From Halopseudomonas xinjiangensis (GTDB taxonomy: Bacteria > Pseudomonadota > Gammaproteobacteria > Pseudomonadales > Pseudomonadaceae): a DNA stretch of 64,000 nucleotides. Within the stretch, counting starts at the first letter, position 1. Each line of letters begins with the position of its first letter. Location of the stretch: NCBI GenBank assembly GCA_011050525.1, contig DRFO01000012.1:124001-188000 (forward strand), written 5' to 3'. Of this stretch, positions 1 to 64,000 are shown piece after piece. The notes beneath the pieces were generated by a model, which searched no databases, was not told the DNA's origin, and saw only the letters and a list, made by a program, of their open reading frames with translations. Made by a program: the position numbers and the translations under genes.

Positions 1-18
1 CTCGAAAGGATTGTCCAT
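1..18 (-). CDS. 5' end of an unidentified gene, cut by the window edge
   Basis: Only the first six codons (MDNPFE) are inside the window. The start is supported by a good ribosome binding site, GAGGTGA on the minus strand, six bases before the ATG. It is on the same strand as rraA, about 110 bp further along, so it may belong to the same transcription unit. Six residues are too few to name a family. Confidence 0.5.
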
Positions 19-129
19 GCCAGTCACCTCTGTGCAATGAATACTAACCAGAGACGCACGACAAGCGGATGATGTCACCATCATCCGGAAAAATCACATG
101 GGTGCCGGCTGCGTGATCAGTAAGGCATT

Positions 130-615
130 CTACTCTGGCATTTCCAAGGCGGTCGGGGAAACAACGATGCCATTGTTGTCGGCATAGACATATTCACCCG
201 GACGAAAAGTGACGCCTGCGAAGGTGACCGTCACGTTCAGATCGCCCAAGCCTTTCTTGTCAGTTTTCATGGGATGACTGGCCAATGCCTGAATACCGAG
301 GGGAGTCTGCATCAGAACATCGACATCACGAACGCAACCGTAAACGATGATGCCTTCCCAGCCGTTCTTGGCGGCCTTCTCTGCCAGCATATCGCCAAGC
401 AAGGCTCGACGGAACGAACCACCTCCGTCTACAACCATCACCTTGCCGGTACCGTCCTGGTCGACCTGTTCTTTTACCACCGAGTTGTCTTCATGGCATT
501 TGACGGTAACAATTTCACCGCCAAAGGAGTCATGGCCGCCGAAATTACTGAACATCGGCTCGACGACAAATATGTCAGGGTATTTGTCGCACAGATCAGG
601 TGTCACATAATGCAT
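130..615 (-). CDS. rraA: RraA family protein, regulator of ribonuclease E activity
   Basis: RraA-like proteins form trimeric rings. E. coli RraA binds RNase E and inhibits degradosome activity, while relatives are oxaloacetate decarboxylases or HMG aldolases. The 161-residue length is normal for RraA. The conserved GDMLAEKA stretch and the GCVRDVD motif further on are visible; the arginine and aspartate of the latter bind metal and substrate in the aldolase members. A GAGGT ribosome binding site lies seven bases before the ATG. It starts 26 bp after ppsA stops, so the two are probably co-transcribed. Function as an RNase E regulator rather than an enzyme is inferred from family naming. Confidence 0.9.
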
Positions 616-641
616 GGTTTTTTACCTCGTAGCAGGATAGG

Positions 642-3011
642 TCAGGCGTTCTGTTCCGCCAGAAAGAACCACGTATCCATAACGGAATCAGGGTTGAGCG
701 ACATGCTCTCAATGCCCTGATCCATCAACCATCTGGCCAGATCGGGATGGTCTGAAGGTCCCTGACCGCAAATTCCGATATATTTGTCTGCTTTGATACA
801 CGCCGAGATGGCCATGGCGAGAAGCTTCTTTACCGCCGCATTTCGCTCGTCGAACAGATGAGCAATGATTCCAGAGTCCCGATCCAGGCCAAGCGTCAGT
901 TGCGTCAGGTCATTGGAACCAATGGAGAAGCCGTCGAAATACTCAAGAAACTCCTCAGCCAGCAAGGCGTTCGCCGGTAGCTCACACATCATGATCAACC
1001 GCAGCCCATTGTCACCTCGCTTGAGCCCATTCTCAGCAAGCAACTCGACCACCTGTTGAGCTTCACCGACAGTACGCACAAAGGGCACCATGATCTCCAC
1101 GTTGGTTAGCCCCATAACGTCCCGGACGTATTTGATCGCCCGACATTCAAGCTCGAAACAATCGCGGAAGGAATCGCTTATGTAGCGCGACGCTCCCCGA
1201 AAGCCAAGCATCGGGTTTTCTTCTTCCGGCTCATAAAGTCGACCACCGATAAGGTTGGCGTATTCGTTTGATTTGAAATCGGACAGACGCACGATGACCT
1301 TTTTCGGCCAGAACGCCGCAGCGAGCGTGCTCACGCCTTCAACCAGTTTGTCGATATAAAAGCCGACCGGATCGGGATAACCGGCAATCCGCTTCTCGAC
1401 ACTGTCCTTGACGTCCGCCGGCAGGCTGTCGAAATTCAGTAGCGCCTTGGGGTGCACGCCAATCATCCGATTGATGATGAATTCCAGCCGCGCCAGGCCG
1501 ACCCCTTCGTTTGGCAGGTTGGCGAAATCAAATGCGCGGTCAGGGTTGCCCACGTTCATCATGATCTTGAACGCTAATGGCGGCATGGCATCGACGCTGT
1601 TGGTGCGAATGTCAAACGACAGCTGGCCCGCATAAATGAGACCCGTATCGCCCTCTGCGCAGGAAACAGTAACCTCTTGGCCATCCCTGAGTTCCGAGGT
1701 GGCATTGCCGCAACCCACCACCGCGGGAATACCCAGCTCCCGCGCAATAATGGCCGCATGGCAGGTTCGCCCGCCTCGATTGGTCACGATGGCGCTCGCC
1801 CGCTTCATGATCGGTTCCCAATCGGGATCAGTCATGTCGGAAACCAGTACGTCGCCCGGCATTACCTTGTCCATCTGGGAGACATGCTCGATAATCTTGA
1901 CCGGGCCCGAGCCGATACGCTGGCCTATCGCGCGACCTTCAACCAGAACCTTGCCGGTTTCCTTCAGCAGGTAGCGCTCCATCACATTGCCACTGGCCCG
2001 ACTCTTCACCGTTTCGGGACGGGCCTGAACGATATACAGCTTGCCGTCGTCACCGTCTTTCGCCCATTCAATATCCATCGGACGCTGGTAATGCTTTTCT
2101 ATAATCAGAGCTTGTTTGGAGAGATTGACAACCTCCTCATCGCTAAGACAGAAGCGCGAGCGTTCGGCCTTGTCGACGTCAACGGTCTTGACTGAACGCC
2201 CGGCAGTTGCTTCTTCGCCGTAGACCATCTTGATGGCCTTGCTTCCCAGATTACGTCGCAAAATGGCAGGACGACCTGCCTCTAGCGTAGGCTTGTGGAC
2301 ATAGAACTCGTCCGGATTCACCGCGCCTTGAACGACGGTTTCACCCAAACCATAGGCACCGGTGATGAAGACCACGTCGCGAAAGCCTGATTCGGTATCG
2401 AGCGTAAACATGACGCCGGCGGTCCCGGTTTCCGAGCGAACCATGCGCTGCACGCCGGCGGACAACGCAACCAGTTTGTGATCAAACCCCTGATGAACCC
2501 GGTAGGCGATGGCGCGGTCGTTGAAAAGCGAGGCGAAAACCTCTTTGGCTGCGCGAATGACGTTTTCGACGCCGCGAATATTCAGAAAGGTTTCCTGCTG
2601 CCCGGCGAAGGAAGCATCCGGCAGATCTTCCGCAGTAGCAGAAGAGCGCACTGCGACGGCGAGGTTGTCGTTGCCCGCTGACAGCTTGGCAAACTCTTCA
2701 CGGATCGCAGCGTTTAATGGTTCGGGGAATTCCGCTTCCATCACCCACTTGCGGATCTGAGCTCCCGTCTGAGCCAGCGCGTTGACATCTTCGATATCAA
2801 GGGCATCCAGCGCTGCGTGGATGCGATCATTAAGACCACTTTGCTCGAGGAAATCACGATAGGCATCTGCAGTGGTTGCGAAGCCGCCGGGAACAGACAC
2901 TCCGGCATTCGCCAGGTTACTGATCATCTCCCCCAGTGAGGCATTCTTGCCGCCTACACGCTCGACATCTCCAGCTCCCAGTTGCTCGAAAGACACTACA
3001 TACTCTAACAA
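642..3011 (-). CDS. ppsA: Phosphoenolpyruvate synthase (TTG start)
   Basis: Makes phosphoenolpyruvate, AMP and phosphate from pyruvate, ATP and water: the entry step of gluconeogenesis from C3 compounds, in the cytoplasm. The 789 residues cover the whole family: an N-terminal ATP-grasp-like domain ([17 protein letters not shown] near 123), the swivelling phosphohistidine domain (GGRTCHAAI, His418), and a C-terminal PEP/pyruvate-binding barrel with [11 protein letters not shown]. The start is TTG: GGAG sits eight bases before it, and the resulting MLEYVV matches the MVEYVV start I recall for pseudomonad PpsA. Its regulator ppsR is divergent across a 153-bp gap, and rraA follows closely. Confidence 0.97.
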
Positions 3012-3164
3012 GGTGATCTCTCCGTAAATCGGTTAATTGAGCGGCGCCCACAGCGCTGATGATCTGGTCTGTGTGTCACAAATGCGCCACAATGCCGCGA
3101 GTGAATCCCGACAGGGTTTCGATAAAGCTGTACCAGCCAATTACTACATCTTAAGGCTACGCGC

Positions 3165-3983
3165 ATGAAACGCACCGCTTTTTTTATATCCGATGGCACA
3201 GGCATTACAGCCGAGACACTGGGTCAGAGCCTGCTCTCTCAGTTCGAGAATATCGAGTTCACCAAACTGTTGCGACCCTATGTAGATACCATCGAAAAAG
3301 CGCACAACATGGTACAACAAATCAATGCGGCTGCCGAGCGGGATGGGGCCAGGCCGATCATTTTCGATACAGTCGTCAACAACGAGATTCGTGACCAACT
3401 GGCCAGATCCAACGGCTACATGATAGACATCTTTTCGACCTTTCTCGCCCCACTTGAGCTAGAACTGGGCGATGGATCGTCTTACTCCGTTGGCAAATCC
3501 CATTCGATTCAGCACAACGGTCACTATAAAGATCGGATCGATGCGGTGCACTTTGCAATGGAAAACGATGACGGTGCCAGAACGCTGCATTACGACGAAG
3601 CGGATATGATTGTGGTGGGTGTATCGCGCTGCGGCAAAACGCCTTCTTGCCTTTACATGGCGCTGAAGTACGGGATCCGTGCAGCGAACTATCCGCTGAC
3701 CGAAGACGACATGGAACGTTTACAGTTGCCGGCATCGCTGCGTCCTTATAAGCAGAAGCTGTTCGGACTGACTATCGATGCGGAGCGACTCTCCAGCATT
3801 CGTAACGAACGCCGTCCGAATAGCCGATACTCAAGCTTTGCCCAGTGCGAGTTCGAGGTCCGGGAAGTGGAAAATCTCTTCCGACGGGAGAACATTTCCT
3901 ATATCAACTCAACACATTTTTCCGTAGAAGAAATCTCCGCCAAGATCCTGGTGCATATGGGCATCGAACGGCGCCTCAAATAG
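3165..3983 (+). CDS. ppsR: PEP synthase regulatory protein (bifunctional kinase/pyrophosphorylase, DUF299)
   Basis: This family controls PEP synthase by ADP-dependent phosphorylation of a threonine next to the catalytic histidine, and by phosphate-dependent reversal. The 272 residues are the expected length. The N-terminal [13 protein letters not shown] signature and the P-loop-like GVSRCGKTP at 152-160 are clear. It is transcribed away from its target ppsA, the usual arrangement in proteobacteria. The ATG is preceded by AAGG at eight bases. A small terminator-like hairpin lies about 85 bp downstream. Confidence 0.95.
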
Positions 3984-4067
3984 CCAGGCCAGGCTACCGG
4001 AAGCGCGTAACCCCCATACGAAGCGCAGGAACCATTGAAGACCGCCCGCAGTCACAGAACTAACTCA

Positions 4068-4091
4068 AGGCCTAGAACGGCCTGATTTTTT
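4068..4091 (+). terminator. Terminator-like hairpin after ppsR, just before the YqaE gene
   Basis: A 5-bp GC-only stem (AGGCC/GGCCT) with a six-base loop is followed by GA and six T. It would end ppsR mRNA, but it lies only 18 bp before the next start codon. The small membrane protein gene there must therefore rely on read-through or on regulated termination. The stem is short. Confidence 0.5.
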
Positions 4092-4109
4092 CAGCTAAGG
4101 AGCCGGACC

Positions 4110-4268
4110 ATGGATATTATTCGCTTGATTTGCGCCGTTTTGCTGCCCCCTTTGGGCGTATTTCTTCAGGTAGGTATTGGCGGTGCTTTCTGGTTGAACA
4201 TTCTTCTGACCCTGCTTGGCTATATTCCAGGCATCATTCACGCGGTATGGATTATTGCCCGCCGGTAG
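4110..4268 (+). CDS. YqaE/Pmp3 family small membrane protein
   Basis: A 52-residue protein with the Pmp3/UPF0057 pattern: an LICAVLLPPLGVFLQ first membrane helix, a short loop, then a second helix NILLTLLGYIPGIIHAVW. Members are very small inner-membrane proteins linked to membrane potential and salt or cold stress; the exact role is not known. The start is supported by AAGGAG seven bases upstream. There is no clear promoter space between the hairpin at 4068-4091 and the start. Confidence 0.9.
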   Translation: MDIIRLICAVLLPPLGVFLQVGIGGAFWLNILLTLLGYIPGIIHAVWIIARR

Positions 4269-4350
4269 GTTTGTAAGGGATCGTTGCATTGATCTTGCCT
4301 ACCGGTTATGGGCGCCGTACTCTTGGCAAAATTTCGGGAGTATGACGTTG

Positions 4351-4779
4351 ATGAAAAAATTAATTCTTTCTCTGATGCTAGCTTCTGGGTTAACTCAGGC
4401 GGCAGACTCGACGGTCATTGATGTATATCGCGATCCTAACTGCGGCTGCTGTAGCGCCTGGATCGAACATCTTGCCGAGAACGGTTTTACTGTTAGAGAT
4501 CACCAGAAGGACGACATGCAGGCCGTCAAGCGAGAGTTGGGTGTTCCGGCTGAATTGGCGTCTTGCCATACGGGCGTCGTTGATGGGCGTTTCATTGAGG
4601 GTCACGTACCTGCGGCGGATATTCTCAAGATGCAGAAAAGGCCCGACCTGTTAGGGCTCGCGGTGCCAGGCATGCCAGTCGGGTCGCCAGGAATGGAGGT
4701 CGGGGATCGCCAGGACGCTTACCACGTGATAGCCGTGGATCAGCAACAAAACACCAACGTATTCACTGCCTATCCCTGA
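4351..4779 (+). CDS. DUF411 periplasmic metal-binding protein
   Basis: A 142-residue protein with an N-terminal signal peptide (MKKLILSLMLASGLTQA) and a mature part of the DUF411 family. The conserved CGCC cluster (Cys31, 33, 34) lies in YRDPNCGCC, with SCH at 71-73 and His85 in EGHVPA. DUF411 proteins often accompany copper-resistance genes and are thought to bind copper in the periplasm, but no other copper gene is near here. I chose the ATG at 4351 over the in-frame one at 4342 because GGGAG (4336-4340) is ten bases from 4351 and only one base from 4342. Confidence 0.85.
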   Translation: MKKLILSLMLASGLTQAADSTVIDVYRDPNCGCCSAWIEHLAENGFTVRDHQKDDMQAVKRELGVPAELASCHTGVVDGRFIEGHVPAADILKMQKRPDLLGLAVPGMPVGSPGMEVGDRQDAYHVIAVDQQQNTNVFTAYP

Positions 4780-4787
4780 ATAATGCA

Positions 4788-4816
4788 GGGGTCAGGCGCC
4801 CTTGTCTGACCCCTTT
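4788..4816. terminator. Bidirectional terminator between convergent genes
   Basis: An 8-bp perfect stem GGGGTCAG/CTGACCCC with a ten-base loop, followed by TTT on the plus strand. It lies at the meeting point of the convergent DUF411 and DUF1232 genes and overlaps the last codons of the latter. Confidence 0.6.
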
Positions 4817-5178
4817 GATTCCCACGCACCTTCGTAGGTCTGGCCTTTCTTCGGGCCACCGAACCACGTTTCCAGCTTGTTCCGTGCTTTAAGCCTCACG
4901 TCATCGTTGATATAGAACGACACCATGCCTATGGCTGCGGCCATTACGGTCAAATCGTCTGTGAAGCCAAGAAAGGGAAGGAAGTCGGGAATTGCGTCTA
5001 TTGGAGAAATGAAATACGCCAACGCGCCGTACATGGCGGTTTTCGCCCAGGTTGGCGTTTCGGGTCGCTGGGCCGCGTAGTAAAGACACAGAGACTTTTC
5101 GACCACCTCTCTCCCGGCTTTCAAAGCGAACCGGCTCAGCTTGGTCCAGTATTTGTTTTCTGTGAATTTGCTGTTCAA
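4792..5178 (-). CDS. YkvA/DUF1232 family membrane-associated protein (TTG start)
   Basis: The 128-residue product has the DUF1232 signature: a hydrophobic segment with YFISPIDAIPDFLPFLG followed by TDDLTVM, around residues 55-80. The function of the family is not known; members are small and probably membrane-associated. The start is TTG: a strong GGAGG lies seven bases upstream and no in-frame ATG is available nearby. It is 62 bp downstream of the diguanylate cyclase gene on the same strand and could share its transcript. Confidence 0.8.
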   Translation of the reverse strand: MNSKFTENKYWTKLSRFALKAGREVVEKSLCLYYAAQRPETPTWAKTAMYGALAYFISPIDAIPDFLPFLGFTDDLTVMAAAIGMVSFYINDDVRLKARNKLETWFGGPKKGQTYEGAWESKGSDKGA

Positions 5179-5240
5179 GATTGTGCCTCCAGATCTGGCG
5201 TATCACGACGCTGACGTCGTGAGCTTGTGGGGGCGCTGCA

Positions 5241-6299
5241 TCAGCAGGCGTTTGCCCCACGCATACTATCTGGCACCAGATTGTCAGCCTTTGTTCCCAA
5301 CCCGGAAATCACACTCATGTTGCGGCCACGGCGTTTGGCTTCATAGAGAGCCTCGTCCGCAGTCTGCAGCCAACTGTCGCAACTATCGTAGGCGGTAGTC
5401 AGCAAACAACCACCTATTGAAACCGTAACCGCGCCGCCTGGGCTATGCAGCCTCTGCGCTACGGTCTGCGTAATATGCTCTGCCGCCTGCCCCAGGCCAT
5501 GCGCATCAACCCGTGGCATGAGGAGAACAAATTCTTCGCCACCCAAACGAAACAGGCGATCAGATTGTCGACACGCCGAATTGACGACGCGTACGAAGTC
5601 GATGAGAACCGCATCACCAGCCTTGTGGCCATAGCGGTCATTCACGGCCTTGAAATGATCGAGATCAAGCACCAGAAGCCCGTAGGATACGCCGTAGCGA
5701 AAATGGTCTGCAAAGGCGAGGTCCAGCTCGTCGTCCATGGTCCGGCGATTACCCGTACCCGTCAACGGATCGATTCTCGCCAGCTCGCTGAGTTGTCGCC
5801 GCTGATGGCGCCCACGCGAGGCAAATACAAAGGCGAAAAAACTGGCTATCAGGCAAGTCACCGTGAACGAGGTTAGCTGGTAGTGGCTTTCGAACAGTTC
5901 ACCCGGATACATCAGTCCGTAAATACACAGGACAAACAGGGCGGTAAGGGTGGCGGTAATGCTTTGAGCTGGCGACACAACGAAGAAATTGAAGAGGATA
6001 AGCGTGTAAAACCAGAACAGCCCGTTGACGCCCAGTTTGATTGAAACCAGGATCGTACCGATCGAATAAATAAAAGCCAGCAGTTGCCCCGGTCGTACCG
6101 TTTCTCCGGTTTTCCAGGCGTAACCCACCGCGAGGGCAGTACTGGTCACCAGCACGGTATCCACCAGACCGACAACCCAGTTGCCTTCCAGTAGCCGGAA
6201 AAAGGCATACGGAGTTATACCGACCAGGGAGCACACGCCCACCAGCGTTATGATGGATAACTGAAAATCGTTGTTCAGCCTTATCCAGATTTTGCGCAT
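5241..6299 (-). CDS. Membrane-bound GGDEF diguanylate cyclase
   Basis: Makes cyclic di-GMP from two GTP. The N-terminal 160 residues hold about six hydrophobic helices (from residue 15 to 160) with no recognised ligand domain, probably a MASE-like membrane sensor. The GGDEF domain follows from about 171 (ARIDPLTGTGNRR) with the catalytic GGEEF at 253-257. An inhibitory I-site RxxD (RQSD, 244-247) sits exactly five residues before it, so product feedback is expected. No EAL domain is present. AAGGGA lies just before the ATG. The signal sensed cannot be told from the sequence. Confidence 0.93.
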   Translation of the reverse strand: MRKIWIRLNNDFQLSIITLVGVCSLVGITPYAFFRLLEGNWVVGLVDTVLVTSTALAVGYAWKTGETVRPGQLLAFIYSIGTILVSIKLGVNGLFWFYTLILFNFFVVSPAQSITATLTALFVLCIYGLMYPGELFESHYQLTSFTVTCLIASFFAFVFASRGRHQRRQLSELARIDPLTGTGNRRTMDDELDLAFADHFRYGVSYGLLVLDLDHFKAVNDRYGHKAGDAVLIDFVRVVNSACRQSDRLFRLGGEEFVLLMPRVDAHGLGQAAEHITQTVAQRLHSPGGAVTVSIGGCLLTTAYDSCDSWLQTADEALYEAKRRGRNMSVISGLGTKADNLVPDSMRGANAC

Positions 6300-6455
6300 A
6301 GTCCCTTCGCCATTTTTATTATTAAGCTACACCCATACTGCCGGCTGTCAGTGGTGTCAACAAGACGGGTAGTGGGTCGCGGCGCTAGCATAATGCCTTC
6401 ACTGGCGTTTGTCTCTATTCGAGACACTGAAGCCAAAACCTGAACTGGGATCCCG

Positions 6456-6875
6456 TCAAGCTACGGAGGCAGTGTCCTGGATGCGCTTAACCATCGCCCG
6501 CAAACCGTTGCCCCTGGTTACGCTAAGATGCTTGAGCAGATTCAGTTCCTGGAAATACTCATCAATATCAAACGCCGTGACCGCGTCGGGCGTCTTGCCA
6601 TTGTAGGCAGCCAACACCACTGCCAGAAGCCCCTTGACGATAAAGGCGTCGCTATCAGCGTCGAAGAACAGCTTGTCGCCGTCCCGATGACTGACCAGCC
6701 AAACCTGGCTCTGACAGCCGCGCACAATATTTTCATCGGTACGTTGCGCATCAGACAATGGCGCAAGCTCCTTGCCCAGATCAATGATGTACTTGTAGCG
6801 ATCTTCCCAAGTATCGAAAAAGGACAAATCGGCGATGATATCGTCGCTGGTGATGTCGGTACCGAACTGGCTCAT
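6456..6875 (-). CDS. sufE: Cysteine desulfuration protein SufE
   Basis: SufE accepts persulfide sulfur from the SufS cysteine desulfurase and hands it to the SufBCD scaffold. The 139-residue product carries the acceptor cysteine in VRGCQSQVWL (Cys54). The frame is open further upstream, but I place the start at 6875, where an AGAGGA ribosome binding site precedes the ATG and MSQFGTDITS begins. It starts 10 bp after sufT stops and is the last gene of the operon. No convincing terminator was seen after it; a 6-bp inverted repeat at 6410-6426 lacks a T tract. Confidence 0.93.
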   Translation of the reverse strand: MSQFGTDITSDDIIADLSFFDTWEDRYKYIIDLGKELAPLSDAQRTDENIVRGCQSQVWLVSHRDGDKLFFDADSDAFIVKGLLAVVLAAYNGKTPDAVTAFDIDEYFQELNLLKHLSVTRGNGLRAMVKRIQDTASVA

Positions 6876-6885
6876 GCGCGTCCTC

Positions 6886-7419
6886 TTAGAAAAACATACC
6901 GGTTTCAAGCTGAGCTTCTTCGCTCATCATCTCACGACTCCAGGGCGGGTCGAACACCAGATCGACGTTGACTGTCTCTACGTTGGGTACTCGGCGCACC
7001 CGATACTCCACGTCTCCCACCAGTACCGGCCCCATGCCGCAGGCGGGTGCTGTAAGAGTCATGCGAATGTCTACCCGCTTGGCCGCCTGCCCGATTTCTA
7101 CCGCATAGATCAGGCCCAGATTGACCAGGTCCACCGGTATCTCAGGATCATAAACCGTCTGCAACGCTTCCCAGACTTGATGCTCCTTGATCTGGTCGTC
7201 CTCGGCTTCCGGGAAACTGAGCAGCTCGGGCTCCAGACCAAGGTTGCCTGCATCCGTCCCATCAACCCTGACCATCTGTCCATGGTAGGTGACGGTATAG
7301 TTGCCACCCAATGACTGGGTGATGGTTACAAAGGTGTCCTTGGGTATTGTCAGTGGCGTGCCATCCGGAACGCGGCGCGCAGGACAATCCGCCTGTGCGA
7401 CTACCATACGTCTTTCCAT
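6886..7419 (-). CDS. sufT: Fe-S assembly protein SufT (MIP18/DUF59 family)
   Basis: A 177-residue protein: about 75 N-terminal residues specific to the SufT group, then a DUF59 domain with DPEIPVDLVNLGLIY and MTLTAPACGMGP. SufT proteins take part in maturation of Fe-S proteins, notably under high Fe-S demand, but are not part of the core scaffold. It begins directly after the sufA stop codon (TGA then ATG), so translational coupling is likely. Confidence 0.9.
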   Translation of the reverse strand: MERRMVVAQADCPARRVPDGTPLTIPKDTFVTITQSLGGNYTVTYHGQMVRVDGTDAGNLGLEPELLSFPEAEDDQIKEHQVWEALQTVYDPEIPVDLVNLGLIYAVEIGQAAKRVDIRMTLTAPACGMGPVLVGDVEYRVRRVPNVETVNVDLVFDPPWSREMMSEEAQLETGMFF

Positions 7420-7806
7420 TCAATTCACACTGAAGCTTTCGCCGCAACCGCACTGGTCTTTGACGTTGGGGTTGATAAACTTGATTTGCTTGTTGATGCC
7501 TTCTTTGACCAGATCAATCTCGGCTCCAGTCAACACGGACAAACTGTCCCGCGCGACAAGCAACTCGACCTGATCATCAAGGCGATAATGGAGATCGTCG
7601 GCATCGCCCTGCTCCACCATATCGATCACATACATAAAGCCGGTGCAGCCGCTTTTTTTTACGCTCACGCGCACGGATTTACCCAACTGGCTTCCCAACT
7701 GCCGACGGAAATGCTCCAGGGCGGCCGGCGTTACGCTGACCACTTGGCTGCTGGCCTCGGCGGCTCGCGAAGCGACGGCTTGCGGATCAAAGGACTCTAC
7801 GCTCAT
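7420..7806 (-). CDS. sufA: A-type Fe-S carrier (SufA/IscA family)
   Basis: A 128-residue A-type carrier that receives Fe-S clusters from SufBCD and passes them to apoproteins. The three ligand cysteines are all present: Cys54 in KKSGCTGF, and Cys119 and Cys121 in the C-terminal CGCGESF. About 20 extra residues precede the core fold (VSVTPAALEHF). It sits between sufS (15-bp gap) and sufT (directly abutting). The name sufA is given by operon position; by sequence alone it could be called IscA- or SufA-type. Confidence 0.9.
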   Translation of the reverse strand: MSVESFDPQAVASRAAEASSQVVSVTPAALEHFRRQLGSQLGKSVRVSVKKSGCTGFMYVIDMVEQGDADDLHYRLDDQVELLVARDSLSVLTGAEIDLVKEGINKQIKFINPNVKDQCGCGESFSVN

Positions 7807-7821
7807 GCTGCGAACTCCTTC

Positions 7822-9069
7822 CTAGACAAGAAACTGTCTGGCTTTGGCCAATGCCTCGAACAACCTGTCGACATCGGCCTTGGTGTTGTAAAAACTGAAA
7901 CTGGCGCGCACGGTGCCTGGAATACCGAACTGGTCCATGATCGGCTGCGCGCAATGATTGCCGGTACGTACGGCGACCCCTTGTTGATCGAGCAACATGC
8001 CTACGTCGTGCGGATGCGCACCGTCCACCATGAAACTCATCACGCTGGTCTTGTTCGCCGCAGTGCCTATCAGGGTTATACCCGGCGTAGCGCGAGCACG
8101 TTCCTCGGCATAGTCGAGCAATGCCTGCTCATGCTCAGCCGCTCCCTTGCGGTCAAGACTTGTCAAATAGTCCACCGCCGCACCGAAACCGATAACACCC
8201 GCTATGTCCGGTGTTCCCGCTTCGAACTTGTAGGGCAACTGGTTATAGGTTGTGCCGGCAAAGCTGACTGTCTCGATCATCTCGCCGCCCCCCTGATAGG
8301 GCGGCATGGCCTCAAGAATATCTGCTTTGCCATACAAGGCGCCCAGCCCAGTAGGCCCGAACAGCTTGTGGGCGGAAAAGACGTAGAAATCACAATCCAG
8401 CGCCTGCACGTCAATTTCGAAATGACTGATCGCCTGCGCCCCATCAAGAAGACACAGAGCGCCCACAGAGTGAGCCATCCTGACTATTTCCTGGACGGGA
8501 TTGATGGTGCCCAGCGCATTCGAAACATGCCCACAAGCAACCATCCTTACCCTTTCATCCAGCATTTCACCGAAGGCGTCCAAATCGATCGTTCCGGTCG
8601 CATCAACCGGAACTGCCTCAACGGTAGCCCCTTTTTCCAGCGCGACCATTTGCCAGGGTACGATATTCGAATGGTGCTCCATGGCCGAAACCAGCACCCG
8701 ATCCCCTTGCCGAAGCTGACTGCGTCCCCAACTCGCCGCGACCAGATTGATGCTCTCGGAGGTCCCGCGGGTCCAGATGACCTGACGCGCCTGTGCCGCG
8801 TTGATCAGCGAGGCAATCTTGACCCTCGCACCTTCAAATTTTTCTGTCGCGCGATCCGCCAGCGTGTGGGCGCCACGATGTACATTGCTATTGTCGTGGC
8901 GATAATAGTCCACGATTGCCTGGATTACCGCTTCCGGCTTTTGCGTCGTTGCCGCATTGTCCAGGTAGACAAGCGGATGGCCATTCACCTCTTGCTGCAG
9001 AATAGGAAAGTCCTTGCGTACCCGTTCCGCATCGAATCCCGACTGGGCGGTCAGAGGCTGCTCACTCAT
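7822..9069 (-). CDS. sufS: Cysteine desulfurase SufS (group II)
   Basis: A PLP enzyme that converts cysteine to alanine and leaves a persulfide on its active-site cysteine for SufE. The 415 residues include the PLP lysine in SAHKLFGPTG (Lys235) and the active-site cysteine in RTGNHCAQP (Cys373). The usual family motif is R-A/T-G-H-H-C, so an asparagine replaces the first histidine. The short group II active-site loop fits partnership with SufE at the end of the operon. Its start overlaps the sufD stop by eight bases. Confidence 0.96.
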   Translation of the reverse strand: MSEQPLTAQSGFDAERVRKDFPILQQEVNGHPLVYLDNAATTQKPEAVIQAIVDYYRHDNSNVHRGAHTLADRATEKFEGARVKIASLINAAQARQVIWTRGTSESINLVAASWGRSQLRQGDRVLVSAMEHHSNIVPWQMVALEKGATVEAVPVDATGTIDLDAFGEMLDERVRMVACGHVSNALGTINPVQEIVRMAHSVGALCLLDGAQAISHFEIDVQALDCDFYVFSAHKLFGPTGLGALYGKADILEAMPPYQGGGEMIETVSFAGTTYNQLPYKFEAGTPDIAGVIGFGAAVDYLTSLDRKGAAEHEQALLDYAEERARATPGITLIGTAANKTSVMSFMVDGAHPHDVGMLLDQQGVAVRTGNHCAQPIMDQFGIPGTVRASFSFYNTKADVDRLFEALAKARQFLV

Positions 9070-10369
9070 AAGCCAACTGCCCTACCAGCTCGCTGCCCTT
9101 GCCAAACAAGGTAGTCAAGCGCGGACGCAGATAATCCTGGACCGCTTGCTGCGGTACTTGATTTAGCAGTTCGTTGATAAAACCAAAGCTCAACATGCTG
9201 ATGGCCTCGGCTCTGGTTACTCCACGACTTTGCAGATAGAACAGTGACGTTTCGTTCAACTGGCTGATGGTCGCTCCGTGTGCGCAACGCACGTCATCCG
9301 CATAAATCTCAAGTTCCGGCTTGGTGTAGATTTCGGCAGTAGGCGATGTCAGGAGGTTCTTGTTGCTGAGCTCAGCCAAGGTCTTCTGCGCCTTGGGATG
9401 AATGTGAATCCGCCCGTTGAACACCGCTTTGGCGGAGTCACCGATAATGCCGCGGAACACCTCGTTCGTGGTGCAATGTGGAACGCAATGCTCCACGTTG
9501 GTGTGGTAATCAATCAACTGCTTGTTGCGGGGCAGGTATACCCCATGCAGTTCCAGGTGCGCGCCTTCGCCCCGGTGATTCACCTGGTAATCGATCCGCT
9601 TCAATCGACTACCCTGAGCCAACGTGAATCCATGAAAACGCGCGTCGCGGTGTAGATTGACGTGAACGCCGCCCACGTGAAGAAGGTCTTCCTGCTCAAG
9701 ATTGACACGGTAATGCTCAATCTTCGCGTTGTTGCCCACCACTACCTCGGTCAGACTGTTGACGAAGCCATTCTGCTCACTATCGGCCGATACATAATGC
9801 TCAATGACTTCTGCGTGGCTGCCATCTTCCAGAATAATCAGAACCCGCTGGTTGCTGACCGCTGGTTCGGCTTCGGGCGTTGAAACATTCAGCAGATATA
9901 CGGGTTTGGCCAGCGATTGTCCGCGGGCCACATGTATCAGAATGCCGTCATTAGCCCAGGCATTACTGAGCGCTGCGAACAGGTGCCGCTCCGCGTCTAC
10001 CACTGTGCCCAGTTTCTGCTCGATCAGCAGCCGCTGATCGGCATTGGCATCGGCAAAACGTACCACGCCGGCAGGCAGTGCAGTGGACTGCTCGGCAGAG
10101 AACTGACCGTTTACAAATACCAGACGCGTAGCATCCAGATCCATCAACTCGATGTCGTTCTGCCAATCGTTTCCAGCCGTTGAGGCCCAGCGGGCAGGCG
10201 CGGCACTTTGCAGAGGAGCTAAAGGCGTGTACTTCCAGTTTTCGGTTTTGCGGGTCGGCCACTTGGCCGACGACCAACTCGTCGCACCACGCTCGCGCAG
10301 ATCTTTCAGCCAGTCGGGGCTTCGCTGAGTGGTTGCAAGCTTCAGGGCAAGGTGCTGGAAATCAGTCAT
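9062..10369 (-). CDS. sufD: Fe-S cluster scaffold component SufD
   Basis: SufD pairs with SufB and a SufC dimer to form the SufBC2D scaffold on which clusters are built. The 435-residue product has the SufB/D core beta-helix region, with VFNGRIHIHPKAQKT and the conserved ADDVRCAHGATI toward the C-terminus; the histidine in that motif is important for cluster formation in E. coli SufD. The start has GAGGT upstream and overlaps the sufC stop by one base (TGATGA). Confidence 0.95.
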   Translation of the reverse strand: MTDFQHLALKLATTQRSPDWLKDLRERGATSWSSAKWPTRKTENWKYTPLAPLQSAAPARWASTAGNDWQNDIELMDLDATRLVFVNGQFSAEQSTALPAGVVRFADANADQRLLIEQKLGTVVDAERHLFAALSNAWANDGILIHVARGQSLAKPVYLLNVSTPEAEPAVSNQRVLIILEDGSHAEVIEHYVSADSEQNGFVNSLTEVVVGNNAKIEHYRVNLEQEDLLHVGGVHVNLHRDARFHGFTLAQGSRLKRIDYQVNHRGEGAHLELHGVYLPRNKQLIDYHTNVEHCVPHCTTNEVFRGIIGDSAKAVFNGRIHIHPKAQKTLAELSNKNLLTSPTAEIYTKPELEIYADDVRCAHGATISQLNETSLFYLQSRGVTRAEAISMLSFGFINELLNQVPQQAVQDYLRPRLTTLFGKGSELVGQLAYE

Positions 10370-11118
10370 CAGGCGACCTCATCTTCCAGCCAGCCATAGC
10401 CTTTAGCCTCAAGTTCCAAGGCCAGACTCTTATCTCCAGACTTGACGATTCGGCCCCCGGCCAGCACGTGAACGTAATCGGGCACGATGTAATCCAGCAG
10501 GCGCTGATAGTGCGTCACCACGATAAAGCTCCGGTTGCCATCGCGCATGCTGTTGACCCCATTCGCCACAACCTGCAAAGCATCGATATCAAGACCCGAA
10601 TCGGTTTCATCGAGAATGCATAAGGTCGGCTCAAGCAGCATCATCTGCATGATCTCGTTGCGCTTCTTCTCACCACCAGAAAAGCCTTCATTGACGCCGC
10701 GCTTGAGAAAGGCGACATCCAGATCAACCCGTTTGCTGGTCTCACGGGCTAGCTTCATGAACTCGACCGACGACAGGCCAGGCAATCCGGCATGCTTGCG
10801 CATGGCATCGACCGAAGCCTTGAGAAACTCCATGTTGCTCACGCCAGGAATTTCGACAGGGTACTGAAAGGCCAGAAAAATCCCCTCGCGGGCGCGCTCC
10901 TCGGTATCCAGTGCCAACAGATCCTGGCCTTTGAAGGTGACGCTGCCAGCAGTGGCTTCATAACCGGGGCGTCCGGACAGGACATTCCCCAGGGTGCTCT
11001 TGCCGGACCCGTTAGGTCCCATGATGGCATGGATTTCACCCGGGCGAACTACGATATCCAGTCCTTTCAAGATATCCTTTTCTTCAACTTTTGCGCATAA
11101 ACCTTTGATAGATAACAT
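10369..11118 (-). CDS. sufC: Fe-S assembly ATPase SufC
   Basis: An ABC-type ATPase that drives conformational change of the SufBC2D complex; cytoplasmic and not a transporter. In 249 residues it shows Walker A GPNGSGKST (34-42), the signature region EGFSGGEKKR, Walker B LCILDETDSGLD and the switch histidine in VVTHYQRLL. It lies 53 bp downstream of sufB. Confidence 0.97.
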   Translation of the reverse strand: MLSIKGLCAKVEEKDILKGLDIVVRPGEIHAIMGPNGSGKSTLGNVLSGRPGYEATAGSVTFKGQDLLALDTEERAREGIFLAFQYPVEIPGVSNMEFLKASVDAMRKHAGLPGLSSVEFMKLARETSKRVDLDVAFLKRGVNEGFSGGEKKRNEIMQMMLLEPTLCILDETDSGLDIDALQVVANGVNSMRDGNRSFIVVTHYQRLLDYIVPDYVHVLAGGRIVKSGDKSLALELEAKGYGWLEDEVA

Positions 11119-11171
11119 ATATAACGCCTGATAACTGTATGTAAAAATCTCGCCGACGGCCGTTCGCGGGA

Positions 11172-12608
11172 TTAACCTACCGACCCTTCGAGACTGACTT
11201 CGAGCAACTTGCCCGCCTCGACTGCGAACTCCATGGGTAGCTCCTTGAAGACTTCACGGCAGAACCCGTTGACGATCATGGAGATCGCCTTTTCTGCATC
11301 CAGGCCACGTTGCTGGCAGAGAAACATCTGGTCGTCGCTGACCTTTGAGGTCGTGGCCTCATGCTCGATGACCGCGCTCGGGTTCTTGCTTTCGATATAG
11401 GGAAAGGTATGGGCTCCGCAACGATCACCGATCAACAGAGAATCACACTGGGTGAAATTACGAGCACCGTCGGCTCCGGGGTTGATGCGCACCAGACCGC
11501 GGTACGCGCTGTTGCTCTGGCCGGCGGAGATGCCTTTAGCAATGATGGTCGACCGGGTGTTCTTGCCCAGATGAATCATTTTGGTGCCGGTGTCGGCTTG
11601 CTGGAAATTATTGGTCAGCGCAACCGAATAGAATTCACCGACGCTGTTATCGCCCTTCAGGATGCAGCTTGGGTATTTCCATGTTACCGCGGAGCCGGTC
11701 TCGACCTGCGTCCAGGAAATCTTCGCGTTGGTATGACAGATGCCACGCTTGGTAACGAAGTTGTAAATACCGCCCTTCCCTTCGGCATTTCCCGGGTACC
11801 AGTTCTGAACCGTAGAATATTTGATCTGGGCATTGTCCAGTGCCACCAACTCCACTACTGCCGCGTGCAACTGGTTCTCATCGCGCATGGGCGCCGTACA
11901 TCCCTCAAGGTAGCTCACATGAGAGCCTTCCTCGGCAATGATCAGCGTGCGCTCGAACTGGCCCGTGTTCATCTCGTTGATACGGAAATAGGTAGACAAT
12001 TCCATCGGGCAGCGGACGCCCTTCGGGATGTAGACAAACGAGCCGTCAGAAAACACGGCGGAATTGAGCGCTGCATAATAGTTGTCTTTCTGCGGAACCA
12101 CGCTTCCAAGGTATTTCTGGACCAGCTCGGGACACCGATGTACCGCTTCACTGATGGGGCAGAAGATTACGCCCGCCTCTTCCAGCTTCGCTCGGAAAGT
12201 GGTGACGACCGAAACCGAATCGAACACCGCATCAACCGCCACCCCTGCAAGCATTTCCTGCTCATGCAGTGGGATACCCAGCTTTTCGTAGGTAGCGATG
12301 AGCTCAGGATCCACTTCATCAAGGCTTTTGGGCTTGTCGGCCATGCTCTTCGGAGCAGAAAAATAAGAAACGGCCTGAAAATCTATCTCCGGATAATGAA
12401 CGTGGGCCCAGGTCGGCTCTTCCATTTCCTGCCAGGCGCGAAATGCTTTCAGACGCCAATCAAGCATCCACTCAGGCTCTTCCTTCTTTGCGGAAATGAA
12501 ACGAACAACTTCTTCGTTAAGACCTGGTGGCAAGGTATCGGACTCAATGGCAGAGTGGAACCCGGCCGCGTACTCCTTCTTGATCAGGCTTTCAACTTGC
12601 TCAGACAC
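11172..12608 (-). CDS. sufB: Fe-S cluster scaffold protein SufB (GTG start)
   Basis: Main scaffold subunit of SufBC2D. The product is about 478 residues and carries the SufB core, with [20 protein letters not shown] and the C-terminal [13 protein letters not shown]. The frame extends eight codons upstream of the GTG at 12608, but GAGGTGA lies five bases before this GTG and MSEQVESL is a typical SufB start, so I place the start here. It follows iscR after 104 bp containing a 7-bp hairpin. Confidence 0.95.
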
Positions 12609-12666
12609 GATATCACCTCGTTCCCACAGCAAATGGCGGAACCACTTGCTATCAATTATTCAGGCT

Positions 12667-12687
12667 GGCAGTGTCTTCATCACTGCC
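12667..12687. other. Intercistronic hairpin between iscR and sufB
   Basis: A perfect 7-bp stem GGCAGTG/CACTGCC with a seven-base loop, lying about 60 bp before the sufB start. No T tract follows, so it is not an ordinary terminator. It could stabilise or separate the iscR and suf parts of the transcript. Confidence 0.4.
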
Positions 12688-12712
12688 CTATTACCACGGT
12701 TCTATGCCCGTT

Positions 12713-13198
12713 TCAGATGATGCGTTCCAGACTGGAGACGACTTGCGCGGCGGCGGAGCATCCGCGACCATCCTGACGCGCGCGGACTCGTTGAATATCT
12801 TCCCTCGACACCAGTTCAGCCAAGGTGATGTCGTTGAGAAACTGGCGCAGCCGGGTGCTGAGATCGGACCAGAGGTGATGCGTCAGGCAAACTTCACCGT
12901 GCTGGCAATCACCTTTACCCAGGCAGCGCGTAGCGTCCATGGAGTCATTCACCGCTTCGACGATTTGCGCCACACTGATTGCTTGCGGCCCACCCGCCAA
13001 CCGGTAGCCTCCACCTGGCCCTCTGACACTTTCGACTAGTTTGCTACGTCGAAGTTTGGCAAATAACTGCTCAAGATAGGAGATGGAAACACCCTGACGC
13101 ATCGATATATCAGCCAGTGTGATCGGCCCCTGATCTTCATGAAGGGCCAAGTCCAGCATAGCCGTAACGGCGTAGCGGCCCTTGGTGGTTAGACGCAT
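12713..13198 (-). CDS. iscR: Fe-S responsive regulator IscR (Rrf2 family)
   Basis: A 161-residue winged-helix regulator that binds a [2Fe-2S] cluster and represses its own Fe-S assembly operon when clusters are plentiful. The four cluster ligands stand at the same numbers as in E. coli IscR: Cys92, Cys98, Cys104 and His107 ([17 protein letters not shown]). The recognition helix region ([15 protein letters not shown]) is intact. I set the start at 13198 ([11 protein letters not shown]) with GGGAG upstream; the open frame continues 14 codons further but without homology. It heads the suf operon and is preceded by a matching operator. Confidence 0.95.
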
Positions 13199-13239
13199 AC
13201 AAGCTCCCAAGCCGATTTCAACTAAGCCAAAACTATGCA

Positions 13240-13264
13240 ATATCCAAGTGTTTTAGTCAAGTAT
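13240..13264 (-). promoter_or_regulatory. Predicted IscR type 1 operator overlapping the iscR-suf promoter
   Basis: On the minus strand the 25 bases begin ATACTTGACTAAAACACTTG and end GATAT. They match the E. coli type 1 IscR consensus (ATASYYGACTRWWWYAGTCRRSTAT) at 22 of 25 positions by my count. Inside lies TTGACT as a likely -35 box, with CATAGT 17 bases further as a possible -10. The site is about 42 bp before the iscR ATG. This predicts feedback repression by [2Fe-2S]-IscR. Confidence 0.75.
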
Positions 13265-13443
13265 TACGGCCCCCACTCGGGATCCAGATGCGACTATTAT
13301 AGATCCCTCAACCGCTTGCTTGAAACGGAACCCATGACTGAAAATCACCGTTACTGATTTCCAAGGAAACTAATGATACACCTCGCCAGACAGTGCTATC
13401 GTTTGGACTATTCCACGCATCGTACAGAAGGAGTGCTATACCC

Positions 13444-14874
13444 ATGAGCCACTACAAGCAGTTTTACATCAACGGTCAGTGGGTTGAACCCAAAGGCGAT
13501 AACACCGCAGAGGTGATCAACCCAGCAACCGAAGAAGTCGTTGCCACCATCGCCCTGGGCAATCACGAAGATGTCGATCTGGCCGTTGCCGCCGCTAGAA
13601 AAGCCTTCGAAACCTTCTCCCAGACCAGCCGTGAAGAGCGTATTGCACTACTGGGCAAAATCATTGCCGTGTTCCAAAAACGCCTGCCGGACGTCGCCGA
13701 AGCTATTTCCAAGGAAATGGGCGCCCCGGCCAAGTTGGCCAGCCAGGCGCAGGCTCCATCGGGTCTCGGTCATTTTGCCACGGCACTGGAAGTACTCAAG
13801 GACTTCGAATTCGAGGAGGAGATCGGCACAACGCTTGTAGTAAAGGAACCTATCGGTGTCTGCGGCCTGATTACTCCCTGGAACTGGCCCATCAACCAGC
13901 TGACCTGCAAGATCGCGCCAGCGCTGGCGACCGGCTGCACCATGGTGCTCAAGCCGTCGGAAGTGGCACCGCTGTCCGCCCTGCTACTGGCTGAAATTCT
14001 CGATGAAGCGGGTGTGCCGCCAGGGGTATTCAACCTGGTTAATGGTGACGGGCCCACTGTGGGTTCTGCCATGTCCAGCCACTGGGGAATCGACATGATG
14101 TCCTTCACCGGCTCGACCGGCGCAGGCCGGCAGGTCATGAAGAACGGTGCCGATACCATCAAGCGCGTTGCGCTTGAACTGGGCGGCAAGTCAGCAAACA
14201 TTCTACTGGACGACGTTAACTTTGAAAAAATGGTCGCCCACGGTGTGATGTCCTGCATGAACAACACCGGTCAGTCATGTAACGCGCCGACCCGTATGCT
14301 CGTGCCCAACAGCAAGATGGATGAAGTTACCGCCATTGCGCAAGCCGTGGCTGCCAAGGTCAAGCCAGGCGACCCCGATGCTCAGGATACGGTGATCGGA
14401 CCGGTTTCCTCAAAGAATCAGTGGAACAAGATTCAGGACCTGATTACCACGGGGATTGAAGAAGGTGCCAAAGTGGTTGCAGGCGGCCCAGGCCGTCCTG
14501 AAGGTCTGAGCAAGGGTTACTACGTCAAGCCGACCATCTTCAGCCACGTTACCAACGACATGACCATCGCCCGGGAAGAAATCTTCGGGCCGGTATTGTC
14601 GATCATTGGTTACGATACCGAAGACGAGGCGGTCAGAATTGCCAATGACACCAACTATGGCCTGTCCGGTTACGTGTCCTCCGGGGATCACGAACGCGCC
14701 CGCAAGGTGGCTCGTCGTATCCGTACCGGCATGGTCCATCTGAATGGTGCAATGCTGGACAACAAGGCGCCCTTCGGTGGATACAAGGAATCAGGAAACG
14801 GTCGCGAGTGGGGCCATTATGGCTTTGAGGATTTCCTGGAAGTGAAATCGATTTTTGGGTATGCCGCCAAGTAA
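13444..14874 (+). CDS. NAD(P)-dependent aldehyde dehydrogenase
   Basis: Oxidises an aldehyde to the carboxylic acid. The 476-residue product has the full ALDH fold: PWNWPINQ for the catalytic asparagine, FTGSTGAG for the nucleotide loop, Glu245 in LELGGKSAN and the nucleophile Cys279 in GQSCNAPTR. The substrate is not evident. AAGGAG lies about ten bases before this ATG; an upstream in-frame start at 13393 would add 17 residues without homology. It is transcribed alone and ends in a strong terminator. Confidence 0.92.
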   Translation: MSHYKQFYINGQWVEPKGDNTAEVINPATEEVVATIALGNHEDVDLAVAAARKAFETFSQTSREERIALLGKIIAVFQKRLPDVAEAISKEMGAPAKLASQAQAPSGLGHFATALEVLKDFEFEEEIGTTLVVKEPIGVCGLITPWNWPINQLTCKIAPALATGCTMVLKPSEVAPLSALLLAEILDEAGVPPGVFNLVNGDGPTVGSAMSSHWGIDMMSFTGSTGAGRQVMKNGADTIKRVALELGGKSANILLDDVNFEKMVAHGVMSCMNNTGQSCNAPTRMLVPNSKMDEVTAIAQAVAAKVKPGDPDAQDTVIGPVSSKNQWNKIQDLITTGIEEGAKVVAGGPGRPEGLSKGYYVKPTIFSHVTNDMTIAREEIFGPVLSIIGYDTEDEAVRIANDTNYGLSGYVSSGDHERARKVARRIRTGMVHLNGAMLDNKAPFGGYKESGNGREWGHYGFEDFLEVKSIFGYAAK

Positions 14875-14888
14875 TAGGCGGCTTTTGG

Positions 14889-14922
14889 AAAAAAGGCAGG
14901 CACGTGGTGCCTGCCTTTTTTT
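14889..14922. terminator. Bidirectional intrinsic terminator
   Basis: The stem AAAAGGCAGGCAC/GTGCCTGCCTTTT has a very short loop and is flanked by A and T tracts, so it can work for both the aldehyde dehydrogenase gene (plus) and pntB (minus). It overlaps the pntB stop codon. Confidence 0.85.
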
Positions 14923-16345
14923 AGCCCAGCGATTTCACCGCTTCGATCATTTGCGCCATGACCTTCTGCGCGTCGCCATACACCATTGAGGTGTTTTCCG
15001 CGTAAAACAGCTCGTTTTCTACCCCCGAATACCCTTTCCCTTGTCCACGCTTGACCACATAGGCCTGCTGCGCGTAATCAACGTTCAGAATCGGCATTCC
15101 GTAGATCGGACTGGATTTCTTGGTCCGCGCTGCCGGGTTCACCACATCATTGGCGCCGAGGACGATTGCCACGTCGGCGAGCGTGAACTCCTCGTTGATG
15201 TCTTCCAGGTCATAAATGATGTCGTAGGGAACACCCGCTTCGGCGAGCAGCACGTTCATGTGGCCTGGCATGCGACCTGCTACTGGGTGAATCGCGAACC
15301 TGACATCCACACCCTGCTTTTGCAGCAGCTTCACGAACTCATAGAGTTTGTGCTGCGCCTGCGCCACCGCCAGGCCATAACCGGGCACGATAATTACCTT
15401 GCTGGCGTAATACATCGCGATAGCCGCATCAGAAGCCTCTGCGGACTTCATGCTGCCCTCGATCTCGCTGTCGTCGCCATCGCCGGTTTCACCAAATTGG
15501 CTGAAGATGACATTCGAGACCGGTCTGTTCATCGCTTTGGCCATCATCAGCGTCAACAGCGTACCGGCCGAGCCAACAACCGTGCCGGCGATGATCATCG
15601 CCGGGTTCTGCAGCACAAACCCCTCGAACGCCACAGCCAGCCCAGTAAAGGCGTTGTAAAGGGAAATCACCACCGGCATATCCGCGCCACCAATGGGTGT
15701 GGTGAGCATCACGCCAAGCACCAGCGCTACGACAAAGAACAGGGCGATCAGCAGCATCGGAACACCGCCGCCAGCCAGGCCAGCAGCCACGATCGCAGCG
15801 CCAATTGCCAGAGCAGCGAAAAACAGCCCGGCGTTGATGATCTGCTGCGCTGGCAAGCGGATGGTGCCGTTCATGCGGCCGTCAAGCTTGGCCCAGGCTA
15901 CGAGCGAGCCGGACAGCGCCACAGAACCGATAAGGCCGCCGAGTACTGCCAGCACGGTAACAACCAGACCGTGGGCCTGGGCATTTCCGGAAAACAGCTC
16001 TGTTGCTGCGATAGCCGCCGCCGCGCCGCCACCCATACCGTTGTAGAGTGCGACCATTTGCGGCATATCGGTCATGGCTACCTTCTTGCCGCTACGCCAC
16101 GCCCAGCCAATCCCCAGGGCCAGAGCAACGATGACCAGAACGAAATTGACGACCAGACGGGGCTCCGCCCGCTCGTTGACATCCAGGCCGTAGAGAAATG
16201 CCGCTGCTACCGCCAGCACCATACCCCATCCCGCCACAACAATACCTGAGCGGGCAGTGACCGGACTGGCCATCCGCTTCAGGCCGTAAATAAAGAGCAG
16301 TGCCGCCAGGAAATAGGCCGCTTCAATAATCAATCCGCTGAACAT
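14921..16345 (-). CDS. pntB: NAD(P) transhydrogenase subunit beta
   Basis: With the alpha subunits it transfers hydride between NADH and NADP+ coupled to proton entry, an NADPH source. The 474 residues consist of about nine membrane helices (to about residue 260), then the NADP-binding domain III with GYGLAVAQAQHKLYE and GANDVVNPAA. It starts three bases after the preceding subunit stops. Confidence 0.96.
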   Translation of the reverse strand: MFSGLIIEAAYFLAALLFIYGLKRMASPVTARSGIVVAGWGMVLAVAAAFLYGLDVNERAEPRLVVNFVLVIVALALGIGWAWRSGKKVAMTDMPQMVALYNGMGGGAAAAIAATELFSGNAQAHGLVVTVLAVLGGLIGSVALSGSLVAWAKLDGRMNGTIRLPAQQIINAGLFFAALAIGAAIVAAGLAGGGVPMLLIALFFVVALVLGVMLTTPIGGADMPVVISLYNAFTGLAVAFEGFVLQNPAMIIAGTVVGSAGTLLTLMMAKAMNRPVSNVIFSQFGETGDGDDSEIEGSMKSAEASDAAIAMYYASKVIIVPGYGLAVAQAQHKLYEFVKLLQKQGVDVRFAIHPVAGRMPGHMNVLLAEAGVPYDIIYDLEDINEEFTLADVAIVLGANDVVNPAARTKKSSPIYGMPILNVDYAQQAYVVKRGQGKGYSGVENELFYAENTSMVYGDAQKVMAQMIEAVKSLG

Positions 16346-16348
16346 GGG

Positions 16349-16690
16349 TTACTCCTTTCCGGCCGTATCGGATTTTTGCTGTGCATCACCGCGTTTGTCG
16401 CTGGATTTGAACATCTCCAGCATTCTTTCGGTAACAACGTAGCCGCCGGCAGCATTGCCGGCCCCCAGCAGCACACCGAAGAAGCCGATGACCTGCTCAA
16501 GCGTCGATCCGGCGTTCAACAGCGCCCACATTGCACCGACAACTACGATGCCGTGAACGAAATTGGAACCCGACATCAGCGGGGTGTGCAGAATAGCCGG
16601 CACCCGGCCAATGATCTCGTAACCGGTAAAGGCAGCGAGCATGAAAATATACAGCGCTACAAAACCTGTGATTGTCGTTGTCACATCCAT
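16349..16690 (-). CDS. pntAB: NAD(P) transhydrogenase, membrane part of alpha subunit
   Basis: A 113-residue protein with three to four membrane helices corresponding to the C-terminal part of E. coli PntA; in this organism, as in pseudomonads generally, the alpha subunit is split. The motif GYEIIGRVPAILHTPLMSG is typical. It starts nine bases after pntAA stops. The charged C-terminal tail (SSDKRGDAQQKSDTAGKE) is probably cytoplasmic. Confidence 0.93.
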   Translation of the reverse strand: MDVTTTITGFVALYIFMLAAFTGYEIIGRVPAILHTPLMSGSNFVHGIVVVGAMWALLNAGSTLEQVIGFFGVLLGAGNAAGGYVVTERMLEMFKSSDKRGDAQQKSDTAGKE

Positions 16691-16699
16691 GGTGTTCCC

Positions 16700-17821
16700 C
16701 TATTCAGCTTCAGCGGCTGTGCGCGCCGCTTCATTTTTGATTTCGCCAGCATGGGTCAGCACCGCTCCGGCAAGAATCTCGTCATCCCAATCGATGTGCA
16801 GGCTACCCTCGTTGACCATCAACCCAACCAGATTCAACAGGTTGCGTGAATACAACTCAGAGGCGTGTTCAGCAAGGTGGCTGGGGATGTTCAATGGCGC
16901 AACGATAGTCGCCGGCCCAACCTCCACTGTTTCCCCTGGCTGGGTAAGTGGCGTGTTGCCGCCCCCCTCTGCCGCCAGATCGATGATGACAGCGCCGGGT
17001 TTCATACCCATGATCTGAGCTTCGCTGAGAATTTTCGGGCTTGGCCGACCCGGAATGGCAGCAGTGGTAATAACCGCATCCGCGGACTGGATGTGTCGGG
17101 TCAGCACCTGAGCGACCTTTTCCTGCTCCTCGGCGGTGAGTTCCCGCGCGTACCCGCCGGTGCCGCTGGCCGACACCCCGGTATCCACGAACTTGCCGCC
17201 AACGGATTCAACCTGCTCCTTCACCTCAGGCCGCACATCGTAGCCCTCCACCATGGCGCCAAGGCGTTTGGCCGTTGCCAGCGCTTGCAAGCCGGCAACG
17301 CCAGCGCCCATGACCAATACCCGTGCCGGGCGCAGCGAGCCCACCGCCGTGGTCATCATGGGCAGAATTCTGTTGAGGTTGGTGGCCGCGAGCAGTCCGC
17401 CGTAGTAGCCAGCCAGAGCCGCTTGCGAAGACAGCGCATCCATCGCCTGAGCCCGGGTAATTCTGGGCACCAATTCCATGGCAAAGCAGGTGATGTTTCG
17501 GTCTCGCAGGGCGCGCACGATCTCCGGCTCGCGGTGGGCGTAAACAAAACAGCACAACACGCTACCGGACGGCATTTGCTGAATGTCGGCAACGGAAGGT
17601 GGCTGCACCCGGAAGTAAATGCTCGCGTCGTTCGAGGCATCAGCAAGCGTTACGCCCGCCTCCCGATAGGCAGCATCAGGAATGCGAGCAGCTGATCCCC
17701 CGGCCGTTTCGAGGCAGGGTTCAATGCCGAGTTTTATGAGTTTTGCCGCAACTGAGGGAACCAGCGCGACGCGTTTTTCATGTAGACGTGTTTCCTTGGC
17801 AACAAACAACTTTACCGGCAT
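16700..17821 (-). CDS. pntAA: NAD(P) transhydrogenase alpha subunit, NAD-binding part
   Basis: The soluble domain I that binds NAD(H). The 373 residues resemble alanine dehydrogenase: the N-terminal KETRLHEKRVALVP, the Rossmann motif VMGAGVAGLQALATAKRLGA near 170-190, and TTAAIPGRPSP. First gene of the three-gene pnt operon, with AGGAG five bases before the ATG. Confidence 0.95.
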   Translation of the reverse strand: MPVKLFVAKETRLHEKRVALVPSVAAKLIKLGIEPCLETAGGSAARIPDAAYREAGVTLADASNDASIYFRVQPPSVADIQQMPSGSVLCCFVYAHREPEIVRALRDRNITCFAMELVPRITRAQAMDALSSQAALAGYYGGLLAATNLNRILPMMTTAVGSLRPARVLVMGAGVAGLQALATAKRLGAMVEGYDVRPEVKEQVESVGGKFVDTGVSASGTGGYARELTAEEQEKVAQVLTRHIQSADAVITTAAIPGRPSPKILSEAQIMGMKPGAVIIDLAAEGGGNTPLTQPGETVEVGPATIVAPLNIPSHLAEHASELYSRNLLNLVGLMVNEGSLHIDWDDEILAGAVLTHAGEIKNEAARTAAEAE

Positions 17822-17894
17822 GGCAGCTCCTAGAGCGGGGTGTCCGCTTTTTTGCCTAGCATAAACTACCTAAGGAGCTTGCGTCAGCCGGTAA

Positions 17895-17924
17895 CCCATC
17901 CTGCGAACCGGATCGCAGAATGGG
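17895..17924. other. Long hairpin between the PF10118 gene and pntAA
   Basis: CCCATCCTGCG and CGCAGAATGGG pair over 11 positions with one mismatch around an eight-base loop. It lies ten bases after the stop of the upstream minus-strand gene and about 75 bp before pntAA. No T tract follows, so it may be a weak terminator, an mRNA-end stabiliser or a protein site. Confidence 0.4.
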
Positions 17925-17933
17925 CCCGCGCCT

Positions 17934-18767
17934 TCAGCGGATCAATGCAGCAGAAAATTCCTCGGAATGGGTTTCAAGCAAAGCCATGTTGTCGTGTTGC
18001 CAAGGGTGAAAATCGGTCCGGTAATAATCCCGGTATACGCCCACGAGCCGGGTGAAAAATCCATTGCGGCCCCAGAGCCAGCGCATGCCACGCACCATCA
18101 TTTTTACATCGCCCAGTTTGCCGTCCCGCCGGAGCATATGCCACATGCCCTGGGTGACATCCTTGAGAAAGAAAAAAGTGGCCTGTCGCATAGCCCGACG
18201 CAGTATCTGGCGGTCGCCGCAGACCTTCATGTACACATCGAACGCCACCGCTTTGTGCTCGGTTTCTTCCAGCGCATGCCAACGCCACAATTTCTGCATT
18301 TCAGGTGTTGCTCCAGCCATCCATTCAGGTTCGCGCAACAGCGCATCTGCCAGAATGGCCGTGAAATGTTCCATGGCTACGGTGCCCGCCAGCTGACGCT
18401 CAGCGGAAAATTGCTTCTGTACGAACCGGATGCGCTTTCTGACCGGAATTTCCAGTTTGTCTATGTCGTAGCCGAGATCACGCAGTCGCTGGTTGTATTC
18501 GATGTGCTCACGGCTGTGATGGCCTTCCTGGCCAATAAAACCGCGTATCTGCTCAAGCAGCTCAGGATCGGTGATCTGGTCACGGAACAGGCGGACCGAG
18601 TCGATGAAATAACGCTCACCGTCCGGAAAAAGCACTGACATGGAATTGAAAAAATGCGTTTTGAACGGATCGCCGCTATGCCAGTGTCGTGGCAGCGGAT
18701 CTGACAGGCTGAAATCCATGCGTCGTGGACGAATCTTCAAGCCGGAGGGAGTCACGGTAGTCATCAT
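17934..18767 (-). CDS. Predicted metal-dependent hydrolase (PF10118 family)
   Basis: The 277-residue product matches the PF10118 group of predicted metal-dependent hydrolases: IRPRRMDFSLSD at the start, then a helical core with FIGQEGHHSREH near 80 and the HALEETEHKAVAFD motif near 180. These spaced Glu/His motifs resemble ferritin-like di-iron sites. The substrate is unknown. AGAGGA lies five bases before the ATG at 18767; a second ATG directly follows, and the frame is open nine codons upstream. Confidence 0.8.
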   Translation of the reverse strand: MMTTVTPSGLKIRPRRMDFSLSDPLPRHWHSGDPFKTHFFNSMSVLFPDGERYFIDSVRLFRDQITDPELLEQIRGFIGQEGHHSREHIEYNQRLRDLGYDIDKLEIPVRKRIRFVQKQFSAERQLAGTVAMEHFTAILADALLREPEWMAGATPEMQKLWRWHALEETEHKAVAFDVYMKVCGDRQILRRAMRQATFFFLKDVTQGMWHMLRRDGKLGDVKMMVRGMRWLWGRNGFFTRLVGVYRDYYRTDFHPWQHDNMALLETHSEEFSAALIR

Positions 18768-18971
18768 CGGTTCCTCTGTGTGCTGCGCAATCACTTGTTA
18801 TCACGTCACTATAGGCACCCCTTCAGCTAAATAAACAGGCCGTAAACAGCCAAACATCATGGCCTTAACGGCCAAATATTCATCTATCCTACCGGCTTCA
18901 GGGTGGCGCATTGGAGCGTAGCGGCTAGAGTGAGGAAGATCTCATTTCTATCTTTCCGAAAAGGACCTGCC

Positions 18972-20384
18972 ATGACGGCTATTGTCGACTTCCTCAACAC
19001 GATTTTTTGGGGCTACGTGCTTATCTACGGCCTGCTGGCAGTGGGCGTTTTCTTCACCATCAGGCTTGGTTTTCTGCAGTTTTTGCACTTCGGCGAAATG
19101 GTTCGTGCGATCAGAGGCGCCCGGCAAAGTGACGAGCATGGCATCTCTCCTTTCCAGGCGCTCTGCACCAGTCTGGCCTCCAGGGTGGGCACAGGCAATA
19201 TTGCAGGTGTTGCCGTGGCGCTTTATCTGGGGGGCGCGGGTGCCATTTTCTGGATGTGGATGGTGGCCCTGGTCGGAATGGCCACCGCTTATGCAGAAAG
19301 TACGCTCGCACAGCTTTACAAGGTACGTGATGGAAAAGGCCAGTATCGGGGCGGCCCGGCCTTTTATATGGCCAAGGGACTGAAAGCGCCCTGGGCAGGA
19401 GGCATTTTTTCGGTAGCGCTTATCATCTCGTTCGGACTGGTATTCAACGCGGTTCAAGCCAACTCCATTGCCGATGCCATGCTGGGTGCGTTCGGGCTGC
19501 CTAAAATCTGGGTCGGGGTCGCACTTGCCATACTCGCCGGAATGGTGATTTTTGGCGGCTTGCGTTCGATTGCCCGCTTTGCGGAGTTGATCGTTCCGTT
19601 CATGGCTGCCGCCTACGTGCTGATGGCACTGGTTGTGCTGGCGATCAATTTCACCGATGTGCCGGGTGTTCTAATGACCATCATAAGAAGCGCTTTCGGG
19701 CTGGAAGAGGCCGCTGGCGGCGTCGCCGGTTCGGTCACCGCTGCGATGCTCAATGGTATCAAGCGCGGGTTGTTTTCCAACGAAGCGGGTATGGGGTCAG
19801 CTCCCAACATAGCCGCCACAGCCACCCCGATGCCGCACCATCCCTCATCACAGGGACTGGTGCAGGCCATGGGCGTGTTCATTGATACTATCGTTATCTG
19901 CACCGCCACAGCGATCATGATTCTATTGTCAGGCGTTCTCGAGCCGGGCTCTGGAATCACCGGCACCCAACTGACCCAGCAAGCGCTGGAAGCCCACATT
20001 GGCGTGGCCGGAGCTTACTTCATTGCGGTAGCAATCTTGTTCTTCGCCTTCACGTCGATCGTGGCGAACTACGCCTATGCCGAGAACGCAATGATTTTCC
20101 TCGGAGTAGGAAACACGTTGGGCTTGACGCTTCTTCGGATAGCAGCATTGGGAATGGTTATCTGGGGCGCGTATGAGGCTGTCGGCACCGTCTTCAATGC
20201 GGCAGACGCGTCAATGGGGCTGATGGCGACTATCAACTTGATTGCAATCGTTCTGCTTTCCGGCACGGTGGTGAAGCTGACCAAGGACTACATGGAGCAA
20301 CGCAAGCAAGGGGTTGTCCCCACCTTCAAGGCGACCGACTATCCCGAACTGAAGGAAAAGATCAACAACGACATCTGGAGATAA
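18972..20384 (+). CDS. Sodium:alanine symporter (AGCS family)
   Basis: An inner-membrane importer for alanine or glycine driven by Na+. The 470 residues have about eleven membrane helices and the AGCS signatures TGNIAGVAVALYLGG and NEAGMGSAPNIAATA. I place the start at 18972 (MTAIVDFLN) behind AAAAGGA; an upstream in-frame codon at 18903 would add a hydrophilic stretch not typical for the family. Monocistronic, with a strong terminator after it. Confidence 0.93.
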   Translation: MTAIVDFLNTIFWGYVLIYGLLAVGVFFTIRLGFLQFLHFGEMVRAIRGARQSDEHGISPFQALCTSLASRVGTGNIAGVAVALYLGGAGAIFWMWMVALVGMATAYAESTLAQLYKVRDGKGQYRGGPAFYMAKGLKAPWAGGIFSVALIISFGLVFNAVQANSIADAMLGAFGLPKIWVGVALAILAGMVIFGGLRSIARFAELIVPFMAAAYVLMALVVLAINFTDVPGVLMTIIRSAFGLEEAAGGVAGSVTAAMLNGIKRGLFSNEAGMGSAPNIAATATPMPHHPSSQGLVQAMGVFIDTIVICTATAIMILLSGVLEPGSGITGTQLTQQALEAHIGVAGAYFIAVAILFFAFTSIVANYAYAENAMIFLGVGNTLGLTLLRIAALGMVIWGAYEAVGTVFNAADASMGLMATINLIAIVLLSGTVVKLTKDYMEQRKQGVVPTFKATDYPELKEKINNDIWR

Positions 20385-20389
20385 CAGAA

Positions 20390-20413
20390 GCCACGCCCCG
20401 CAAGGGGCGTGGC
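20390..20413. terminator. Strong hairpin terminator between convergent genes
   Basis: A perfect 10-bp GC-rich stem GCCACGCCCC/GGGGCGTGGC with a GCAA tetraloop, between the AGCS gene and the 3' end of cysS. The T tract is poor, but the stem and position support termination for both. Confidence 0.75.
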
Positions 20414-20420
20414 TTGCTAA

Positions 20421-21806
20421 TCAATTGGCGAACCTCCAGGTAGTTCCGCCCTTCCCATCTTCCAGAACCACACCCAGACCGGTGAGCTGATCGCGAATCC
20501 GGTCGGATTCCGCCCAGTTTCTCTCTTCACGCGCCAGCAGGCGGGCCCGGATCAGACCCTCGATTTCAGCAGGGTCTACCTTGCCTTCGGCTCCGCCCTG
20601 AAGAAAAGTATCGGGTTCCAGCTGCAAAACGCCAAGACTGAACGCCAACTCCCGTACCCGCGCCGCCAGACCAGCCGCCGCCAGCAGGTCAGTCTCTTTC
20701 AAGCGGTTCACCTCACGTACCATGTCGAACAGAACCGCACACGCCTCAGGGGCGTTGAAATCATCGTCCATGGCCTTCGCAAAACGCTCAATGAATTCCG
20801 CTCCACCGGCAGGCTCCGCTAAAGGCAGCCCCTTCAAGGCACGATAAAACCGCTCCAGTGCGCCCTTGGCTTCCTTGAGATTATCTTCCGAATAGTTGAT
20901 CGCGCTGCGGTAATGGCTGGATACCAGCAGATAACGCACCACTTCAGGATGATATTTTTCCAGCACCTCGCGAATAGTGAAGAAATTGCCCAGGGATTTG
21001 GACATCTTCTCGCCATCCACGCGGACCGCACCCGCATGCATCCAGGCCGCCGCGTAGGGTTTGCCTGTTGCGGCTTCACTCTGGGCTATTTCATTCTCAT
21101 GATGCGGAAACACCAGGTCCGGGCCGCCGCCGTGGATATCGAAGGTATCCCCGAGGCAGCAGGTCGACATGACCGAGCATTCTATATGCCAGCCGGGGCG
21201 TCCATCCCCCCAGGGTGACGCCCAACTCGGCTCGCCGGGTTTGACGCCCTTCCACAATACAAAATCCAGCGGATCTTCCTTGGCTTCATCCACCTCGATA
21301 CGCGCGCCGATTTTCAAGTCTTCGATCCTGCGTCGGGACAGCTTGCCGTAACCCTCGAATTTGCCGACTCGGTAATACACGTCGCCGTTGCCTGGCGCAT
21401 AGGCGTAACCCTTGTCGATGAGGGTCTGAATCATCTGATGCATGCCGGGAATGTGATCGCTGGCCTTGGGCTCCTGATCAGGGCGCAACACGTTCAGGCG
21501 CCGCTCGTCTTCGTGCATCGCGGCGATCATGCGGCCGGTCAGCACCTGAAAGGTCTCGCCATTTTCGTTGGCGCGGCGAATGATCTTGTCGTCGATATCC
21601 GTGATGTTGCGCACGTAGGTCAAGTCGTAGCCACGAAAACGCAGCCAGCGGGAGATCACATCAAACGCCACCATCACCCGCGCATGACCGATATGGCAGA
21701 AGTCATAGACCGTCATGCCACATACGTACATCCGCACCTGATTGCCTTCCAGCGGCTTGAAAACGTCCTTGCTCTTGCTCAGCGTGTTGTAGATCGTTAG
21801 TGCCAT
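20421..21806 (-). CDS. cysS: Cysteinyl-tRNA synthetase
   Basis: Charges tRNA-Cys. The 461-residue class I synthetase shows the HIGH motif in [11 protein letters not shown], the zinc-binding cysteines (Cys29 in YVCGMTVYD, and the later ECSVMSTC and HHENE stretch), and KMSKSLGN. Its ATG directly follows the glnS stop codon, so the two synthetases are translationally coupled. Confidence 0.97.
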
Positions 21807-23474
21807 TTACTGCCCCCAGGAATCGCGCAACGTCACCGTACGATTGAATACCAGTTTGCCGGGAGCAGAGTCCTTGCTGTCCACACAGAAATACCCCTCC
21901 CGCTCGAACTGGAAACGCTCCTCGACGGCTGCGGAGGCCAGCGACGGCTCGGCGCGACACCCTTTCAGCACAATCAGCGAATCGGGATTGATGTTGTCCA
22001 GAAAACCGGCGCCCTCCTCGCCCTTGTCCGGGTTCGGGGTTTTGAACAGACGGTCATACAGGCGCACCTCGCAGTCCACGCTTGCCGCTGCGGGCACCCA
22101 ATGGATGACCCCCTTTACCTTGCGGCCTTCCGGATTCTTGCCCAGGGTGTCCGGATCGTAGGAGCACAGCAGTTCGATAATATTGCCGTCCGCGTCGGTA
22201 ACCGCCTCATCGGCGCGAATTACGTAGCTGCCGCGCAAACGCACTTCGCCACCGGGAACCAGGCGTTTGTAGCCCTTGGGTGGATCGATCATGTAATCAT
22301 CCTGATCGATATACAGCTCGCGACTGAACGGTATCGCGCGAACGCCGATATCCTCCTTCGGATGACGGGGCAGCTCCAGATTCTCGACCTGATCTTCAGG
22401 ATAATTGGTGATAGTCACTTTCAGCGGACGCAATACGCACATGGCACGCGGCGCGTTGGCATCCAGGTCATCCCGGATGCAGAACTCCAGCACGCCCATG
22501 TCGACCACGCCATCAGAGCGAGTCACGCCGATGCGTTCGCAGAATTCCCGGATCGAGGCCGGCGTATAGCCGCGACGACGGAAGGCGCTAAGCGTCGACA
22601 TGCGCGGATCATCCCAGCCGTCCACGTGCTTTTCGTCAACCAGTTGTTTGAGTTTGCGCTTGCTGGTCACCGTGTAGTTCAGATTCAGACGCGCAAATTC
22701 GTACTGACGAGGCGTTGCAGGTACCGGCAGATTATCGAGACACCATTCATATAACGGACGGTGATCTTCGAATTCCAGAGTGCAGATCGAGTGGGTGACG
22801 CCTTCGATGGCATCTGATTGCCCGTGGGTAAAATCATAGCTGGGATAGACGCACCACTTGTCACCGGTCTGGTGGTGACGGGCATGACGGATTCGGTAGA
22901 GAATCGGATCGCGCAGGTTCATGTTCGGCGAGGCCATATCGATCTTGGCGCGCAGTGCCTTGGCACCATCAGGAAACTCACCCGCGGTCATGCGCGCAAA
23001 CAGATCGAGGTTTTCTTCGACGCTGCGCTCGCGGAAGGGGCTGTTCTTGCCCGGCTCGGTCAGATTGCCCCGGTATTCACGGGCCTGCTCAGGCGACAGG
23101 TCACACACATAAGCCTTGCCGGACTTGATCAGCTCGATGGCCCAGGCATGCAGCTGGTCGAAATAATCTGAGGCGTAATGCACCTTGCCAGCCCATTCGA
23201 AGCCCAGCCACTCCACGTCCTGCTTGATCGCATCGATATATTCCTGCTCTTCCTTGGCCGGATTGGTGTCATCGAAACGCAGGTTGCACTGTCCACCGAA
23301 TTCTTCGGCCAGGCCGAAGTTCAAACAAATCGACTTCGCATGGCCAATATGCAGGTAACCGTTGGGCTCAGGCGGGAAACGGGTCACGATCCTGTCGTGC
23401 TTGCCATTGTCCAGGTCAGCCTTGACGATCTGCCGCAAAAAATGTGCTGGCGGTGTGGTATCCGGTTTATTCAT
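21807..23474 (-). CDS. glnS: Glutaminyl-tRNA synthetase
   Basis: Charges tRNA-Gln directly. The 555-residue class I enzyme has [15 protein letters not shown] and the KMSKS variant [11 protein letters not shown]. The frame is open for 37 codons upstream, but [15 protein letters not shown] at 23474 matches the start I expect for pseudomonad GlnS. The ribosome binding site there is weak. It is divergent from ppiB. Confidence 0.96.
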
Positions 23475-23638
23475 AGGGTGTGCAGGACTCGTTACGGGCA
23501 ATGCCTCACAGGCATCACGGATTTTGGCTAGGCCAGGTTGGCCAAAACGCTTATCATACCGCAAAGTGTCGGGTGCCTGAATCAACGGCTTCCACTCGCA
23601 GCATAATTCAATCGCCTAACATTCCGAGGATTGCCCGA

Positions 23639-24133
23639 ATGGTCAAACTGCATACCAATTTTGGTGTTATCACCCTGAAACTCTATGCCGACAAGGCTCC
23701 AGAAACGGTCGAAAATTTCAAGCAGTACGTCCGCGACGGCCATTACGACAACACCGTTTTCCATCGCGTCATCCCTAACTTCATGGTTCAGGGTGGCGGT
23801 TTCGAGCCTGGCATGAAGCAGAAAGACACCCGCGCTCAGATCAAGAACGAAGCCGACAACGGCGTCAGCAACAAGACTGGCACGGTAGCCATGGCCCGTA
23901 CCATGGAGCCGCATTCAGCCAGCGCCCAGTTCTTCATCAACGTCGCCGACAACGATTTCCTCAATCACAGCGCGCCTACCGTTCAAGGTTGGGGCTACGC
24001 TGTGTTTGGGGAGGTTAGCGAAGGAATGGATGTGGTCAACAAGATCAAGGCCGTGGCGACCACCATGCGTGCCGGCCATCAGGACGTGCCAGCGGAAGAC
24101 GTGATCATAGAACGCGCCGAACTGGTCGAGTAA
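23639..24133 (+). CDS. ppiB: Peptidyl-prolyl cis-trans isomerase B (cyclophilin)
   Basis: A cytoplasmic cyclophilin of 164 residues without signal peptide. Core motifs: [13 protein letters not shown] (catalytic arginine), [20 protein letters not shown] and [14 protein letters not shown] lies nine bases before the ATG; the open frame continues upstream but without homology. lpxH follows after ten bases. Confidence 0.95.
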
Positions 24134-24143
24134 TCCTTCGCCG

Positions 24144-24869
24144 ATGCGCTACCTGTTCATTTCGGACCTGCACCTCGAAGCCAAACGCCCGGATATAACC
24201 CGGGCGTTTTTGCATTGCCTTGAGCACCAAGCCAGTCAGGCCGATGAGCTTTATATTCTCGGGGATTTCTTTGAAGTCTGGCTGGGGGATGACGATCCGA
24301 ACCCGCTCGCCCGCCAAGTGGCTGCTGCCCTCGCGGCGCTGGCAGAAAAAGGCGTCAGAATCTATCTGATGCATGGGAATCGGGACTTTCTGATGGGCCA
24401 TCGCTTTTGTCAGGAAGCCAAATGCACCCTGCTTCGCGATCCCTGCATCGTCACCCTGAATGGCCAGCGCGTACTCCTGATGCACGGCGACAGCCTGTGC
24501 ATCGACGACCTTGCCTATATGCGCATGCGCCGCGCGCTGCGAAATCCGCTAAGCCTGTTTATCCTGCGCAACCTGTCACTGAAAACCCGCCACCGGATTG
24601 GCCGCAAATTGCGTGATGAAAGCCAGACGCAAACGCAGCAAAAAGCCAGCGATATAACCGATGTCAACCTGGACAAGGTAATTGAGGTGATGCGCATTCA
24701 TGATGTTCGCACCCTGATCCACGGACATACCCATCGTCCTGAGATGCATGAACTGATGATTGATGGCGAACCCGCCAAACGCATCGTGCTTGGCGACTGG
24801 GACAAGCTCGCATGGTTCCTTGAGGTGGATGAAAAGGCCTATCGGTTGAACTCTACTCCCCTTGCATGA
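24144..24869 (+). CDS. lpxH: UDP-2,3-diacylglucosamine diphosphatase
   Basis: Fourth step of lipid A biosynthesis: it hydrolyses UDP-2,3-diacylglucosamine to lipid X and UMP at the inner membrane. The 241-residue calcineurin-like phosphoesterase has all metal motifs: [32 protein letters not shown] and HGHTHRPE. Ten bases after ppiB, so co-transcribed with it. The gene is followed by a repeat-rich region. Confidence 0.96.
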
Positions 24870-24896
24870 CTTGCGCGTCAGGCGTAGACCGCCTGG

Positions 24897-25032
24897 ATTC
24901 CCGCCTTCGCGGGAATGACGGGGATAGGGTAACGGGTGTCTTTCAGGCCCCAGGGACTCCCGCCTTCGGGGGAATGACGGGGTGGGGTCATGGGTATCGT
25001 TCAGGTCCATGGATTCTTGCCTTCGCGGAAAT
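24897..25032 (+). repeat. Three REP-like palindromes in one orientation
   Basis: Degenerate copies of a 20-bp palindrome of the type ATTCCCGCCTTCGCGGGAAT lie at 24897-24916, 24956-24975 and 25013-25032, each followed by TGA(C/T)G(G/A)GG. The spacing is 57-59 bp. This palindrome is widespread in proteobacterial genomes, and its ATTCCC-N8-GGGAAT core is like the dRS3 element of Neisseria. The third copy is the most decayed. Confidence 0.85.
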
Positions 25033-25078
25033 GATGAGGGGATTAGCCTTGTGCTTTGCTCGTCTTCTCTCCCTCGTC

Positions 25079-25098
25079 ATTCCCGCGAAAGCGGGAAT
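25079..25098 (-). repeat. REP-like palindrome, opposite orientation, copy 4
   Basis: ATTCCCGCGAAAGCGGGAAT, preceded by CCCTCGTC and followed by CCATGGGCG. It is the inverse orientation of the first three copies. The same flanks recur at copies 5 and 6. Confidence 0.85.
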
Positions 25099-25114
25099 CC
25101 ATGGGCGAGTGATA

Positions 25115-25170
25115 CGGCCAGCATAGGTGTTACCTATGTGGCCGGTTTGAAGTGTTACCTATGTGACCGG
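25115..25170. repeat. Palindrome and direct repeat with GTGTTACCTATGTG core
   Basis: A palindrome at 25115-25144 (CGGCCA..ATAGGT / ACCTAT..GGCCG) overlaps a 19-bp direct repeat, GTGTTACCTATGTG(G/A)CCGG, at 25127-25145 and 25152-25170. Paired ACCTATGT..CCGG repeats remind me of end regions of some insertion sequences, but no transposase gene is present. It could be an IS remnant. Confidence 0.6.
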
Positions 25171-25178
25171 ATCAACAG

Positions 25179-25352
25179 AGTGATACGGCCAACATAGATG
25201 TATATCCATGTGGCCGGAAGGCGCGAATCCATCAGGGCCGCAATCCTACCCTAGCTATTCAACCTTATTTCCACAAAGCAAAAGTCCAGAAAACCAACAC
25301 CACTACACAGGCTAACCCTCGTCATTCCCGCGAAAGCGGGAATCCATGGGCG
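25179..25352. repeat. 174-bp tandem duplication, unit A
   Basis: Begins AGTGATACGGCC and ends CCATGGGCG, just after REP-like copy 5 (25324-25343). It contains a CGGCCAACATAG/CCATGTGGCCG palindrome at 25186-25216 and a gene-free AT-richer stretch. It is repeated almost exactly in the next 174 bp with a handful of substitutions and small indels. Confidence 0.9.
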
Positions 25353-25526
25353 AGTGATACGGCCAACATAGGTGCTATCCATGTGGCGGGAAGGCGCGAA
25401 TCCATCAGGGCTGCAATCCTACCCTAGTTATTCAACCTTATTTCCACAAAGCAAAAGTCCAGCAAAACCAACACCACTACACAGGCTAACCCTCGTCATT
25501 CCCGCGAAAGCGGGGATCCATGAGGT
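25353..25526. repeat. 174-bp tandem duplication, unit B
   Basis: Second copy of the preceding unit, starting AGTGATACGGCC and ending with REP-like copy 6 (25498-25517, ending GGGGAT instead of GGGAAT) and CCATGAGG. Its palindrome is at 25360-25389. The differences from unit A are scattered point changes, so the duplication is not brand new. Confidence 0.9.
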
Positions 25527-25816
25527 TGACTAGGCCAGAGATCTGCCAAAGCAGATCGCTAGCCATCTTATGCATAATGATTGAGACATTCCGGTCACGA
25601 CAGGACCGTACAAAGCATACTACTCGGCCTCTTTATGCGACCGGCGGAGTCTTTCCAGGCCCAGGGCGGTCTAGTAGTAAAGTCGTATTGTAAACCCTGG
25701 TTGATCTTTGCGTTGGAGGCAGCCTTGCAGGGCTGATATAATCGGCGGCTAAAACCGATCATGGAAGATCTCAAACATAATCGATTCCTGATTAGCCCTA
25801 GAGTAGGAGATATATA
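25527..25816. other. Gene-free stretch upstream of the ETF-QO gene
   Basis: About 290 bp with no convincing reading frame; long open frames here run antisense to ETF-QO and look spurious. It should hold the ETF-QO promoter. CCGGTCACGACAGGACCG at 25591-25608 is a short imperfect palindrome of unknown meaning. Confidence 0.4.
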
Positions 25817-27481
25817 GTGGAACGCGAATTCATGGAGTTTGACGTTGTCATCGTAGGTGCAGGTCCGTCCGGCCTCTCCGCTGCCTGTCGTATCAAGCAG
25901 CAAGCTGCAGAGAAGGGTCAGGAGGTCAGCGTCTGCGTTGTAGAGAAAGGTTCCGAAGTGGGCGCTCACATCCTCTCTGGTGCGGTCATCGAATCCCGAG
26001 CTCTGGACGAGCTGTTCCCTGACTGGAAGGAACTCGGCGCGCCATTGAACACCCCTGTGAAACGCGACGACATCTACTTCCTCACCGGTGAAGAAAAAGG
26101 CACCAAGCTGCCGAACTTCCTTGTGCCCAAGACGATGCATAACGAAGGGAACTACATCATTTCCCTGGGTAATCTGTGCCGCTGGATGGCTCAGCAAGCC
26201 GAGAACCTGGGCGTTGAGGTCTATCCGGGATTTGCCGCCCAGGAAGCGCTGATCGATGAAAGCGGCGTAGTGCGCGGCATTCTGACCGGCGATCTGGGTG
26301 TTGATCGTGAGGGCAATCCAAAGGAAGGCTTTTTCACTCCTGGCATGGAACTGCGCGGCAAGTACACCTTGTTTGCCGAAGGCTGCCGTGGACATATCGG
26401 CAAGCAGCTGATCAATCGCTTCAATCTGAATTCCGACGCGGACGCCCAACATTATGGCATCGGTATCAAGGAAATCTGGGATATAGACCCCGCCAAACAC
26501 GAAGAAGGCCTGGTTGTTCATACCGCCGGCTGGCCGCTCGATGTGCTGGGCAACGAAAATACTGGCGGTTCTTTCCTGTATCACCTCGAAAACAACCAGG
26601 TGGTCGTGGGTCTGATCGTGGATCTGTCCTACAGCAACCCACATCTGTCGCCATTCGATGAATTCCAGCGCTACAAGCACCATCCGTATATCAAGCAGTA
26701 TCTGGAAGGCGGCAAGCGCGTTTCCTATGGCGCGCGCGCCATCGCCAAGGGCGGCTACAACGCTCTGCCAAAAATGGTCTTTCCTGGCGGTGCATTGATT
26801 GGCTGTGACTTGGGCACGCTCAACTTTGCCAAGATCAAAGGCACCCATACCGCGATGAAATCGGGCATGGTTGCCGCAGATGCAATTATCGAGGCCTTGG
26901 CTGCAGGAAATGAGGGCGGCGATGAGCTGACCGGCTACGTTGACGGCTTCAAAGCCAGCTGGGCTTATGAGGAGCTGTTCACATCACGCAACTTCGGCCC
27001 GGCAATTCACAAGTACGGTGCGTTTTTTGGCGGCGCCTTCAACTTCATCGATCAGAACATATTCAGCGGCAAGCTGCCCCTGACTCTGCGCGATACCACG
27101 CCGGATTATGCCTGCATGAAGAAGGTCGACGAAGCGCCGAAAATTGCGTATCCCAAGCCTGATGGTGTGCTGAGTTTTGACAAGCTGTCTTCGGTGTTCC
27201 TGTCGAACACCAACCATGAAGAAGATCAGCCAGTTCATCTGAAGCTCAAGGACCCGAGCATTCCGATCGACATTAACCTGCCGCTGTACGATGAGCCAGC
27301 TCAGCGCTATTGCCCCGCAGGCGTGTATGAAGTTGTCGAGGCGGACGATGGCGGCAAGCGTTTCCAGATCAACGCGCAAAACTGCGTTCACTGTAAAACC
27401 TGTGACATCAAGGATCCTTCCCAGAACATCAACTGGGTGGCTCCTGAGGGCACCGGCGGTCCGAACTACCCCAACATGTAA
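25817..27481 (+). CDS. Electron transfer flavoprotein-ubiquinone oxidoreductase
   Basis: Passes electrons from reduced ETF (fatty acid, amino acid and amine oxidation) to ubiquinone at the inner membrane. The 554 residues have the FAD-binding GAGPSGLSAACR at the N-terminus, the membrane-associated ubiquinone-binding middle part, and a C-terminal 4Fe-4S cluster with CPAGVYEV and NAQNCVHCKTCDIKDP, then EGTGGPNYP. The start is probably GTG at 25817, with AGGAGA seven bases upstream; an ATG lies 15 bases further in. etfA/etfB are not adjacent. Confidence 0.96.
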   Translation: MEREFMEFDVVIVGAGPSGLSAACRIKQQAAEKGQEVSVCVVEKGSEVGAHILSGAVIESRALDELFPDWKELGAPLNTPVKRDDIYFLTGEEKGTKLPNFLVPKTMHNEGNYIISLGNLCRWMAQQAENLGVEVYPGFAAQEALIDESGVVRGILTGDLGVDREGNPKEGFFTPGMELRGKYTLFAEGCRGHIGKQLINRFNLNSDADAQHYGIGIKEIWDIDPAKHEEGLVVHTAGWPLDVLGNENTGGSFLYHLENNQVVVGLIVDLSYSNPHLSPFDEFQRYKHHPYIKQYLEGGKRVSYGARAIAKGGYNALPKMVFPGGALIGCDLGTLNFAKIKGTHTAMKSGMVAADAIIEALAAGNEGGDELTGYVDGFKASWAYEELFTSRNFGPAIHKYGAFFGGAFNFIDQNIFSGKLPLTLRDTTPDYACMKKVDEAPKIAYPKPDGVLSFDKLSSVFLSNTNHEEDQPVHLKLKDPSIPIDINLPLYDEPAQRYCPAGVYEVVEADDGGKRFQINAQNCVHCKTCDIKDPSQNINWVAPEGTGGPNYPNM

Positions 27482-27495
27482 CGGTAATCCGGCTC

Positions 27496-27532
27496 CAAAA
27501 AAAGCCCTGCAGTTCAATTTGCGGGGCTTTTT
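27496..27532 (+). terminator. Intrinsic terminator after ETF-QO
   Basis: AAAAAAAGCCC(TGC) pairs with (GCG)GGGCTTTTT around a short loop, giving a GC stem flanked by A and T tracts, 15 bp after the stop codon. Confidence 0.8.
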
Positions 27533-27627
27533 CTGTGCCGTTAGCGGGGGTGCCATTTGAAACATTCAGCCGTTAACGTTGTCTACTAAATCCAGGCGTT
27601 CAAGCAGGCTTCAGGTAGATCAGACAG

Positions 27628-27705
27628 ATGGGCAAGTACATAATCGGATGGTTTCTAGGCGTACCCGTTATTGTTTTGGTGGTTCTCTATTTCGTTTTTC
27701 AGTGA
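27628..27705 (+). CDS. Possible 25-residue single-helix membrane peptide
   Basis: The frame encodes MGKYIIGWFLGVPVIVLVV followed by LYFVFQ: a short basic start and then one continuous membrane helix. Short proteins with a GW-LGVP pattern and this length look familiar from proteobacteria, but I cannot name a family. The ribosome binding site is weak (AGGT about 12 bases upstream). It lies after the ETF-QO terminator, so it would need its own promoter. Confidence 0.5.
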   Translation: MGKYIIGWFLGVPVIVLVVLYFVFQ

Positions 27706-27782
27706 TTTCTGCACGCAATACCCACCACATCTCATAGATACACACCTCAGGTAATAAGGTGGCGTTAGCTGTCGAAGCCCCC

Positions 27783-28160
27783 TTACGCAGCCACCGTGGG
27801 AATAATTTTCGGATCTTGCGAATTGAACGATAGCGGTGCAAGCCCGTGGAGAGCTCTGGCGCGCTGACAGTGGTCACTTTCGTGCCCATTTTCACCGTGA
27901 TACGGAAACTCGCGGCACGTGCTGGAACGATTCTCGTAAATATTGCAGCGCACTCCTTCACCGATTGTGCCCATCAGCGAGACGCATCTTGGCTCGGGCT
28001 GATTGGTGCCCTGCATGCAGCTCATATGGGGAGAAATCTGTTCGGTCAAATGGGAAGGAATGCTGCCTTCTGGGCTGGTATCCGTTTCGCCCCAGTAGAA
28101 TGAAACCCTGAATGTGGCGCAACAGGCACCGCAATTCAGACAGGGCGTGTGTTCACTCAT
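27783..28160 (-). CDS. YkgJ family cysteine cluster protein
   Basis: A 125-residue protein with the YkgJ pattern (CxxCxxxCC type): CLNCGACC near the N-terminus (Cys7, 10, 13, 14), then [18 protein letters not shown] and a terminal HCQRAR. These cysteines probably bind zinc or an Fe-S cluster. The function is unknown. The start codon follows a possible short reading frame by 13 bases. Confidence 0.85.
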
Positions 28161-28173
28161 TTCATCGCGTACC

Positions 28174-28266
28174 TCAAGTGTCTTTGGTGAGCGATTTGTA
28201 CAGTGCGTCCACCCTCTCCCACAATAGGTTGTCCGGGTTTTCGAGAAATAAATTTACCGTCACCAC
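28174..28266 (-). CDS. Possible 30-residue short protein or leader before the ykgJ-like gene
   Basis: A GTG-started frame of 30 codons ([20 protein letters not shown] then [10 protein letters not shown]), with AAGG about nine bases upstream of the GTG, ends 13 bases before the ykgJ-like start. The composition looks protein-like. It could be a real small protein or a translated leader. I do not recognise a family. Confidence 0.35.
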
Positions 28267-28369
28267 CAGTTGCCTTATGGAACGCCATTAATGAGGATGA
28301 CACAGTCCCATTGCACCCTCCAACGCGGTACTATCCTCACCACATTTCAAGATTTCTGGAAATATTTGC

Positions 28370-29587
28370 ATGACCGACGCCTCCATCATTGCCGGCCTGG
28401 ATATCGCTCGACTCAGCCGTGTCGGCGAGCATCTCCAGCGCGCTTATATTTCGCCTGGACGCTTGCCGGGCGCTCTGACGCTCGTAGCACGCAAAGGCAG
28501 AATTGCCTACCTCAATGCCCAGGGAATGATGGACGTCGAACGAAGCAAGCCGGTTCAGCGTGACACGCTGTTTCGCATCTATTCCATGACCAAACCGATC
28601 ACCTCGATCGCCTTGATGCAACTTTACGAGCAAGGCCGGTTCCTGCTCGACGATCCGGTTCATAAATACATTCCGGCCTGGCAACACCTGCAGGTATACA
28701 AGGCGGGCGTGCACCCCCAGTTTCTTACCACGGCACCGTCCAGGCCGATGACGATTCGCGATTTGCTGACTCACCAGTCCGGACTGACCTATGGCTTCAT
28801 GAATCGCACCAATATCGACGCGGCCTACCGCAACTTGAAGCTCGACGGGGGCAGCGGATTGACGCTGGATCGGCTGATAGACGAACTATCCCGCCTTCCG
28901 CTGGAATTCTCCCCAGGCAGCGCCTGGAACTATTCGGTTTCCACCGACGTGTGCGGTTACCTCGTTCAGGTTCTGTCCGGAATGACACTGGAGCACTATT
29001 TCGACGAACACATCTTCAAACCTTTGGGGATGACCGACACCTTCTTTGTCGTGCCGCAAGACAAGATTCCTCGTCTGGCGGCCTGCTATCAATATCAGCC
29101 AGGCGAGACCTTTAGCCTGCAGGATGATCCGGAAAATTCGCATTTCACGCATGCCCATGGCTATTTGTCGGGGGGAGGCGGCTTGGTCTCCAGCATTGAT
29201 GATTACTACCGCTTCGCCCAGGCGCTGGCAGATGGAGGGGCACGGGATGGTGCTCGGATAATTGGTCGCAAGACCCTTGAGTTCATGCGCATGAACCATC
29301 TACCGGACAACAAGGATCTGCCGAGTGTATCGGTCGGATCCTTCAGTGAGACACCCTATGAAGGGTCCGGCTTTGGGCTGGGTTTTTCGGTGAAGACTGA
29401 CGTGGCCAAATCACAAACCATAGGATCCGTCGGCGAATACGGCTGGGGCGGGATGGCCAGCACCAATTTCTTCATCGACCCCAAAGAAGAACTGCTGATG
29501 ATTTTCATGACCCAGCTGATCCCCTCCTCCAGCTATCAGATCCGCCAGGAACTCCGTGCCATCGTCAACGGCGCACTGGTTGACTGA
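28370..29587 (+). CDS. Serine hydrolase of the class C beta-lactamase/EstB family
   Basis: A 405-residue protein with the beta-lactamase-related fold. SMTK at 72-75 supplies the nucleophile serine and general-base lysine, WNYSVSTD gives the conserved tyrosine, and [10 protein letters not shown] near the C-terminus stands in for the KTG-like box. No signal peptide is visible, which favours a cytoplasmic esterase or transesterase over a true beta-lactamase. The physiological substrate is unknown. Monocistronic. Confidence 0.9.
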
Positions 29588-29826
29588 ACGACTGTAGAGT
29601 GTGCCGGGCACCGCCCCGGCGCATTCAGCCCAGGCGCGTCAGTTCTTGCCTCTCTTCGAGTCCAATCCCGGGCCAATGGGTCCTCGGACCGATCAGCGAG
29701 CCGTCGTAATCCGCGACGCGATTACCGATTGTTTAGAGCAGGCACTTCATCCCCGCCTCGCTGTCACATATTTCAACCATCATTTTTCTAACAAGAATCA
29801 TCAGCCTTTATTACAAGGATAATGAC

Positions 29827-31587
29827 ATGAACGGTCGCATGACACGGCGTGACTTTCTCAGAATTTCGGCGTTGACCGTAGGCGGAGTGGTGGTTTCGAC
29901 CGGTCTGCAGGGATGTTTTAGCGGAAGCAGCAGTGACGACGACAGCGAACCGCCCGTAACCAGTGGCGTTGCGTTCCAGCATGGCGTTGCCAGCGGCGAC
30001 CCGCTGCAGGAACGGATCATCATATGGACCCGAGTAACGCCCCAGAATAGTGCCGCAACCAGTATCGATATCACCTGGCAGGTTGCCACCGATGCTGCGT
30101 TCACTGACCTTCTGCATGAAGGAACTGCCAGCACCGACAGCAGCCGGGATTTCACGCTCAAGGTAGACGTCCAGAACCTTACCCCGGGGAGTCAGTACTT
30201 CTACCGCTTTATCTCCAGCGGCGTCACCTCGCCGGCCGGCATCATGAAAACCCTGCCTGGTTCGGGCAACCAACAGGTTCGGTTCGCGGTGGTGTCCTGT
30301 TCCAATTTCCCGGCGGGGTACTTCCACGTTTATGCCGAAGCGGCCCAACAAGCGGACCTGGACGCCGTGATCCACCTTGGCGACTATATTTACGAGTACG
30401 GCTCGGGTGAATACGCCACCGAAGACGCGGAGGAATTAGGCCGAACCCTCCCTGCCGACAACGCCAGCGAAACGCTGACCCTCGACGACTACCGCAAACG
30501 CTATGCGTTATATCGCGCCGATGCCGATCTTCAGGCTTTGCATGCTGCCGCGCCTTTCATTGCGGTGTGGGATGACCATGAAATTGCCAATGACACCTGG
30601 CGCGAAGGCTCGATAAACCACAACGAAGGCGAAGGCTCCTTCGAGGAACGCAAGCTCGCGGCGCTGCAAGCCTATTTCGAATGGCTGCCGATTCGCCCGG
30701 CCAGTCTCGATGATGAACAGACCATCTATCGCAGTTTTGATTTCGGTGACCTGGTCAGCCTGCACATGCTCGACACACGCATCATCGGACGCGACGAGCA
30801 ATTGAACTACACCAATTACATCACCCAGACAGGATTTGACGCGGTTGCATTTGAGGCTGACGTGAGTGATCCCGCCCGCACGCTGCTTGGTCAGGAACAG
30901 CTGAACTGGCTGCAGGCAAGAGTGGCGAACTCCACCTCCACCTGGCAGGTTCTGGGGCAACAGGTGTTGATGGGGCGAATGAACCTGCCGGCCGAACTCC
31001 TCACCTCCATCCTTGATCCTTCAAGTGGCGATCTGCTCGGTTCCTTTAGCGAACTGCTGGCTATCAAGCTGCGCATGGAAGCTGCGGACCCAACGCTGAC
31101 GGCGGAAGAAATCGCCCGCATCGAGCTATCCGTGCCCTACAACCTGGATGCCTGGGACGGTTATGCCTATGAGCGCGAGGTGGTGTTAAATCTGAGCCGG
31201 ATGCTCGACAAGAACCTCGTGGTGCTAGCGGGTGATACGCACAATGCCTGGGCCAACGATCTGCGGACACAGGATGGCACGGCAATCGGCGTGGAGTTTG
31301 CAGTGGCCTCGGTTACCTCACCCGGACTGGAAGAATATCTGGCGTTGCCGCCCACCCTCGTCGAACAAACCGAACAGGCCATCGTTGGTCTGGTCGACGA
31401 TCTGCAATACCTGAATGCCAGCCAGCGCGGTTATATGCTGGTTACCTTCACCCCGGCTGAGGCACGAGCGGACTGGCGATTCGTGACGACCATCAAGGAT
31501 CAGGACTACAGCGTGGACGAAACCCGCACCGAAACCTTCATAACGCTCCCCGGAGCAGCCAACCGGACCCTGGTTCAACCTGGCTGA
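29827..31587 (+). CDS. phoD: PhoD-type alkaline phosphatase, Tat-exported lipoprotein
   Basis: Hydrolyses phosphodiesters/monoesters outside the cytoplasm to release phosphate. In 586 residues: a twin-arginine signal (TRRDFLRIS) ending in a lipobox-like LQGC near residue 28, a PhoD N-terminal beta domain (FQHGVASGDP, WTRVTP), then a metallophosphatase domain with HLGDYIYEYG, WDDHEIANDTW and AGDTHNAW. The ATG has AAGGATA upstream. A single CTGTCAC half-site at 29760-29766 hints at, but does not prove, PhoB control. Confidence 0.92.
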   Translation: MNGRMTRRDFLRISALTVGGVVVSTGLQGCFSGSSSDDDSEPPVTSGVAFQHGVASGDPLQERIIIWTRVTPQNSAATSIDITWQVATDAAFTDLLHEGTASTDSSRDFTLKVDVQNLTPGSQYFYRFISSGVTSPAGIMKTLPGSGNQQVRFAVVSCSNFPAGYFHVYAEAAQQADLDAVIHLGDYIYEYGSGEYATEDAEELGRTLPADNASETLTLDDYRKRYALYRADADLQALHAAAPFIAVWDDHEIANDTWREGSINHNEGEGSFEERKLAALQAYFEWLPIRPASLDDEQTIYRSFDFGDLVSLHMLDTRIIGRDEQLNYTNYITQTGFDAVAFEADVSDPARTLLGQEQLNWLQARVANSTSTWQVLGQQVLMGRMNLPAELLTSILDPSSGDLLGSFSELLAIKLRMEAADPTLTAEEIARIELSVPYNLDAWDGYAYEREVVLNLSRMLDKNLVVLAGDTHNAWANDLRTQDGTAIGVEFAVASVTSPGLEEYLALPPTLVEQTEQAIVGLVDDLQYLNASQRGYMLVTFTPAEARADWRFVTTIKDQDYSVDETRTETFITLPGAANRTLVQPG

Positions 31588-31640
31588 ACACTCGGCACCA
31601 CCAGGCCACGGCCTCCGGGCTGCTTGCAGGCCATACATGA

Positions 31641-31660
31641 CAGCCTCGCCGCTGAGGCTG
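31641..31660. other. Hairpin in the phoD-RIO kinase gap
   Basis: A perfect 7-bp stem CAGCCTC/GAGGCTG with a six-base loop lies between the two plus-strand genes. It has no T tract. It may end or stabilise the phoD transcript. Confidence 0.35.
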
Positions 31661-31736
31661 CATCCGATTCGATAAAATTCCTCCAAACCTGCGCCTGGGC
31701 TACCAATATTCAGCCTATTTGAGGTATAAGGGCGCT

Positions 31737-32594
31737 ATGAAAATCCCTAAAAGAATACAACCCCTGGTAGACGATGGTTTGGTGGATGAAGTCATTCGCC
31801 CGCTCATGAGCGGAAAGGAAGCAGCCGTCTATGTTGTGCGCTGCGGCACCGAGATTCGGTGCGCCAAAGTCTACAAGGAAGCCGCCAAACGCAGCTTCAA
31901 GCAGGCAGTGCTTTATCAGGAAGGCCGCAAGGTACGCAATTCCCGACGCGGCCGGGCGATGGAAAAAGGCTCGAAGTTCGGCCGTGGCCAGCAGGAGGAG
32001 GCCTGGCAGAACGCCGAGGTGGACGCCCTCTACAAACTGGCGGCCGCTGGCGTGCGAGTCCCGCAGCCGTTCGGCTGCTTCGAGGGCGTGCTGTTGATGG
32101 AACTGGTCACCGATGGCGAGGGCGGGGTCGCACCTCGCCTGAACGATATATCCATGTCAGCCGAGCAAGCCCGGGAAGACCATGCTCTGGTGATGGAGTA
32201 CGTCAAGCTCATGCTCTGCGCCGGGCTGGTGCACGGCGACCTGTCGGAATTCAACGTGCTGGTGGACGGCTACGGGCCGGTCATCATCGATTTGCCCCAG
32301 GCAGTGGATGCCGCTGCCAACAACAACGCCCGCTCAATGCTGGACCGCGACGTAAGGAGCATGACCGAGTACTACGGCCAATACGCTGAGGAGCTGCTGG
32401 GAACACGATATGCGAAGGAAATGTGGGCCAAGTACGAAGATGGCGAACTGGACCCCGAGACCGAGCTGACCGGTTACTTCGAGGAAAGTCAGGAAGCCGC
32501 CGATGTCGGATCGGTAGTGGATGAAATCAGGGCCGTGCTGGCCGAGGAACAGGAGCGTCAACAGCGCCTTAGGGAGACCGAAGAGGAAGACTGA
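31737..32594 (+). CDS. RIO1-type serine protein kinase (PA4780 family)
   Basis: A 285-residue bacterial RIO kinase. Visible: MSGKEAAVYVV (ATP loop), CAKVYKEAAKRSF (lysine), HGDLSEFNVLVD (catalytic loop) and IIDLPQAVD (metal-binding aspartate). After the kinase core comes a strongly acidic C-terminal tail (EESQEAADVGS, EETEEED). In eukaryotes RIO kinases act in ribosome maturation; the role of the bacterial ones is unclear. The start is set at the ATG with AAGGG four bases upstream; an in-frame TTG lies 18 bases earlier. Confidence 0.9.
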   Translation: MKIPKRIQPLVDDGLVDEVIRPLMSGKEAAVYVVRCGTEIRCAKVYKEAAKRSFKQAVLYQEGRKVRNSRRGRAMEKGSKFGRGQQEEAWQNAEVDALYKLAAAGVRVPQPFGCFEGVLLMELVTDGEGGVAPRLNDISMSAEQAREDHALVMEYVKLMLCAGLVHGDLSEFNVLVDGYGPVIIDLPQAVDAAANNNARSMLDRDVRSMTEYYGQYAEELLGTRYAKEMWAKYEDGELDPETELTGYFEESQEAADVGSVVDEIRAVLAEEQERQQRLRETEEED

Positions 32595-32632
32595 CCCCGC
32601 TCAGGCTCCCGCGGGCGCAAGCCGCTGGGTAC

Positions 32633-33052
32633 TCAGATATCCACCTTGCCCCGCAACGACTTGGCCCTACCCCGCAGGGTTTTGCTATCCATGCGCCGCT
32701 TCTGTGAAGACTTCGACGCCTTCGTCGGCCGACGCTTCTTCTGGACTACCACTGCGCCGTTGATCAGCTCTACCAGCCGCAGCAGCGCATCGTCCCTATT
32801 TTGCTCCTGGGTACGGTACTGCTGGGCCTTGATCACCACTACCTTATCCTTGGTTATCCGCGAGTCGGACAACGCCAGCAACCTTTCCTTGAAGAACTCG
32901 GGCAGGCTGGAATTGCGAATATCGAAGCGCAAATGGATTGCACTGGCGACCTTGTTTACGTTCTGGCCGCCGGCGCCCTGGGAGCGTATGGCACTGATGT
33001 CCAGTTCGGACTCGTCCAGCTCCACATCGTAGGAAAGCCTGAGCGTGCTCAT
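32633..33052 (-). CDS. arfB: Alternative ribosome-rescue factor ArfB (peptidyl-tRNA hydrolase)
   Basis: Releases nascent chains from ribosomes stalled on truncated mRNA. The 139-residue protein has the release-factor GGQ motif in RSQGAGGQNVNKV and the basic C-terminal tail rich in Lys/Arg (KKRRPTKASKSSQKRR) that enters the empty mRNA channel. The start overlaps the stop of the upstream amidotransferase gene (ATGA), which ties its translation to the end of a catabolic operon, an unexpected place for a housekeeping gene. Confidence 0.93.
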   Translation of the reverse strand: MSTLRLSYDVELDESELDISAIRSQGAGGQNVNKVASAIHLRFDIRNSSLPEFFKERLLALSDSRITKDKVVVIKAQQYRTQEQNRDDALLRLVELINGAVVVQKKRRPTKASKSSQKRRMDSKTLRGRAKSLRGKVDI

Positions 33053-33771
33053 TGGCTTCGCAAAAGGGCTGCTTGGTGGAGAAAATTCACCATCCACTTC
33101 ACCATCAGGGGTCCATCGATATCCGCGCTGAGCGAAGCGTGGCCCGCGCGCAGCCGCGCATCAGGAATGATTCCCTTGCGTGCGTTCATCAGATCACGTG
33201 AGTAACTTTTGCAGAATTCCGGATGGCCTTGCACGCTCATGAAGTGCTCACCATATTGCACCACGTAGTAGTCGCAGAAGTCGCTCTTGACCAGCACCTG
33301 CGCTTCCGGAGGCAGGGTCACTATCTGGTCCTGATGGCTGACTATCAGATCAAGTTTGTTCTGCCAGGGCTCCATCCAGGTCTGGCGATGGATGACCTGA
33401 TTGAAGGAGACGCCCACGCCCCACCCTTTCTCCGACTTGTACACTTCGCCGCCCAGCGCGCGCGCCATCAACTGGTGACCAAAGCAAATGCCCACCAGCG
33501 GCTTTTTCGCTTCCCAGAGTTTCACCATGAACGCTTCGAGCGCCTCAATCCATGGCTCCGGATCGTATACTCCAAACTTGCTGCCGGTTGTCAGGTAGCC
33601 GTCGCACTCGTCAACCGACTGGGGCAACTGGCCGTCCTGGGTCCGGTAGACCTGTATATCGGCAGCTGGAATATGCTCGCGCAACAAGCGCAGAAACATC
33701 TCTGGGTAGTTTCCGTGGGTCTGCTGCAGGCTTTCGGTTACGTCGTCACATTGTAAAAGTCCTAACTTCAT
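33049..33771 (-). CDS. Class I glutamine amidotransferase-like hydrolase
   Basis: A stand-alone 240-residue GATase with the full triad: Cys96 in VGICFGHQLM, His183 and Glu185 in SVQGHPEF. Such proteins are often annotated as GMP-synthase-like, but downstream of a glutamine-synthetase-like ligase the likelier job is hydrolysing a gamma-glutamyl amide, as PuuD does in putrescine breakdown. This is inferred from context. It starts 18 bp after the alcohol dehydrogenase stops and overlaps arfB by four bases. Confidence 0.85.
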   Translation of the reverse strand: MKLGLLQCDDVTESLQQTHGNYPEMFLRLLREHIPAADIQVYRTQDGQLPQSVDECDGYLTTGSKFGVYDPEPWIEALEAFMVKLWEAKKPLVGICFGHQLMARALGGEVYKSEKGWGVGVSFNQVIHRQTWMEPWQNKLDLIVSHQDQIVTLPPEAQVLVKSDFCDYYVVQYGEHFMSVQGHPEFCKSYSRDLMNARKGIIPDARLRAGHASLSADIDGPLMVKWMVNFLHQAALLRSQ

Positions 33772-33789
33772 CTATTCCCCCACAACCGC

Positions 33790-34959
33790 TTAAAGCGAGC
33801 CCTCCAGGGCGCGCATGAATATTTGCCGGTATTCTACCGCAGTGAACGCAATGGGGTTGGTGCCTGCCGACGGATCGACCTCGGCCATTCGGCCTATCTG
33901 CTCCACCCGCGCGTCGTCGATGCCGATCTCAGCCAGGGTGTGCGGAATGCCGAGGTCAGCCCGCAGATCGACTACCCATTCCAGCACCGTATTGAAGTCC
34001 GGGCTCGCCAGCGCCAGATAGCGACCCAGGCGTTCCATATGCGGCGCTATCTGCTCCTTGTTGGCCTGCAACACGTAGGGCATCAGAATGGCGTTGAGGG
34101 TGCCATGGTGGGCGTCGTACAGAGCGCCCAGCGGATGCGCCAGAGCATGCATCGCACCCAGTCCGCGCTGGAAAGCGGTTGCGCCCATGCTGGACGCTAC
34201 CAGCATGTGCAAACGCGCCTCGATATCAGTGCCATCCGCCGTGGCGCGTGGCAGATACTCCTTTACCAGACGCATGCCTTCCAGCGCTATCGACTCGGCC
34301 ATGGGATGGAACAAAGGCGAGCAGTAAGCCTCCATGCTGTGGGACAAGGCATCCATTCCCGTTGCAGCGGTGATCTTCGGCGGCAGGCCGACCGTCAGCT
34401 CTGGGTCCAGTATGACCAGCCCCGGCAACATGCTGGCGTGAAAAATGATGCGTTTTAAATGATTATCTTCGTCGGTGATGACCGACGCCCGCCCCACCTC
34501 GGAACCAGTCCCAGCGGTGGTCGGCACTGCCACCACCGGCGCCATGCCAGCCACGTTGACGCGCAGATGGTTGTCGCCGATATCTTCGAAGTCCCAGAGA
34601 GGTCGTTCCTGACCGGCCATCAGGGCGATAGCCTTGCCTGCATCCAGCGCTGACCCGCCACCAAAGGCAATCACGCCATCATGCCCTCCCGCTCTGAACG
34701 CCGCCACGCCTTCGCTCACGTTGCGCCCGGTAGGATTACCTTTCACTGCGGAATACAGCCCGGCTTGCAGCCCCTGATCCCGGCAGTGCTTCAGCGCCTG
34801 GTCGATCATTGGCAAAGCCGCCAACCCTGGATCCGTCACCAGCAGGGGCGCGCGCATGCCAAGCTGCTTGCAAGCCTGGGCCAATTCGGCAATGCGCCCT
34901 GCCCCCACCCGCATGGCGGTGGGGTAGTTCCAGTTCATCCGATACTGATTCATATCCAT
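33790..34959 (-). CDS. Iron-type alcohol dehydrogenase
   Basis: An NAD(P)-dependent oxidoreductase of group III (Fe-ADH). The 389-residue product has the GGSALDAGKAIAL nucleotide motif, the TAGTGSEVGRAS segment and the metal ligands in GMDALSHSMEAY and GAMHALAHPLGALYDAHHG. I set the start at 34959 (MDMNQYRMNW), behind GAGG and seven bases after the upstream stop. In this operon it may oxidise the hydroxyl of a gamma-glutamylated amino alcohol to an aldehyde. Confidence 0.92.
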   Translation of the reverse strand: MDMNQYRMNWNYPTAMRVGAGRIAELAQACKQLGMRAPLLVTDPGLAALPMIDQALKHCRDQGLQAGLYSAVKGNPTGRNVSEGVAAFRAGGHDGVIAFGGGSALDAGKAIALMAGQERPLWDFEDIGDNHLRVNVAGMAPVVAVPTTAGTGSEVGRASVITDEDNHLKRIIFHASMLPGLVILDPELTVGLPPKITAATGMDALSHSMEAYCSPLFHPMAESIALEGMRLVKEYLPRATADGTDIEARLHMLVASSMGATAFQRGLGAMHALAHPLGALYDAHHGTLNAILMPYVLQANKEQIAPHMERLGRYLALASPDFNTVLEWVVDLRADLGIPHTLAEIGIDDARVEQIGRMAEVDPSAGTNPIAFTAVEYRQIFMRALEGSL

Positions 34960-34966
34960 GGAAGCC

Positions 34967-36358
34967 TCACAGCTGGGTCTTGAAATGAAATGATTTGGGA
35001 CGCGTGAGATGCTCGTAGCCAATGCCGGACAGGGTGCAGCCACGCCCGGAGTTCTTGATACCCGTCCAGGCCAGAGCGGGGTCCAGGTAGTCACAGCGGT
35101 TCAGAAAGACCGTACCGGCCTCAATCTGATCAGCCAACGCCAAAGCGGCTTGCGTATCGCGGCTGAAGAGCGCGGCAGTCAACCCGAAATCGCTGTCATT
35201 CATCAGCTCCAGCGCCTCCGCGTCGCCACTGACTTTCTGGATACCGATGACCGGCCCAAAGGATTCCTCGACCATCACCCGCATGCCATGGTGCACCTCG
35301 GTCAGGATCTGAGGTGCGAGGTAGGCAGAGCCCGGCCTATCCAATGGGAAGTCCGTTGCGTCGATGTGAGCGATTGCGCCCTGGGCAATCGCGTCACTGA
35401 TCTGATGGCGCACGAAGTCAGCGGCTTCGGGGCGCACCAGCGGTCCAAGGGTGCTTTCCGGATCGTCAGACCGCCCCAGACGATAGCCTTTCACCAGCGC
35501 CACAGCTTGCTCGACAAAGTCATCGTATATGTCCTGGTGCACGTAGAGCCGCTCAATGCCGCAGCAAGACTGGCCGGAATTGAAGAAAGCCCCGTCCATG
35601 CAGGCATCCACCGCCTGGGCCACATCGGCGTCCGCCCGCACATAGGCCGGATCCTTACCACCCAGCTCCAGCCCCACACTGATGAAGCGCCCAGCCGCCG
35701 CACGCTCGACCATCGCGCCGCCCGGCACCGATCCGGTAAAGGCTACATGTTTGATGGCGGGAGACTGAATCAACTGTTCGGTTTCACCGTGACTCATATG
35801 CAGAAATTGAAACACCCCATCCGGCAACCCGGCGCTGGCAAACGCTGCGACCAGGCGCTCTGCACACAGCGGCGTCTGCGCCGAATGCTTCAGCAGCACC
35901 GCGTTGCCAGACAGCAAAGCAGGCATTACGGCGTTAATGGCTGTGAGGTAAGGATAGTTCCAGGGCGCGATAACCAGGGCGACCCCCAACGGTTCACGTC
36001 GAATGAACCGTGTGAAACCGGGCTTATCAGGCAGATGGATATCTGCCAGCGCCTGTTCCGCTATGTCGGCCATATAGCTGGCGCGTTCCACCACGCCGCG
36101 GATCTCCCCCGCCGCGTAACGAATGGGCCGGCCCATCATCCAGCATAACTCCTCGGCCAGCTCGGCTTCCTTCGCGCTGAATTGCTCGATGGCCCTGCGG
36201 CCAATCGCTATCCGCTCGCCAAGGGGCGTGTTTCGCCAGACTCGCTGAGCCTCGTCGGCCTTGCTGACCGCCGCCAGAATGACCTGGTGGGTTGCCAGTT
36301 CACGTTCGACATAGACAGAACCGTCGATAGGCGACACAACTTGCAGTAACTTGGTCAT
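34967..36358 (-). CDS. NAD(P)-dependent aldehyde dehydrogenase
   Basis: A 463-residue ALDH with PWNYPYLTAIN, FTGSVPGG, the general base in LELGGKDPAY and the nucleophile in GQSCCGIER. Note that a second cysteine directly follows the catalytic one. Placed between the ligase and the Fe-ADH, it probably oxidises the aldehyde made by the latter. It starts 15 bp after the ligase stops. Confidence 0.93.
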   Translation of the reverse strand: MTKLLQVVSPIDGSVYVERELATHQVILAAVSKADEAQRVWRNTPLGERIAIGRRAIEQFSAKEAELAEELCWMMGRPIRYAAGEIRGVVERASYMADIAEQALADIHLPDKPGFTRFIRREPLGVALVIAPWNYPYLTAINAVMPALLSGNAVLLKHSAQTPLCAERLVAAFASAGLPDGVFQFLHMSHGETEQLIQSPAIKHVAFTGSVPGGAMVERAAAGRFISVGLELGGKDPAYVRADADVAQAVDACMDGAFFNSGQSCCGIERLYVHQDIYDDFVEQAVALVKGYRLGRSDDPESTLGPLVRPEAADFVRHQISDAIAQGAIAHIDATDFPLDRPGSAYLAPQILTEVHHGMRVMVEESFGPVIGIQKVSGDAEALELMNDSDFGLTAALFSRDTQAALALADQIEAGTVFLNRCDYLDPALAWTGIKNSGRGCTLSGIGYEHLTRPKSFHFKTQL

Positions 36359-36373
36359 GAACTGCTCCGGCGT

Positions 36374-37747
36374 TCAGATAATTTCAAAATAGCGATCCAG
36401 CTCCCAGTCACTCACGTGCTTGCGATACTCGCGCTCTTCCCATTCCCTGCTGGCGGCAAAATGCTCGACGAACGCATCACCAAAGAGTTCGCGCGCTGCC
36501 ACCGAGGTTTTGAGCCGCTGCGCTGCATCCCAGAGAGTGCGTGGCAAAGCCAGTTCCGCAGGGTGGGTCATCTCGTAGGCGTTACCCTCGACCGGATCGG
36601 TTGGCTCCCATTCATGCATCACGCCATACAGCCCCGACGCCAGCGCTACCGACAGAGCCAGGTAAGGATTTGCGTCAGCCGAACCAAGCCGGTATTCCTG
36701 GCGCTGGGATTTATCGCTACCGGGAATGACACGTAACGCAGCGGTGCGATTTTCCACACCCCAGGTCGCATCCGTGGGCGCCCAGTACCCAGGAATGAGG
36801 CGCCGGTAACTGTTCAGCGTCGGCGCGGTCATGCATAGCATCTCCGGCATCAGGCGTTGCTGCCCGGCAACAAAATGGCGTTGCAGCTTGCTCATGCAGT
36901 GGGGCTGATCAGGGTCATGGAAAGCGGATTTGCCGGTATCCTTGTGCCTGAGTGAGACATGAATATGGCCACTTTGACCGGGGTATTTACCCGACCATTT
37001 GGCCATGAAGGTAGCCATCATGCCCTTGCGCTGAGCCAGAATCTTCATGAATGTCTTGAACAGGGCCGCCTTGTCTGCGGCGGCTTCGGCGTGATCAACA
37101 GCAATGGCCGCTTCCAGCACACCGGGACCGGTTTCGGTGTGCAGCCCTTCGATCGGAAAGTCCATAGCCTCCGACATCTCGAGAATGTCGTGATACAGCT
37201 CGGCGTGTACCGAGTTGCGCAGCATCGAATAGCCGAACCAGTCGGGCGTGATGGGTTTGAGGTTGCGATAGCCCTTCTCGCGGGCTGATTCGGGGGTCTC
37301 ATCGAACATGAAAAATTCGTATTCGAGCGCCGCGTAAGGCTCCAGCCCCATTTCGTTGCACCGCCGGATTACCCTCTGCAAGGTTCCGCGCGGGCAAACC
37401 GCTTCCGCCTGCCGGTCGAACTCGGAGAGGAATAGCAACATACCCCCTTCAAAGGGAATGTCCCGGCAACTGTGCGGCAGGATGCGCACCGGCGCGTCAG
37501 GGTAGCCCGTATGCCAGCCGGTGTAACTGGCGTTATCGTAGAGCTGATCTTTTACATCCCAGCCGAGGACAACGTCGCAAAAGGCAAAACCTGACTCCAG
37601 TGACGAAAAAAACTTCTCCCGACTCATGTACTTGCCGCGCATCACGCCGTCGTTGTCGAACAGACCGACCTTCACATGACTAAGCCCCCGCTCGCCGACT
37701 ATACGCCGGGCGTCGTCGATGGTCTTCACATCGCGTGCATTCATCAT
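36374..37747 (-). CDS. Glutamine synthetase-like gamma-glutamyl-amine ligase (PuuA/IpuC type)
   Basis: A 457-residue member of the glutamine synthetase superfamily with GLFDNDGVMRGKYMSR at the N-terminus, ALEYEFFMFDE and HTETGPGVLEAAI metal ligands, and GQSGHIHVSL of the ATP site. Relatives join glutamate to amines (putrescine in PuuA, isopropylamine in IpuC). The lack of ammonia genes and the linked dehydrogenases favour an amine or amino alcohol as substrate. Two ATGs are adjacent; the one at 37747 is nine bases from GGAG. Confidence 0.9.
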   Translation of the reverse strand: MMNARDVKTIDDARRIVGERGLSHVKVGLFDNDGVMRGKYMSREKFFSSLESGFAFCDVVLGWDVKDQLYDNASYTGWHTGYPDAPVRILPHSCRDIPFEGGMLLFLSEFDRQAEAVCPRGTLQRVIRRCNEMGLEPYAALEYEFFMFDETPESAREKGYRNLKPITPDWFGYSMLRNSVHAELYHDILEMSEAMDFPIEGLHTETGPGVLEAAIAVDHAEAAADKAALFKTFMKILAQRKGMMATFMAKWSGKYPGQSGHIHVSLRHKDTGKSAFHDPDQPHCMSKLQRHFVAGQQRLMPEMLCMTAPTLNSYRRLIPGYWAPTDATWGVENRTAALRVIPGSDKSQRQEYRLGSADANPYLALSVALASGLYGVMHEWEPTDPVEGNAYEMTHPAELALPRTLWDAAQRLKTSVAARELFGDAFVEHFAASREWEEREYRKHVSDWELDRYFEII

Positions 37748-37842
37748 TTCATTCACTCTCCGACCCCTGGAAGCAAGTGAACCGGGTTCCAGTTCACCGC
37801 GTTGGCCCCATGGGAGCCAACGCTACCGGCCAACCTGTGCCT

Positions 37843-38895
37843 TCAGCAACGATACGGCGGGCCAGCCTTGGCCATCAGCGCATTGTATTCTTTGAAGATA
37901 TTTACCACCTTGGCGCAGCGGGGGCTGGTCTTGGCGATTTCATCCCAGAATTTCATGGCTTCCGCTTCAACGGTTGCCCATTCGGCATCGGGGATAGTGG
38001 TCAGCTCCAGCTTGCTGCCCTGCACCCGCAACTGCGCCTCGCCGCCCCAGTACCAGTGCTGGCGATAGTAGTTGGAACTATCCATGCTGAGTTTGAACAG
38101 GGTTTTCAGATGCTCGGGGACCTCGTCCCATTTCTCCTCATTGGCGAAATAGGAGCCGCACCATGCACCGGAAATGTTGTTGGTCAGAAAGTAATTGGTC
38201 ACGTCTGCCCAGCCTACTGTGTAATCCTCGGTAATGCCGGACCAGGCAATGCCGTCCAGTTCACCGGTCTGTATGGCAACCTCCACGTCTTCCCATGGAA
38301 GCGTCACCGGTACCACACCAAAGCGGGTCAGAAACTTGCCCGCAGTAGGAAAGGTAAAGATGCGCTTGCCCTTCAGGTCGTCGAGCTTGCGTATGGGTTC
38401 AACGGTGGCGAAGTTGCAGGGATCCCAGGCACCTGCGCCGAGCCATTTCACTCCCTTCACTTCGCCATAGGCTTCTTCCCAGATCTCATTGAGACCATAT
38501 TTTTCGAACAGCACGGGCACGTCCAGGCTGTAACGGGTGGCGAAGGGGAAATACCCGCCAAATACGGATACATCCACCGGCGCTGCGATGGAGTCGTCAT
38601 CGCTTTGCACCGCATCGATGGTGCCACGCTGCATTGCCCGGAAGAGTTCTCCGGTCGGCACCAGTTGATCGGCGAAATACAGCTGTATTTCCATCTCGCC
38701 GTTGGCCGCCTTGTTGAAGGCGTCGATGGATGGCTTGATCACGTGCTCCGCCAGCGCCGGGCCGGCATAGGTCTGTAATCGCCAGGTTATCTTCTTGGGT
38801 TCCTGGGCATAGATGTGGGAACTGCCCAGGGCGGCCGTGCCCACGGCCCCGGTGGTGATCGCTGCGTTTTTGAGAAAACTGCGTCTGGTGCTCAT
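37843..38895 (-). CDS. TRAP transporter substrate-binding protein (DctP type, Tat signal)
   Basis: A periplasmic solute receptor of 350 residues with a twin-arginine signal (STRRSFLKNAA ... SSHIYAQ). The mature part is typical DctP/Dct7 fold: WRLQTYAGPALAEH, FADQLVPTGELF and the TGELDGIAWSG strand. The conserved arginine that binds a carboxylate in most TRAP receptors cannot be assigned safely here. Receptors of this subgroup bind varied ligands, so the cargo is open. It lies 142 bp after dctM and 95 bp before the ligase gene. Confidence 0.93.
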   Translation of the reverse strand: MSTRRSFLKNAAITTGAVGTAALGSSHIYAQEPKKITWRLQTYAGPALAEHVIKPSIDAFNKAANGEMEIQLYFADQLVPTGELFRAMQRGTIDAVQSDDDSIAAPVDVSVFGGYFPFATRYSLDVPVLFEKYGLNEIWEEAYGEVKGVKWLGAGAWDPCNFATVEPIRKLDDLKGKRIFTFPTAGKFLTRFGVVPVTLPWEDVEVAIQTGELDGIAWSGITEDYTVGWADVTNYFLTNNISGAWCGSYFANEEKWDEVPEHLKTLFKLSMDSSNYYRQHWYWGGEAQLRVQGSKLELTTIPDAEWATVEAEAMKFWDEIAKTSPRCAKVVNIFKEYNALMAKAGPPYRC

Positions 38896-39037
38896 ACTGT
38901 GCTCTCCATGGTGGACTCAGATATCTTGCAACCGCATAGCGCTGCACCAACCGGCAGGGTCGAGGCAGTGTTCTCTCGGACCCGAAGGTCCTGATGATCG
39001 GATGCAGACCCACAGCACCCTTTGCTCATCTGTCATC

Positions 39038-40363
39038 TCAGCGACCGTAGTGCCACTCAGGCAACCACAGGGCAATCTGGGGGAACATCATGACCAGCAC
39101 CAGGGCGAGGATCATGATCAATACAAAGGGCGTTACCGACACGTAAATGTCGCGCAGGCTCACTTCCGGCGGGGCCATGGCACGCATCAGGAAAAGGTTA
39201 TAACCGAAGGGTGGCGTCATGTAGGCGACCTGGCAGGTAATGGTATACAGCACGCCATACCAGATCAGATCAAATCCCAAAGAGCCTACCAGCGGCACAT
39301 ACAGGGGCGCGACGATGACCAGCATGGCGGTGTCATCCAGAAACATGCCCATGATGATGAAGGAAAGCTGCATCATGATCAGGATCTGCCAGGGGGTCAT
39401 GTCCAGTTGATCCAGGAACAGTCCCTCGATTGCGCGCACAGCGCCCAGTCCATCGAAAACTGCGCCGAAACACAGCGCCGCCAGGATGATCCACATGAAC
39501 ATGCAGGTGATGGCCAGCGATTTGCGCAGGGTTTCTTCCATCACCGAACGCGTCAGCCGACCTTTCAACAGCGCTGCCAGGGTAGCGCTAGCGGCGCCTA
39601 CGGCGGAACTTTCCACCAGACTGGTGTAACCCATCAGAAACAGCCCGGTCATGGAAAAGAAAATCAGCAATGGGATAATGCCCGCGTTCAGCAGGCGAAG
39701 CTTTTCCCTGAGCGTAATAGCCTGACGTTCGGCCTCCGGCAATGCCGGGCCGAGCGCTGGCTGCAGCCGACAGCGAACCGCAATGTAGAGAATGAACAGT
39801 CCCGCCATGAGCAGGCCGGGGAACACGCCGGCGAGCCATAGCTGCCCTACCGGTTGCCGGGCGATCATGCCGTAGAGCACCAGCACCACGCTTGGCGGGA
39901 TAAGGATGCCCAGAGAACTGCCCGCCTGGATCACCCCGGTCACCATGATCTTGTCATAACCCCGGCGTAGCAACTCGGGCAACGCTATGCTGGCGCCGAT
40001 TGCCATGCCCGCCACGCTGAGACCGTTCATGGCCGAAATGGCAACCATCAGTGCAATAGTTCCAATAGCCAGACCGCCGTTCACCGGGCCCATCCACACA
40101 TGGAACATACGATATAGATCTTCGGCCAATCCCGATTCCGACAGCATGTACCCCATGTAGATGAAAAGTGGCAGCGTCAGCAGCGGATACCACTTCATCA
40201 GCTTCATGGCGGAGCTGAAGGCCATTTCCGAGCCGCCATCACCCCAGAGCAGCAAAGCTGACGCCACGGCAACGAATCCGATTGCGCCGAATACTCTCTT
40301 GCCGGTCATCAACAGCAGCATCATGCTGGAAAACATCAGGAGGGCTATGACTTCGTAACTCAT
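39038..40363 (-). CDS. TRAP transporter large permease (DctM)
   Basis: A 441-residue inner-membrane protein with about a dozen helices; the sodium-driven transport subunit. Typical motifs: GMAIGASIALPELLRRGY, SSLGILIPPSVVLVLYG and YMTPPFGYNLFLMRA. The start overlaps the dctQ stop (ATGA). Confidence 0.95.
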   Translation of the reverse strand: MSYEVIALLMFSSMMLLLMTGKRVFGAIGFVAVASALLLWGDGGSEMAFSSAMKLMKWYPLLTLPLFIYMGYMLSESGLAEDLYRMFHVWMGPVNGGLAIGTIALMVAISAMNGLSVAGMAIGASIALPELLRRGYDKIMVTGVIQAGSSLGILIPPSVVLVLYGMIARQPVGQLWLAGVFPGLLMAGLFILYIAVRCRLQPALGPALPEAERQAITLREKLRLLNAGIIPLLIFFSMTGLFLMGYTSLVESSAVGAASATLAALLKGRLTRSVMEETLRKSLAITCMFMWIILAALCFGAVFDGLGAVRAIEGLFLDQLDMTPWQILIMMQLSFIIMGMFLDDTAMLVIVAPLYVPLVGSLGFDLIWYGVLYTITCQVAYMTPPFGYNLFLMRAMAPPEVSLRDIYVSVTPFVLIMILALVLVMMFPQIALWLPEWHYGR

Positions 40364-40869
40364 TCGATCGGCTTCCCTCGTGCCTGGGCCACGTCCCGGA
40401 AAAAGGTCGCGAGCGTCTGCAGCAGCATCATTGCCACGCCAAAGGTCATGATGATCTTGATCGGAGCCATGCTCGGCGACCAGGCCGAGTAGCTGGTCTC
40501 GTCATACTCCAGTGCATAGGCGGTAGACGAGACGCCCCCGTACAGCAGGAAACACAGGTAGAAAACCAGTAGCAGAATGGTAAAGGCGTCCACTGCCGCG
40601 CGCCTTCGCGGCGACCAATTGCCGTAGAGCAGATCCATGCGCACGTGCGCATCGAGTTGCATGGAATAGGCGCCGCCCAGCAGGAAATACGTCACCATCA
40701 GAAACTGGGCGACTTCAAGGGTCCATATGGAAGGAAAGAAAAAAGTCTTGCTGATCGAGGAATACAACAATACGCCGATCATGACGAAGATCAGATACAT
40801 GGCCGCCCGACCGATCAGCCGGTTCAGAGCATCGACTGCCTTAACGAACATCCGGATCGTCCTGGGCAT
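40360..40869 (-). CDS. TRAP transporter small permease (DctQ)
   Basis: A 169-residue protein with four membrane helices (about 17-39, 50-70, 90-112, 133-155), the usual DctQ layout, including LEVAQFLMVTYFLLGGAYSMQLDAHVRMD. First gene of the operon. The start may be six codons later (40851), where AGGA lies at better spacing. Confidence 0.93.
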   Translation of the reverse strand: MPRTIRMFVKAVDALNRLIGRAAMYLIFVMIGVLLYSSISKTFFFPSIWTLEVAQFLMVTYFLLGGAYSMQLDAHVRMDLLYGNWSPRRRAAVDAFTILLLVFYLCFLLYGGVSSTAYALEYDETSYSAWSPSMAPIKIIMTFGVAMMLLQTLATFFRDVAQARGKPIE

Positions 40870-40968
40870 GCAAGACTCGTCTGTTGAAGGTATGTCAATC
40901 GAATATAGTCGAGGTTTGCCGTAACGCTAACGAAGCGGCAAAAAAAGCGGCACGCAAGGCAGATGCAG

Positions 40969-40999
40969 AAAGCCCGCCACCTGGGAGTGACGGGCTTTT
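40969..40999 (-). terminator. Terminator after katE
   Basis: AAGCCCGCCAC pairs with GTGACGGGCTT, followed by a T tract on the plus strand and a shorter one on the minus strand. It lies 16 bp after the katE stop codon and upstream of the TRAP operon, insulating the two. Confidence 0.7.
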
Positions 41000-41014
41000 T
41001 ACTGGCAACCGCTA

Positions 41015-43147
41015 TCAGGCCGGGATGGCCTTGGCCTTCGGTTCGCGCGCCCAGACCCGATGTTTGGCCATGGCTGCGACGAATTTGTCTCCCAGTTCGC
41101 CCCCTTTGCTTGCCAATAGCAGGCCCTCGTCCGGATCCAGTCTGAGATGGCTGGCGAGCGATCCCGCATCACCGCACAGTGCAATTGCCTTGAGGTGCTT
41201 GTAGGCCTCCAGCAGATAATGCTGGGCATTGCCGTCAGCCGCCATGGCCTTGGCCGCCGCCGCACCCCCAGGAACGAATACCGCATCGAAGGCGATGGAA
41301 GGCAAACCTTCCATCGAAGCGTCTGGAATCAACTCACTGCCACCTGCCGTGGTAACCGGCGAAGCTGACATGCCGATCAACTTGCTCATGGCGCCCTCTT
41401 TCATGAGCAGGTCCTTGATATAGGTGATGTCGCTTTCCTCAACCCCATCGGTCACCAAAATCGCCACCTTGCGCGACTTGATGTTGCCTGCAAGCAGATT
41501 GACCTGGCTGAGCGCCGGGGATTCGTTGAGGCTCTGCTTGCGAGCCGCCACAGTTGGGCCAGTCGGCGCGGCGACGCCCACATTCTTTGCCACACGGGTG
41601 GCGAGGGTCATGTCGATATTCGCCAGAATCTCGTTGACCTGACGCTCACGTATGAACAAACGCTCAACTTTGGCCAGCTCAAAGCTGTAGGCGCTGATGA
41701 TGTGTTCCTTCTCCGGCGGGCTCATGCTGTTCCAGAACAGCGTTGCCTGGGAAAAGTGATCCCCAAAGGATTCACTGCGATTGCGGATCTTGGTGCCTGA
41801 AACACGCTCCGGATACGACTCGAAGCCGCCGCCGCTGGGTGCTGGTGGGGTTTCCTTCGGCCAGCCACTATCGATCGAGTTGGGCTCATAGGACGCCCTC
41901 CCCTTGTTGATGGCCTGCCGGTGCAGGGCGTCACGCTGGTTGTTATGCACCGGGCTGACCGGACGGTTGATCGGAATCTCGTTGAAATTCGGACCACCGA
42001 GACGCAGCAGCTGAGTGTCGGTATAAGAAAACAGACGACCCTGCAAAAGCGGATCATTGGTAAAATCGATGCCTGGAACGATGTGACCGATATGGAAGGC
42101 GGCCTGTTCGGTTTCGGCGAAGAAGTTATCAGGGTTGCGGTTCAGCGTCATTTTGCCTACCACGCGCACCGGCACCAGTTCTTCAGGGATGATCTTGGTC
42201 GCGTCGAGCAAGTCGAAGTCGAACTTGTGCTCATCCTCCTCGGGTACCACCTGGATACCCAGCTCCCATTCAGGATAATCGCCCTTTTCGATATCTTCCC
42301 ACAGCATGCGTCGGTTGAAATCCGGATCTTTACCGGCGAGTTTCTGCGCCTCGTCCCAAACCAGGGAATAGACCCCGGAAACCGGCCGCCAGTGAAATTT
42401 CACGAATACGCTTTTACCCTCGGCATTGATCATACGGAAGGTATGCACGCCGAAGCCCTGCATGCCGCGAAAATGCACTGGGATGGCCCGGTCAGACATC
42501 ACCCAGAGCACCATATGAGCTGATTCGGGGGTCAGGGATACGAAGTCCCAAAAGGTGTCATGGGCCGATTGGCCAGTGGGGATTTCGTTGTGCGGCTCGG
42601 GTTTCACCGCATGCACGAAATCGGGAAACTTGATGGCGTCCTGGATAAAGAAAACCGGCATATTATTGCCAACCAGATCAAAATTGCCTTCGTCGGTGTA
42701 GAACTTGGTAGCAAAGCCGCGTACGTCGCGCACCGTGTCTGCCGAGCCCCGCGGCCCCTGCACGGTGGAAAAACGTACGAACACCGGGGTTTTCTTGGAC
42801 GGATCGTTGAGAAAGTCGGCTTTGGTCAAATCGGACAACGGCTCGTATACCTGAAAATAACCGTGGGCAGCCGAGCCGCGGGCATGCACCACGCGTTCGG
42901 GGATGCGTTCGTGGTCAAAATGCATGATCTTCTCACGCATGATGAAATCTTCGAGCAGCGAAGGCCCGCGGTCGCCGGCCTTGAGGGTGTTCTGATTGTC
43001 GGCAATTCGGGTGCCGGTGTTGGTGGTGAGCGCACGGTCTGTGGCATCTTCCCTGAATCGCTCCAGTTGGTCGATTTTTTCGCTGGTATTGCTGCGGTCC
43101 GGTGTATCGGTCCCCGCTAGTTCGCTTGATTTCTTGTCATTGGACAT
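41015..43147 (-). CDS. katE: Large-subunit catalase HPII
   Basis: Converts hydrogen peroxide to water and oxygen. The 710-residue monofunctional haem catalase has the catalytic His88 in [14 protein letters not shown], the distal [12 protein letters not shown] segment and the haem tyrosine in [15 protein letters not shown]-terminal DJ-1/class I amidotransferase-like domain (from about 560: [14 protein letters not shown]) is the mark of the large-subunit type. GGAG lies eight bases before the ATG. Monocistronic. Confidence 0.96.
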
Positions 43148-43328
43148 CGGCTGGTCTCCAGCATACTGGGTGATGGAAAGTCACTACGCATTCATGCAGT
43201 TAACAATGGGCGCAAGAACCTCCTAGTATGGGAACCCCGGCGGACCGGTCCGTTCGCTTGAAATGATAGATTTAATTCATGGACTGAATTGATTTATTGC
43301 ATAGCTCAGCCGAGTTCGCGGACGCTTA

Positions 43329-44327
43329 TCAGTCAGGCATGTCCCAGCCCGGCACGCCCTGGCGAATCATCCTTGAAAAATCGTCCGCATCGCCAGCTTG
43401 CAGGGCCCTGTCGGTAATGTTTCCGCGTTCGCGCAGTGTGTCCAGTGGAAGGGGTTCAAGCCCGCCTACCTCCTTGACGTATGACGGCAGATAGGAAGAA
43501 AGGAACAGGCGATAATCGATGGGCAGGCCATCCACGATCTGCTCCATCATGTTGTAGACGATGATCGTGCAGTTGGCCGTAACGGTATGATAAAACCGGG
43601 CGTTGCGCGCCAGCCGGTTAGCTTCTGTGACGTAGGCGGTAAACAGTTGACGCATGGCTTCCTGCGGCATATTCACGCTGTAGAGATGCGCGTCTTCACC
43701 GCGGATATTCGTGCGCACCCGCACCGCATCGCTTTCATCGGTGGCCAGCACATCCAGCTCGAACTTCTTGAAGAAGCCGCCAACGGCGGAAAAGGTTTCC
43801 TGGCGTTCGCGGCGAATTTCCACGGTAAAGGTGACGAACTCATCGTTGCCGAAACCGAACGACACCAATATGTGCGCGATGCCAGGCATTCCCCATTCGG
43901 AGGTAATCAGGTCGACGGTTTCCAGCCTGGACAGATTGTATTTCCGGGTTTCCCAGCGCACGTCATAGTCATCTTCGGTGCGCCAGGAAAAATTTCTCAC
44001 GTCGAACAGGGTAGCCTGATCGCCTTCGATGGCTCCGGTGGTGATGCGGGCCAGATCGTCCGCCCAGTCTCGATCATGGGCTGGCTCCAGACTGCCCCAC
44101 CAGACCAGAAGAGCGACATACATCGCAGGATAGATAAGCACCGCAATCCAGGGTTTGCCGCTCCACAGACATACGGTCAGCACCGCCACCAGCAAAGTCC
44201 ACAGAATTACGACCCCCGCGCGAATCGCGCCGCTCCAGGGAAGCTGAAACCACAACGCCAGGATCGCCCAGACACTGGTGAGAATGACTGCAAGGCTGAA
44301 AACAGAAAGCAGTGCTATGCGAAGCAT
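43329..44327 (-). CDS. DUF4105 membrane-anchored protein
   Basis: A 332-residue protein with three to four N-terminal membrane helices (about 5-90) and a C-terminal DUF4105-like domain: VRNFSWRTEDDYDVRWETR, then YNLSRLETVDLI, HILVSFGFGNDEFVTFTVE and the NCTIIVYNM segment near 260. That Asn-Cys-Thr segment resembles the catalytic cysteine region of papain-like folds, but activity has not been shown to my knowledge. It starts 37 bp after the upstream membrane protein and is probably co-transcribed. Confidence 0.85.
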   Translation of the reverse strand: MLRIALLSVFSLAVILTSVWAILALWFQLPWSGAIRAGVVILWTLLVAVLTVCLWSGKPWIAVLIYPAMYVALLVWWGSLEPAHDRDWADDLARITTGAIEGDQATLFDVRNFSWRTEDDYDVRWETRKYNLSRLETVDLITSEWGMPGIAHILVSFGFGNDEFVTFTVEIRRERQETFSAVGGFFKKFELDVLATDESDAVRVRTNIRGEDAHLYSVNMPQEAMRQLFTAYVTEANRLARNARFYHTVTANCTIIVYNMMEQIVDGLPIDYRLFLSSYLPSYVKEVGGLEPLPLDTLRERGNITDRALQAGDADDFSRMIRQGVPGWDMPD

Positions 44328-44364
44328 CCATTACCTCGGTTGAGTTCCGTAGTGCTATTTATTA

Positions 44365-44892
44365 TCAGCCAATATCCGCGAGCTGTATCCATAGCGCGAA
44401 AATACCTAGAAACGCCCAGAAAGTCGAAAACAGCCACGGCGTTCGCTTGGAGAACGTCAGCGACTTTCGCTGTCCGGAATCACTCGACTCCCAGTCGGAA
44501 AACAAGGGCGAGTCGTCGTAGGCGCGTCCTATAGTCGGGTGGCTGTTAAGCAGACCGCTCTGTTTGAGATACCAATGCTCAATAATGTCACATGCCGCCT
44601 TGATGCCAGGCCAGGCGCTCACCCCGCTGAGGATGCCGAACAAGGCCATCGTGGCAGGTACGACCAGGGTAAACAGAGGACCCCACTCGGGATTGGTGAT
44701 AGCCATTGACGAAGCATAAGCAATTACCAGAAATGACTGGGACGACAGATAGGCATTCGTCCGGCTCGCCAGATTGCCGGTTTCGTTGTAGATCTCCCGG
44801 CGATAGAAATCCAGTCGATCCTTGGGCGAGACGAACATCGCCTGGCCCGAATCCTTGATTGCCTGTTGGGGCGTTTGCGGTGTAATGATCAT
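44365..44892 (-). CDS. Unassigned membrane protein
   Basis: The 175-residue product is soluble for about 50 residues (DRLDFYRREIYNETGNLASR), has two hydrophobic helices around 52-95, a hydrophilic loop, and a third helix at the C-terminus (WLFSTFWAFLGIFALWIQL). I do not recognise the family; the layout is somewhat like RipA/SLATT-type small membrane proteins. The ribosome binding site is weak. It is divergent from the RND efflux operon. Confidence 0.7.
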   Translation of the reverse strand: MIITPQTPQQAIKDSGQAMFVSPKDRLDFYRREIYNETGNLASRTNAYLSSQSFLVIAYASSMAITNPEWGPLFTLVVPATMALFGILSGVSAWPGIKAACDIIEHWYLKQSGLLNSHPTIGRAYDDSPLFSDWESSDSGQRKSLTFSKRTPWLFSTFWAFLGIFALWIQLADIG

Positions 44893-45119
44893 GGCGACAA
44901 CGGTGATAGTTGATTTGAACCAATGTAGAAATTCTCCTCGCCTACAAGTTCAAACATGAAAATCAGACAAGCGCTGGTGAAACATCCCGATGCATAAGCA
45001 CTGTCGGTTTCATAGTTGCTGCAAAGGTATGCTGGAACCGCTTTGCCATCGAACGGTCGAGAGTAAGGTCAGGTGAGCCTGTAGTGCGACCTGGTTCACA
45101 AGCGGATTAAGGATGGAAG

Positions 45120-46307
45120 ATGAGGAAGCTATCTGGACCACGGGTGCTGTTGATACTGGCTACGATGTCCCTGCTGGCCTGCGGAGAAGAAGAGCAACAA
45201 TCTTCCGAGCCACGCCCTCCTCCCCGTGTCGACGTGTTCACTGTTGAGGCGCAACCGGTTACCAATATCGTGGAACTGCCTGGCCGTGTTCAGGCAGTAG
45301 CCATTGCCGAAGTCCGCGCCCGGGTCGACGGAATCATCCAGAAGCGGCTCTATGAAGAAGGCACCGATGTCGAAGCGGGGGAACAACTGTTCCAGATCGA
45401 CCCGCGTGAGATGCAGGCCAGCCTCAACGCTGCGCAGGCAGCCCTCGACAGGGCCGAGGCCACAGCCGCCAACGCTGCCCAGGACGTAGAACGCTACGAA
45501 GGCCTGGTAGCCAAGCAGGCGATAAGCCAGCAGGAATACGATACGGCGCAGGCGCGCTTGCGCACCGCCCAGGCGGATGTTTCCGAGGCCGAAGCGGCGG
45601 TCGAGTCGGCAGAGCTCGATCTGGGCTATACGCGGGTCGAGTCGCCTATCGACGGGGTCGCGGGACGCGCCGAGGTAACAGTTGGTGCGCTGGTAACAGC
45701 CGCCAACGGTACGCTACTGACACGGGTGGAACAGTTCGACCCGGTTTACGTCAATTTTTCGCAGTCCAGCTCGGACCTACTGGCGTTACGCGCGCAGGTT
45801 GCCTCTGGCGAACTGGAACTGCCGGGGAAAGGCCGGGTTGCGGTGAATCTCATCCTCGAAAATGGCGGTGAGTACCCGCACACGGGGTATGTCGACTTCC
45901 TCGCCATGTCTATCGATAGGTCTACGGGTACGGTGGCCATTCGGGCCCAGGTGCCCAATCCTGATCGGTTGTTGTTACCCGGCCAGTTCGTCAGGGCGAG
46001 AATTCAGGCAGGTACGCGTCCGAGCGGATTGATCATTCCGCAGCGCGCCGTGATGATCACCGAGCGCGGTGCCAGCGTGATGGTGGTGAGTCAGGACAAT
46101 GTCGCCAGTTCACGGGATATAGAAGTTGGCGACATGCGTGACGGCAACTGGGTAGTGCGCAGCGGGCTGCAACCCGGAGAGCGGGTAATCGTCGAAGGTT
46201 GGCAGAACGTGCGGCCGGGGTCACCGGTCTCTCCAGTACCCGTGACCGCTGAAGGTCGCGATAACCAGCAAAGACAAAGCCCACCGGTTGAGGCTGCAGC
46301 CGAATGA
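45120..46307 (+). CDS. RND efflux periplasmic adaptor (MexA/AcrA family lipoprotein)
   Basis: Links the inner-membrane pump to the outer-membrane channel. The 395 residues begin with a lipoprotein signal (SLLACGEE; lipidated Cys near 21), then the barrel-sandwich halves (VRARVDGIIQKRLYEEGTDV, YTRVESPIDGVAGR) around a coiled-coil hairpin of about residues 95-165, and the membrane-proximal domain. ATGA overlap with the pump gene. No repressor gene is adjacent. Confidence 0.94.
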   Translation: MRKLSGPRVLLILATMSLLACGEEEQQSSEPRPPPRVDVFTVEAQPVTNIVELPGRVQAVAIAEVRARVDGIIQKRLYEEGTDVEAGEQLFQIDPREMQASLNAAQAALDRAEATAANAAQDVERYEGLVAKQAISQQEYDTAQARLRTAQADVSEAEAAVESAELDLGYTRVESPIDGVAGRAEVTVGALVTAANGTLLTRVEQFDPVYVNFSQSSSDLLALRAQVASGELELPGKGRVAVNLILENGGEYPHTGYVDFLAMSIDRSTGTVAIRAQVPNPDRLLLPGQFVRARIQAGTRPSGLIIPQRAVMITERGASVMVVSQDNVASSRDIEVGDMRDGNWVVRSGLQPGERVIVEGWQNVRPGSPVSPVPVTAEGRDNQQRQSPPVEAAAE

Positions 46308-49300
46308 CGCCCACGTTCTTTATTCGTCGCCCGGTTTTCGCCTGGGTTATTGCTCTCGGAATTCTACTAGGTGGCGCCCTCGCTCTTCGCAGCCTGCCTG
46401 TGGAGCAGTATCCTTCAATCGCCCCGCCGTCGCTGAGCATCAACGTCACCTACCCTGGCGCCGACGCCTCCGTTCTCGAAACCAACGTGACGCAAATCAT
46501 CGAGGAGGAACTCAACGGCGTCGACGGCTATCTGTACATGGATTCGACCAGCCGGTCGAACGGCAGTGCTTCCATAACGCTCACGCTGGAACCCGGCACC
46601 GATATCGACGTGGCGCAAATGGAGGTGCAAAACCTGCTGAGCCGCGTTGAACAGCGGCTTCCCGAGGAGGTGCGACGTCAGGGAATACGCGTATTCCAGG
46701 CCTCATCGAGCTTCGCCCTTATCGTCTCGATCATGTCTGAAAGCGGCGACATGAGCAGCCTGGAGCTAGGGCATTACGCGACCAGCAACATCATCAGCGA
46801 ACTGCGACGTGTGGAGGGTGTGGGCGATATCCGCGAATTCTACACGCCCTACGCCATGCGTATCTGGCTGAATCCCGACCGGCTGGCCAGTTTCGGCATT
46901 GCTGCAAGTGAAGCGTTGAACGCCGTGCGGGAGCAAAATAGCCAGGCGGCCGGCGGTGCCCTGGGCGACCTGCCGCTCAGTGAGGGGATCCAGATCACTG
47001 CACCACTGGAAACCCGCGGCCGCTTCACCACCCCCGAGGAATTTGCCGCGATCATTCTGCGCGCCGATCCCGATGGTTCAGTGATTCGCCTGCGCGATGT
47101 TGCTCGGGTGGAGCTTGGCGCGCAGAACTACAACTCCAGAAGCGAACTGAATGGTCAACCTACCGCGGGGCTCGCAATTCAGCTCGCTCCGGGCGCCAAC
47201 GCCCTGGATACGGCCCAGGCGGTCAAGGAACGCATGGCCGAGCTGGAGTCAGGCTTTCCGGATGACATCACCTGGACAGTTCCCTTCGACTCGACGCCTT
47301 TCATATCGGCTTCGATCAAAGAGGTCCTGGCAACCCTGCTTCAGGCAATGGGGCTGGTTGTGCTGGTGATGCTGGTGTTTCTGCAGAACTGGCGTACGAC
47401 CATTATCCCGACCATCGTAATACCCATCACACTGATCGGCACCTGCCTTGGCCTCTGGCTGTTCGGCTTCTCCATCAATCTGTTGAGTCTATTCGGTATG
47501 GTCTTGGCCATAGGCACGTTGGTGGACGACACCATTGTGGTAGTCGAGAACGTCAAACGCTTGATCGACGAGGAGGGCCTTGCGCCCTACGAAGCCACCG
47601 TCAAGGCAATGGGCGAAGTCTCTGCAGCCATCATCGGCACCACTCTCGCCTTGATTGCAGTATTCGTTCCGCTGGCCTTTTTTCCAGGGTCTACGGGCGG
47701 CATCTATCGTCAGTTCGCGGTGACGCTGTCTATCGCGGTGGCTATTTCAACCCTATTAGCCCTGACCCTGACCCCGGCCCTGTGTGCGACCCTGCTCAAG
47801 CCCCGTAAGGAGGATTCTGACAAGCCTGACTGGAGCCAGCGCATTTTTGCCCCGTTCAACCGGGGCATGGAAAGCGTGTCTGAGCGTTATAACCGAGCGG
47901 TAGGCGGTATCCTGGCACGCCCTGCTCTTTTTCTGTTGGGATTCGTCGCATTGATGATACTGACTGCCTTCCTGTTTATGCGCATGCCCAGCGCCTTCCT
48001 GCCAGAAGAGGATCAAGGCTCGGTAATGACAGTCATCCAGGCACCGCCTGGGTCGACCATTAAGCGTACGGCCGAAGCAATGGAGCAGGTGCAGGATTTT
48101 TATGCCGCGCAGCCCATCGTGGATGACACCATCGGCGTGTTCGGCTTCAGCTTCTTCGGGCAGGGTCAGGCCCATGCCATGGCCTTTGTGCGCTTGACGC
48201 CCTGGGGTGAAAGACCCGACGAAGACCAGAGTGCCCAAGCGCTGGTACGCAAGGCGATGGGGGCGTTTTCGCAGATTCAGGAAGCGCGCGTATTTGCCCT
48301 GAACCCACCATCCATACCTTCACTGGGCGTTTCAGGCGGGTTCAGCTTCAAACTGGAAGACCGCGGCGGCAACGGCTATGAAGCGCTGCTCGCTGCTCGC
48401 GACAAGTTGGTGGCAACCGCCAACCAGAGCGAGATTCTTGAAGGCGTACGCCCGGAAGGAGCTGATCAGGCGCCCAAATTGCGGGTGGACATCGACCGGA
48501 TCAAGGCACGCGCCCTGGGCTTGTCCATCAGCGACGTCAATACCGCACTGGGGACGGCCTTCGGTAGCGCTTACGCGAATGACTTCAATCTGGATGGGCG
48601 AGTCCTGCAGGTGCTGCTGCAAGCTGACTCGCCGTATCGCATGACGCCCGAGGATGTAACCAGCCTCAAGGTAATCAATGATCAAGGCGACAACGTACCG
48701 TTTGGCGCCTTCTCGACGGTCGGCTGGACGCAGGGCCCTACCCAGCTGCAGCGATATAACGGCTACCCTGCTGTGACCATTTCCGGTAACGCCGGCGCCG
48801 AATACACCACAGGCGAAGCCATGGCTGAAATGGCGCGCCTGGCCGGGGAACTGCCATCGGGGTTTGCCTTTGAATGGTCTGGCGCATCCTATGAGGAACA
48901 ACAGGCGTCCGGCCAGGTTGGTTTGCTGCTGGGACTGTCGATGCTGGTAGTGCTGATGGTTCTGGCTGCGCTGTATGAGAGCTGGACGATTCCGATTGCG
49001 GTATTGCTGGTGGTACCCTTCGGTGCGCTGGGCGCCATCCTTTTCGCCATGATGCGCGACCTTCCGGCGAATGTTTACTTCAATGTCGGACTGGTAACCA
49101 TCATCGGCCTGTCAGCCAAGAATGCCATTCTGATTGTCGAGTTCGCGATCGAAGAGGAAAACCGCGGCAAATCCCTTGTCGATGCGGTGATGAGCGCGGC
49201 GCGGTTGCGTTTTCGCCCTGTTTTGATGACCTCCCTCACCTTCATTCTTGGCATGCTGCCGCTGGTGCTATCCAGCGGAGCGGGTGCGGCGGGTCGGATT

Positions 49301-49465
49301 GCCGTCGGCACGGGCGTGATGGGCGGCATGATCCTCGCAACGGTACTTGGCTTGTTCTACATTCCGCTGTTTTACATGGCGGTGCGTCGCTGGCTGAGCC
49401 GCGGTCGCCAGCCCGGGCCAGCCCGCGAATCGAAGGATGACACGGAGGTTTCAGCCAATGACTAG
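46304..49465 (+). CDS. RND multidrug efflux transporter (MexB/AcrB family, HAE1)
   Basis: Proton-driven inner-membrane pump of 1053 residues with twelve helices. The proton-relay pair is visible in GTLVDDTIVVVENVKR and the partner lysine in GLSAKNAILIVEF. The N-terminal FFIRRPVFAWVIALG and GADASVLETNVTQIIEEE are typical of the HAE1 group. Substrates are probably hydrophobic drugs, solvents or dyes. The C-terminus overlaps the outer-membrane gene by eight bases. Confidence 0.96.
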   Translation: MTPTFFIRRPVFAWVIALGILLGGALALRSLPVEQYPSIAPPSLSINVTYPGADASVLETNVTQIIEEELNGVDGYLYMDSTSRSNGSASITLTLEPGTDIDVAQMEVQNLLSRVEQRLPEEVRRQGIRVFQASSSFALIVSIMSESGDMSSLELGHYATSNIISELRRVEGVGDIREFYTPYAMRIWLNPDRLASFGIAASEALNAVREQNSQAAGGALGDLPLSEGIQITAPLETRGRFTTPEEFAAIILRADPDGSVIRLRDVARVELGAQNYNSRSELNGQPTAGLAIQLAPGANALDTAQAVKERMAELESGFPDDITWTVPFDSTPFISASIKEVLATLLQAMGLVVLVMLVFLQNWRTTIIPTIVIPITLIGTCLGLWLFGFSINLLSLFGMVLAIGTLVDDTIVVVENVKRLIDEEGLAPYEATVKAMGEVSAAIIGTTLALIAVFVPLAFFPGSTGGIYRQFAVTLSIAVAISTLLALTLTPALCATLLKPRKEDSDKPDWSQRIFAPFNRGMESVSERYNRAVGGILARPALFLLGFVALMILTAFLFMRMPSAFLPEEDQGSVMTVIQAPPGSTIKRTAEAMEQVQDFYAAQPIVDDTIGVFGFSFFGQGQAHAMAFVRLTPWGERPDEDQSAQALVRKAMGAFSQIQEARVFALNPPSIPSLGVSGGFSFKLEDRGGNGYEALLAARDKLVATANQSEILEGVRPEGADQAPKLRVDIDRIKARALGLSISDVNTALGTAFGSAYANDFNLDGRVLQVLLQADSPYRMTPEDVTSLKVINDQGDNVPFGAFSTVGWTQGPTQLQRYNGYPAVTISGNAGAEYTTGEAMAEMARLAGELPSGFAFEWSGASYEEQQASGQVGLLLGLSMLVVLMVLAALYESWTIPIAVLLVVPFGALGAILFAMMRDLPANVYFNVGLVTIIGLSAKNAILIVEFAIEEENRGKSLVDAVMSAARLRFRPVLMTSLTFILGMLPLVLSSGAGAAGRIAVGTGVMGGMILATVLGLFYIPLFYMAVRRWLSRGRQPGPARESKDDTEVSAND

Positions 49466-50927
49466 GTTCGTGGCGCTGGGTCTCGTGCTGTTGCTTGGCG
49501 GTTGTCAACTCGCCCCCGAACATGAGCGCCCGACTCTTCCGACGCCCGACAGCTATCCCAAGGTATATTTGCCGGCGCTGGGCGAAGCCGTGGCCAGCGA
49601 TATCGCCTGGAGGGAGTTTCTCAACGACCCACGGCTGCGCGTGCTGGTGGACTCCGCGCTGATCAACAACCGGGACCTCCGGGTAGCCGTTGAACGCATC
49701 GAGGAGGCGCGCGGTCAGTTCCGGATTCAGGGCGCGAGTCGCTACCCTACGTTGGGCTTGAATGCTGACGCAACGCGCGGCCGGTTTCCAACAGGCGCAG
49801 GCGCAGGCGCCGGCGCCGGCACCACCAACGCCATTCAGGCCAGCGGCGCCAGATCCGGCATCGTCGAGCAGTTCTCGGTCGGTCTGGGCGTCACGGCTTT
49901 CGAACTGGATTTCTGGGGCCGGGTACGCAATCTTACCGAGGCCGCACGAGCTCAGTATCTATCGACCATCGAGGCTCAGAGAGCTTTTCGCCTCTCGTTG
50001 ATTGCGGATGTAGCTTCAAGCTATCTGGACCTGCGCGAGGCCGACGAGCGGATCGCGCTGGCCAGAGCTACCCTGCAAAGTCGGCAGGACGGGCTGCGCA
50101 TAGCCAGAGTACGCCTGGACGCGGGCATTACCTCGGCACTCGACTGGAATCAAGCGCAGGCGCTGCTGACCCAGGCTGAAACCGAACTGGCTGGACTGCG
50201 CCTGGCTCAAGCGCAGCAACGCAATTTTCTGATTCAGCTGGTCGGCGGCGAGATCGACCAGAATCTGCCCGCCCCGGTGCCCCTCGCAGCACAAATTGAC
50301 CAGCGGATATTGGCGGCAGGTCTGCCTTCGGAGCTGTTGTATATCCGTCCGGACATTCTCGCTGCGGAGGAAAGTCTGCGGGCGGCGCGTGCCAATATAG
50401 GTGTGGCACGCGCCGCATTCTTTCCGCAGATATCACTTACCGGCAGCTTTGGTTATGCCTCGACCGAGCTCAACAACCTGATCAGCAGCGACAATGAAAC
50501 CTGGAGCATCGGCCCGACCATCAGCCTGCCGCTGTTCGATTTCGGGCGCAATCGAGGCAATCTTACCGTGGCGCAAGCTCGCCAGAATATCGCGGTGGCG
50601 GAGTATGAATCAGCCATTCTGACCGCCTTCAGAGAAGTGGCCGACGCACTGGCCGGGCGGCGCTATCTGGCAGAGCAGGTCGCGGCGCAACTGGAAAACG
50701 TGGCCACCTTGCAGCGTATTGCCGATCTGGCAGAAGAGCGGTATGCCGAAGGGGTGGTGAATTATCTGCAGGTACTGGATGCGTCACGCAATCTGTTTCA
50801 AGCCGAGCAGGAATTCGTTCAAATCAAGCGGGCTCAGGTGCAGAATCTGCTGGAGCTGTATATCGCTCTGGGCGGGGGTACAACCAGCGGCGGTGAGCCA
50901 GCACCGGATAATCTCGACCGCGACTAA
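49458..50927 (+). CDS. RND outer-membrane channel lipoprotein (OprM/NodT family)
   Basis: A 489-residue trimeric exit duct with lipobox LLGGCQLAPEHERP and two TolC-like repeats. Near residue 110 it has an unusual low-complexity run GAGAGAGAGTT, encoded by about four tandem GGCGCA/GGCGCC hexamers (from 49795), in a region facing the outside in OprM. I place the start at 49458, nine bases after GGAGG, overlapping the pump gene. Confidence 0.94.
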   Translation: MTRFVALGLVLLLGGCQLAPEHERPTLPTPDSYPKVYLPALGEAVASDIAWREFLNDPRLRVLVDSALINNRDLRVAVERIEEARGQFRIQGASRYPTLGLNADATRGRFPTGAGAGAGAGTTNAIQASGARSGIVEQFSVGLGVTAFELDFWGRVRNLTEAARAQYLSTIEAQRAFRLSLIADVASSYLDLREADERIALARATLQSRQDGLRIARVRLDAGITSALDWNQAQALLTQAETELAGLRLAQAQQRNFLIQLVGGEIDQNLPAPVPLAAQIDQRILAAGLPSELLYIRPDILAAEESLRAARANIGVARAAFFPQISLTGSFGYASTELNNLISSDNETWSIGPTISLPLFDFGRNRGNLTVAQARQNIAVAEYESAILTAFREVADALAGRRYLAEQVAAQLENVATLQRIADLAEERYAEGVVNYLQVLDASRNLFQAEQEFVQIKRAQVQNLLELYIALGGGTTSGGEPAPDNLDRD

Positions 50928-50998
50928 CGCTTACGCAGGTTGAACCTCGACGTTCTGCCTGCCTCCAATTAAGAAGTACGTCACTCGAGGAGTCATTT

Positions 50999-51424
50999 AT
51001 GCAAGTTCAGGTAAACAGCAATCACATCGAAGGCAGCGTCGAGCTTCAGGAATGGGTGGGCTCGGCGGTAGTTGAGCAACTGCAGCGCTTCGACGACCTC
51101 CTCACCCGCGTGGAAATCCACGTCAGCGATGAAAATGCCCACAAGGGCGGCGCGGAAGACAAGCGTTGTCAGATTGAGTTTCGTCCCAAGGGGCACCAGT
51201 CGATGTCGGTCACGCACAAGGCTGAATCCCTGGTCCTGGCAGTAGACGGCGCCGCCGCCAAAGCGCGCCACGCACTGGAACATCTGGTAGGCAAACTCGA
51301 CGCCAGAACGGTCTCCACCGGACACCTGGACGATCCGCTGCTTGAGGAGGAACCCAGAGCAGTGAAGGATGCGCTATTACAAGAAGAATTCCTCGCCAAG
51401 CAGGACGACCTGAACAAGGAGTAA
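50999..51424 (+). CDS. Ribosome hibernation promoting factor (HPF/RaiA family)
   Basis: Binds the small ribosomal subunit and silences ribosomes in slow growth. A 141-residue protein with the RaiA fold: MQVQVNSNHIEGSVELQEWV, RVEIHVSDENAHKGG and a short variable C-terminal tail with many acidic residues. This is not the rpoN-linked hpf gene context. GAGGAG precedes the ATG. Monocistronic. Confidence 0.85.
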   Translation: MQVQVNSNHIEGSVELQEWVGSAVVEQLQRFDDLLTRVEIHVSDENAHKGGAEDKRCQIEFRPKGHQSMSVTHKAESLVLAVDGAAAKARHALEHLVGKLDARTVSTGHLDDPLLEEEPRAVKDALLQEEFLAKQDDLNKE

Positions 51425-51433
51425 CCCGCTAAC

Positions 51434-51457
51434 GGGCGCAGCTCCTGGCTGCGGCCC
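51434..51457. terminator. Possible terminator after the HPF gene
   Basis: GGGCGCAGC can pair with GCTGCGGCCC (one bulge) around a short loop, ten bases after the stop codon, between convergent genes. No T tract, so support is weak. Confidence 0.35.
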
Positions 51458-51482
51458 TACCCTTACATCCGCATTGCCGGGC

Positions 51483-52484
51483 TCAGCGCCGGTCACGCGC
51501 CACACCTTCGCGGAATTTGTGCGGGGCCGCGACAATGGACGCGGTAACGCTGCGGATGTTTTTGTCGAATACCGGAATCGCCAGAACGAGCGTCGTCAGC
51601 ATGCTCACTATTACCAGCAGGGCCAGTAATGCTGGCTCGCCCAGCGCCCCGCCTCCTCCGAACGCCGCTCCCCAGAACTTCACCACGAAACCATGAAGCA
51701 CAAAGATAGCCAGGCTTCTCTGACCTATGCGTGAAACCCAGCTCGCTGCGGTGGGCATGCAGGCAAAAAACGCAAACATCGAAAGGGTTGCCAGGGCCAG
51801 CAAACCGGACCTGAGCAGGTAGCCGGTTAAATCGTTGGTCCCAAGCAACGTGAAGGAAAAGGATCCATACAACCAACGATGGTCGATGCCCGACGAGTAG
51901 ATGACCGCAGCGCATCCTATCAATAGCGGCACGGCTGCAAACCTTGCAAGCGACAGCGACTGCAGCATGGCGATAGCCTGTTTACCGTACAACTGACCAG
52001 CGACGAAAAACGGCAGGAACACCAGCGTGCGGCTGATGCTCAGCAGAAAGCCGTCATCCGGGATGGCACCCGCCCCTATCGAAACTGCAATGGAAATGGG
52101 CAGCGCCCAGGGTATGCGAGTGATGAGCGGCAGTAACAGCATCCACCAGATAAGCGATAGCAGGAACCACAATATCCAGTACGGCTGCAGTAATCGGTTG
52201 GGTAGTTCGCCTGTGCTTGCCAGGACCGGAGCCAGGTAGGCAATCTGGAAAATACCCAGCATAACCGCCAGCCTGGCGACCCGCAGAATCAGGTTGTCCT
52301 GCTTCGCAGTGATGCCGGAGAGAAAGACGAACGCGGGCATGTGAAATATGTAAATCGCCGTCAGCACCATCCTGAAGAAGGGACTCGTCCAGCCGCCCAC
52401 TTCCTCAAGAAAATGCCCAAGCACTACCAGGAAGATCAACCCTGCCTTGGCGTTATCGATTAGATCGTTACGCAAGCCTGCCAT
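51483..52484 (-). CDS. Acyltransferase-3 family membrane protein
   Basis: A 333-residue integral membrane protein with about ten helices and the acyltransferase-3 start: NAKAGLIFLVVLGHFLEE (with the conserved histidine near 23) and IFHMPAFVFLSGITAKQ. Members transfer acyl groups, usually acetyl, to sugars of surface glycans. Last gene of the MBOAT-FkbH-ACP-SGNH operon, 41 bp after the SGNH gene. Whether it adds a second modification or works in the same transfer chain is open. Confidence 0.88.
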   Translation of the reverse strand: MAGLRNDLIDNAKAGLIFLVVLGHFLEEVGGWTSPFFRMVLTAIYIFHMPAFVFLSGITAKQDNLILRVARLAVMLGIFQIAYLAPVLASTGELPNRLLQPYWILWFLLSLIWWMLLLPLITRIPWALPISIAVSIGAGAIPDDGFLLSISRTLVFLPFFVAGQLYGKQAIAMLQSLSLARFAAVPLLIGCAAVIYSSGIDHRWLYGSFSFTLLGTNDLTGYLLRSGLLALATLSMFAFFACMPTAASWVSRIGQRSLAIFVLHGFVVKFWGAAFGGGGALGEPALLALLVIVSMLTTLVLAIPVFDKNIRSVTASIVAAPHKFREGVARDRR

Positions 52485-52525
52485 GCCTCGGGCTCAGGAG
52501 AAAGCGGCTGGGTAATGGCCACAGC

Positions 52526-53563
52526 TTAACGTCCACCTAGCAAGAAGCCCTTGAATTGATTATAGAGTTCACGAGAAACCGCCTGTGAGAACCGTTGTGC
52601 GGCGGGCCAGCGCATGTGGATAGCGTCGACGAAGGCCTCCTCACCTGGTTTCCACTCTGTATCGGCGTCCCAGTAATGGGCTCCGGTGCTTTCCAGTGAA
52701 CTGACTATTTCGTGATTGAAGTTAGCCAAAAAGCTCCCGTCAGGGTCCATTTGCGCTTTCCAGTCCGGATGCAGCGGTGTGGAAATGACCATGAACTTGC
52801 GACCGCCTTCCTTGAGCTGGCTAGCCAGGGAATTCAACGCCTCGAAGCAGGTTGGATCAAGCGGGTCTGGCTCCCCGTAGAACAAGCCCCTGCTCTGGTC
52901 AGTCAGAAAGGGGCCGTCCCCATATTTGGTAAATACCAGCGAATTCATCTCGGTTTCGTTTGTGCGCTGATCCTGGACCGTCAGCGCATTGCGCATGAGC
53001 GATACCGGGGCAAAATAGCGCATGTAGTAAGGGAAGGCTGGCGCATCTTCATAGACATAATCGTCGGCGTCGTTGCGGTCAAAAACTGCCTCTGGCACCT
53101 TGCTGCAACTGGCGAAGTCAATCGGATCGATGATCATCACCACTTCCTTGATGGTCGGCTCGCGCTCCAGCAGCCAGTCCGCGACGTAAAGGGTCTGGTT
53201 GGCCTGAAGTCCGCAGAAAGCGCCGTTGAGAGGGCGAGTTCCAGGAAAATGAGATGCCAGCGTTGCCCCGTCAACATGTCTCCAGGCGACCGAAGACCCT
53301 ACCACCAGCAGGTTGGGATCTTCATACGGGTTGTCGCGCATGAAACTGAGTTTTTCATCCACACACAGACTGTTGGAGAACGCCGGAGGTGGCAGATTAT
53401 CTGTAACGTGCAATCCAAAGAGGAACAGGCAAAACGCGATCAGACACGCCAGCATGCCGCCCAACAATGAAAACAGATAACCTGACGGCAAGCTGGCAGA
53501 CTGGACGGAATCCACTCCGCCCTGCTCATTCACCTTGTCGTCATCTGTAGTGTCGTTGGACAT
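52526..53563 (-). CDS. Membrane-anchored SGNH/DltD-like protein
   Basis: A 345-residue protein with a 28-residue cytoplasmic tail, one membrane helix (about 29-51) and a large periplasmic domain. VVGSSVAWR at 87-95 gives a GDS-like nucleophile serine (Ser90/91) and DAIHMRW gives the DxxH pair (Asp313, His316), the SGNH-hydrolase/AlgJ-AlgX/DltD pattern. Next to MBOAT and a carrier protein it should act in acyl transfer to, or removal from, the target polymer. The start is at 53563 (MSNDTTDDDK), five bases after the carrier-protein stop codon; its ribosome binding site is weak, suggesting coupling. Confidence 0.8.
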   Translation of the reverse strand: MSNDTTDDDKVNEQGGVDSVQSASLPSGYLFSLLGGMLACLIAFCLFLFGLHVTDNLPPPAFSNSLCVDEKLSFMRDNPYEDPNLLVVGSSVAWRHVDGATLASHFPGTRPLNGAFCGLQANQTLYVADWLLEREPTIKEVVMIIDPIDFASCSKVPEAVFDRNDADDYVYEDAPAFPYYMRYFAPVSLMRNALTVQDQRTNETEMNSLVFTKYGDGPFLTDQSRGLFYGEPDPLDPTCFEALNSLASQLKEGGRKFMVISTPLHPDWKAQMDPDGSFLANFNHEIVSSLESTGAHYWDADTEWKPGEEAFVDAIHMRWPAAQRFSQAVSRELYNQFKGFLLGGR

Positions 53564-53568
53564 CGAGA

Positions 53569-53814
53569 TTACCCGTTGAGCTTCTTGCTGATTAACTGTG
53601 CGAAGTGACCGACATTGTGCAGAGAATCCAATTCTGCCGTCCGGAACTTGACTCCAAAACGCTGTTCGGCGGCCACGATCAGGCTCACATGCGCCAGACT
53701 GTCCCAACCTTCAATATCTTTGGCTGTGGTATCGGGTGTGAGTTCGATATCGTCGTCATCGAACATGTCCTGAAAAATCGGATTCAGAGCGGTAAGCACT
53801 TCTTGTTCATTCAT
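53569..53814 (-). CDS. Dedicated acyl carrier protein
   Basis: An 81-residue carrier protein with the phosphopantetheine site at Ser39 in GWDSLAHVSL, and strongly acidic helices. It is not the fatty-acid ACP, which sits in the fab cluster; this one overlaps the end of the FkbH gene by eight bases and should carry the unit that FkbH activates. Confidence 0.92.
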   Translation of the reverse strand: MNEQEVLTALNPIFQDMFDDDDIELTPDTTAKDIEGWDSLAHVSLIVAAEQRFGVKFRTAELDSLHNVGHFAQLISKKLNG

Positions 53815-55735
53815 GTTTTTCGATCTCTATAAAGTGTGTGACAGTAGGTTTGGCATTTAAGTCATAACGCCAGAACGTTGCGTCCGATTCCGCCCCTTCG
53901 GGCGCCTGTCGATTGGCGAAGCCGAGCCGAGGGTAGTGCTCGGCGACCATACCGTTACGTGCCGTAGGCCGGTACTCTCCCACCAGTGCCGACCACCCCG
54001 CCTCGGTGGCCCATGCCGCCACCACCTCGAGCACGGCCTGTTCCACCTGGCGCCCGAGCACCCGGCAACTCATCAGCCAGCTATCGATCAACAGTTCATC
54101 GGTCTCAAGGCTCGAATCTGACCGTGCCAATACCACGCTGATCAGTCCGTTATCGCCAAATTTGTCCCGCAGGCGCACAGCCAGCGCCAGCGCGCCTGGG
54201 TCTTCTGCCAAACGCTCCACCTCGGCTTCGCTATAACGCCTGGTGGTTAGGTTGAACTGATTAGTCTTGTTAATGAGCTGGGTAGTTCTCGGCAATTCTG
54301 CCGGGCCGACCAACGTCGTGGTCAAAATCATTTCCAGGCCGCGCAGATAGCCTTCAATGTCCGTGGCCTGGGTCAACGCGGCCTTGCGCTCGGCGTTCAG
54401 GGCATAGCTGCGGCCACGGGCTGCATCATCGGACGTGAAGGAAATTGTCTCGAAATACCCTGCAGCGGCCAGGCAGGCTGGATAATCCGAAACGTCTTCG
54501 GACAGCTCCGGCACCCCTACTTCAGGCAATTCGCGTCGCACTATATCCCGCTCGGCGGGGTTATCGTCTACGAAGACCAGGCTGTCCAGACCGATATCCA
54601 GCATCGAGGCGATGCGCCGCAGGTTGCCGGCCTTGTCTTCCCAGTTGGCAACGAACGCTGCAATATCGGCGCGCTTGAGCACCATCTCAGGATGCTCGAA
54701 GGCGGCTTCGGCGACCGCCATGTCATTCTTGCTGCATACAGCGAGAATGATCCCGCGCTTGGCCAGCAGGGCGGCGTAGTGCTGGAAAGCCAGAAAAGCC
54801 TCGCCCGTCGGGGTTCCCTGACCCAGATGGATGCCCTCCACGCCATCGTCACCGATCACGCCGCCCCAGAGCGTGTTGTCCAGATCCAGTACCAGACACT
54901 TGCGCGATAGCCCAGCGGCGGCGGCAGCAACACGCGCCAGCTGATCACCATACAGGGGAGCAAGATTGGGGCTGACCAGCTGTTTGGCCTGGTGCCAGCG
55001 CACCGGGTCACCCAAGCCTTTGCCGTAGAATCCCTGGGCGGCCTGCCAGGCCAGGTCGAGCAGCAGGACGCCATCTCGGCGTGCCGCCTCGCGAATGGCC
55101 GTATTCAACCGTTCGGTCAACGCATAGGGAGCGGCAGGCACCAACGCCTCGAAGGACCCGAAAACAGGCGGATCGAGGGGTACCAGGGTCTGCTGGACCA
55201 TCTGCGCGGCATAGCGGGTTTTTGCTGCAGACCATAACTGACGCAACTCCTCGACTCTGGCCTGCACCGCGGCGGTAACATCTTCCTCGGAGCTTTCCAG
55301 CGGCAATTGCAGTGGCGCGTCCCGCGCATCCAGGGCCAGCACTACGAGCTGGGGCGCGAAGCCAGCCATCTCCGGATCGTCCATCAACAATGACTGACGA
55401 TACATACCATAGGGTGCAACATATACCGACAGCGCCAGCCGACGATGCAGGCCGGCGACTCGGAACGCGGGCACCAGGTGATCTATGGTATGCGAAGAAA
55501 GAATCGCCACGCGCAGTGGGGTGAGCCCTGCGGTTTTGCAGGCACCCTTGGCGACCAGATCGGCAAGCAGTTTGCCCGCCGTCCGGTCCAGGCGGTTGGT
55601 CAGCGTGAAATCCCGGCGGTATCCGGCTAACTGGGCAAAGGTGTCCAGACATTTCGCCGGGTCGGTTTCCTGCCTCGCTTCGCCAATGGCCGCGCCAAGA
55701 TCGGCATGGTTTGGTAGCCAGAAAAGCTGGTCCAT
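53807..55735 (-). CDS. FkbH-type HAD-IIIC enzyme, predicted to load a C3 unit on the carrier protein
   Basis: The 642-residue protein has an N-terminal domain of about 270 residues (with IREAARRDGVLLLDLAW), a HAD-IIIC phosphatase-like domain with LVLDLDNTLWGGVIGDDG (about 278-295) and FVDDNPAERDIV, and a C-terminal GNAT-like domain (about 450-610) with INKTNQFNLTTRRYSE and GEYRPTARNGM. FkbH enzymes dephosphorylate 1,3-bisphosphoglycerate and transfer the glyceryl group to a carrier protein in polyketide pathways. No polyketide genes are nearby, and the carrier gene follows directly. AGGAG lies eight bases before the ATG. Confidence 0.88.
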   Translation of the reverse strand: MDQLFWLPNHADLGAAIGEARQETDPAKCLDTFAQLAGYRRDFTLTNRLDRTAGKLLADLVAKGACKTAGLTPLRVAILSSHTIDHLVPAFRVAGLHRRLALSVYVAPYGMYRQSLLMDDPEMAGFAPQLVVLALDARDAPLQLPLESSEEDVTAAVQARVEELRQLWSAAKTRYAAQMVQQTLVPLDPPVFGSFEALVPAAPYALTERLNTAIREAARRDGVLLLDLAWQAAQGFYGKGLGDPVRWHQAKQLVSPNLAPLYGDQLARVAAAAAGLSRKCLVLDLDNTLWGGVIGDDGVEGIHLGQGTPTGEAFLAFQHYAALLAKRGIILAVCSKNDMAVAEAAFEHPEMVLKRADIAAFVANWEDKAGNLRRIASMLDIGLDSLVFVDDNPAERDIVRRELPEVGVPELSEDVSDYPACLAAAGYFETISFTSDDAARGRSYALNAERKAALTQATDIEGYLRGLEMILTTTLVGPAELPRTTQLINKTNQFNLTTRRYSEAEVERLAEDPGALALAVRLRDKFGDNGLISVVLARSDSSLETDELLIDSWLMSCRVLGRQVEQAVLEVVAAWATEAGWSALVGEYRPTARNGMVAEHYPRLGFANRQAPEGAESDATFWRYDLNAKPTVTHFIEIEKHE

Positions 55736-55758
55736 GGAGACTGCTCCTTTTCGAATCG

Positions 55759-57297
55759 TTAGAACTGGAAGTACAGGAACTCAGTCGGCGCGGCTGAAAA
55801 CGCCACCGCAAGCGCGAAAAAGCCTGCCACGCCGACCCCCACGCCGATCACGGGGGTAGGCCGCCAGCTGACGAAGGGGAACCAGCGTTCGAGCCAGTCT
55901 TCCCGAGGGTGAAAGTTCAGCGCGGTGCGGAAGTGGCTCATCCATTGCTCCACATTCGGCAAAAACCAGACCATCAATAGCAGACTGCCGATCAGCATCG
56001 CGTCGTCACGATAGAAAGTGGTATCCCAACCGCCCAATCCGACCATGCCATAAAGCACCGTCATGGCTGCCGGAACGCTTTCAGCGCGGAAAAAGACCAA
56101 AGCAACCACTACACAGCCGAAGGTGATGAGCACTGCAATCACGTGATACAGAAGGTTGTCGCTATCCAGCGACCAGCCACGGCGAACCTTGTAAGCGCGC
56201 CAGCCATGGGCCACCACCAGATAGAATCCATGTAACAGACCGAACACGATGAACTGCCAGCCGGCACCGTGCCACACGCCAGAGATGAACATGGTGAGAA
56301 TCGTCGGATAGGCCACCAGAGCAGCAAAGGTTCCAGCCGTCATCTTGCCCCGGCGCGGCTGCGGCTTGCCCGCCGCCATTCTGGCCCGGGTCATGCGCAT
56401 GACAATCGGATTGTAGATATAAGCTGTGAGAAAACGGGTCAGCGTCATATGCCAGCGTGACCAGTACTCGATTACGTTGTGCGCCTTGAACGGGCTGTTG
56501 AAATTGGCCGGCAGGCTGATGCCGAACAGCAGCCCCAGGCCGATGGCCATATCGCTGTAGCCGGAGAAATCGAAGTAGATTTGCAAGGTGTAGGTCAGGG
56601 CCGCTGTCCAGGCCTCGAACAGAGACGGGATGGTGCCATTGGCCGCCGTCGCGAAGATAGGCGACGCCATCTGTCCCAACGGGTCGGCAATGATCACCTT
56701 CTTGAAAAGACCCAGCAGGAAGATGGTCACCCCGATGGAAAAGGTATCGATCCTGATGCTGAAGGTTTCACGTTTGTTGAACTGCGACAGCATTTCCCCG
56801 TGGTGGGTGATCGGGCCGGCGATCAGCTGCGGGAAGAACGAAATGAACAGGCAGTAGTTGGCAAAGTTGTGCTCCTGCACCTCACCGTCGTGAGCGTCTA
56901 CCAGATAGGCAATCTGTTGAAAGGTGAAAAATGAAATGGCCAGGGGAAGAATGATGTGGCCTATCGACCAGCCCATGCCCAGGACGCCATCCAGCGTGCC
57001 GAACAGAAAACCGGTGTATTTGTAATAGCCCAGCAACAGGACATTCGCCCCTACCCCCAGAAACAGCGCAGCCCGCGAAGGATTGCGAACCAGATAACCG
57101 CCGACCAGATAGTTGAATATCATGCTGCCCACCAGCAACGGCAGATAGCTTGGGTTCCACCAACTATAGAAAACCAGCGAGGCCAGCGTCAGCCAGATAA
57201 CTGCCAGGCGCTGCAGACCGCTGCGGGTGAGCAAAAAGAACCCGAGCAATACAAGCGGAAGAAAACCCGCAATGAATATTGGCGAGTTGAATAGCAT
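55759..57297 (-). CDS. MBOAT family O-acyltransferase (AlgI/DltB type)
   Basis: A 512-residue polytopic protein that moves acyl groups across the inner membrane onto an extracytoplasmic acceptor. It starts MLFNSPIFIAGFLPLVLLGF as AlgI does, contains YWSRWHMTLTRFL and the invariant catalytic region GVWHGAGWQFIVFGLLHG (about 335-357). The ATG at 57297 fits the family start; the open frame goes 19 codons further up. First gene of the operon, 23 bp before fkbH. The genes alg8/alg44, algJ and algF are absent, so this is not the alginate cluster. Confidence 0.92.
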   Translation of the reverse strand: MLFNSPIFIAGFLPLVLLGFFLLTRSGLQRLAVIWLTLASLVFYSWWNPSYLPLLVGSMIFNYLVGGYLVRNPSRAALFLGVGANVLLLGYYKYTGFLFGTLDGVLGMGWSIGHIILPLAISFFTFQQIAYLVDAHDGEVQEHNFANYCLFISFFPQLIAGPITHHGEMLSQFNKRETFSIRIDTFSIGVTIFLLGLFKKVIIADPLGQMASPIFATAANGTIPSLFEAWTAALTYTLQIYFDFSGYSDMAIGLGLLFGISLPANFNSPFKAHNVIEYWSRWHMTLTRFLTAYIYNPIVMRMTRARMAAGKPQPRRGKMTAGTFAALVAYPTILTMFISGVWHGAGWQFIVFGLLHGFYLVVAHGWRAYKVRRGWSLDSDNLLYHVIAVLITFGCVVVALVFFRAESVPAAMTVLYGMVGLGGWDTTFYRDDAMLIGSLLLMVWFLPNVEQWMSHFRTALNFHPREDWLERWFPFVSWRPTPVIGVGVGVAGFFALAVAFSAAPTEFLYFQF

Positions 57298-57459
57298 TTT
57301 CTCAGGGCTTCCTTCTGGCAATGGCTTGGCTGAATTTAAGGCTCTTCTACGCAAAATCCGACATGGCCATCTGCCAAAAGTTCGGTCTGGATTTTGCTTA
57401 CAGCCTCGGTGACGGCAGCCGTAAAGAGCTAATCCACCGAGGTCGACGTGCGGTCCGCA

Positions 57460-58140
57460 CTAGGCTTTCGACGCCAGAATCTGATCGATCAGTGAAGCCA
57501 AATCGTCAGCCATATGATCCGGCTTCTCCATCACTTCTGGGAATCGCTTGTTGGCACGACTGACATAGCCTGTACCCAGGCCTGCTTTTGCCGCTCCGTG
57601 TATATCCCATCCATGTGCGGCGATCAGCGTAACGTCTCCTGGCGCGACACCAGCCCGTTGCGCACAGTGCAGATAGATTTCACGCCGTGGTTTCCAGAGT
57701 TGTACTTCATCGACCGACACGACGTAGTCGACATAATCGGTGAGCCGAGCGCGGTCGAGCAGTTTTTTGGTGACCTGCTCGCTGCCGTTGGTCAGGGTGA
57801 CGACGCAGACGCCTGCCTCTTTCAGCCGTTTCATGGCCGGTGCGACGTCCTCGTAGGCGTCCAACTCGCCGAAAGTGCCGAGAATTTCTTCAATGTTTTG
57901 TTCGGAAAGCGTCTCGCCATGTTTCCTGGCCAGATTGTTCAAGGAATCCTGCGCAAGGTCCCGGAAGGGTCGATAACTTCCGGTTGCGCTCAATGCAAAG
58001 GCATTCCGCAATAGCTGTGCAAACCAGGTTTCCAATAAATGCCCGGGTAAATGAACCGCTTCCAGTTTCTGTCTGAGTGGCTCCAGCGGAAACAAGGTTT
58101 CGATAACATCAAAGGCCACCACAGCCGGACGCGAAGACAT
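57460..58140 (-). CDS. Haloacid dehalogenase type II-like hydrolase
   Basis: A 226-residue HAD-superfamily protein of the L-2-haloacid dehalogenase group. The nucleophile aspartate is in VVAFDVIETLFP (Asp11); the second motif TLTNGSE and the third LIAAHGWDIHGAAKAGLGTGYV are typical for the subgroup. True dehalogenase activity is not certain, as many members have other roles. It begins nine bases after the alpha/beta hydrolase stops, so the pair is co-transcribed. Confidence 0.88.
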   Translation of the reverse strand: MSSRPAVVAFDVIETLFPLEPLRQKLEAVHLPGHLLETWFAQLLRNAFALSATGSYRPFRDLAQDSLNNLARKHGETLSEQNIEEILGTFGELDAYEDVAPAMKRLKEAGVCVVTLTNGSEQVTKKLLDRARLTDYVDYVVSVDEVQLWKPRREIYLHCAQRAGVAPGDVTLIAAHGWDIHGAAKAGLGTGYVSRANKRFPEVMEKPDHMADDLASLIDQILASKA

Positions 58141-58149
58141 AGCTTTCTC

Positions 58150-58992
58150 CTAATGGGATTCAGAGGCAGAGTCTGACTGCCGAACGGTCTCTACCAGCAA
58201 CATCAGTTGCTCTGCGATCTCGTCAGGATGATCCTCTGGCGTAAAATGAAGCCCGCCTTCAATACGGTGCAACGGCGCGTTCAGATCCTCGGCAAAGCGT
58301 TCGCCATAGGCGATCTTCTGGAACATGTCATCCACACCCCAAGCCACACGCGCAGGAATCTTGAGCTCGGGCAATGCCTCAGCGACTGACAGGGTATCCT
58401 TGACGTTCAGCGCCTCGATTTGCCGGACCAGGCTCGCTGCGCCTGCATGACGAGCGTAAGGCTGCCAGTGCAATTCCAGCGATTCCTTTGCCAGCGCGGA
58501 ATCGTCGTGGCCACGATACATAAGGGTTCGCAATATTTGCTTGCCAGCGGTATTGGGAAGATGACTCACCAACGGCGCGGCCGCATTGATGGCCTTGACG
58601 CTAGGTATCGGCCAGGAGTCATAACCTATTGCGTTGGTTAGAAAAAGACCGGCGCAACGTTCCGGGTGACGAACCGCCGCGATCTGCGCAACACCACCTC
58701 CCAGATCATGCCCTGCGAAAATAGCTCGTTCGATGCCCAGATGAGTAAGCCAGGCCAACATATAGCTGGACTGCTGTGCGATGGAGATATCTCGCCCTTC
58801 GCCTGCACCGATGGAATCGCCATAGCCCACCATCTCGAATGCAAGGCAGCGGACGCCTTTCAGTTTTGGCATGACGTGGCGCCAAAGGGCGGGTGACGTG
58901 GGTATGCCGTGGATCAATACCAGCGGCGTGCCCTCGCCCTGGTCGAGCCAGCGCATGGGGATGCCGTCGATGGTGGCCGTTTTGCTATTCAT
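58150..58992 (-). CDS. Alpha/beta hydrolase with Asp nucleophile (dehalogenase/epoxide-hydrolase type)
   Basis: A 280-residue enzyme with the oxyanion motif LIHGIPTSPALW, the nucleophile elbow GHDLGGG (Asp96) and the catalytic His249 in GGLHFTPEDHP. An aspartate nucleophile is used by haloalkane and fluoroacetate dehalogenases and epoxide hydrolases. Haloalkane dehalogenases have Trp right after it for halide binding; here it is Leu, so classical haloalkane activity is doubtful. I set the start at 58992 (MNSKTATIDG) behind AGAGGA. The frame stays open for 77 codons upstream without homology. Confidence 0.88.
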   Translation of the reverse strand: MNSKTATIDGIPMRWLDQGEGTPLVLIHGIPTSPALWRHVMPKLKGVRCLAFEMVGYGDSIGAGEGRDISIAQQSSYMLAWLTHLGIERAIFAGHDLGGGVAQIAAVRHPERCAGLFLTNAIGYDSWPIPSVKAINAAAPLVSHLPNTAGKQILRTLMYRGHDDSALAKESLELHWQPYARHAGAASLVRQIEALNVKDTLSVAEALPELKIPARVAWGVDDMFQKIAYGERFAEDLNAPLHRIEGGLHFTPEDHPDEIAEQLMLLVETVRQSDSASESH

Positions 58993-59394
58993 TTCAATAT
59001 CCTCTTCGTGGCTAGTCCGAGCAAGCCCAACAAGCCGATGGTCAGAGCAATTCTGGCTGCCGGGAGAACAGATTGGGGGCACAGATCCGCTTGGACTGCG
59101 ATCGCCCTTTGCATGGCGATGGCCGGACGTTCGGCCGGTAGCCCTGTCGCAGACCCAAATCAGCACGGCGCCGAATATCAAATACTCTATTGTGATGCTA
59201 GGGGCGACACTGAGTTCCGTCATTTGCCAAACGACAGTACACGCTCGTTTTGATCTACTGTTTTAGTTCGATAACCCAGCAGCCCTCGTGTTACAAAACA
59301 CAGCCTGGGTAGCTTGGGGTGTAGGGACGTGAAGTCGACCTGGCTGCACAGACCTAAGCCACGGGTGATTAAAATGCAGAGCGCGACGGCGCTA
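58993..59394. other. Gene-poor stretch upstream of doxX, possibly a structured leader
   Basis: No gene could be assigned although frames are open on both strands up to 59223. From about 59270 there are inverted repeats: CCCAG...CTGGG enclosing GTGTT/AACAC (59273-59312), and AGCGC/GCGCT around GACG near 59380-59392, leading into the terminator-like hairpin before doxX. It may be an RNA leader or a small RNA. Confidence 0.35.
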
Positions 59395-59395
59395 T

Positions 59396-59416
59396 CGCCA
59401 TGCTTGGCGGTTTTTT
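59396..59416 (+). terminator. Terminator/attenuator hairpin 24 bp before doxX
   Basis: CGCCA-TGCT-TGGCG followed by G and six T: a compact intrinsic terminator read in the doxX direction. No plus-strand gene ends upstream of it, so it is better explained as an attenuator of doxX or the 3' end of a small RNA. Confidence 0.6.
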
Positions 59417-59439
59417 CCTTAAGATGAGGAGTGATTTCT

Positions 59440-59847
59440 ATGAAAGCGTGGACACTGTTGGGATTGAGAGTGTCGCTGGGGTGGCTTTTGGTCATATGGG
59501 GAGCCGACAAGATCGTCAACCCGGAACACGGCGTTGCTGTAGCGACAAAATACTATTTTGGCTTTCTGGCTTCGGATGCTCTCCTGCCGATCGCAGGAGT
59601 CCTGCAGATTCTACTTGGTTTGGCTGTAGTTGTTGGCCTGATGCGCCGCTGGGTCTATCCGTTGCAGCTCGTGCTCAATGCGGCGTCACTATTCGCTGTC
59701 ATTGGCTCGGTAATTGATCCCTGGGGCTGGTACCTGGAAGACAGCAACGTTTTGTTCTATCCATCACTGATAATCTTCGCTGCGAGTGCTCTGATGATCG
59801 CGTTCCGTAGCGAGGATCGCCTGTCCCTGGATGTGGCGCGGTCATGA
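59440..59847 (+). CDS. DoxX family membrane protein
   Basis: A 135-residue protein with four membrane helices and the DoxX start LGLRVSLGWLLVIWGADKI. DoxX-like proteins are small quinone- or redox-linked membrane proteins of mostly unknown role. AGGAG lies eight bases before the ATG at 59440; a GTG three codons earlier is less well placed. Confidence 0.85.
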   Translation: MKAWTLLGLRVSLGWLLVIWGADKIVNPEHGVAVATKYYFGFLASDALLPIAGVLQILLGLAVVVGLMRRWVYPLQLVLNAASLFAVIGSVIDPWGWYLEDSNVLFYPSLIIFAASALMIAFRSEDRLSLDVARS

Positions 59848-59870
59848 GACACTGTTAGCCTGCCGTGGTC

Positions 59871-60116
59871 TCAAAAAGTGAACGTCTGCGGAGGACTTGC
59901 CATTTGCGCCACACCGTCTACGGACTGCTCTGTGGCGGAACGCATTGAGGCGGGCTGCAATTTAACGATTCTATACTCTACGGCTGACACCAATGACATG
60001 GGCTTCTGTTCGGATTCTGCTTTCAGGCTGAAATCGCCTGCGAACATTAAACTGACGGCGGCTGCGATTAAAAATGCCTTGCCTGCCAATGCCGAACCCA
60101 TCTTGTAGCTATTCAT
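59871..60116 (-). CDS. Small exported protein of unknown function
   Basis: An 81-residue product with a likely signal peptide (basic start, then FLIAAAVSLMFAG) and a mature part of about 50 residues without cysteines or known motifs. A strong AAGGAGG lies six bases before the ATG at 60116, which is the best evidence that it is a gene. Convergent with doxX. I do not recognise a family. Confidence 0.6.
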   Translation of the reverse strand: MNSYKMGSALAGKAFLIAAAVSLMFAGDFSLKAESEQKPMSLVSAVEYRIVKLQPASMRSATEQSVDGVAQMASPPQTFTF

Positions 60117-60392
60117 TGGAGCCTCCTTCTTGTTGGCGAAAAATGCGTCAACCCGAAACGCTACTTTCAAGCTGCAACGCGCATGCCACCATTGGCTTCA
60201 AATAAAAATACTACTTTTCAATCAGTTATAGGCATTGGTTATTTTTTGATCGTGTAAGCTGCATGAAGCGGCACATTGCGCCATTGCAATCTGCACGATG
60301 AATCCGGACGAGCTGCATTTTGCTGAAAGAACCTTTTGTGGCGCCCGCAGTCCGACCATGGTTTTGGCTATATACGGTGGCCCAGGCGAAGC
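60117..60392. other. Intergenic region between the small exported protein and the Zn dehydrogenase
   Basis: No reading frame of note. The part next to 60116 is AT-rich (60200-60260) and should hold the promoter of the small exported protein gene. Nothing else was identified. Confidence 0.4.
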
Positions 60393-60421
60393 AAAAAAAC
60401 CGGCGATTTAGCCGGTTTTTC
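60393..60421. terminator. Terminator after the Zn dehydrogenase gene
   Basis: AAAAAAACCGGC-GATTTA-GCCGGTTTTT: a 5-bp GC stem extended by A/T tracts on both sides, about 16 bp after the stop codon of the minus-strand dehydrogenase gene. Confidence 0.8.
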
Positions 60422-60436
60422 TAGCTGACGAGGGGT

Positions 60437-61576
60437 TCAGCCGCCCGGCTTGAGAACCACCTTGGTCCATCCATCCACGCGGGAATCGAACTTCTCGTAG
60501 GCGCCGGGCGCTTCGTCCAGTTTTAAACGGTGGGAAATAATCTGCCCGGGGCTAGCCCTGCCGGTGTGTATCAACTTGGCCAGGCGCCGGTTATAGGCTT
60601 TGACATTGGCTTGGCCAGTACGAATCTGCTGCCCCTTGAACCAGAAGCTGCCAAAGTCAAAAGCCATCTTGCCTTCCTTGGCCAGGTCGTCTGATGCGCC
60701 CGGGTCCTGCGGCACAAACACGCCGACTACTCCAATGCCACCGGTGGGCCGTGTGCTCGCCACCAGGTTATTCATCGTGAGAGAGTTGTCTTCGTGGCCG
60801 TGTTTGTTGCAGCACTGGTAACCCACACACTCACAGCCCCTGTCGGTACCCCGTCCATCGGTGAGATTCATGATCTGTTCGACAGCCGTATCGCCTACCG
60901 CATTGATAGCTTTGGCACCCATTTTTTCGGCCAGCGCCAGACGGTCAGGGTGGGTGTCGACGACAAACACTTCTGACGCCCCCTTGATGATTGCCGAATG
61001 GGCGGCCATCAGGCCAACAGGACCAGCGCCATAGATGGCAACGGTCTCGCCGGGCAGCAATCCGGCCAGCTCGGTGGCATGCCAGCCTGTCGGAAAAATA
61101 TCGGAGAGCATGACGTAATCGTCTTCCTTGTCCCGTCCGTCTTCGGGCAGTACCAGGCAATTGAAATCGGCATAAGGCACGCGCAGCAGTTCGGCCTGCC
61201 CTCCGAGATACGGGCCCATCTCAGCGAAGCCGTAAGCGGCGCCAGCGCTACCGGGGTTGGTAGTCAGACAGAACCCGGTGAGGCCTCGTTCGCAGTTCTC
61301 GCAGAAGCCACAGCCGATGTTGAATGGCAGACAAACGAAATCTCCCACCTTGATCCGGTCTACTCCCCCGCCCACTTCGATAACCTCACCCATGTTTTCA
61401 TGGCCGAACACCCGGCCGGCCTCGAAACTGGTGCGGCCTTCGTACATATGCAAATCGGAGCCGCAGATGTTGGTGCTGGTGATACGTACCAGAACATCGG
61501 TGGGCTTCTCGATCTTTGCATCGGGAATGTCTTTGACGCTGACGTCGCGCGGTCCGTTGTAGATTACGGCTTTCAT
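60437..61576 (-). CDS. Zn-dependent alcohol dehydrogenase, glutathione-independent formaldehyde dehydrogenase-like
   Basis: A 379-residue medium-chain dehydrogenase. Catalytic zinc ligands lie in STNICGSDLHMYEG and FGHENMGEV, structural zinc cysteines in CGFCENCERGLTGFC, and the nucleotide motif is AIYGAGPVGLMAA. The long insertion GYQCCNKHGHEDNSLTMNN is typical of the Pseudomonas putida-type formaldehyde dismutase/dehydrogenase subgroup. Its substrate may be formaldehyde or another short aldehyde. GAGAGGA precedes the ATG. Confidence 0.9.
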   Translation of the reverse strand: MKAVIYNGPRDVSVKDIPDAKIEKPTDVLVRITSTNICGSDLHMYEGRTSFEAGRVFGHENMGEVIEVGGGVDRIKVGDFVCLPFNIGCGFCENCERGLTGFCLTTNPGSAGAAYGFAEMGPYLGGQAELLRVPYADFNCLVLPEDGRDKEDDYVMLSDIFPTGWHATELAGLLPGETVAIYGAGPVGLMAAHSAIIKGASEVFVVDTHPDRLALAEKMGAKAINAVGDTAVEQIMNLTDGRGTDRGCECVGYQCCNKHGHEDNSLTMNNLVASTRPTGGIGVVGVFVPQDPGASDDLAKEGKMAFDFGSFWFKGQQIRTGQANVKAYNRRLAKLIHTGRASPGQIISHRLKLDEAPGAYEKFDSRVDGWTKVVLKPGG

Positions 61577-61680
61577 AGCGTTCCTCTCGTCTAGGGTTGA
61601 GGCAGCAATCTGCCTGTCTCAATCTAGACAATGAGGGGAAATCGAAGTTCGGGATTACCGACGGGCTGCATCAGCGGCTC

Positions 61681-62469
61681 CTAGTCAGTCAAATCAAGCT
61701 CGATCCAGGTGGGCGCATGGTCACTTGCCTTGGGGAGGTCACGGGGCCAGCGATCAACACCTGCATTGGCAAGTTTTGGCACTAGCGACTTACTCAACAA
61801 CAGATGATCGATTCGCAGACCGGAGTTGGTTTTCCAGTGCTGGCGAAAGTAATCCCAGAACGTATAGATACGCTCCTCTGGATACAGATGTCGCAGCGCG
61901 TCGGTCCAGCCCTGGCCAAGCAGCCGCTGAAAGCACTCCCTGGACTCGGGTTGCAGGAGCGCGTCCTTTTTCCAGGAACGGGTGTTGTAGATATCTGCGT
62001 CCGTGGGAATGACATTGTAATCACCCGCCAGCACGACCGGATGGCCACTCTCCAGCAATCCTGCGGCATGGGTGATCAACTGCTCGAACCAGGCGAGCTT
62101 GTAGTCGAACTTCGGCCCCGGTTGCGGGTTACCATTGGGCAGGTAAAGGCAGCCCACAATAATGCCCTGGACAGCTGCCTCGATATACCGGCTCTGGCTG
62201 GAGTCAGGGTCGTCTGGCAAACCCCGCCGGGTTTCCAGCGGCTCAGTGTCTTTGGCAAGGATGGCCACGCCGTTCCACGATTTCTGCCCGTGCCAGATAG
62301 CGCCGTATCCGGCCTCTCTGATTTCCTTGGCCGGAAAAGCCGAGCTGTCGGCCTTGAGTTCCTGAAGGCAGACCACGTCAGGGGCTTCCTTTGAGAGCCA
62401 GTCCAGCAGAATCGGTAGCCGGGAGCGGATGCCGTTGATGTTGAATGTTGCAATTTTCAAGCTGGCCAC
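61681..62469 (-). CDS. xthA: Exodeoxyribonuclease III (AP endonuclease)
   Basis: Repairs abasic sites and 3' blocked ends. The 262-residue enzyme has TFNINGIRSR at the start, the metal-binding glutamate in CLQELKADS (Glu37), AGDYNVIPTDADI with the catalytic aspartate, and SDHAPTWIEL at the end. Monocistronic. Confidence 0.95.
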   Translation of the reverse strand: MASLKIATFNINGIRSRLPILLDWLSKEAPDVVCLQELKADSSAFPAKEIREAGYGAIWHGQKSWNGVAILAKDTEPLETRRGLPDDPDSSQSRYIEAAVQGIIVGCLYLPNGNPQPGPKFDYKLAWFEQLITHAAGLLESGHPVVLAGDYNVIPTDADIYNTRSWKKDALLQPESRECFQRLLGQGWTDALRHLYPEERIYTFWDYFRQHWKTNSGLRIDHLLLSKSLVPKLANAGVDRWPRDLPKASDHAPTWIELDLTD

Positions 62470-62549
62470 AGCAGCCCCCTTCCCCTGATTGCTACCGATA
62501 CAAACAGCACGTGCAATAACGGTCCATGGTGAAGCACCAACTCAATGCC

Positions 62550-62726
62550 TCAACGCTGACCGTCATTTTCTACCTCATCCATTTTCTCGCGTATTTTCTC
62601 CGGATCAACGTCCTTGAGATCCTCGCCCTCAAACGGTCCTTCCATTCCCGAATCCAGCCCGTCGCCGGGTTCTACCGGTTTACGGGGATCATTGTTCTGG
62701 CCGGTCTGCTGCTGATCACTGTTCAT
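62550..62726 (-). CDS. Small acidic hydrophilic protein of unknown function
   Basis: 58 residues, rich in Gln, Asn, Asp and Glu (NSDQQQTGQNND, EGEDLKDVDPEKIREKMDEV), probably mostly disordered with a helix at the C-terminus. GGGAG lies six bases before the ATG at 62726, better placed than the ATG two codons upstream. No family recognised. Confidence 0.6.
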   Translation of the reverse strand: MNSDQQQTGQNNDPRKPVEPGDGLDSGMEGPFEGEDLKDVDPEKIREKMDEVENDGQR

Positions 62727-62915
62727 AGTCATCTCCCGAAGGCCTGGGTGAGGTGGCCTTGAATAGTGTGATAAGCAAAGCAGTGGCGAGTTCGATCTTT
62801 CTGAGCCAAACCACGTTTAAGACGGCGCAGCCCCGAGTCGGGAACTTGCGGCAATTATAGGCACTCACACTTTTGAACCGAACGGTGCAGCAACGGTACT
62901 GCCAGGGAGGGTTTG

Positions 62916-62942
62916 ATGAACCGTGAGCGTTATTTCAACTGA
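62916..62942 (+). CDS. Possible eight-codon leader peptide
   Basis: MNRERYFN and a stop, with a very good GGGAGGG five bases upstream, ending 20 bp before the start of the sorbosone-type dehydrogenase gene. Such short frames can arise by chance, but the strength of the ribosome binding site is notable. Confidence 0.25.
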   Translation: MNRERYFN

Positions 62943-62962
62943 CGACCCCAAAAGGCGACCCC

Positions 62963-64000
62963 ATGAAGCCAGTGCTCCCTCTTTTTGCCCTGTCCCTGCT
63001 TGCCAGCGGGCTGGTGCATGCCCAGACCCCGCCGGTACCTGAACAGCTCAAAGACGCCAAGTTTTCTAACGTGAAGATTGACGGGAATGTCGTTCAACCA
63101 CAGGCTCAGGAGCCTTCTGCGTCAGGGCTGTCGGTACCGCCTGGTTTCGAGATCAATGTCTTTGCCAAGGATCTGGTGAATCCGCGGATGATCGCAGTCA
63201 GCGATAACGGCACCGTTTACGTCACCCGCCGCGACATCGGCGATGTACTGATGCTGCGCGATACCAACCAGGATGGCGAGGCGGACGAGCGCAAGGTGGT
63301 AGCCAACCGGCCAAACATGCACGGCATCGCCATCGACGGCGACACCATCTACTTGCTCACCATCAAGTCGCTCTACAAGAGCACCATCAAGGCTGACGGT
63401 ACGCTTGAGCCACTGACTCGCCTGCTGGACGATCTGCCTGACGCGGGCCAGCATCCGAACCGTACTTTGGTCGTCGGGCCGGACAAGAATCTTTACGTCA
63501 GCGTAGGCTCCACCTGCAACGCCTGCGCCGAATACAACCTCGAGAATGCCACCATGCTGCGAGTGAAGCCCGATGGGTCCAGCCGCAAGGTATTTGCCAG
63601 CGGTTTGCGCAACACGATTGGCTTCGGCTTTGAACCAGCCAAGGGCGGCCTGTACGGACTGGACCACGGCATAGACTGGCTGGGTGATAACGTTCAGCAT
63701 GAAGAGCTGAATCTCATTCAAGCAGGCAAGCGCTATGGCTGGCCTTATATATATGGTGACGGCAAGGTCAATCCCCCTGACCAACCCCCCGGCGATCTGA
63801 CCCACCAGGACTGGGCGGATCAAAGTGTGAATCCGGTCGGTTTGTATGTACCGCACGCCGCGCCTATGCAGATGGCGTTCTATACCGGATCGCAATTTCC
63901 CGAGCAGTATCAGGGCGATGCCTACGTAGCGATGCGTGGCTCATGGAACCGACGCCCTCCTTCTGGTTATGAGGTGGTCCGCATTCGCTTTGAGGATGGT
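62963..64000 (+). CDS. Sorbosone/PQQ-type sugar dehydrogenase, 5' part (cut by window end)
   Basis: The first 346 codons are inside the window with no stop. A signal peptide (MKPVLPLFALSLLASGLVHA) directs it to the periplasm. The mature part resembles L-sorbosone dehydrogenase/soluble PQQ glucose dehydrogenase beta-propellers: LSVPPGFEINVFA, HPNRTLVVGPDKNLYVSVG with a CNAC pair, GLRNTIGFGFEP, DHGIDWLGDN and GKRYGWPYIYG. AAGG lies eight bases before the ATG. PQQ dependence is inferred from family naming. Confidence 0.9.
   Translation, partial: MKPVLPLFALSLLASGLVHAQTPPVPEQLKDAKFSNVKIDGNVVQPQAQEPSASGLSVPPGFEINVFAKDLVNPRMIAVSDNGTVYVTRRDIGDVLMLRDTNQDGEADERKVVANRPNMHGIAIDGDTIYLLTIKSLYKSTIKADGTLEPLTRLLDDLPDAGQHPNRTLVVGPDKNLYVSVGSTCNACAEYNLENATMLRVKPDGSSRKVFASGLRNTIGFGFEPAKGGLYGLDHGIDWLGDNVQHEELNLIQAGKRYGWPYIYGDGKVNPPDQPPGDLTHQDWADQSVNPVGLYVPHAAPMQMAFYTGSQFPEQYQGDAYVAMRGSWNRRPPSGYEVVRIRFEDG

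Follow-up and report, generated by a model that had tools for sequence, protein, structure and literature searches.

The locus considered here raises the question whether an FkbH-type enzyme can take the place of DltA in a Dlt-like set of genes and, if so, which acyl group would be transferred and to which acceptor. The Dlt pathway attaches D-alanine to a surface polymer in Gram-positive bacteria, and the FkbH proteins of polyketide pathways convert 1,3-bisphosphoglycerate into glyceryl-S-ACP. A first-pass annotation of the window (the whole stretch of DNA analysed, 64,000 nucleotides) had proposed such a replacement in an operon of five close minus-strand genes. Their coordinates and annotations hold (Table 1), with spacings, in order from the MBOAT to the acyltransferase-3 (AT3) gene, of 23 bp, an 8 bp overlap (between the FkbH and carrier genes), 5 bp and 41 bp. 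Four of them, for MBOAT, FkbH, carrier and SGNH, are packed into a tight operon, of which AT3 is not supported as a member (see below). Scans for promoter-like (2 sites versus 2.7 in shuffles) and terminator-like sites (10 versus 6.7, sd 2.4) were not informative.

Table 1. Positions of the genes and motifs discussed, in window coordinates
Feature	Position	Strand	Basis
MBOAT acyltransferase (DltB-like), 512 aa	55759..57297	-	PF03062
FkbH-type enzyme, 642 aa	53807..55735	-	TIGR01686
Acyl carrier protein, dedicated, 81 aa, phosphopantetheine site Ser39	53569..53814	-	PF00550
SGNH (DltD-like) protein, membrane-anchored, 345 aa	52526..53563	-	motifs + model
Acyltransferase-3 (AT3), accessory neighbour, not conserved member	51483..52484	-	PF01757
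FLYFQF, C-terminal acyl-shuttle motif FXYXXF of MBOAT (Tyr509)	55762..55779	-	
MBOAT residues 298-312, aligned with DltB helix HC (DltC-contacting)	56362..56406	-	

The MBOAT matches its Pfam family with 92.9 bits (E 3.1e-26, threshold 27) and the DltB model TIGR04091 with 195.7 bits, under the cut-off of 375. All solved relatives found for it are DltB structures (6bug/8jem, E about 2e-30), and H283, H343 and Y509 are invariant in 29 aligned MBOATs. At E 0.001, the SGNH protein matches neither a Pfam nor an NCBIfam family, and its profile match to DltD is weak (E 0.057; TIGR04092 12.7 bits versus 150). It carries the motifs G89-S90-S91 (GSS) and D313 with H316 (DAIH), and its predicted model (pLDDT 91, a single long N-terminal helix) has DltD (3bma) as its best PDB match, with an E of 5.6e-6 and a TM of about 0.4.

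The FkbH-type enzyme reaches 288.2 bits in its NCBIfam model, of which the cut-off is 146.65, and stays narrowly under threshold for the Pfam models FkbH_N (26.9 versus 27) and Lipase_GDSL_2 (30.3 versus 32.9). A GDSL-like N-terminal part is followed by a HAD-IIIC domain and a GNAT-like C-terminus, with a match to 3slr; D284, D286 and C557 are invariant in 37 aligned sequences. The carrier scores 29.1 bits for its Pfam family (cut-off 20.8) and 19.6 bits for the NCBIfam DltC model (cut-off 68). Its Ser39 lies within GWDSL, and the phosphopantetheine column holds a Ser in 75/75 carriers of FkbH loci. Based on published FkbH proteins and knowledge of the family, the acyl group is predicted to be glyceryl; in the available text of PMC9104527 and PMC8949500, FkbH domains use D-1,3-bisphosphoglycerate. 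It seems unlikely that the same machine handles another C3 acid, or a glyceryl altered on the carrier before export (e.g. O-methylated). FkbH products of polyketide pathways do undergo oxidation and methylation, as described in part of PMC7489565, and in three loci (L100, L104 and L113) a same-strand methyltransferase gene separates FkbH from the MBOAT, but no oxidoreductase or methyltransferase is seen among the operon ORFs of the window, whose five genes were profile-scanned.

Co-occurrence was assessed in 81 loci: the window and those of its 80 best FkbH relatives from GTDB genomes, with some loci truncated at contig ends. A carrier gene occurs in 75/81, an MBOAT in 50/81 and the SGNH family of the window in 20/81; therefore, the association of these genes is not due to chance. 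Among the 20 loci with this SGNH family, the genes are arranged in four different orders, one of them divergent, and the four-gene block is also found in Stutzerimonas, Roseomonas relatives, Acetobacter, Sphingomonas and Bradyrhizobium. FkbH, carrier and MBOAT are present in Acidobacteriota and Nitrospinota as well. The distances between the proteins are correlated (Mantel r 0.66 to 0.97, 0/2000 permutations as high, calculated without L062, of which the SGNH gene is cut), with a contribution from shared species history. FkbH and carrier occur without an MBOAT in 27/81 loci, so glyceryl-ACP would also serve other acceptors. An AMP-binding gene is also present within three FkbH loci (L084, L086 and L110).

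The AT3 gene (E 1.8e-14 for its Pfam family) occurs in one of the 81 FkbH loci, the window itself, and in 3/298 genomes of the family. FkbH is found in 46 of these 298 genomes; the other two AT3 genomes are not among them, and no FkbH was found in the 9 and 18 kb surrounding their AT3 genes. AT3 is therefore rejected as a fifth member, and the conserved unit consists of four genes: MBOAT, FkbH, carrier and SGNH. Among the MBOAT matches listed for a 398-genome phylum sample, FkbH lies within 10 kb in 16/150, which implies another role for the majority of relatives. No FkbH match came from one relative whose MBOAT is 76 percent identical, but its region is partly N and counts neither way.

The C-terminal F.Y..F motif is present in 40/47 complete MBOATs of FkbH loci and a looser form in 46/47, a count which excludes five partial or short rows (two L057 fragments, L074, L092 and L105). 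The tail is also carried by 27/27 MBOATs fetched by MBOAT similarity. The acyl-shuttle motif, described as FXYXXF in the accessible part of PMC12148441, is therefore general to the MBOAT family, and the FLYFQF tail was rejected as system-specific evidence.

A second region of the MBOAT may relate to the carrier. Contacts between DltB and DltC, including helix HC of DltB, are described in PMC11035591 (available sections). Among DltB's first five DltC-contact positions, the window MBOAT keeps the character at only three (V299, M300 and R306) and not at N296 and T303. The region of residues 298-312 is gapped in 21/23 carrier-free MBOATs, which have a PLGGN-type loop there instead, while this loop is absent in 45/46 readable FkbH-linked MBOATs and in both DltA-type ones described below. 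The loop count was run on all 73 MBOATs, L118 and L123 having no readable RWH motif; in the comparison of helix columns, ten divergent linked and the two DltA-type MBOATs stand outside the linked and unlinked columns. The alignment suggests that the carrier may dock on this cytoplasmic helix. Against the prediction from the loop, a carrier gene lies near 0/2 of the loop-less unlinked MBOATs (L146 and L149). The same scan, which covered 20/25 unlinked MBOATs, found none near the 18 others, with some regions truncated at contig ends; L143 and L144 were inspected separately, and 1.5 kb flanks were covered for L155, L162 and L167. Among these 20, L166 carries an AMP-binding gene, and no carrier was found there.

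In the MBOAT tree, the linked proteins cluster, with 5 label changes versus 20.9 in shuffles. Here, L069, of which the tail looks frame-shifted, was left out, giving 46 linked MBOATs, and L141 and L151 joined the linked group. One starred clade (n=36) holds 34 FkbH-linked and two unlinked MBOATs, and in the loci of the latter (L200 in genome G196 and L199 in genome G207, both of the same class as the window) a DltA-like ligase and a carrier replace FkbH. These loci resemble the window in their same-clade MBOAT, their carrier gene and the absence of a PLGGN-type loop. They differ in having an AMP-binding ligase as loader and an acyl-CoA dehydrogenase-like gene, besides two AlgX-family proteins in L199 and an AlgF match in L200. 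The swap inside the clade and the loop missing in 45/46 favour a placement of FkbH in the DltA slot. Together with the DltB-only solved relatives and the DltD best match, the swap gives good support to the proposal of a Dlt-like MBOAT, carrier and DltD-like protein with FkbH replacing DltA. The operon has no DltA, as had been noted: its five genes were matched to different families, and FkbH occupies the DltA position.

The four genes rather probably encode a carrier-dependent glycan O-acylation machine, in which glyceryl would pass via FkbH, carrier, MBOAT and SGNH. This proposal builds on the four genes and their conserved co-localisation, the conserved catalytic residues, the resemblance to DltD and DltB and the exchange of loader; the glyceryl identity, carrier docking, order of transfer and acceptor would be as follows. 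FkbH would dephosphorylate D-1,3-bisphosphoglycerate and load glyceryl on the phosphopantetheine of the carrier, which would then dock on the cytoplasmic helix of the MBOAT. The MBOAT would pass glyceryl through the membrane to Tyr509 in its own C-terminal tail, from which Ser91 of the SGNH protein would accept it and esterify an extracytoplasmic glycan. Overall, this would be the Dlt pathway with FkbH for DltA and with the DltX tail forming part of the DltB-like protein.

Sugar-nucleotide or capsule genes, which adjoin the block in some genomes and not in the window, suggest a glycan as acceptor. Sugar-nucleotide genes adjoin it in 8/19 named SGNH-family loci, a figure with queries from the same loci and no random-locus control. 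The genes beside the block in some relatives are RmlD, RmlC, sugar nucleotidyltransferase, epimerase or capsule export genes, and the pSymB copy of S. meliloti (strain ml47) adjoins capsule export genes. The glycan is perhaps rhamnose-containing or of the capsule type. In the window itself, no glycan genes adjoin the block, and what surrounds it resembles an RND efflux set and housekeeping genes; the surface glycan of the first-pass annotation is thus backed by neighbouring genes in some other genomes and not by its own neighbourhood. These window neighbours would fit a lipid or secreted small molecule as acceptor instead, to which a low probability is given. For a small molecule, MBOATs are assigned to aeruginosin-type products with FkbH-loaded glycerate, according to parts of PMC10143770 and PMC13122637. 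However, the glycan genes beside some relatives argue against it, as do the DltD-like and other MBOAT-partner SGNH proteins, which act on envelope polymers (PMC12148441, accessible part). A link with gellan is doubtful, since gellan has L-glycerate and FkbH uses D-1,3-bisphosphoglycerate (PMC9104527 and PMC8949500, available text). It is very unlikely that the MBOAT and SGNH proteins perform ordinary acetyl-CoA acetylation beside an FkbH and carrier that are mere neighbours making glyceryl-ACP for something else: neither a carrier nor FkbH lies near most of the related MBOATs examined, and non-Dlt MBOAT/SGNH pathways are said to use acyl-CoA without a carrier (PMC12148441, in part), but the linkage persists across four gene orders with correlated protein distances, in a mostly dedicated MBOAT clade with a DltA-type swap and a missing PLGGN-type loop.

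Compared with known systems, the proposed glycan O-acylation machine shares with Dlt (DltA-B-C-D-X) the MBOAT, the dedicated carrier and the DltD-like SGNH protein. The tails are also alike, with FLYFGF in DltX (PMC11035591, available sections) and FLYFQF in the window. Unlike Dlt, it has FkbH for DltA, the tail at the MBOAT's own end, Gram-negative hosts and a predicted glyceryl group, and a teichoic acid acceptor is not expected. The acetylation systems PatA/PatB, AlgI/AlgJ/AlgX and WssH also combine an SGNH protein with an MBOAT carrying a C-terminal shuttle tail; they are described as acyl-CoA-using and without a carrier in the accessible part of PMC12148441, whereas the window has a carrier gene in the operon. 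The FXYXXF tail and SGNH partner of acyl-CoA acetylation are thus found here and the lack of a carrier partner is not. The window MBOAT has no PLGGN-type loop as in carrier-free MBOATs, PatA and AlgI being set apart by description, not sequence. Polyketide/NRPS glyceryl-loading units likewise have FkbH with a stand-alone carrier, FkbH replacing the A domain (PMC8949500 and PMC7489565, in part), but in the window these are paired with a membrane acyltransferase and not with a PKS/NRPS line. No characterised system with FkbH and an MBOAT, or with FkbH and a polysaccharide, was found in the open-access literature, which agrees with the initial impression that no characterised system has this gene set; subscription literature was mostly outside the scope.

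More broadly, and at slightly less than an even chance, the locus may represent a widespread Gram-negative class of carrier-fed MBOATs with a carrier-docking helix instead of the PLGGN loop and interchangeable loaders (mostly FkbH with glyceryl, otherwise DltA-like), acting on surface glycans. The loop/helix difference would then be a sequence marker for carrier-fed versus CoA-fed bacterial MBOATs, testable by mutation. If true, the class would be a candidate source of glycerate esters on bacterial glycans and provide gene candidates for them, and it would extend the Dlt logic of carrier-fed transmembrane acyl transfer to Gram-negatives, with a glycolytic intermediate as the acyl source.

The first-pass annotation had described a tight run of five minus-strand genes, and its coordinates hold, with four of the five families confirmed by family searches (all but the SGNH protein). 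The gap between the MBOAT and FkbH genes is 23 bp, FkbH overlaps the carrier protein (ACP) gene by 8 bp, and the next gaps are 5 and 41 bp. The MBOAT is the sole PF03062 match found in its own genome, which is 92% complete.

Genes of the acylation locus in the window
Gene	Position	Strand	Family evidence
MBOAT	57297-55759	minus	family search match
FkbH	55735-53807	minus	family search match
Carrier protein	53814-53569	minus	family search match
SGNH protein	53563-52526	minus	no family at E 0.001; DltD hint only, E 0.057
Acyltransferase-3 (AT3)	52484-51483	minus	family search match

An FkbH alignment search of GTDB genomes confirmed at least 580 relatives. The best 80 loci were used, giving 81 with the window, some of which stop at contig ends. 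A carrier gene is found in 75 of these, an MBOAT in 50, an SGNH protein of the window's family in 20 and AT3 in one; carrier and MBOAT occur together in 48, a carrier without MBOAT in 27 and neither in four. The proposed co-occurrence of five families therefore held for four genes but not for AT3 as a fifth operon member. In the family samples, FkbH is present in 46 of 298 genomes and AT3 in three; the two other AT3-bearing genomes lie outside these 46 and have no FkbH in the stretch fetched around AT3, and one of them (G062) also lacked FkbH in a second, separate search. Where the SGNH family is present (20 loci), the genes stand in one of four arrangements: MBOAT-FkbH-ACP-SGNH (window, L051-L062, L064, L065), SGNH-MBOAT-FkbH-ACP (L063, L066), FkbH-ACP-MBOAT-SGNH (L070, L089) and SGNH-MBOAT divergent from ACP-FkbH (L108). 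MBOATs linked to a nearby FkbH are hosted by Pseudomonadota, Acidobacteriota and Nitrospinota. What is conserved is thus a Dlt-like acylation module of four genes, linked to a carrier and probably loaded by FkbH; it is real and widespread, and its mechanism is coherent.

FkbH-carrier pairs also occur in loci without MBOAT, such as L078 of the actinobacterium Mycobacterium sp. 1245111.1 (FkbH 48% identical to that of the window). Another four such loci (L073, L076, L082, L083) have a large gene in common, which in L073 follows the carrier and encodes GT2 and GT9 glycosyltransferase domains.

Distances within the unit are correlated between FkbH and MBOAT (r 0.74, 46 loci), FkbH and SGNH (0.89, 19 loci), MBOAT and SGNH (0.97, 19 loci), FkbH and ACP (0.67, 75 loci) and MBOAT and ACP (0.66, 46 loci); for no pair did any of 2000 permutations give a value as high as the observed one. 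Correlations of this kind are inflated by species relatedness. A quick MBOAT tree (SH-aLRT support only, some long branches) of 48 linked and 25 unlinked sequences needs 5 label changes versus a shuffled mean of 20.9, the linked MBOATs having mostly been picked by FkbH similarity and the unlinked ones by MBOAT similarity. One starred clade of 36 holds 34 linked and two unlinked members. Among the matches listed for a 398-genome phylum sample, FkbH lies within 10 kb of 16 of 150 MBOATs. Linkage to FkbH is therefore a trait of one part of a broad MBOAT family.

The two unlinked clade members (L143 and L144, from genomes G207 and G196) belong to the same class as the window's genome and were inspected in wider stretches (L199 and L200), where no FkbH was found around the MBOAT. 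In each stretch an enzyme of the AMP-binding family (PF00501, E 3.4e-55 and 4.4e-53) has DltA as its best NCBIfam model (E 8.5e-107 and 3.1e-98, both below curated cut-offs); an acyl-CoA dehydrogenase-like gene and a PP-binding carrier are present as well. Among solved structures, the L200 ligase matches a gramicidin synthase adenylation module first (E 1.2e-80) and DltA next (E 1.2e-71). MBOAT, carrier and ligase share one strand in L200, which also has an AlgF match. In L199 the MBOAT is preceded by two ALGX-family proteins, and the ligase and carrier genes run towards it. Judged from gene content, one slot within the window's MBOAT clade is filled by either FkbH or a DltA-like ligase, the most direct support for the earlier claim that FkbH replaces the adenylating enzyme of a Dlt-like set. 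With their ligase, carrier, MBOAT, AlgX/AlgF-type and acyl-CoA dehydrogenase-like genes, L199 and L200 represent a second carrier-linked acylation type, which may transfer an oxidised aminoacyl group. A DltA-like ligase is also present in three genomes of another family (G199, G222, G300).

According to PMC11035591, DltC contacts helix HC of DltB at Met302, Val305, Ile306, Met309, Lys312 and Arg317. The pairwise alignment of the window MBOAT with DltB is gapless from the RWH motif into this helix, so the first five contacts correspond to N296, V299, M300, T303 and R306, with character kept in three. In the MBOAT alignment, most of the 38 linked sequences compared have residues opposite window positions 298-312, a predicted carrier contact, whereas 21 of 23 unlinked sequences have a gap there and carry a P-L-G-G-N-type loop instead. 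This loop is absent from 45 of 46 readable linked MBOATs (2 of 48 were unreadable), the exception being L151, whose FkbH is on the opposite strand, and from both DltA-type MBOATs. The other 23 unlinked MBOATs have the strict loop (19), a variant (L145, L152) or neither (L146, L149). The loop is also missing outside the main clade, in an eight-row linked group including the Acidobacteria type, the Nitrospina type, L124, L128 and L141; some of these are shorter here and may lack the helix. Carriers predicted near L146 and L149 were found in neither case within about 9 kb, nor were any found in the loci of 18 further unlinked MBOATs. The loop/helix therefore appears a useful but imperfect marker of carrier-fed MBOATs.

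Catalytic residues are invariant throughout: His283, His343 and Tyr509 of MBOAT (29 sequences), the phosphopantetheine-site Ser of the carrier (75/75), Gly89, Ser90, Ser91, Asp313 and His316 of SGNH (14 sequences), and Asp284, Asp286 and Cys557 of FkbH (37 sequences). Ser91, in our reading of the motif, would be the SGNH nucleophile, and we infer that Cys557 carries the FkbH acyl group. The predicted SGNH model (pLDDT 91) has DltD 3bma as top PDB match (E 5.6e-6, TM about 0.4), followed among other esterases by 6pfx, 6o93 and 7dxm, with PatB at rank 42; the FkbH model matches 3slr first and then mostly GNAT acyltransferases. The MBOAT tail FLYFQF fits the acyl-shuttle motif FXYXXF and resembles the DltX tail FLYFGF, as given in PMC12148441 and PMC11035591, respectively, and would be compatible with a shuttle mechanism. 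Of the 47 complete MBOATs from FkbH loci, 40 have the strict tail and 46 a looser form. The tail is also present in 27/27 MBOATs fetched by MBOAT similarity, which rules it out as a marker of the FkbH system.

PMC7489565 attributes the making of glyceryl-ACP to FkbH-like proteins that have stand-alone carriers as partners. Since no methyltransferase or oxidoreductase was seen among the window operon genes, plain glyceryl is the simplest putative product. A methyltransferase gene between FkbH and MBOAT in L100, L104 and L113 suggests O-methylglyceryl there.

Glycan genes are absent among the window block's own neighbours, which makes the acceptor the weakest step for the window. Elsewhere, RmlD directly follows SGNH in L052 (Stutzerimonas azotifigens), with a polysaccharide pyruvyl transferase also in the locus; RmlD relatives lie near SGNH in L055 and L057, dTDP-4-dehydrorhamnose 3,5-epimerase (RmlC) is beside the block in L063, and an epimerase and a nucleotidyltransferase follow SGNH in L064 (Acetobacter garciniae). 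Relatives of these genes occur in L065, L070, L089 and L113, while L098 and L100 give weak matches to the nucleotidyltransferase. Of the 19 named loci that have the SGNH family, 8 thus carry sugar-nucleotide genes beside the block, as does L113; the count has no random-locus baseline, and its query proteins are from the same loci. Other Stutzerimonas copies adjoin unrelated genes (BrkB-family, sulfate permease, regulators, LpxR). LpxR (~13290-14273), of the outer membrane lipid A deacylase family, directly follows the block in three Stutzerimonas-type genomes (L056, L057, L058). FkbH matches occur in 116 plasmid records, three of which were examined. On pSymB of S. meliloti strain ml47, capsule genes including RkpR adjoin a set made up of MBOAT, a protein with GGSTT and DPGH motifs that is annotated as TonB-dependent receptor, the carrier and FkbH; on a Rhodobacteraceae plasmid the run is carrier, FkbH and MBOAT, then an unnamed gene. 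On the Niveispirillum cyanobacteriorum plasmid (L136, 7983-11025), FkbH and carrier precede a WcbI-family polysaccharide gene, MBOAT being absent, and glyceryl-ACP may feed WcbI-type enzymes too.

FkbH is present in five other genomes of the window's genus. The block sits between HPF (Pfam-confirmed in L186) and exonuclease III-like genes (label by reading) in L186 and L188; in L189 and L190 both are within the same 19 kb but do not flank it, and neither is in the locus of L184, the closest by FkbH identity (87%). The window has relatives of both at 51.0 kb and 61.7-62.5 kb, HPF being oriented opposite to the block. The pattern suggests that the site is old in the genus and has been rearranged. 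Plus-strand genes at 45120-51424 of the window appear, by reading, to encode the fusion protein, pump and outer membrane factor of an RND efflux set, together with the ribosome hibernation factor HPF. The alphaproteobacterial Pseudoroseomonas and Belnapia MBOATs group with Pseudomonas-type sequences (98% SH-aLRT), which would fit transfer between classes.

No description of FkbH and MBOAT acting on a surface glycan was found in the open PMC literature, where broad topics were partly covered, in line with the first-pass statement that no characterised system with this set is known. Papers with both FkbH and MBOAT concern aeruginosin-type peptides, and a Campylobacter strain comparison mentions an fkbH-domain gene in a flagellar glycosylation locus. 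Novelty is provisional because subscription journals and preprints lie mostly outside this literature. On balance we favour, with moderate confidence, FkbH-loaded, carrier-fed, Dlt-like glycan acylation, in which glyceryl from 1,3-bisphosphoglycerate would pass via ACP, MBOAT Tyr509 and SGNH Ser91 to a glycan ester. The recount of FkbH-linked MBOATs, the comparison of contact positions and the shorter outlying MBOATs slightly lowered confidence in this and in the broader reading. The latter, tentative and close to evenly balanced, is that Gram-negative bacteria may have a class of carrier-fed MBOATs, with a helix in place of the PLGGN loop and FkbH or a DltA-like ligase as interchangeable loaders, that would decorate surface glycans.
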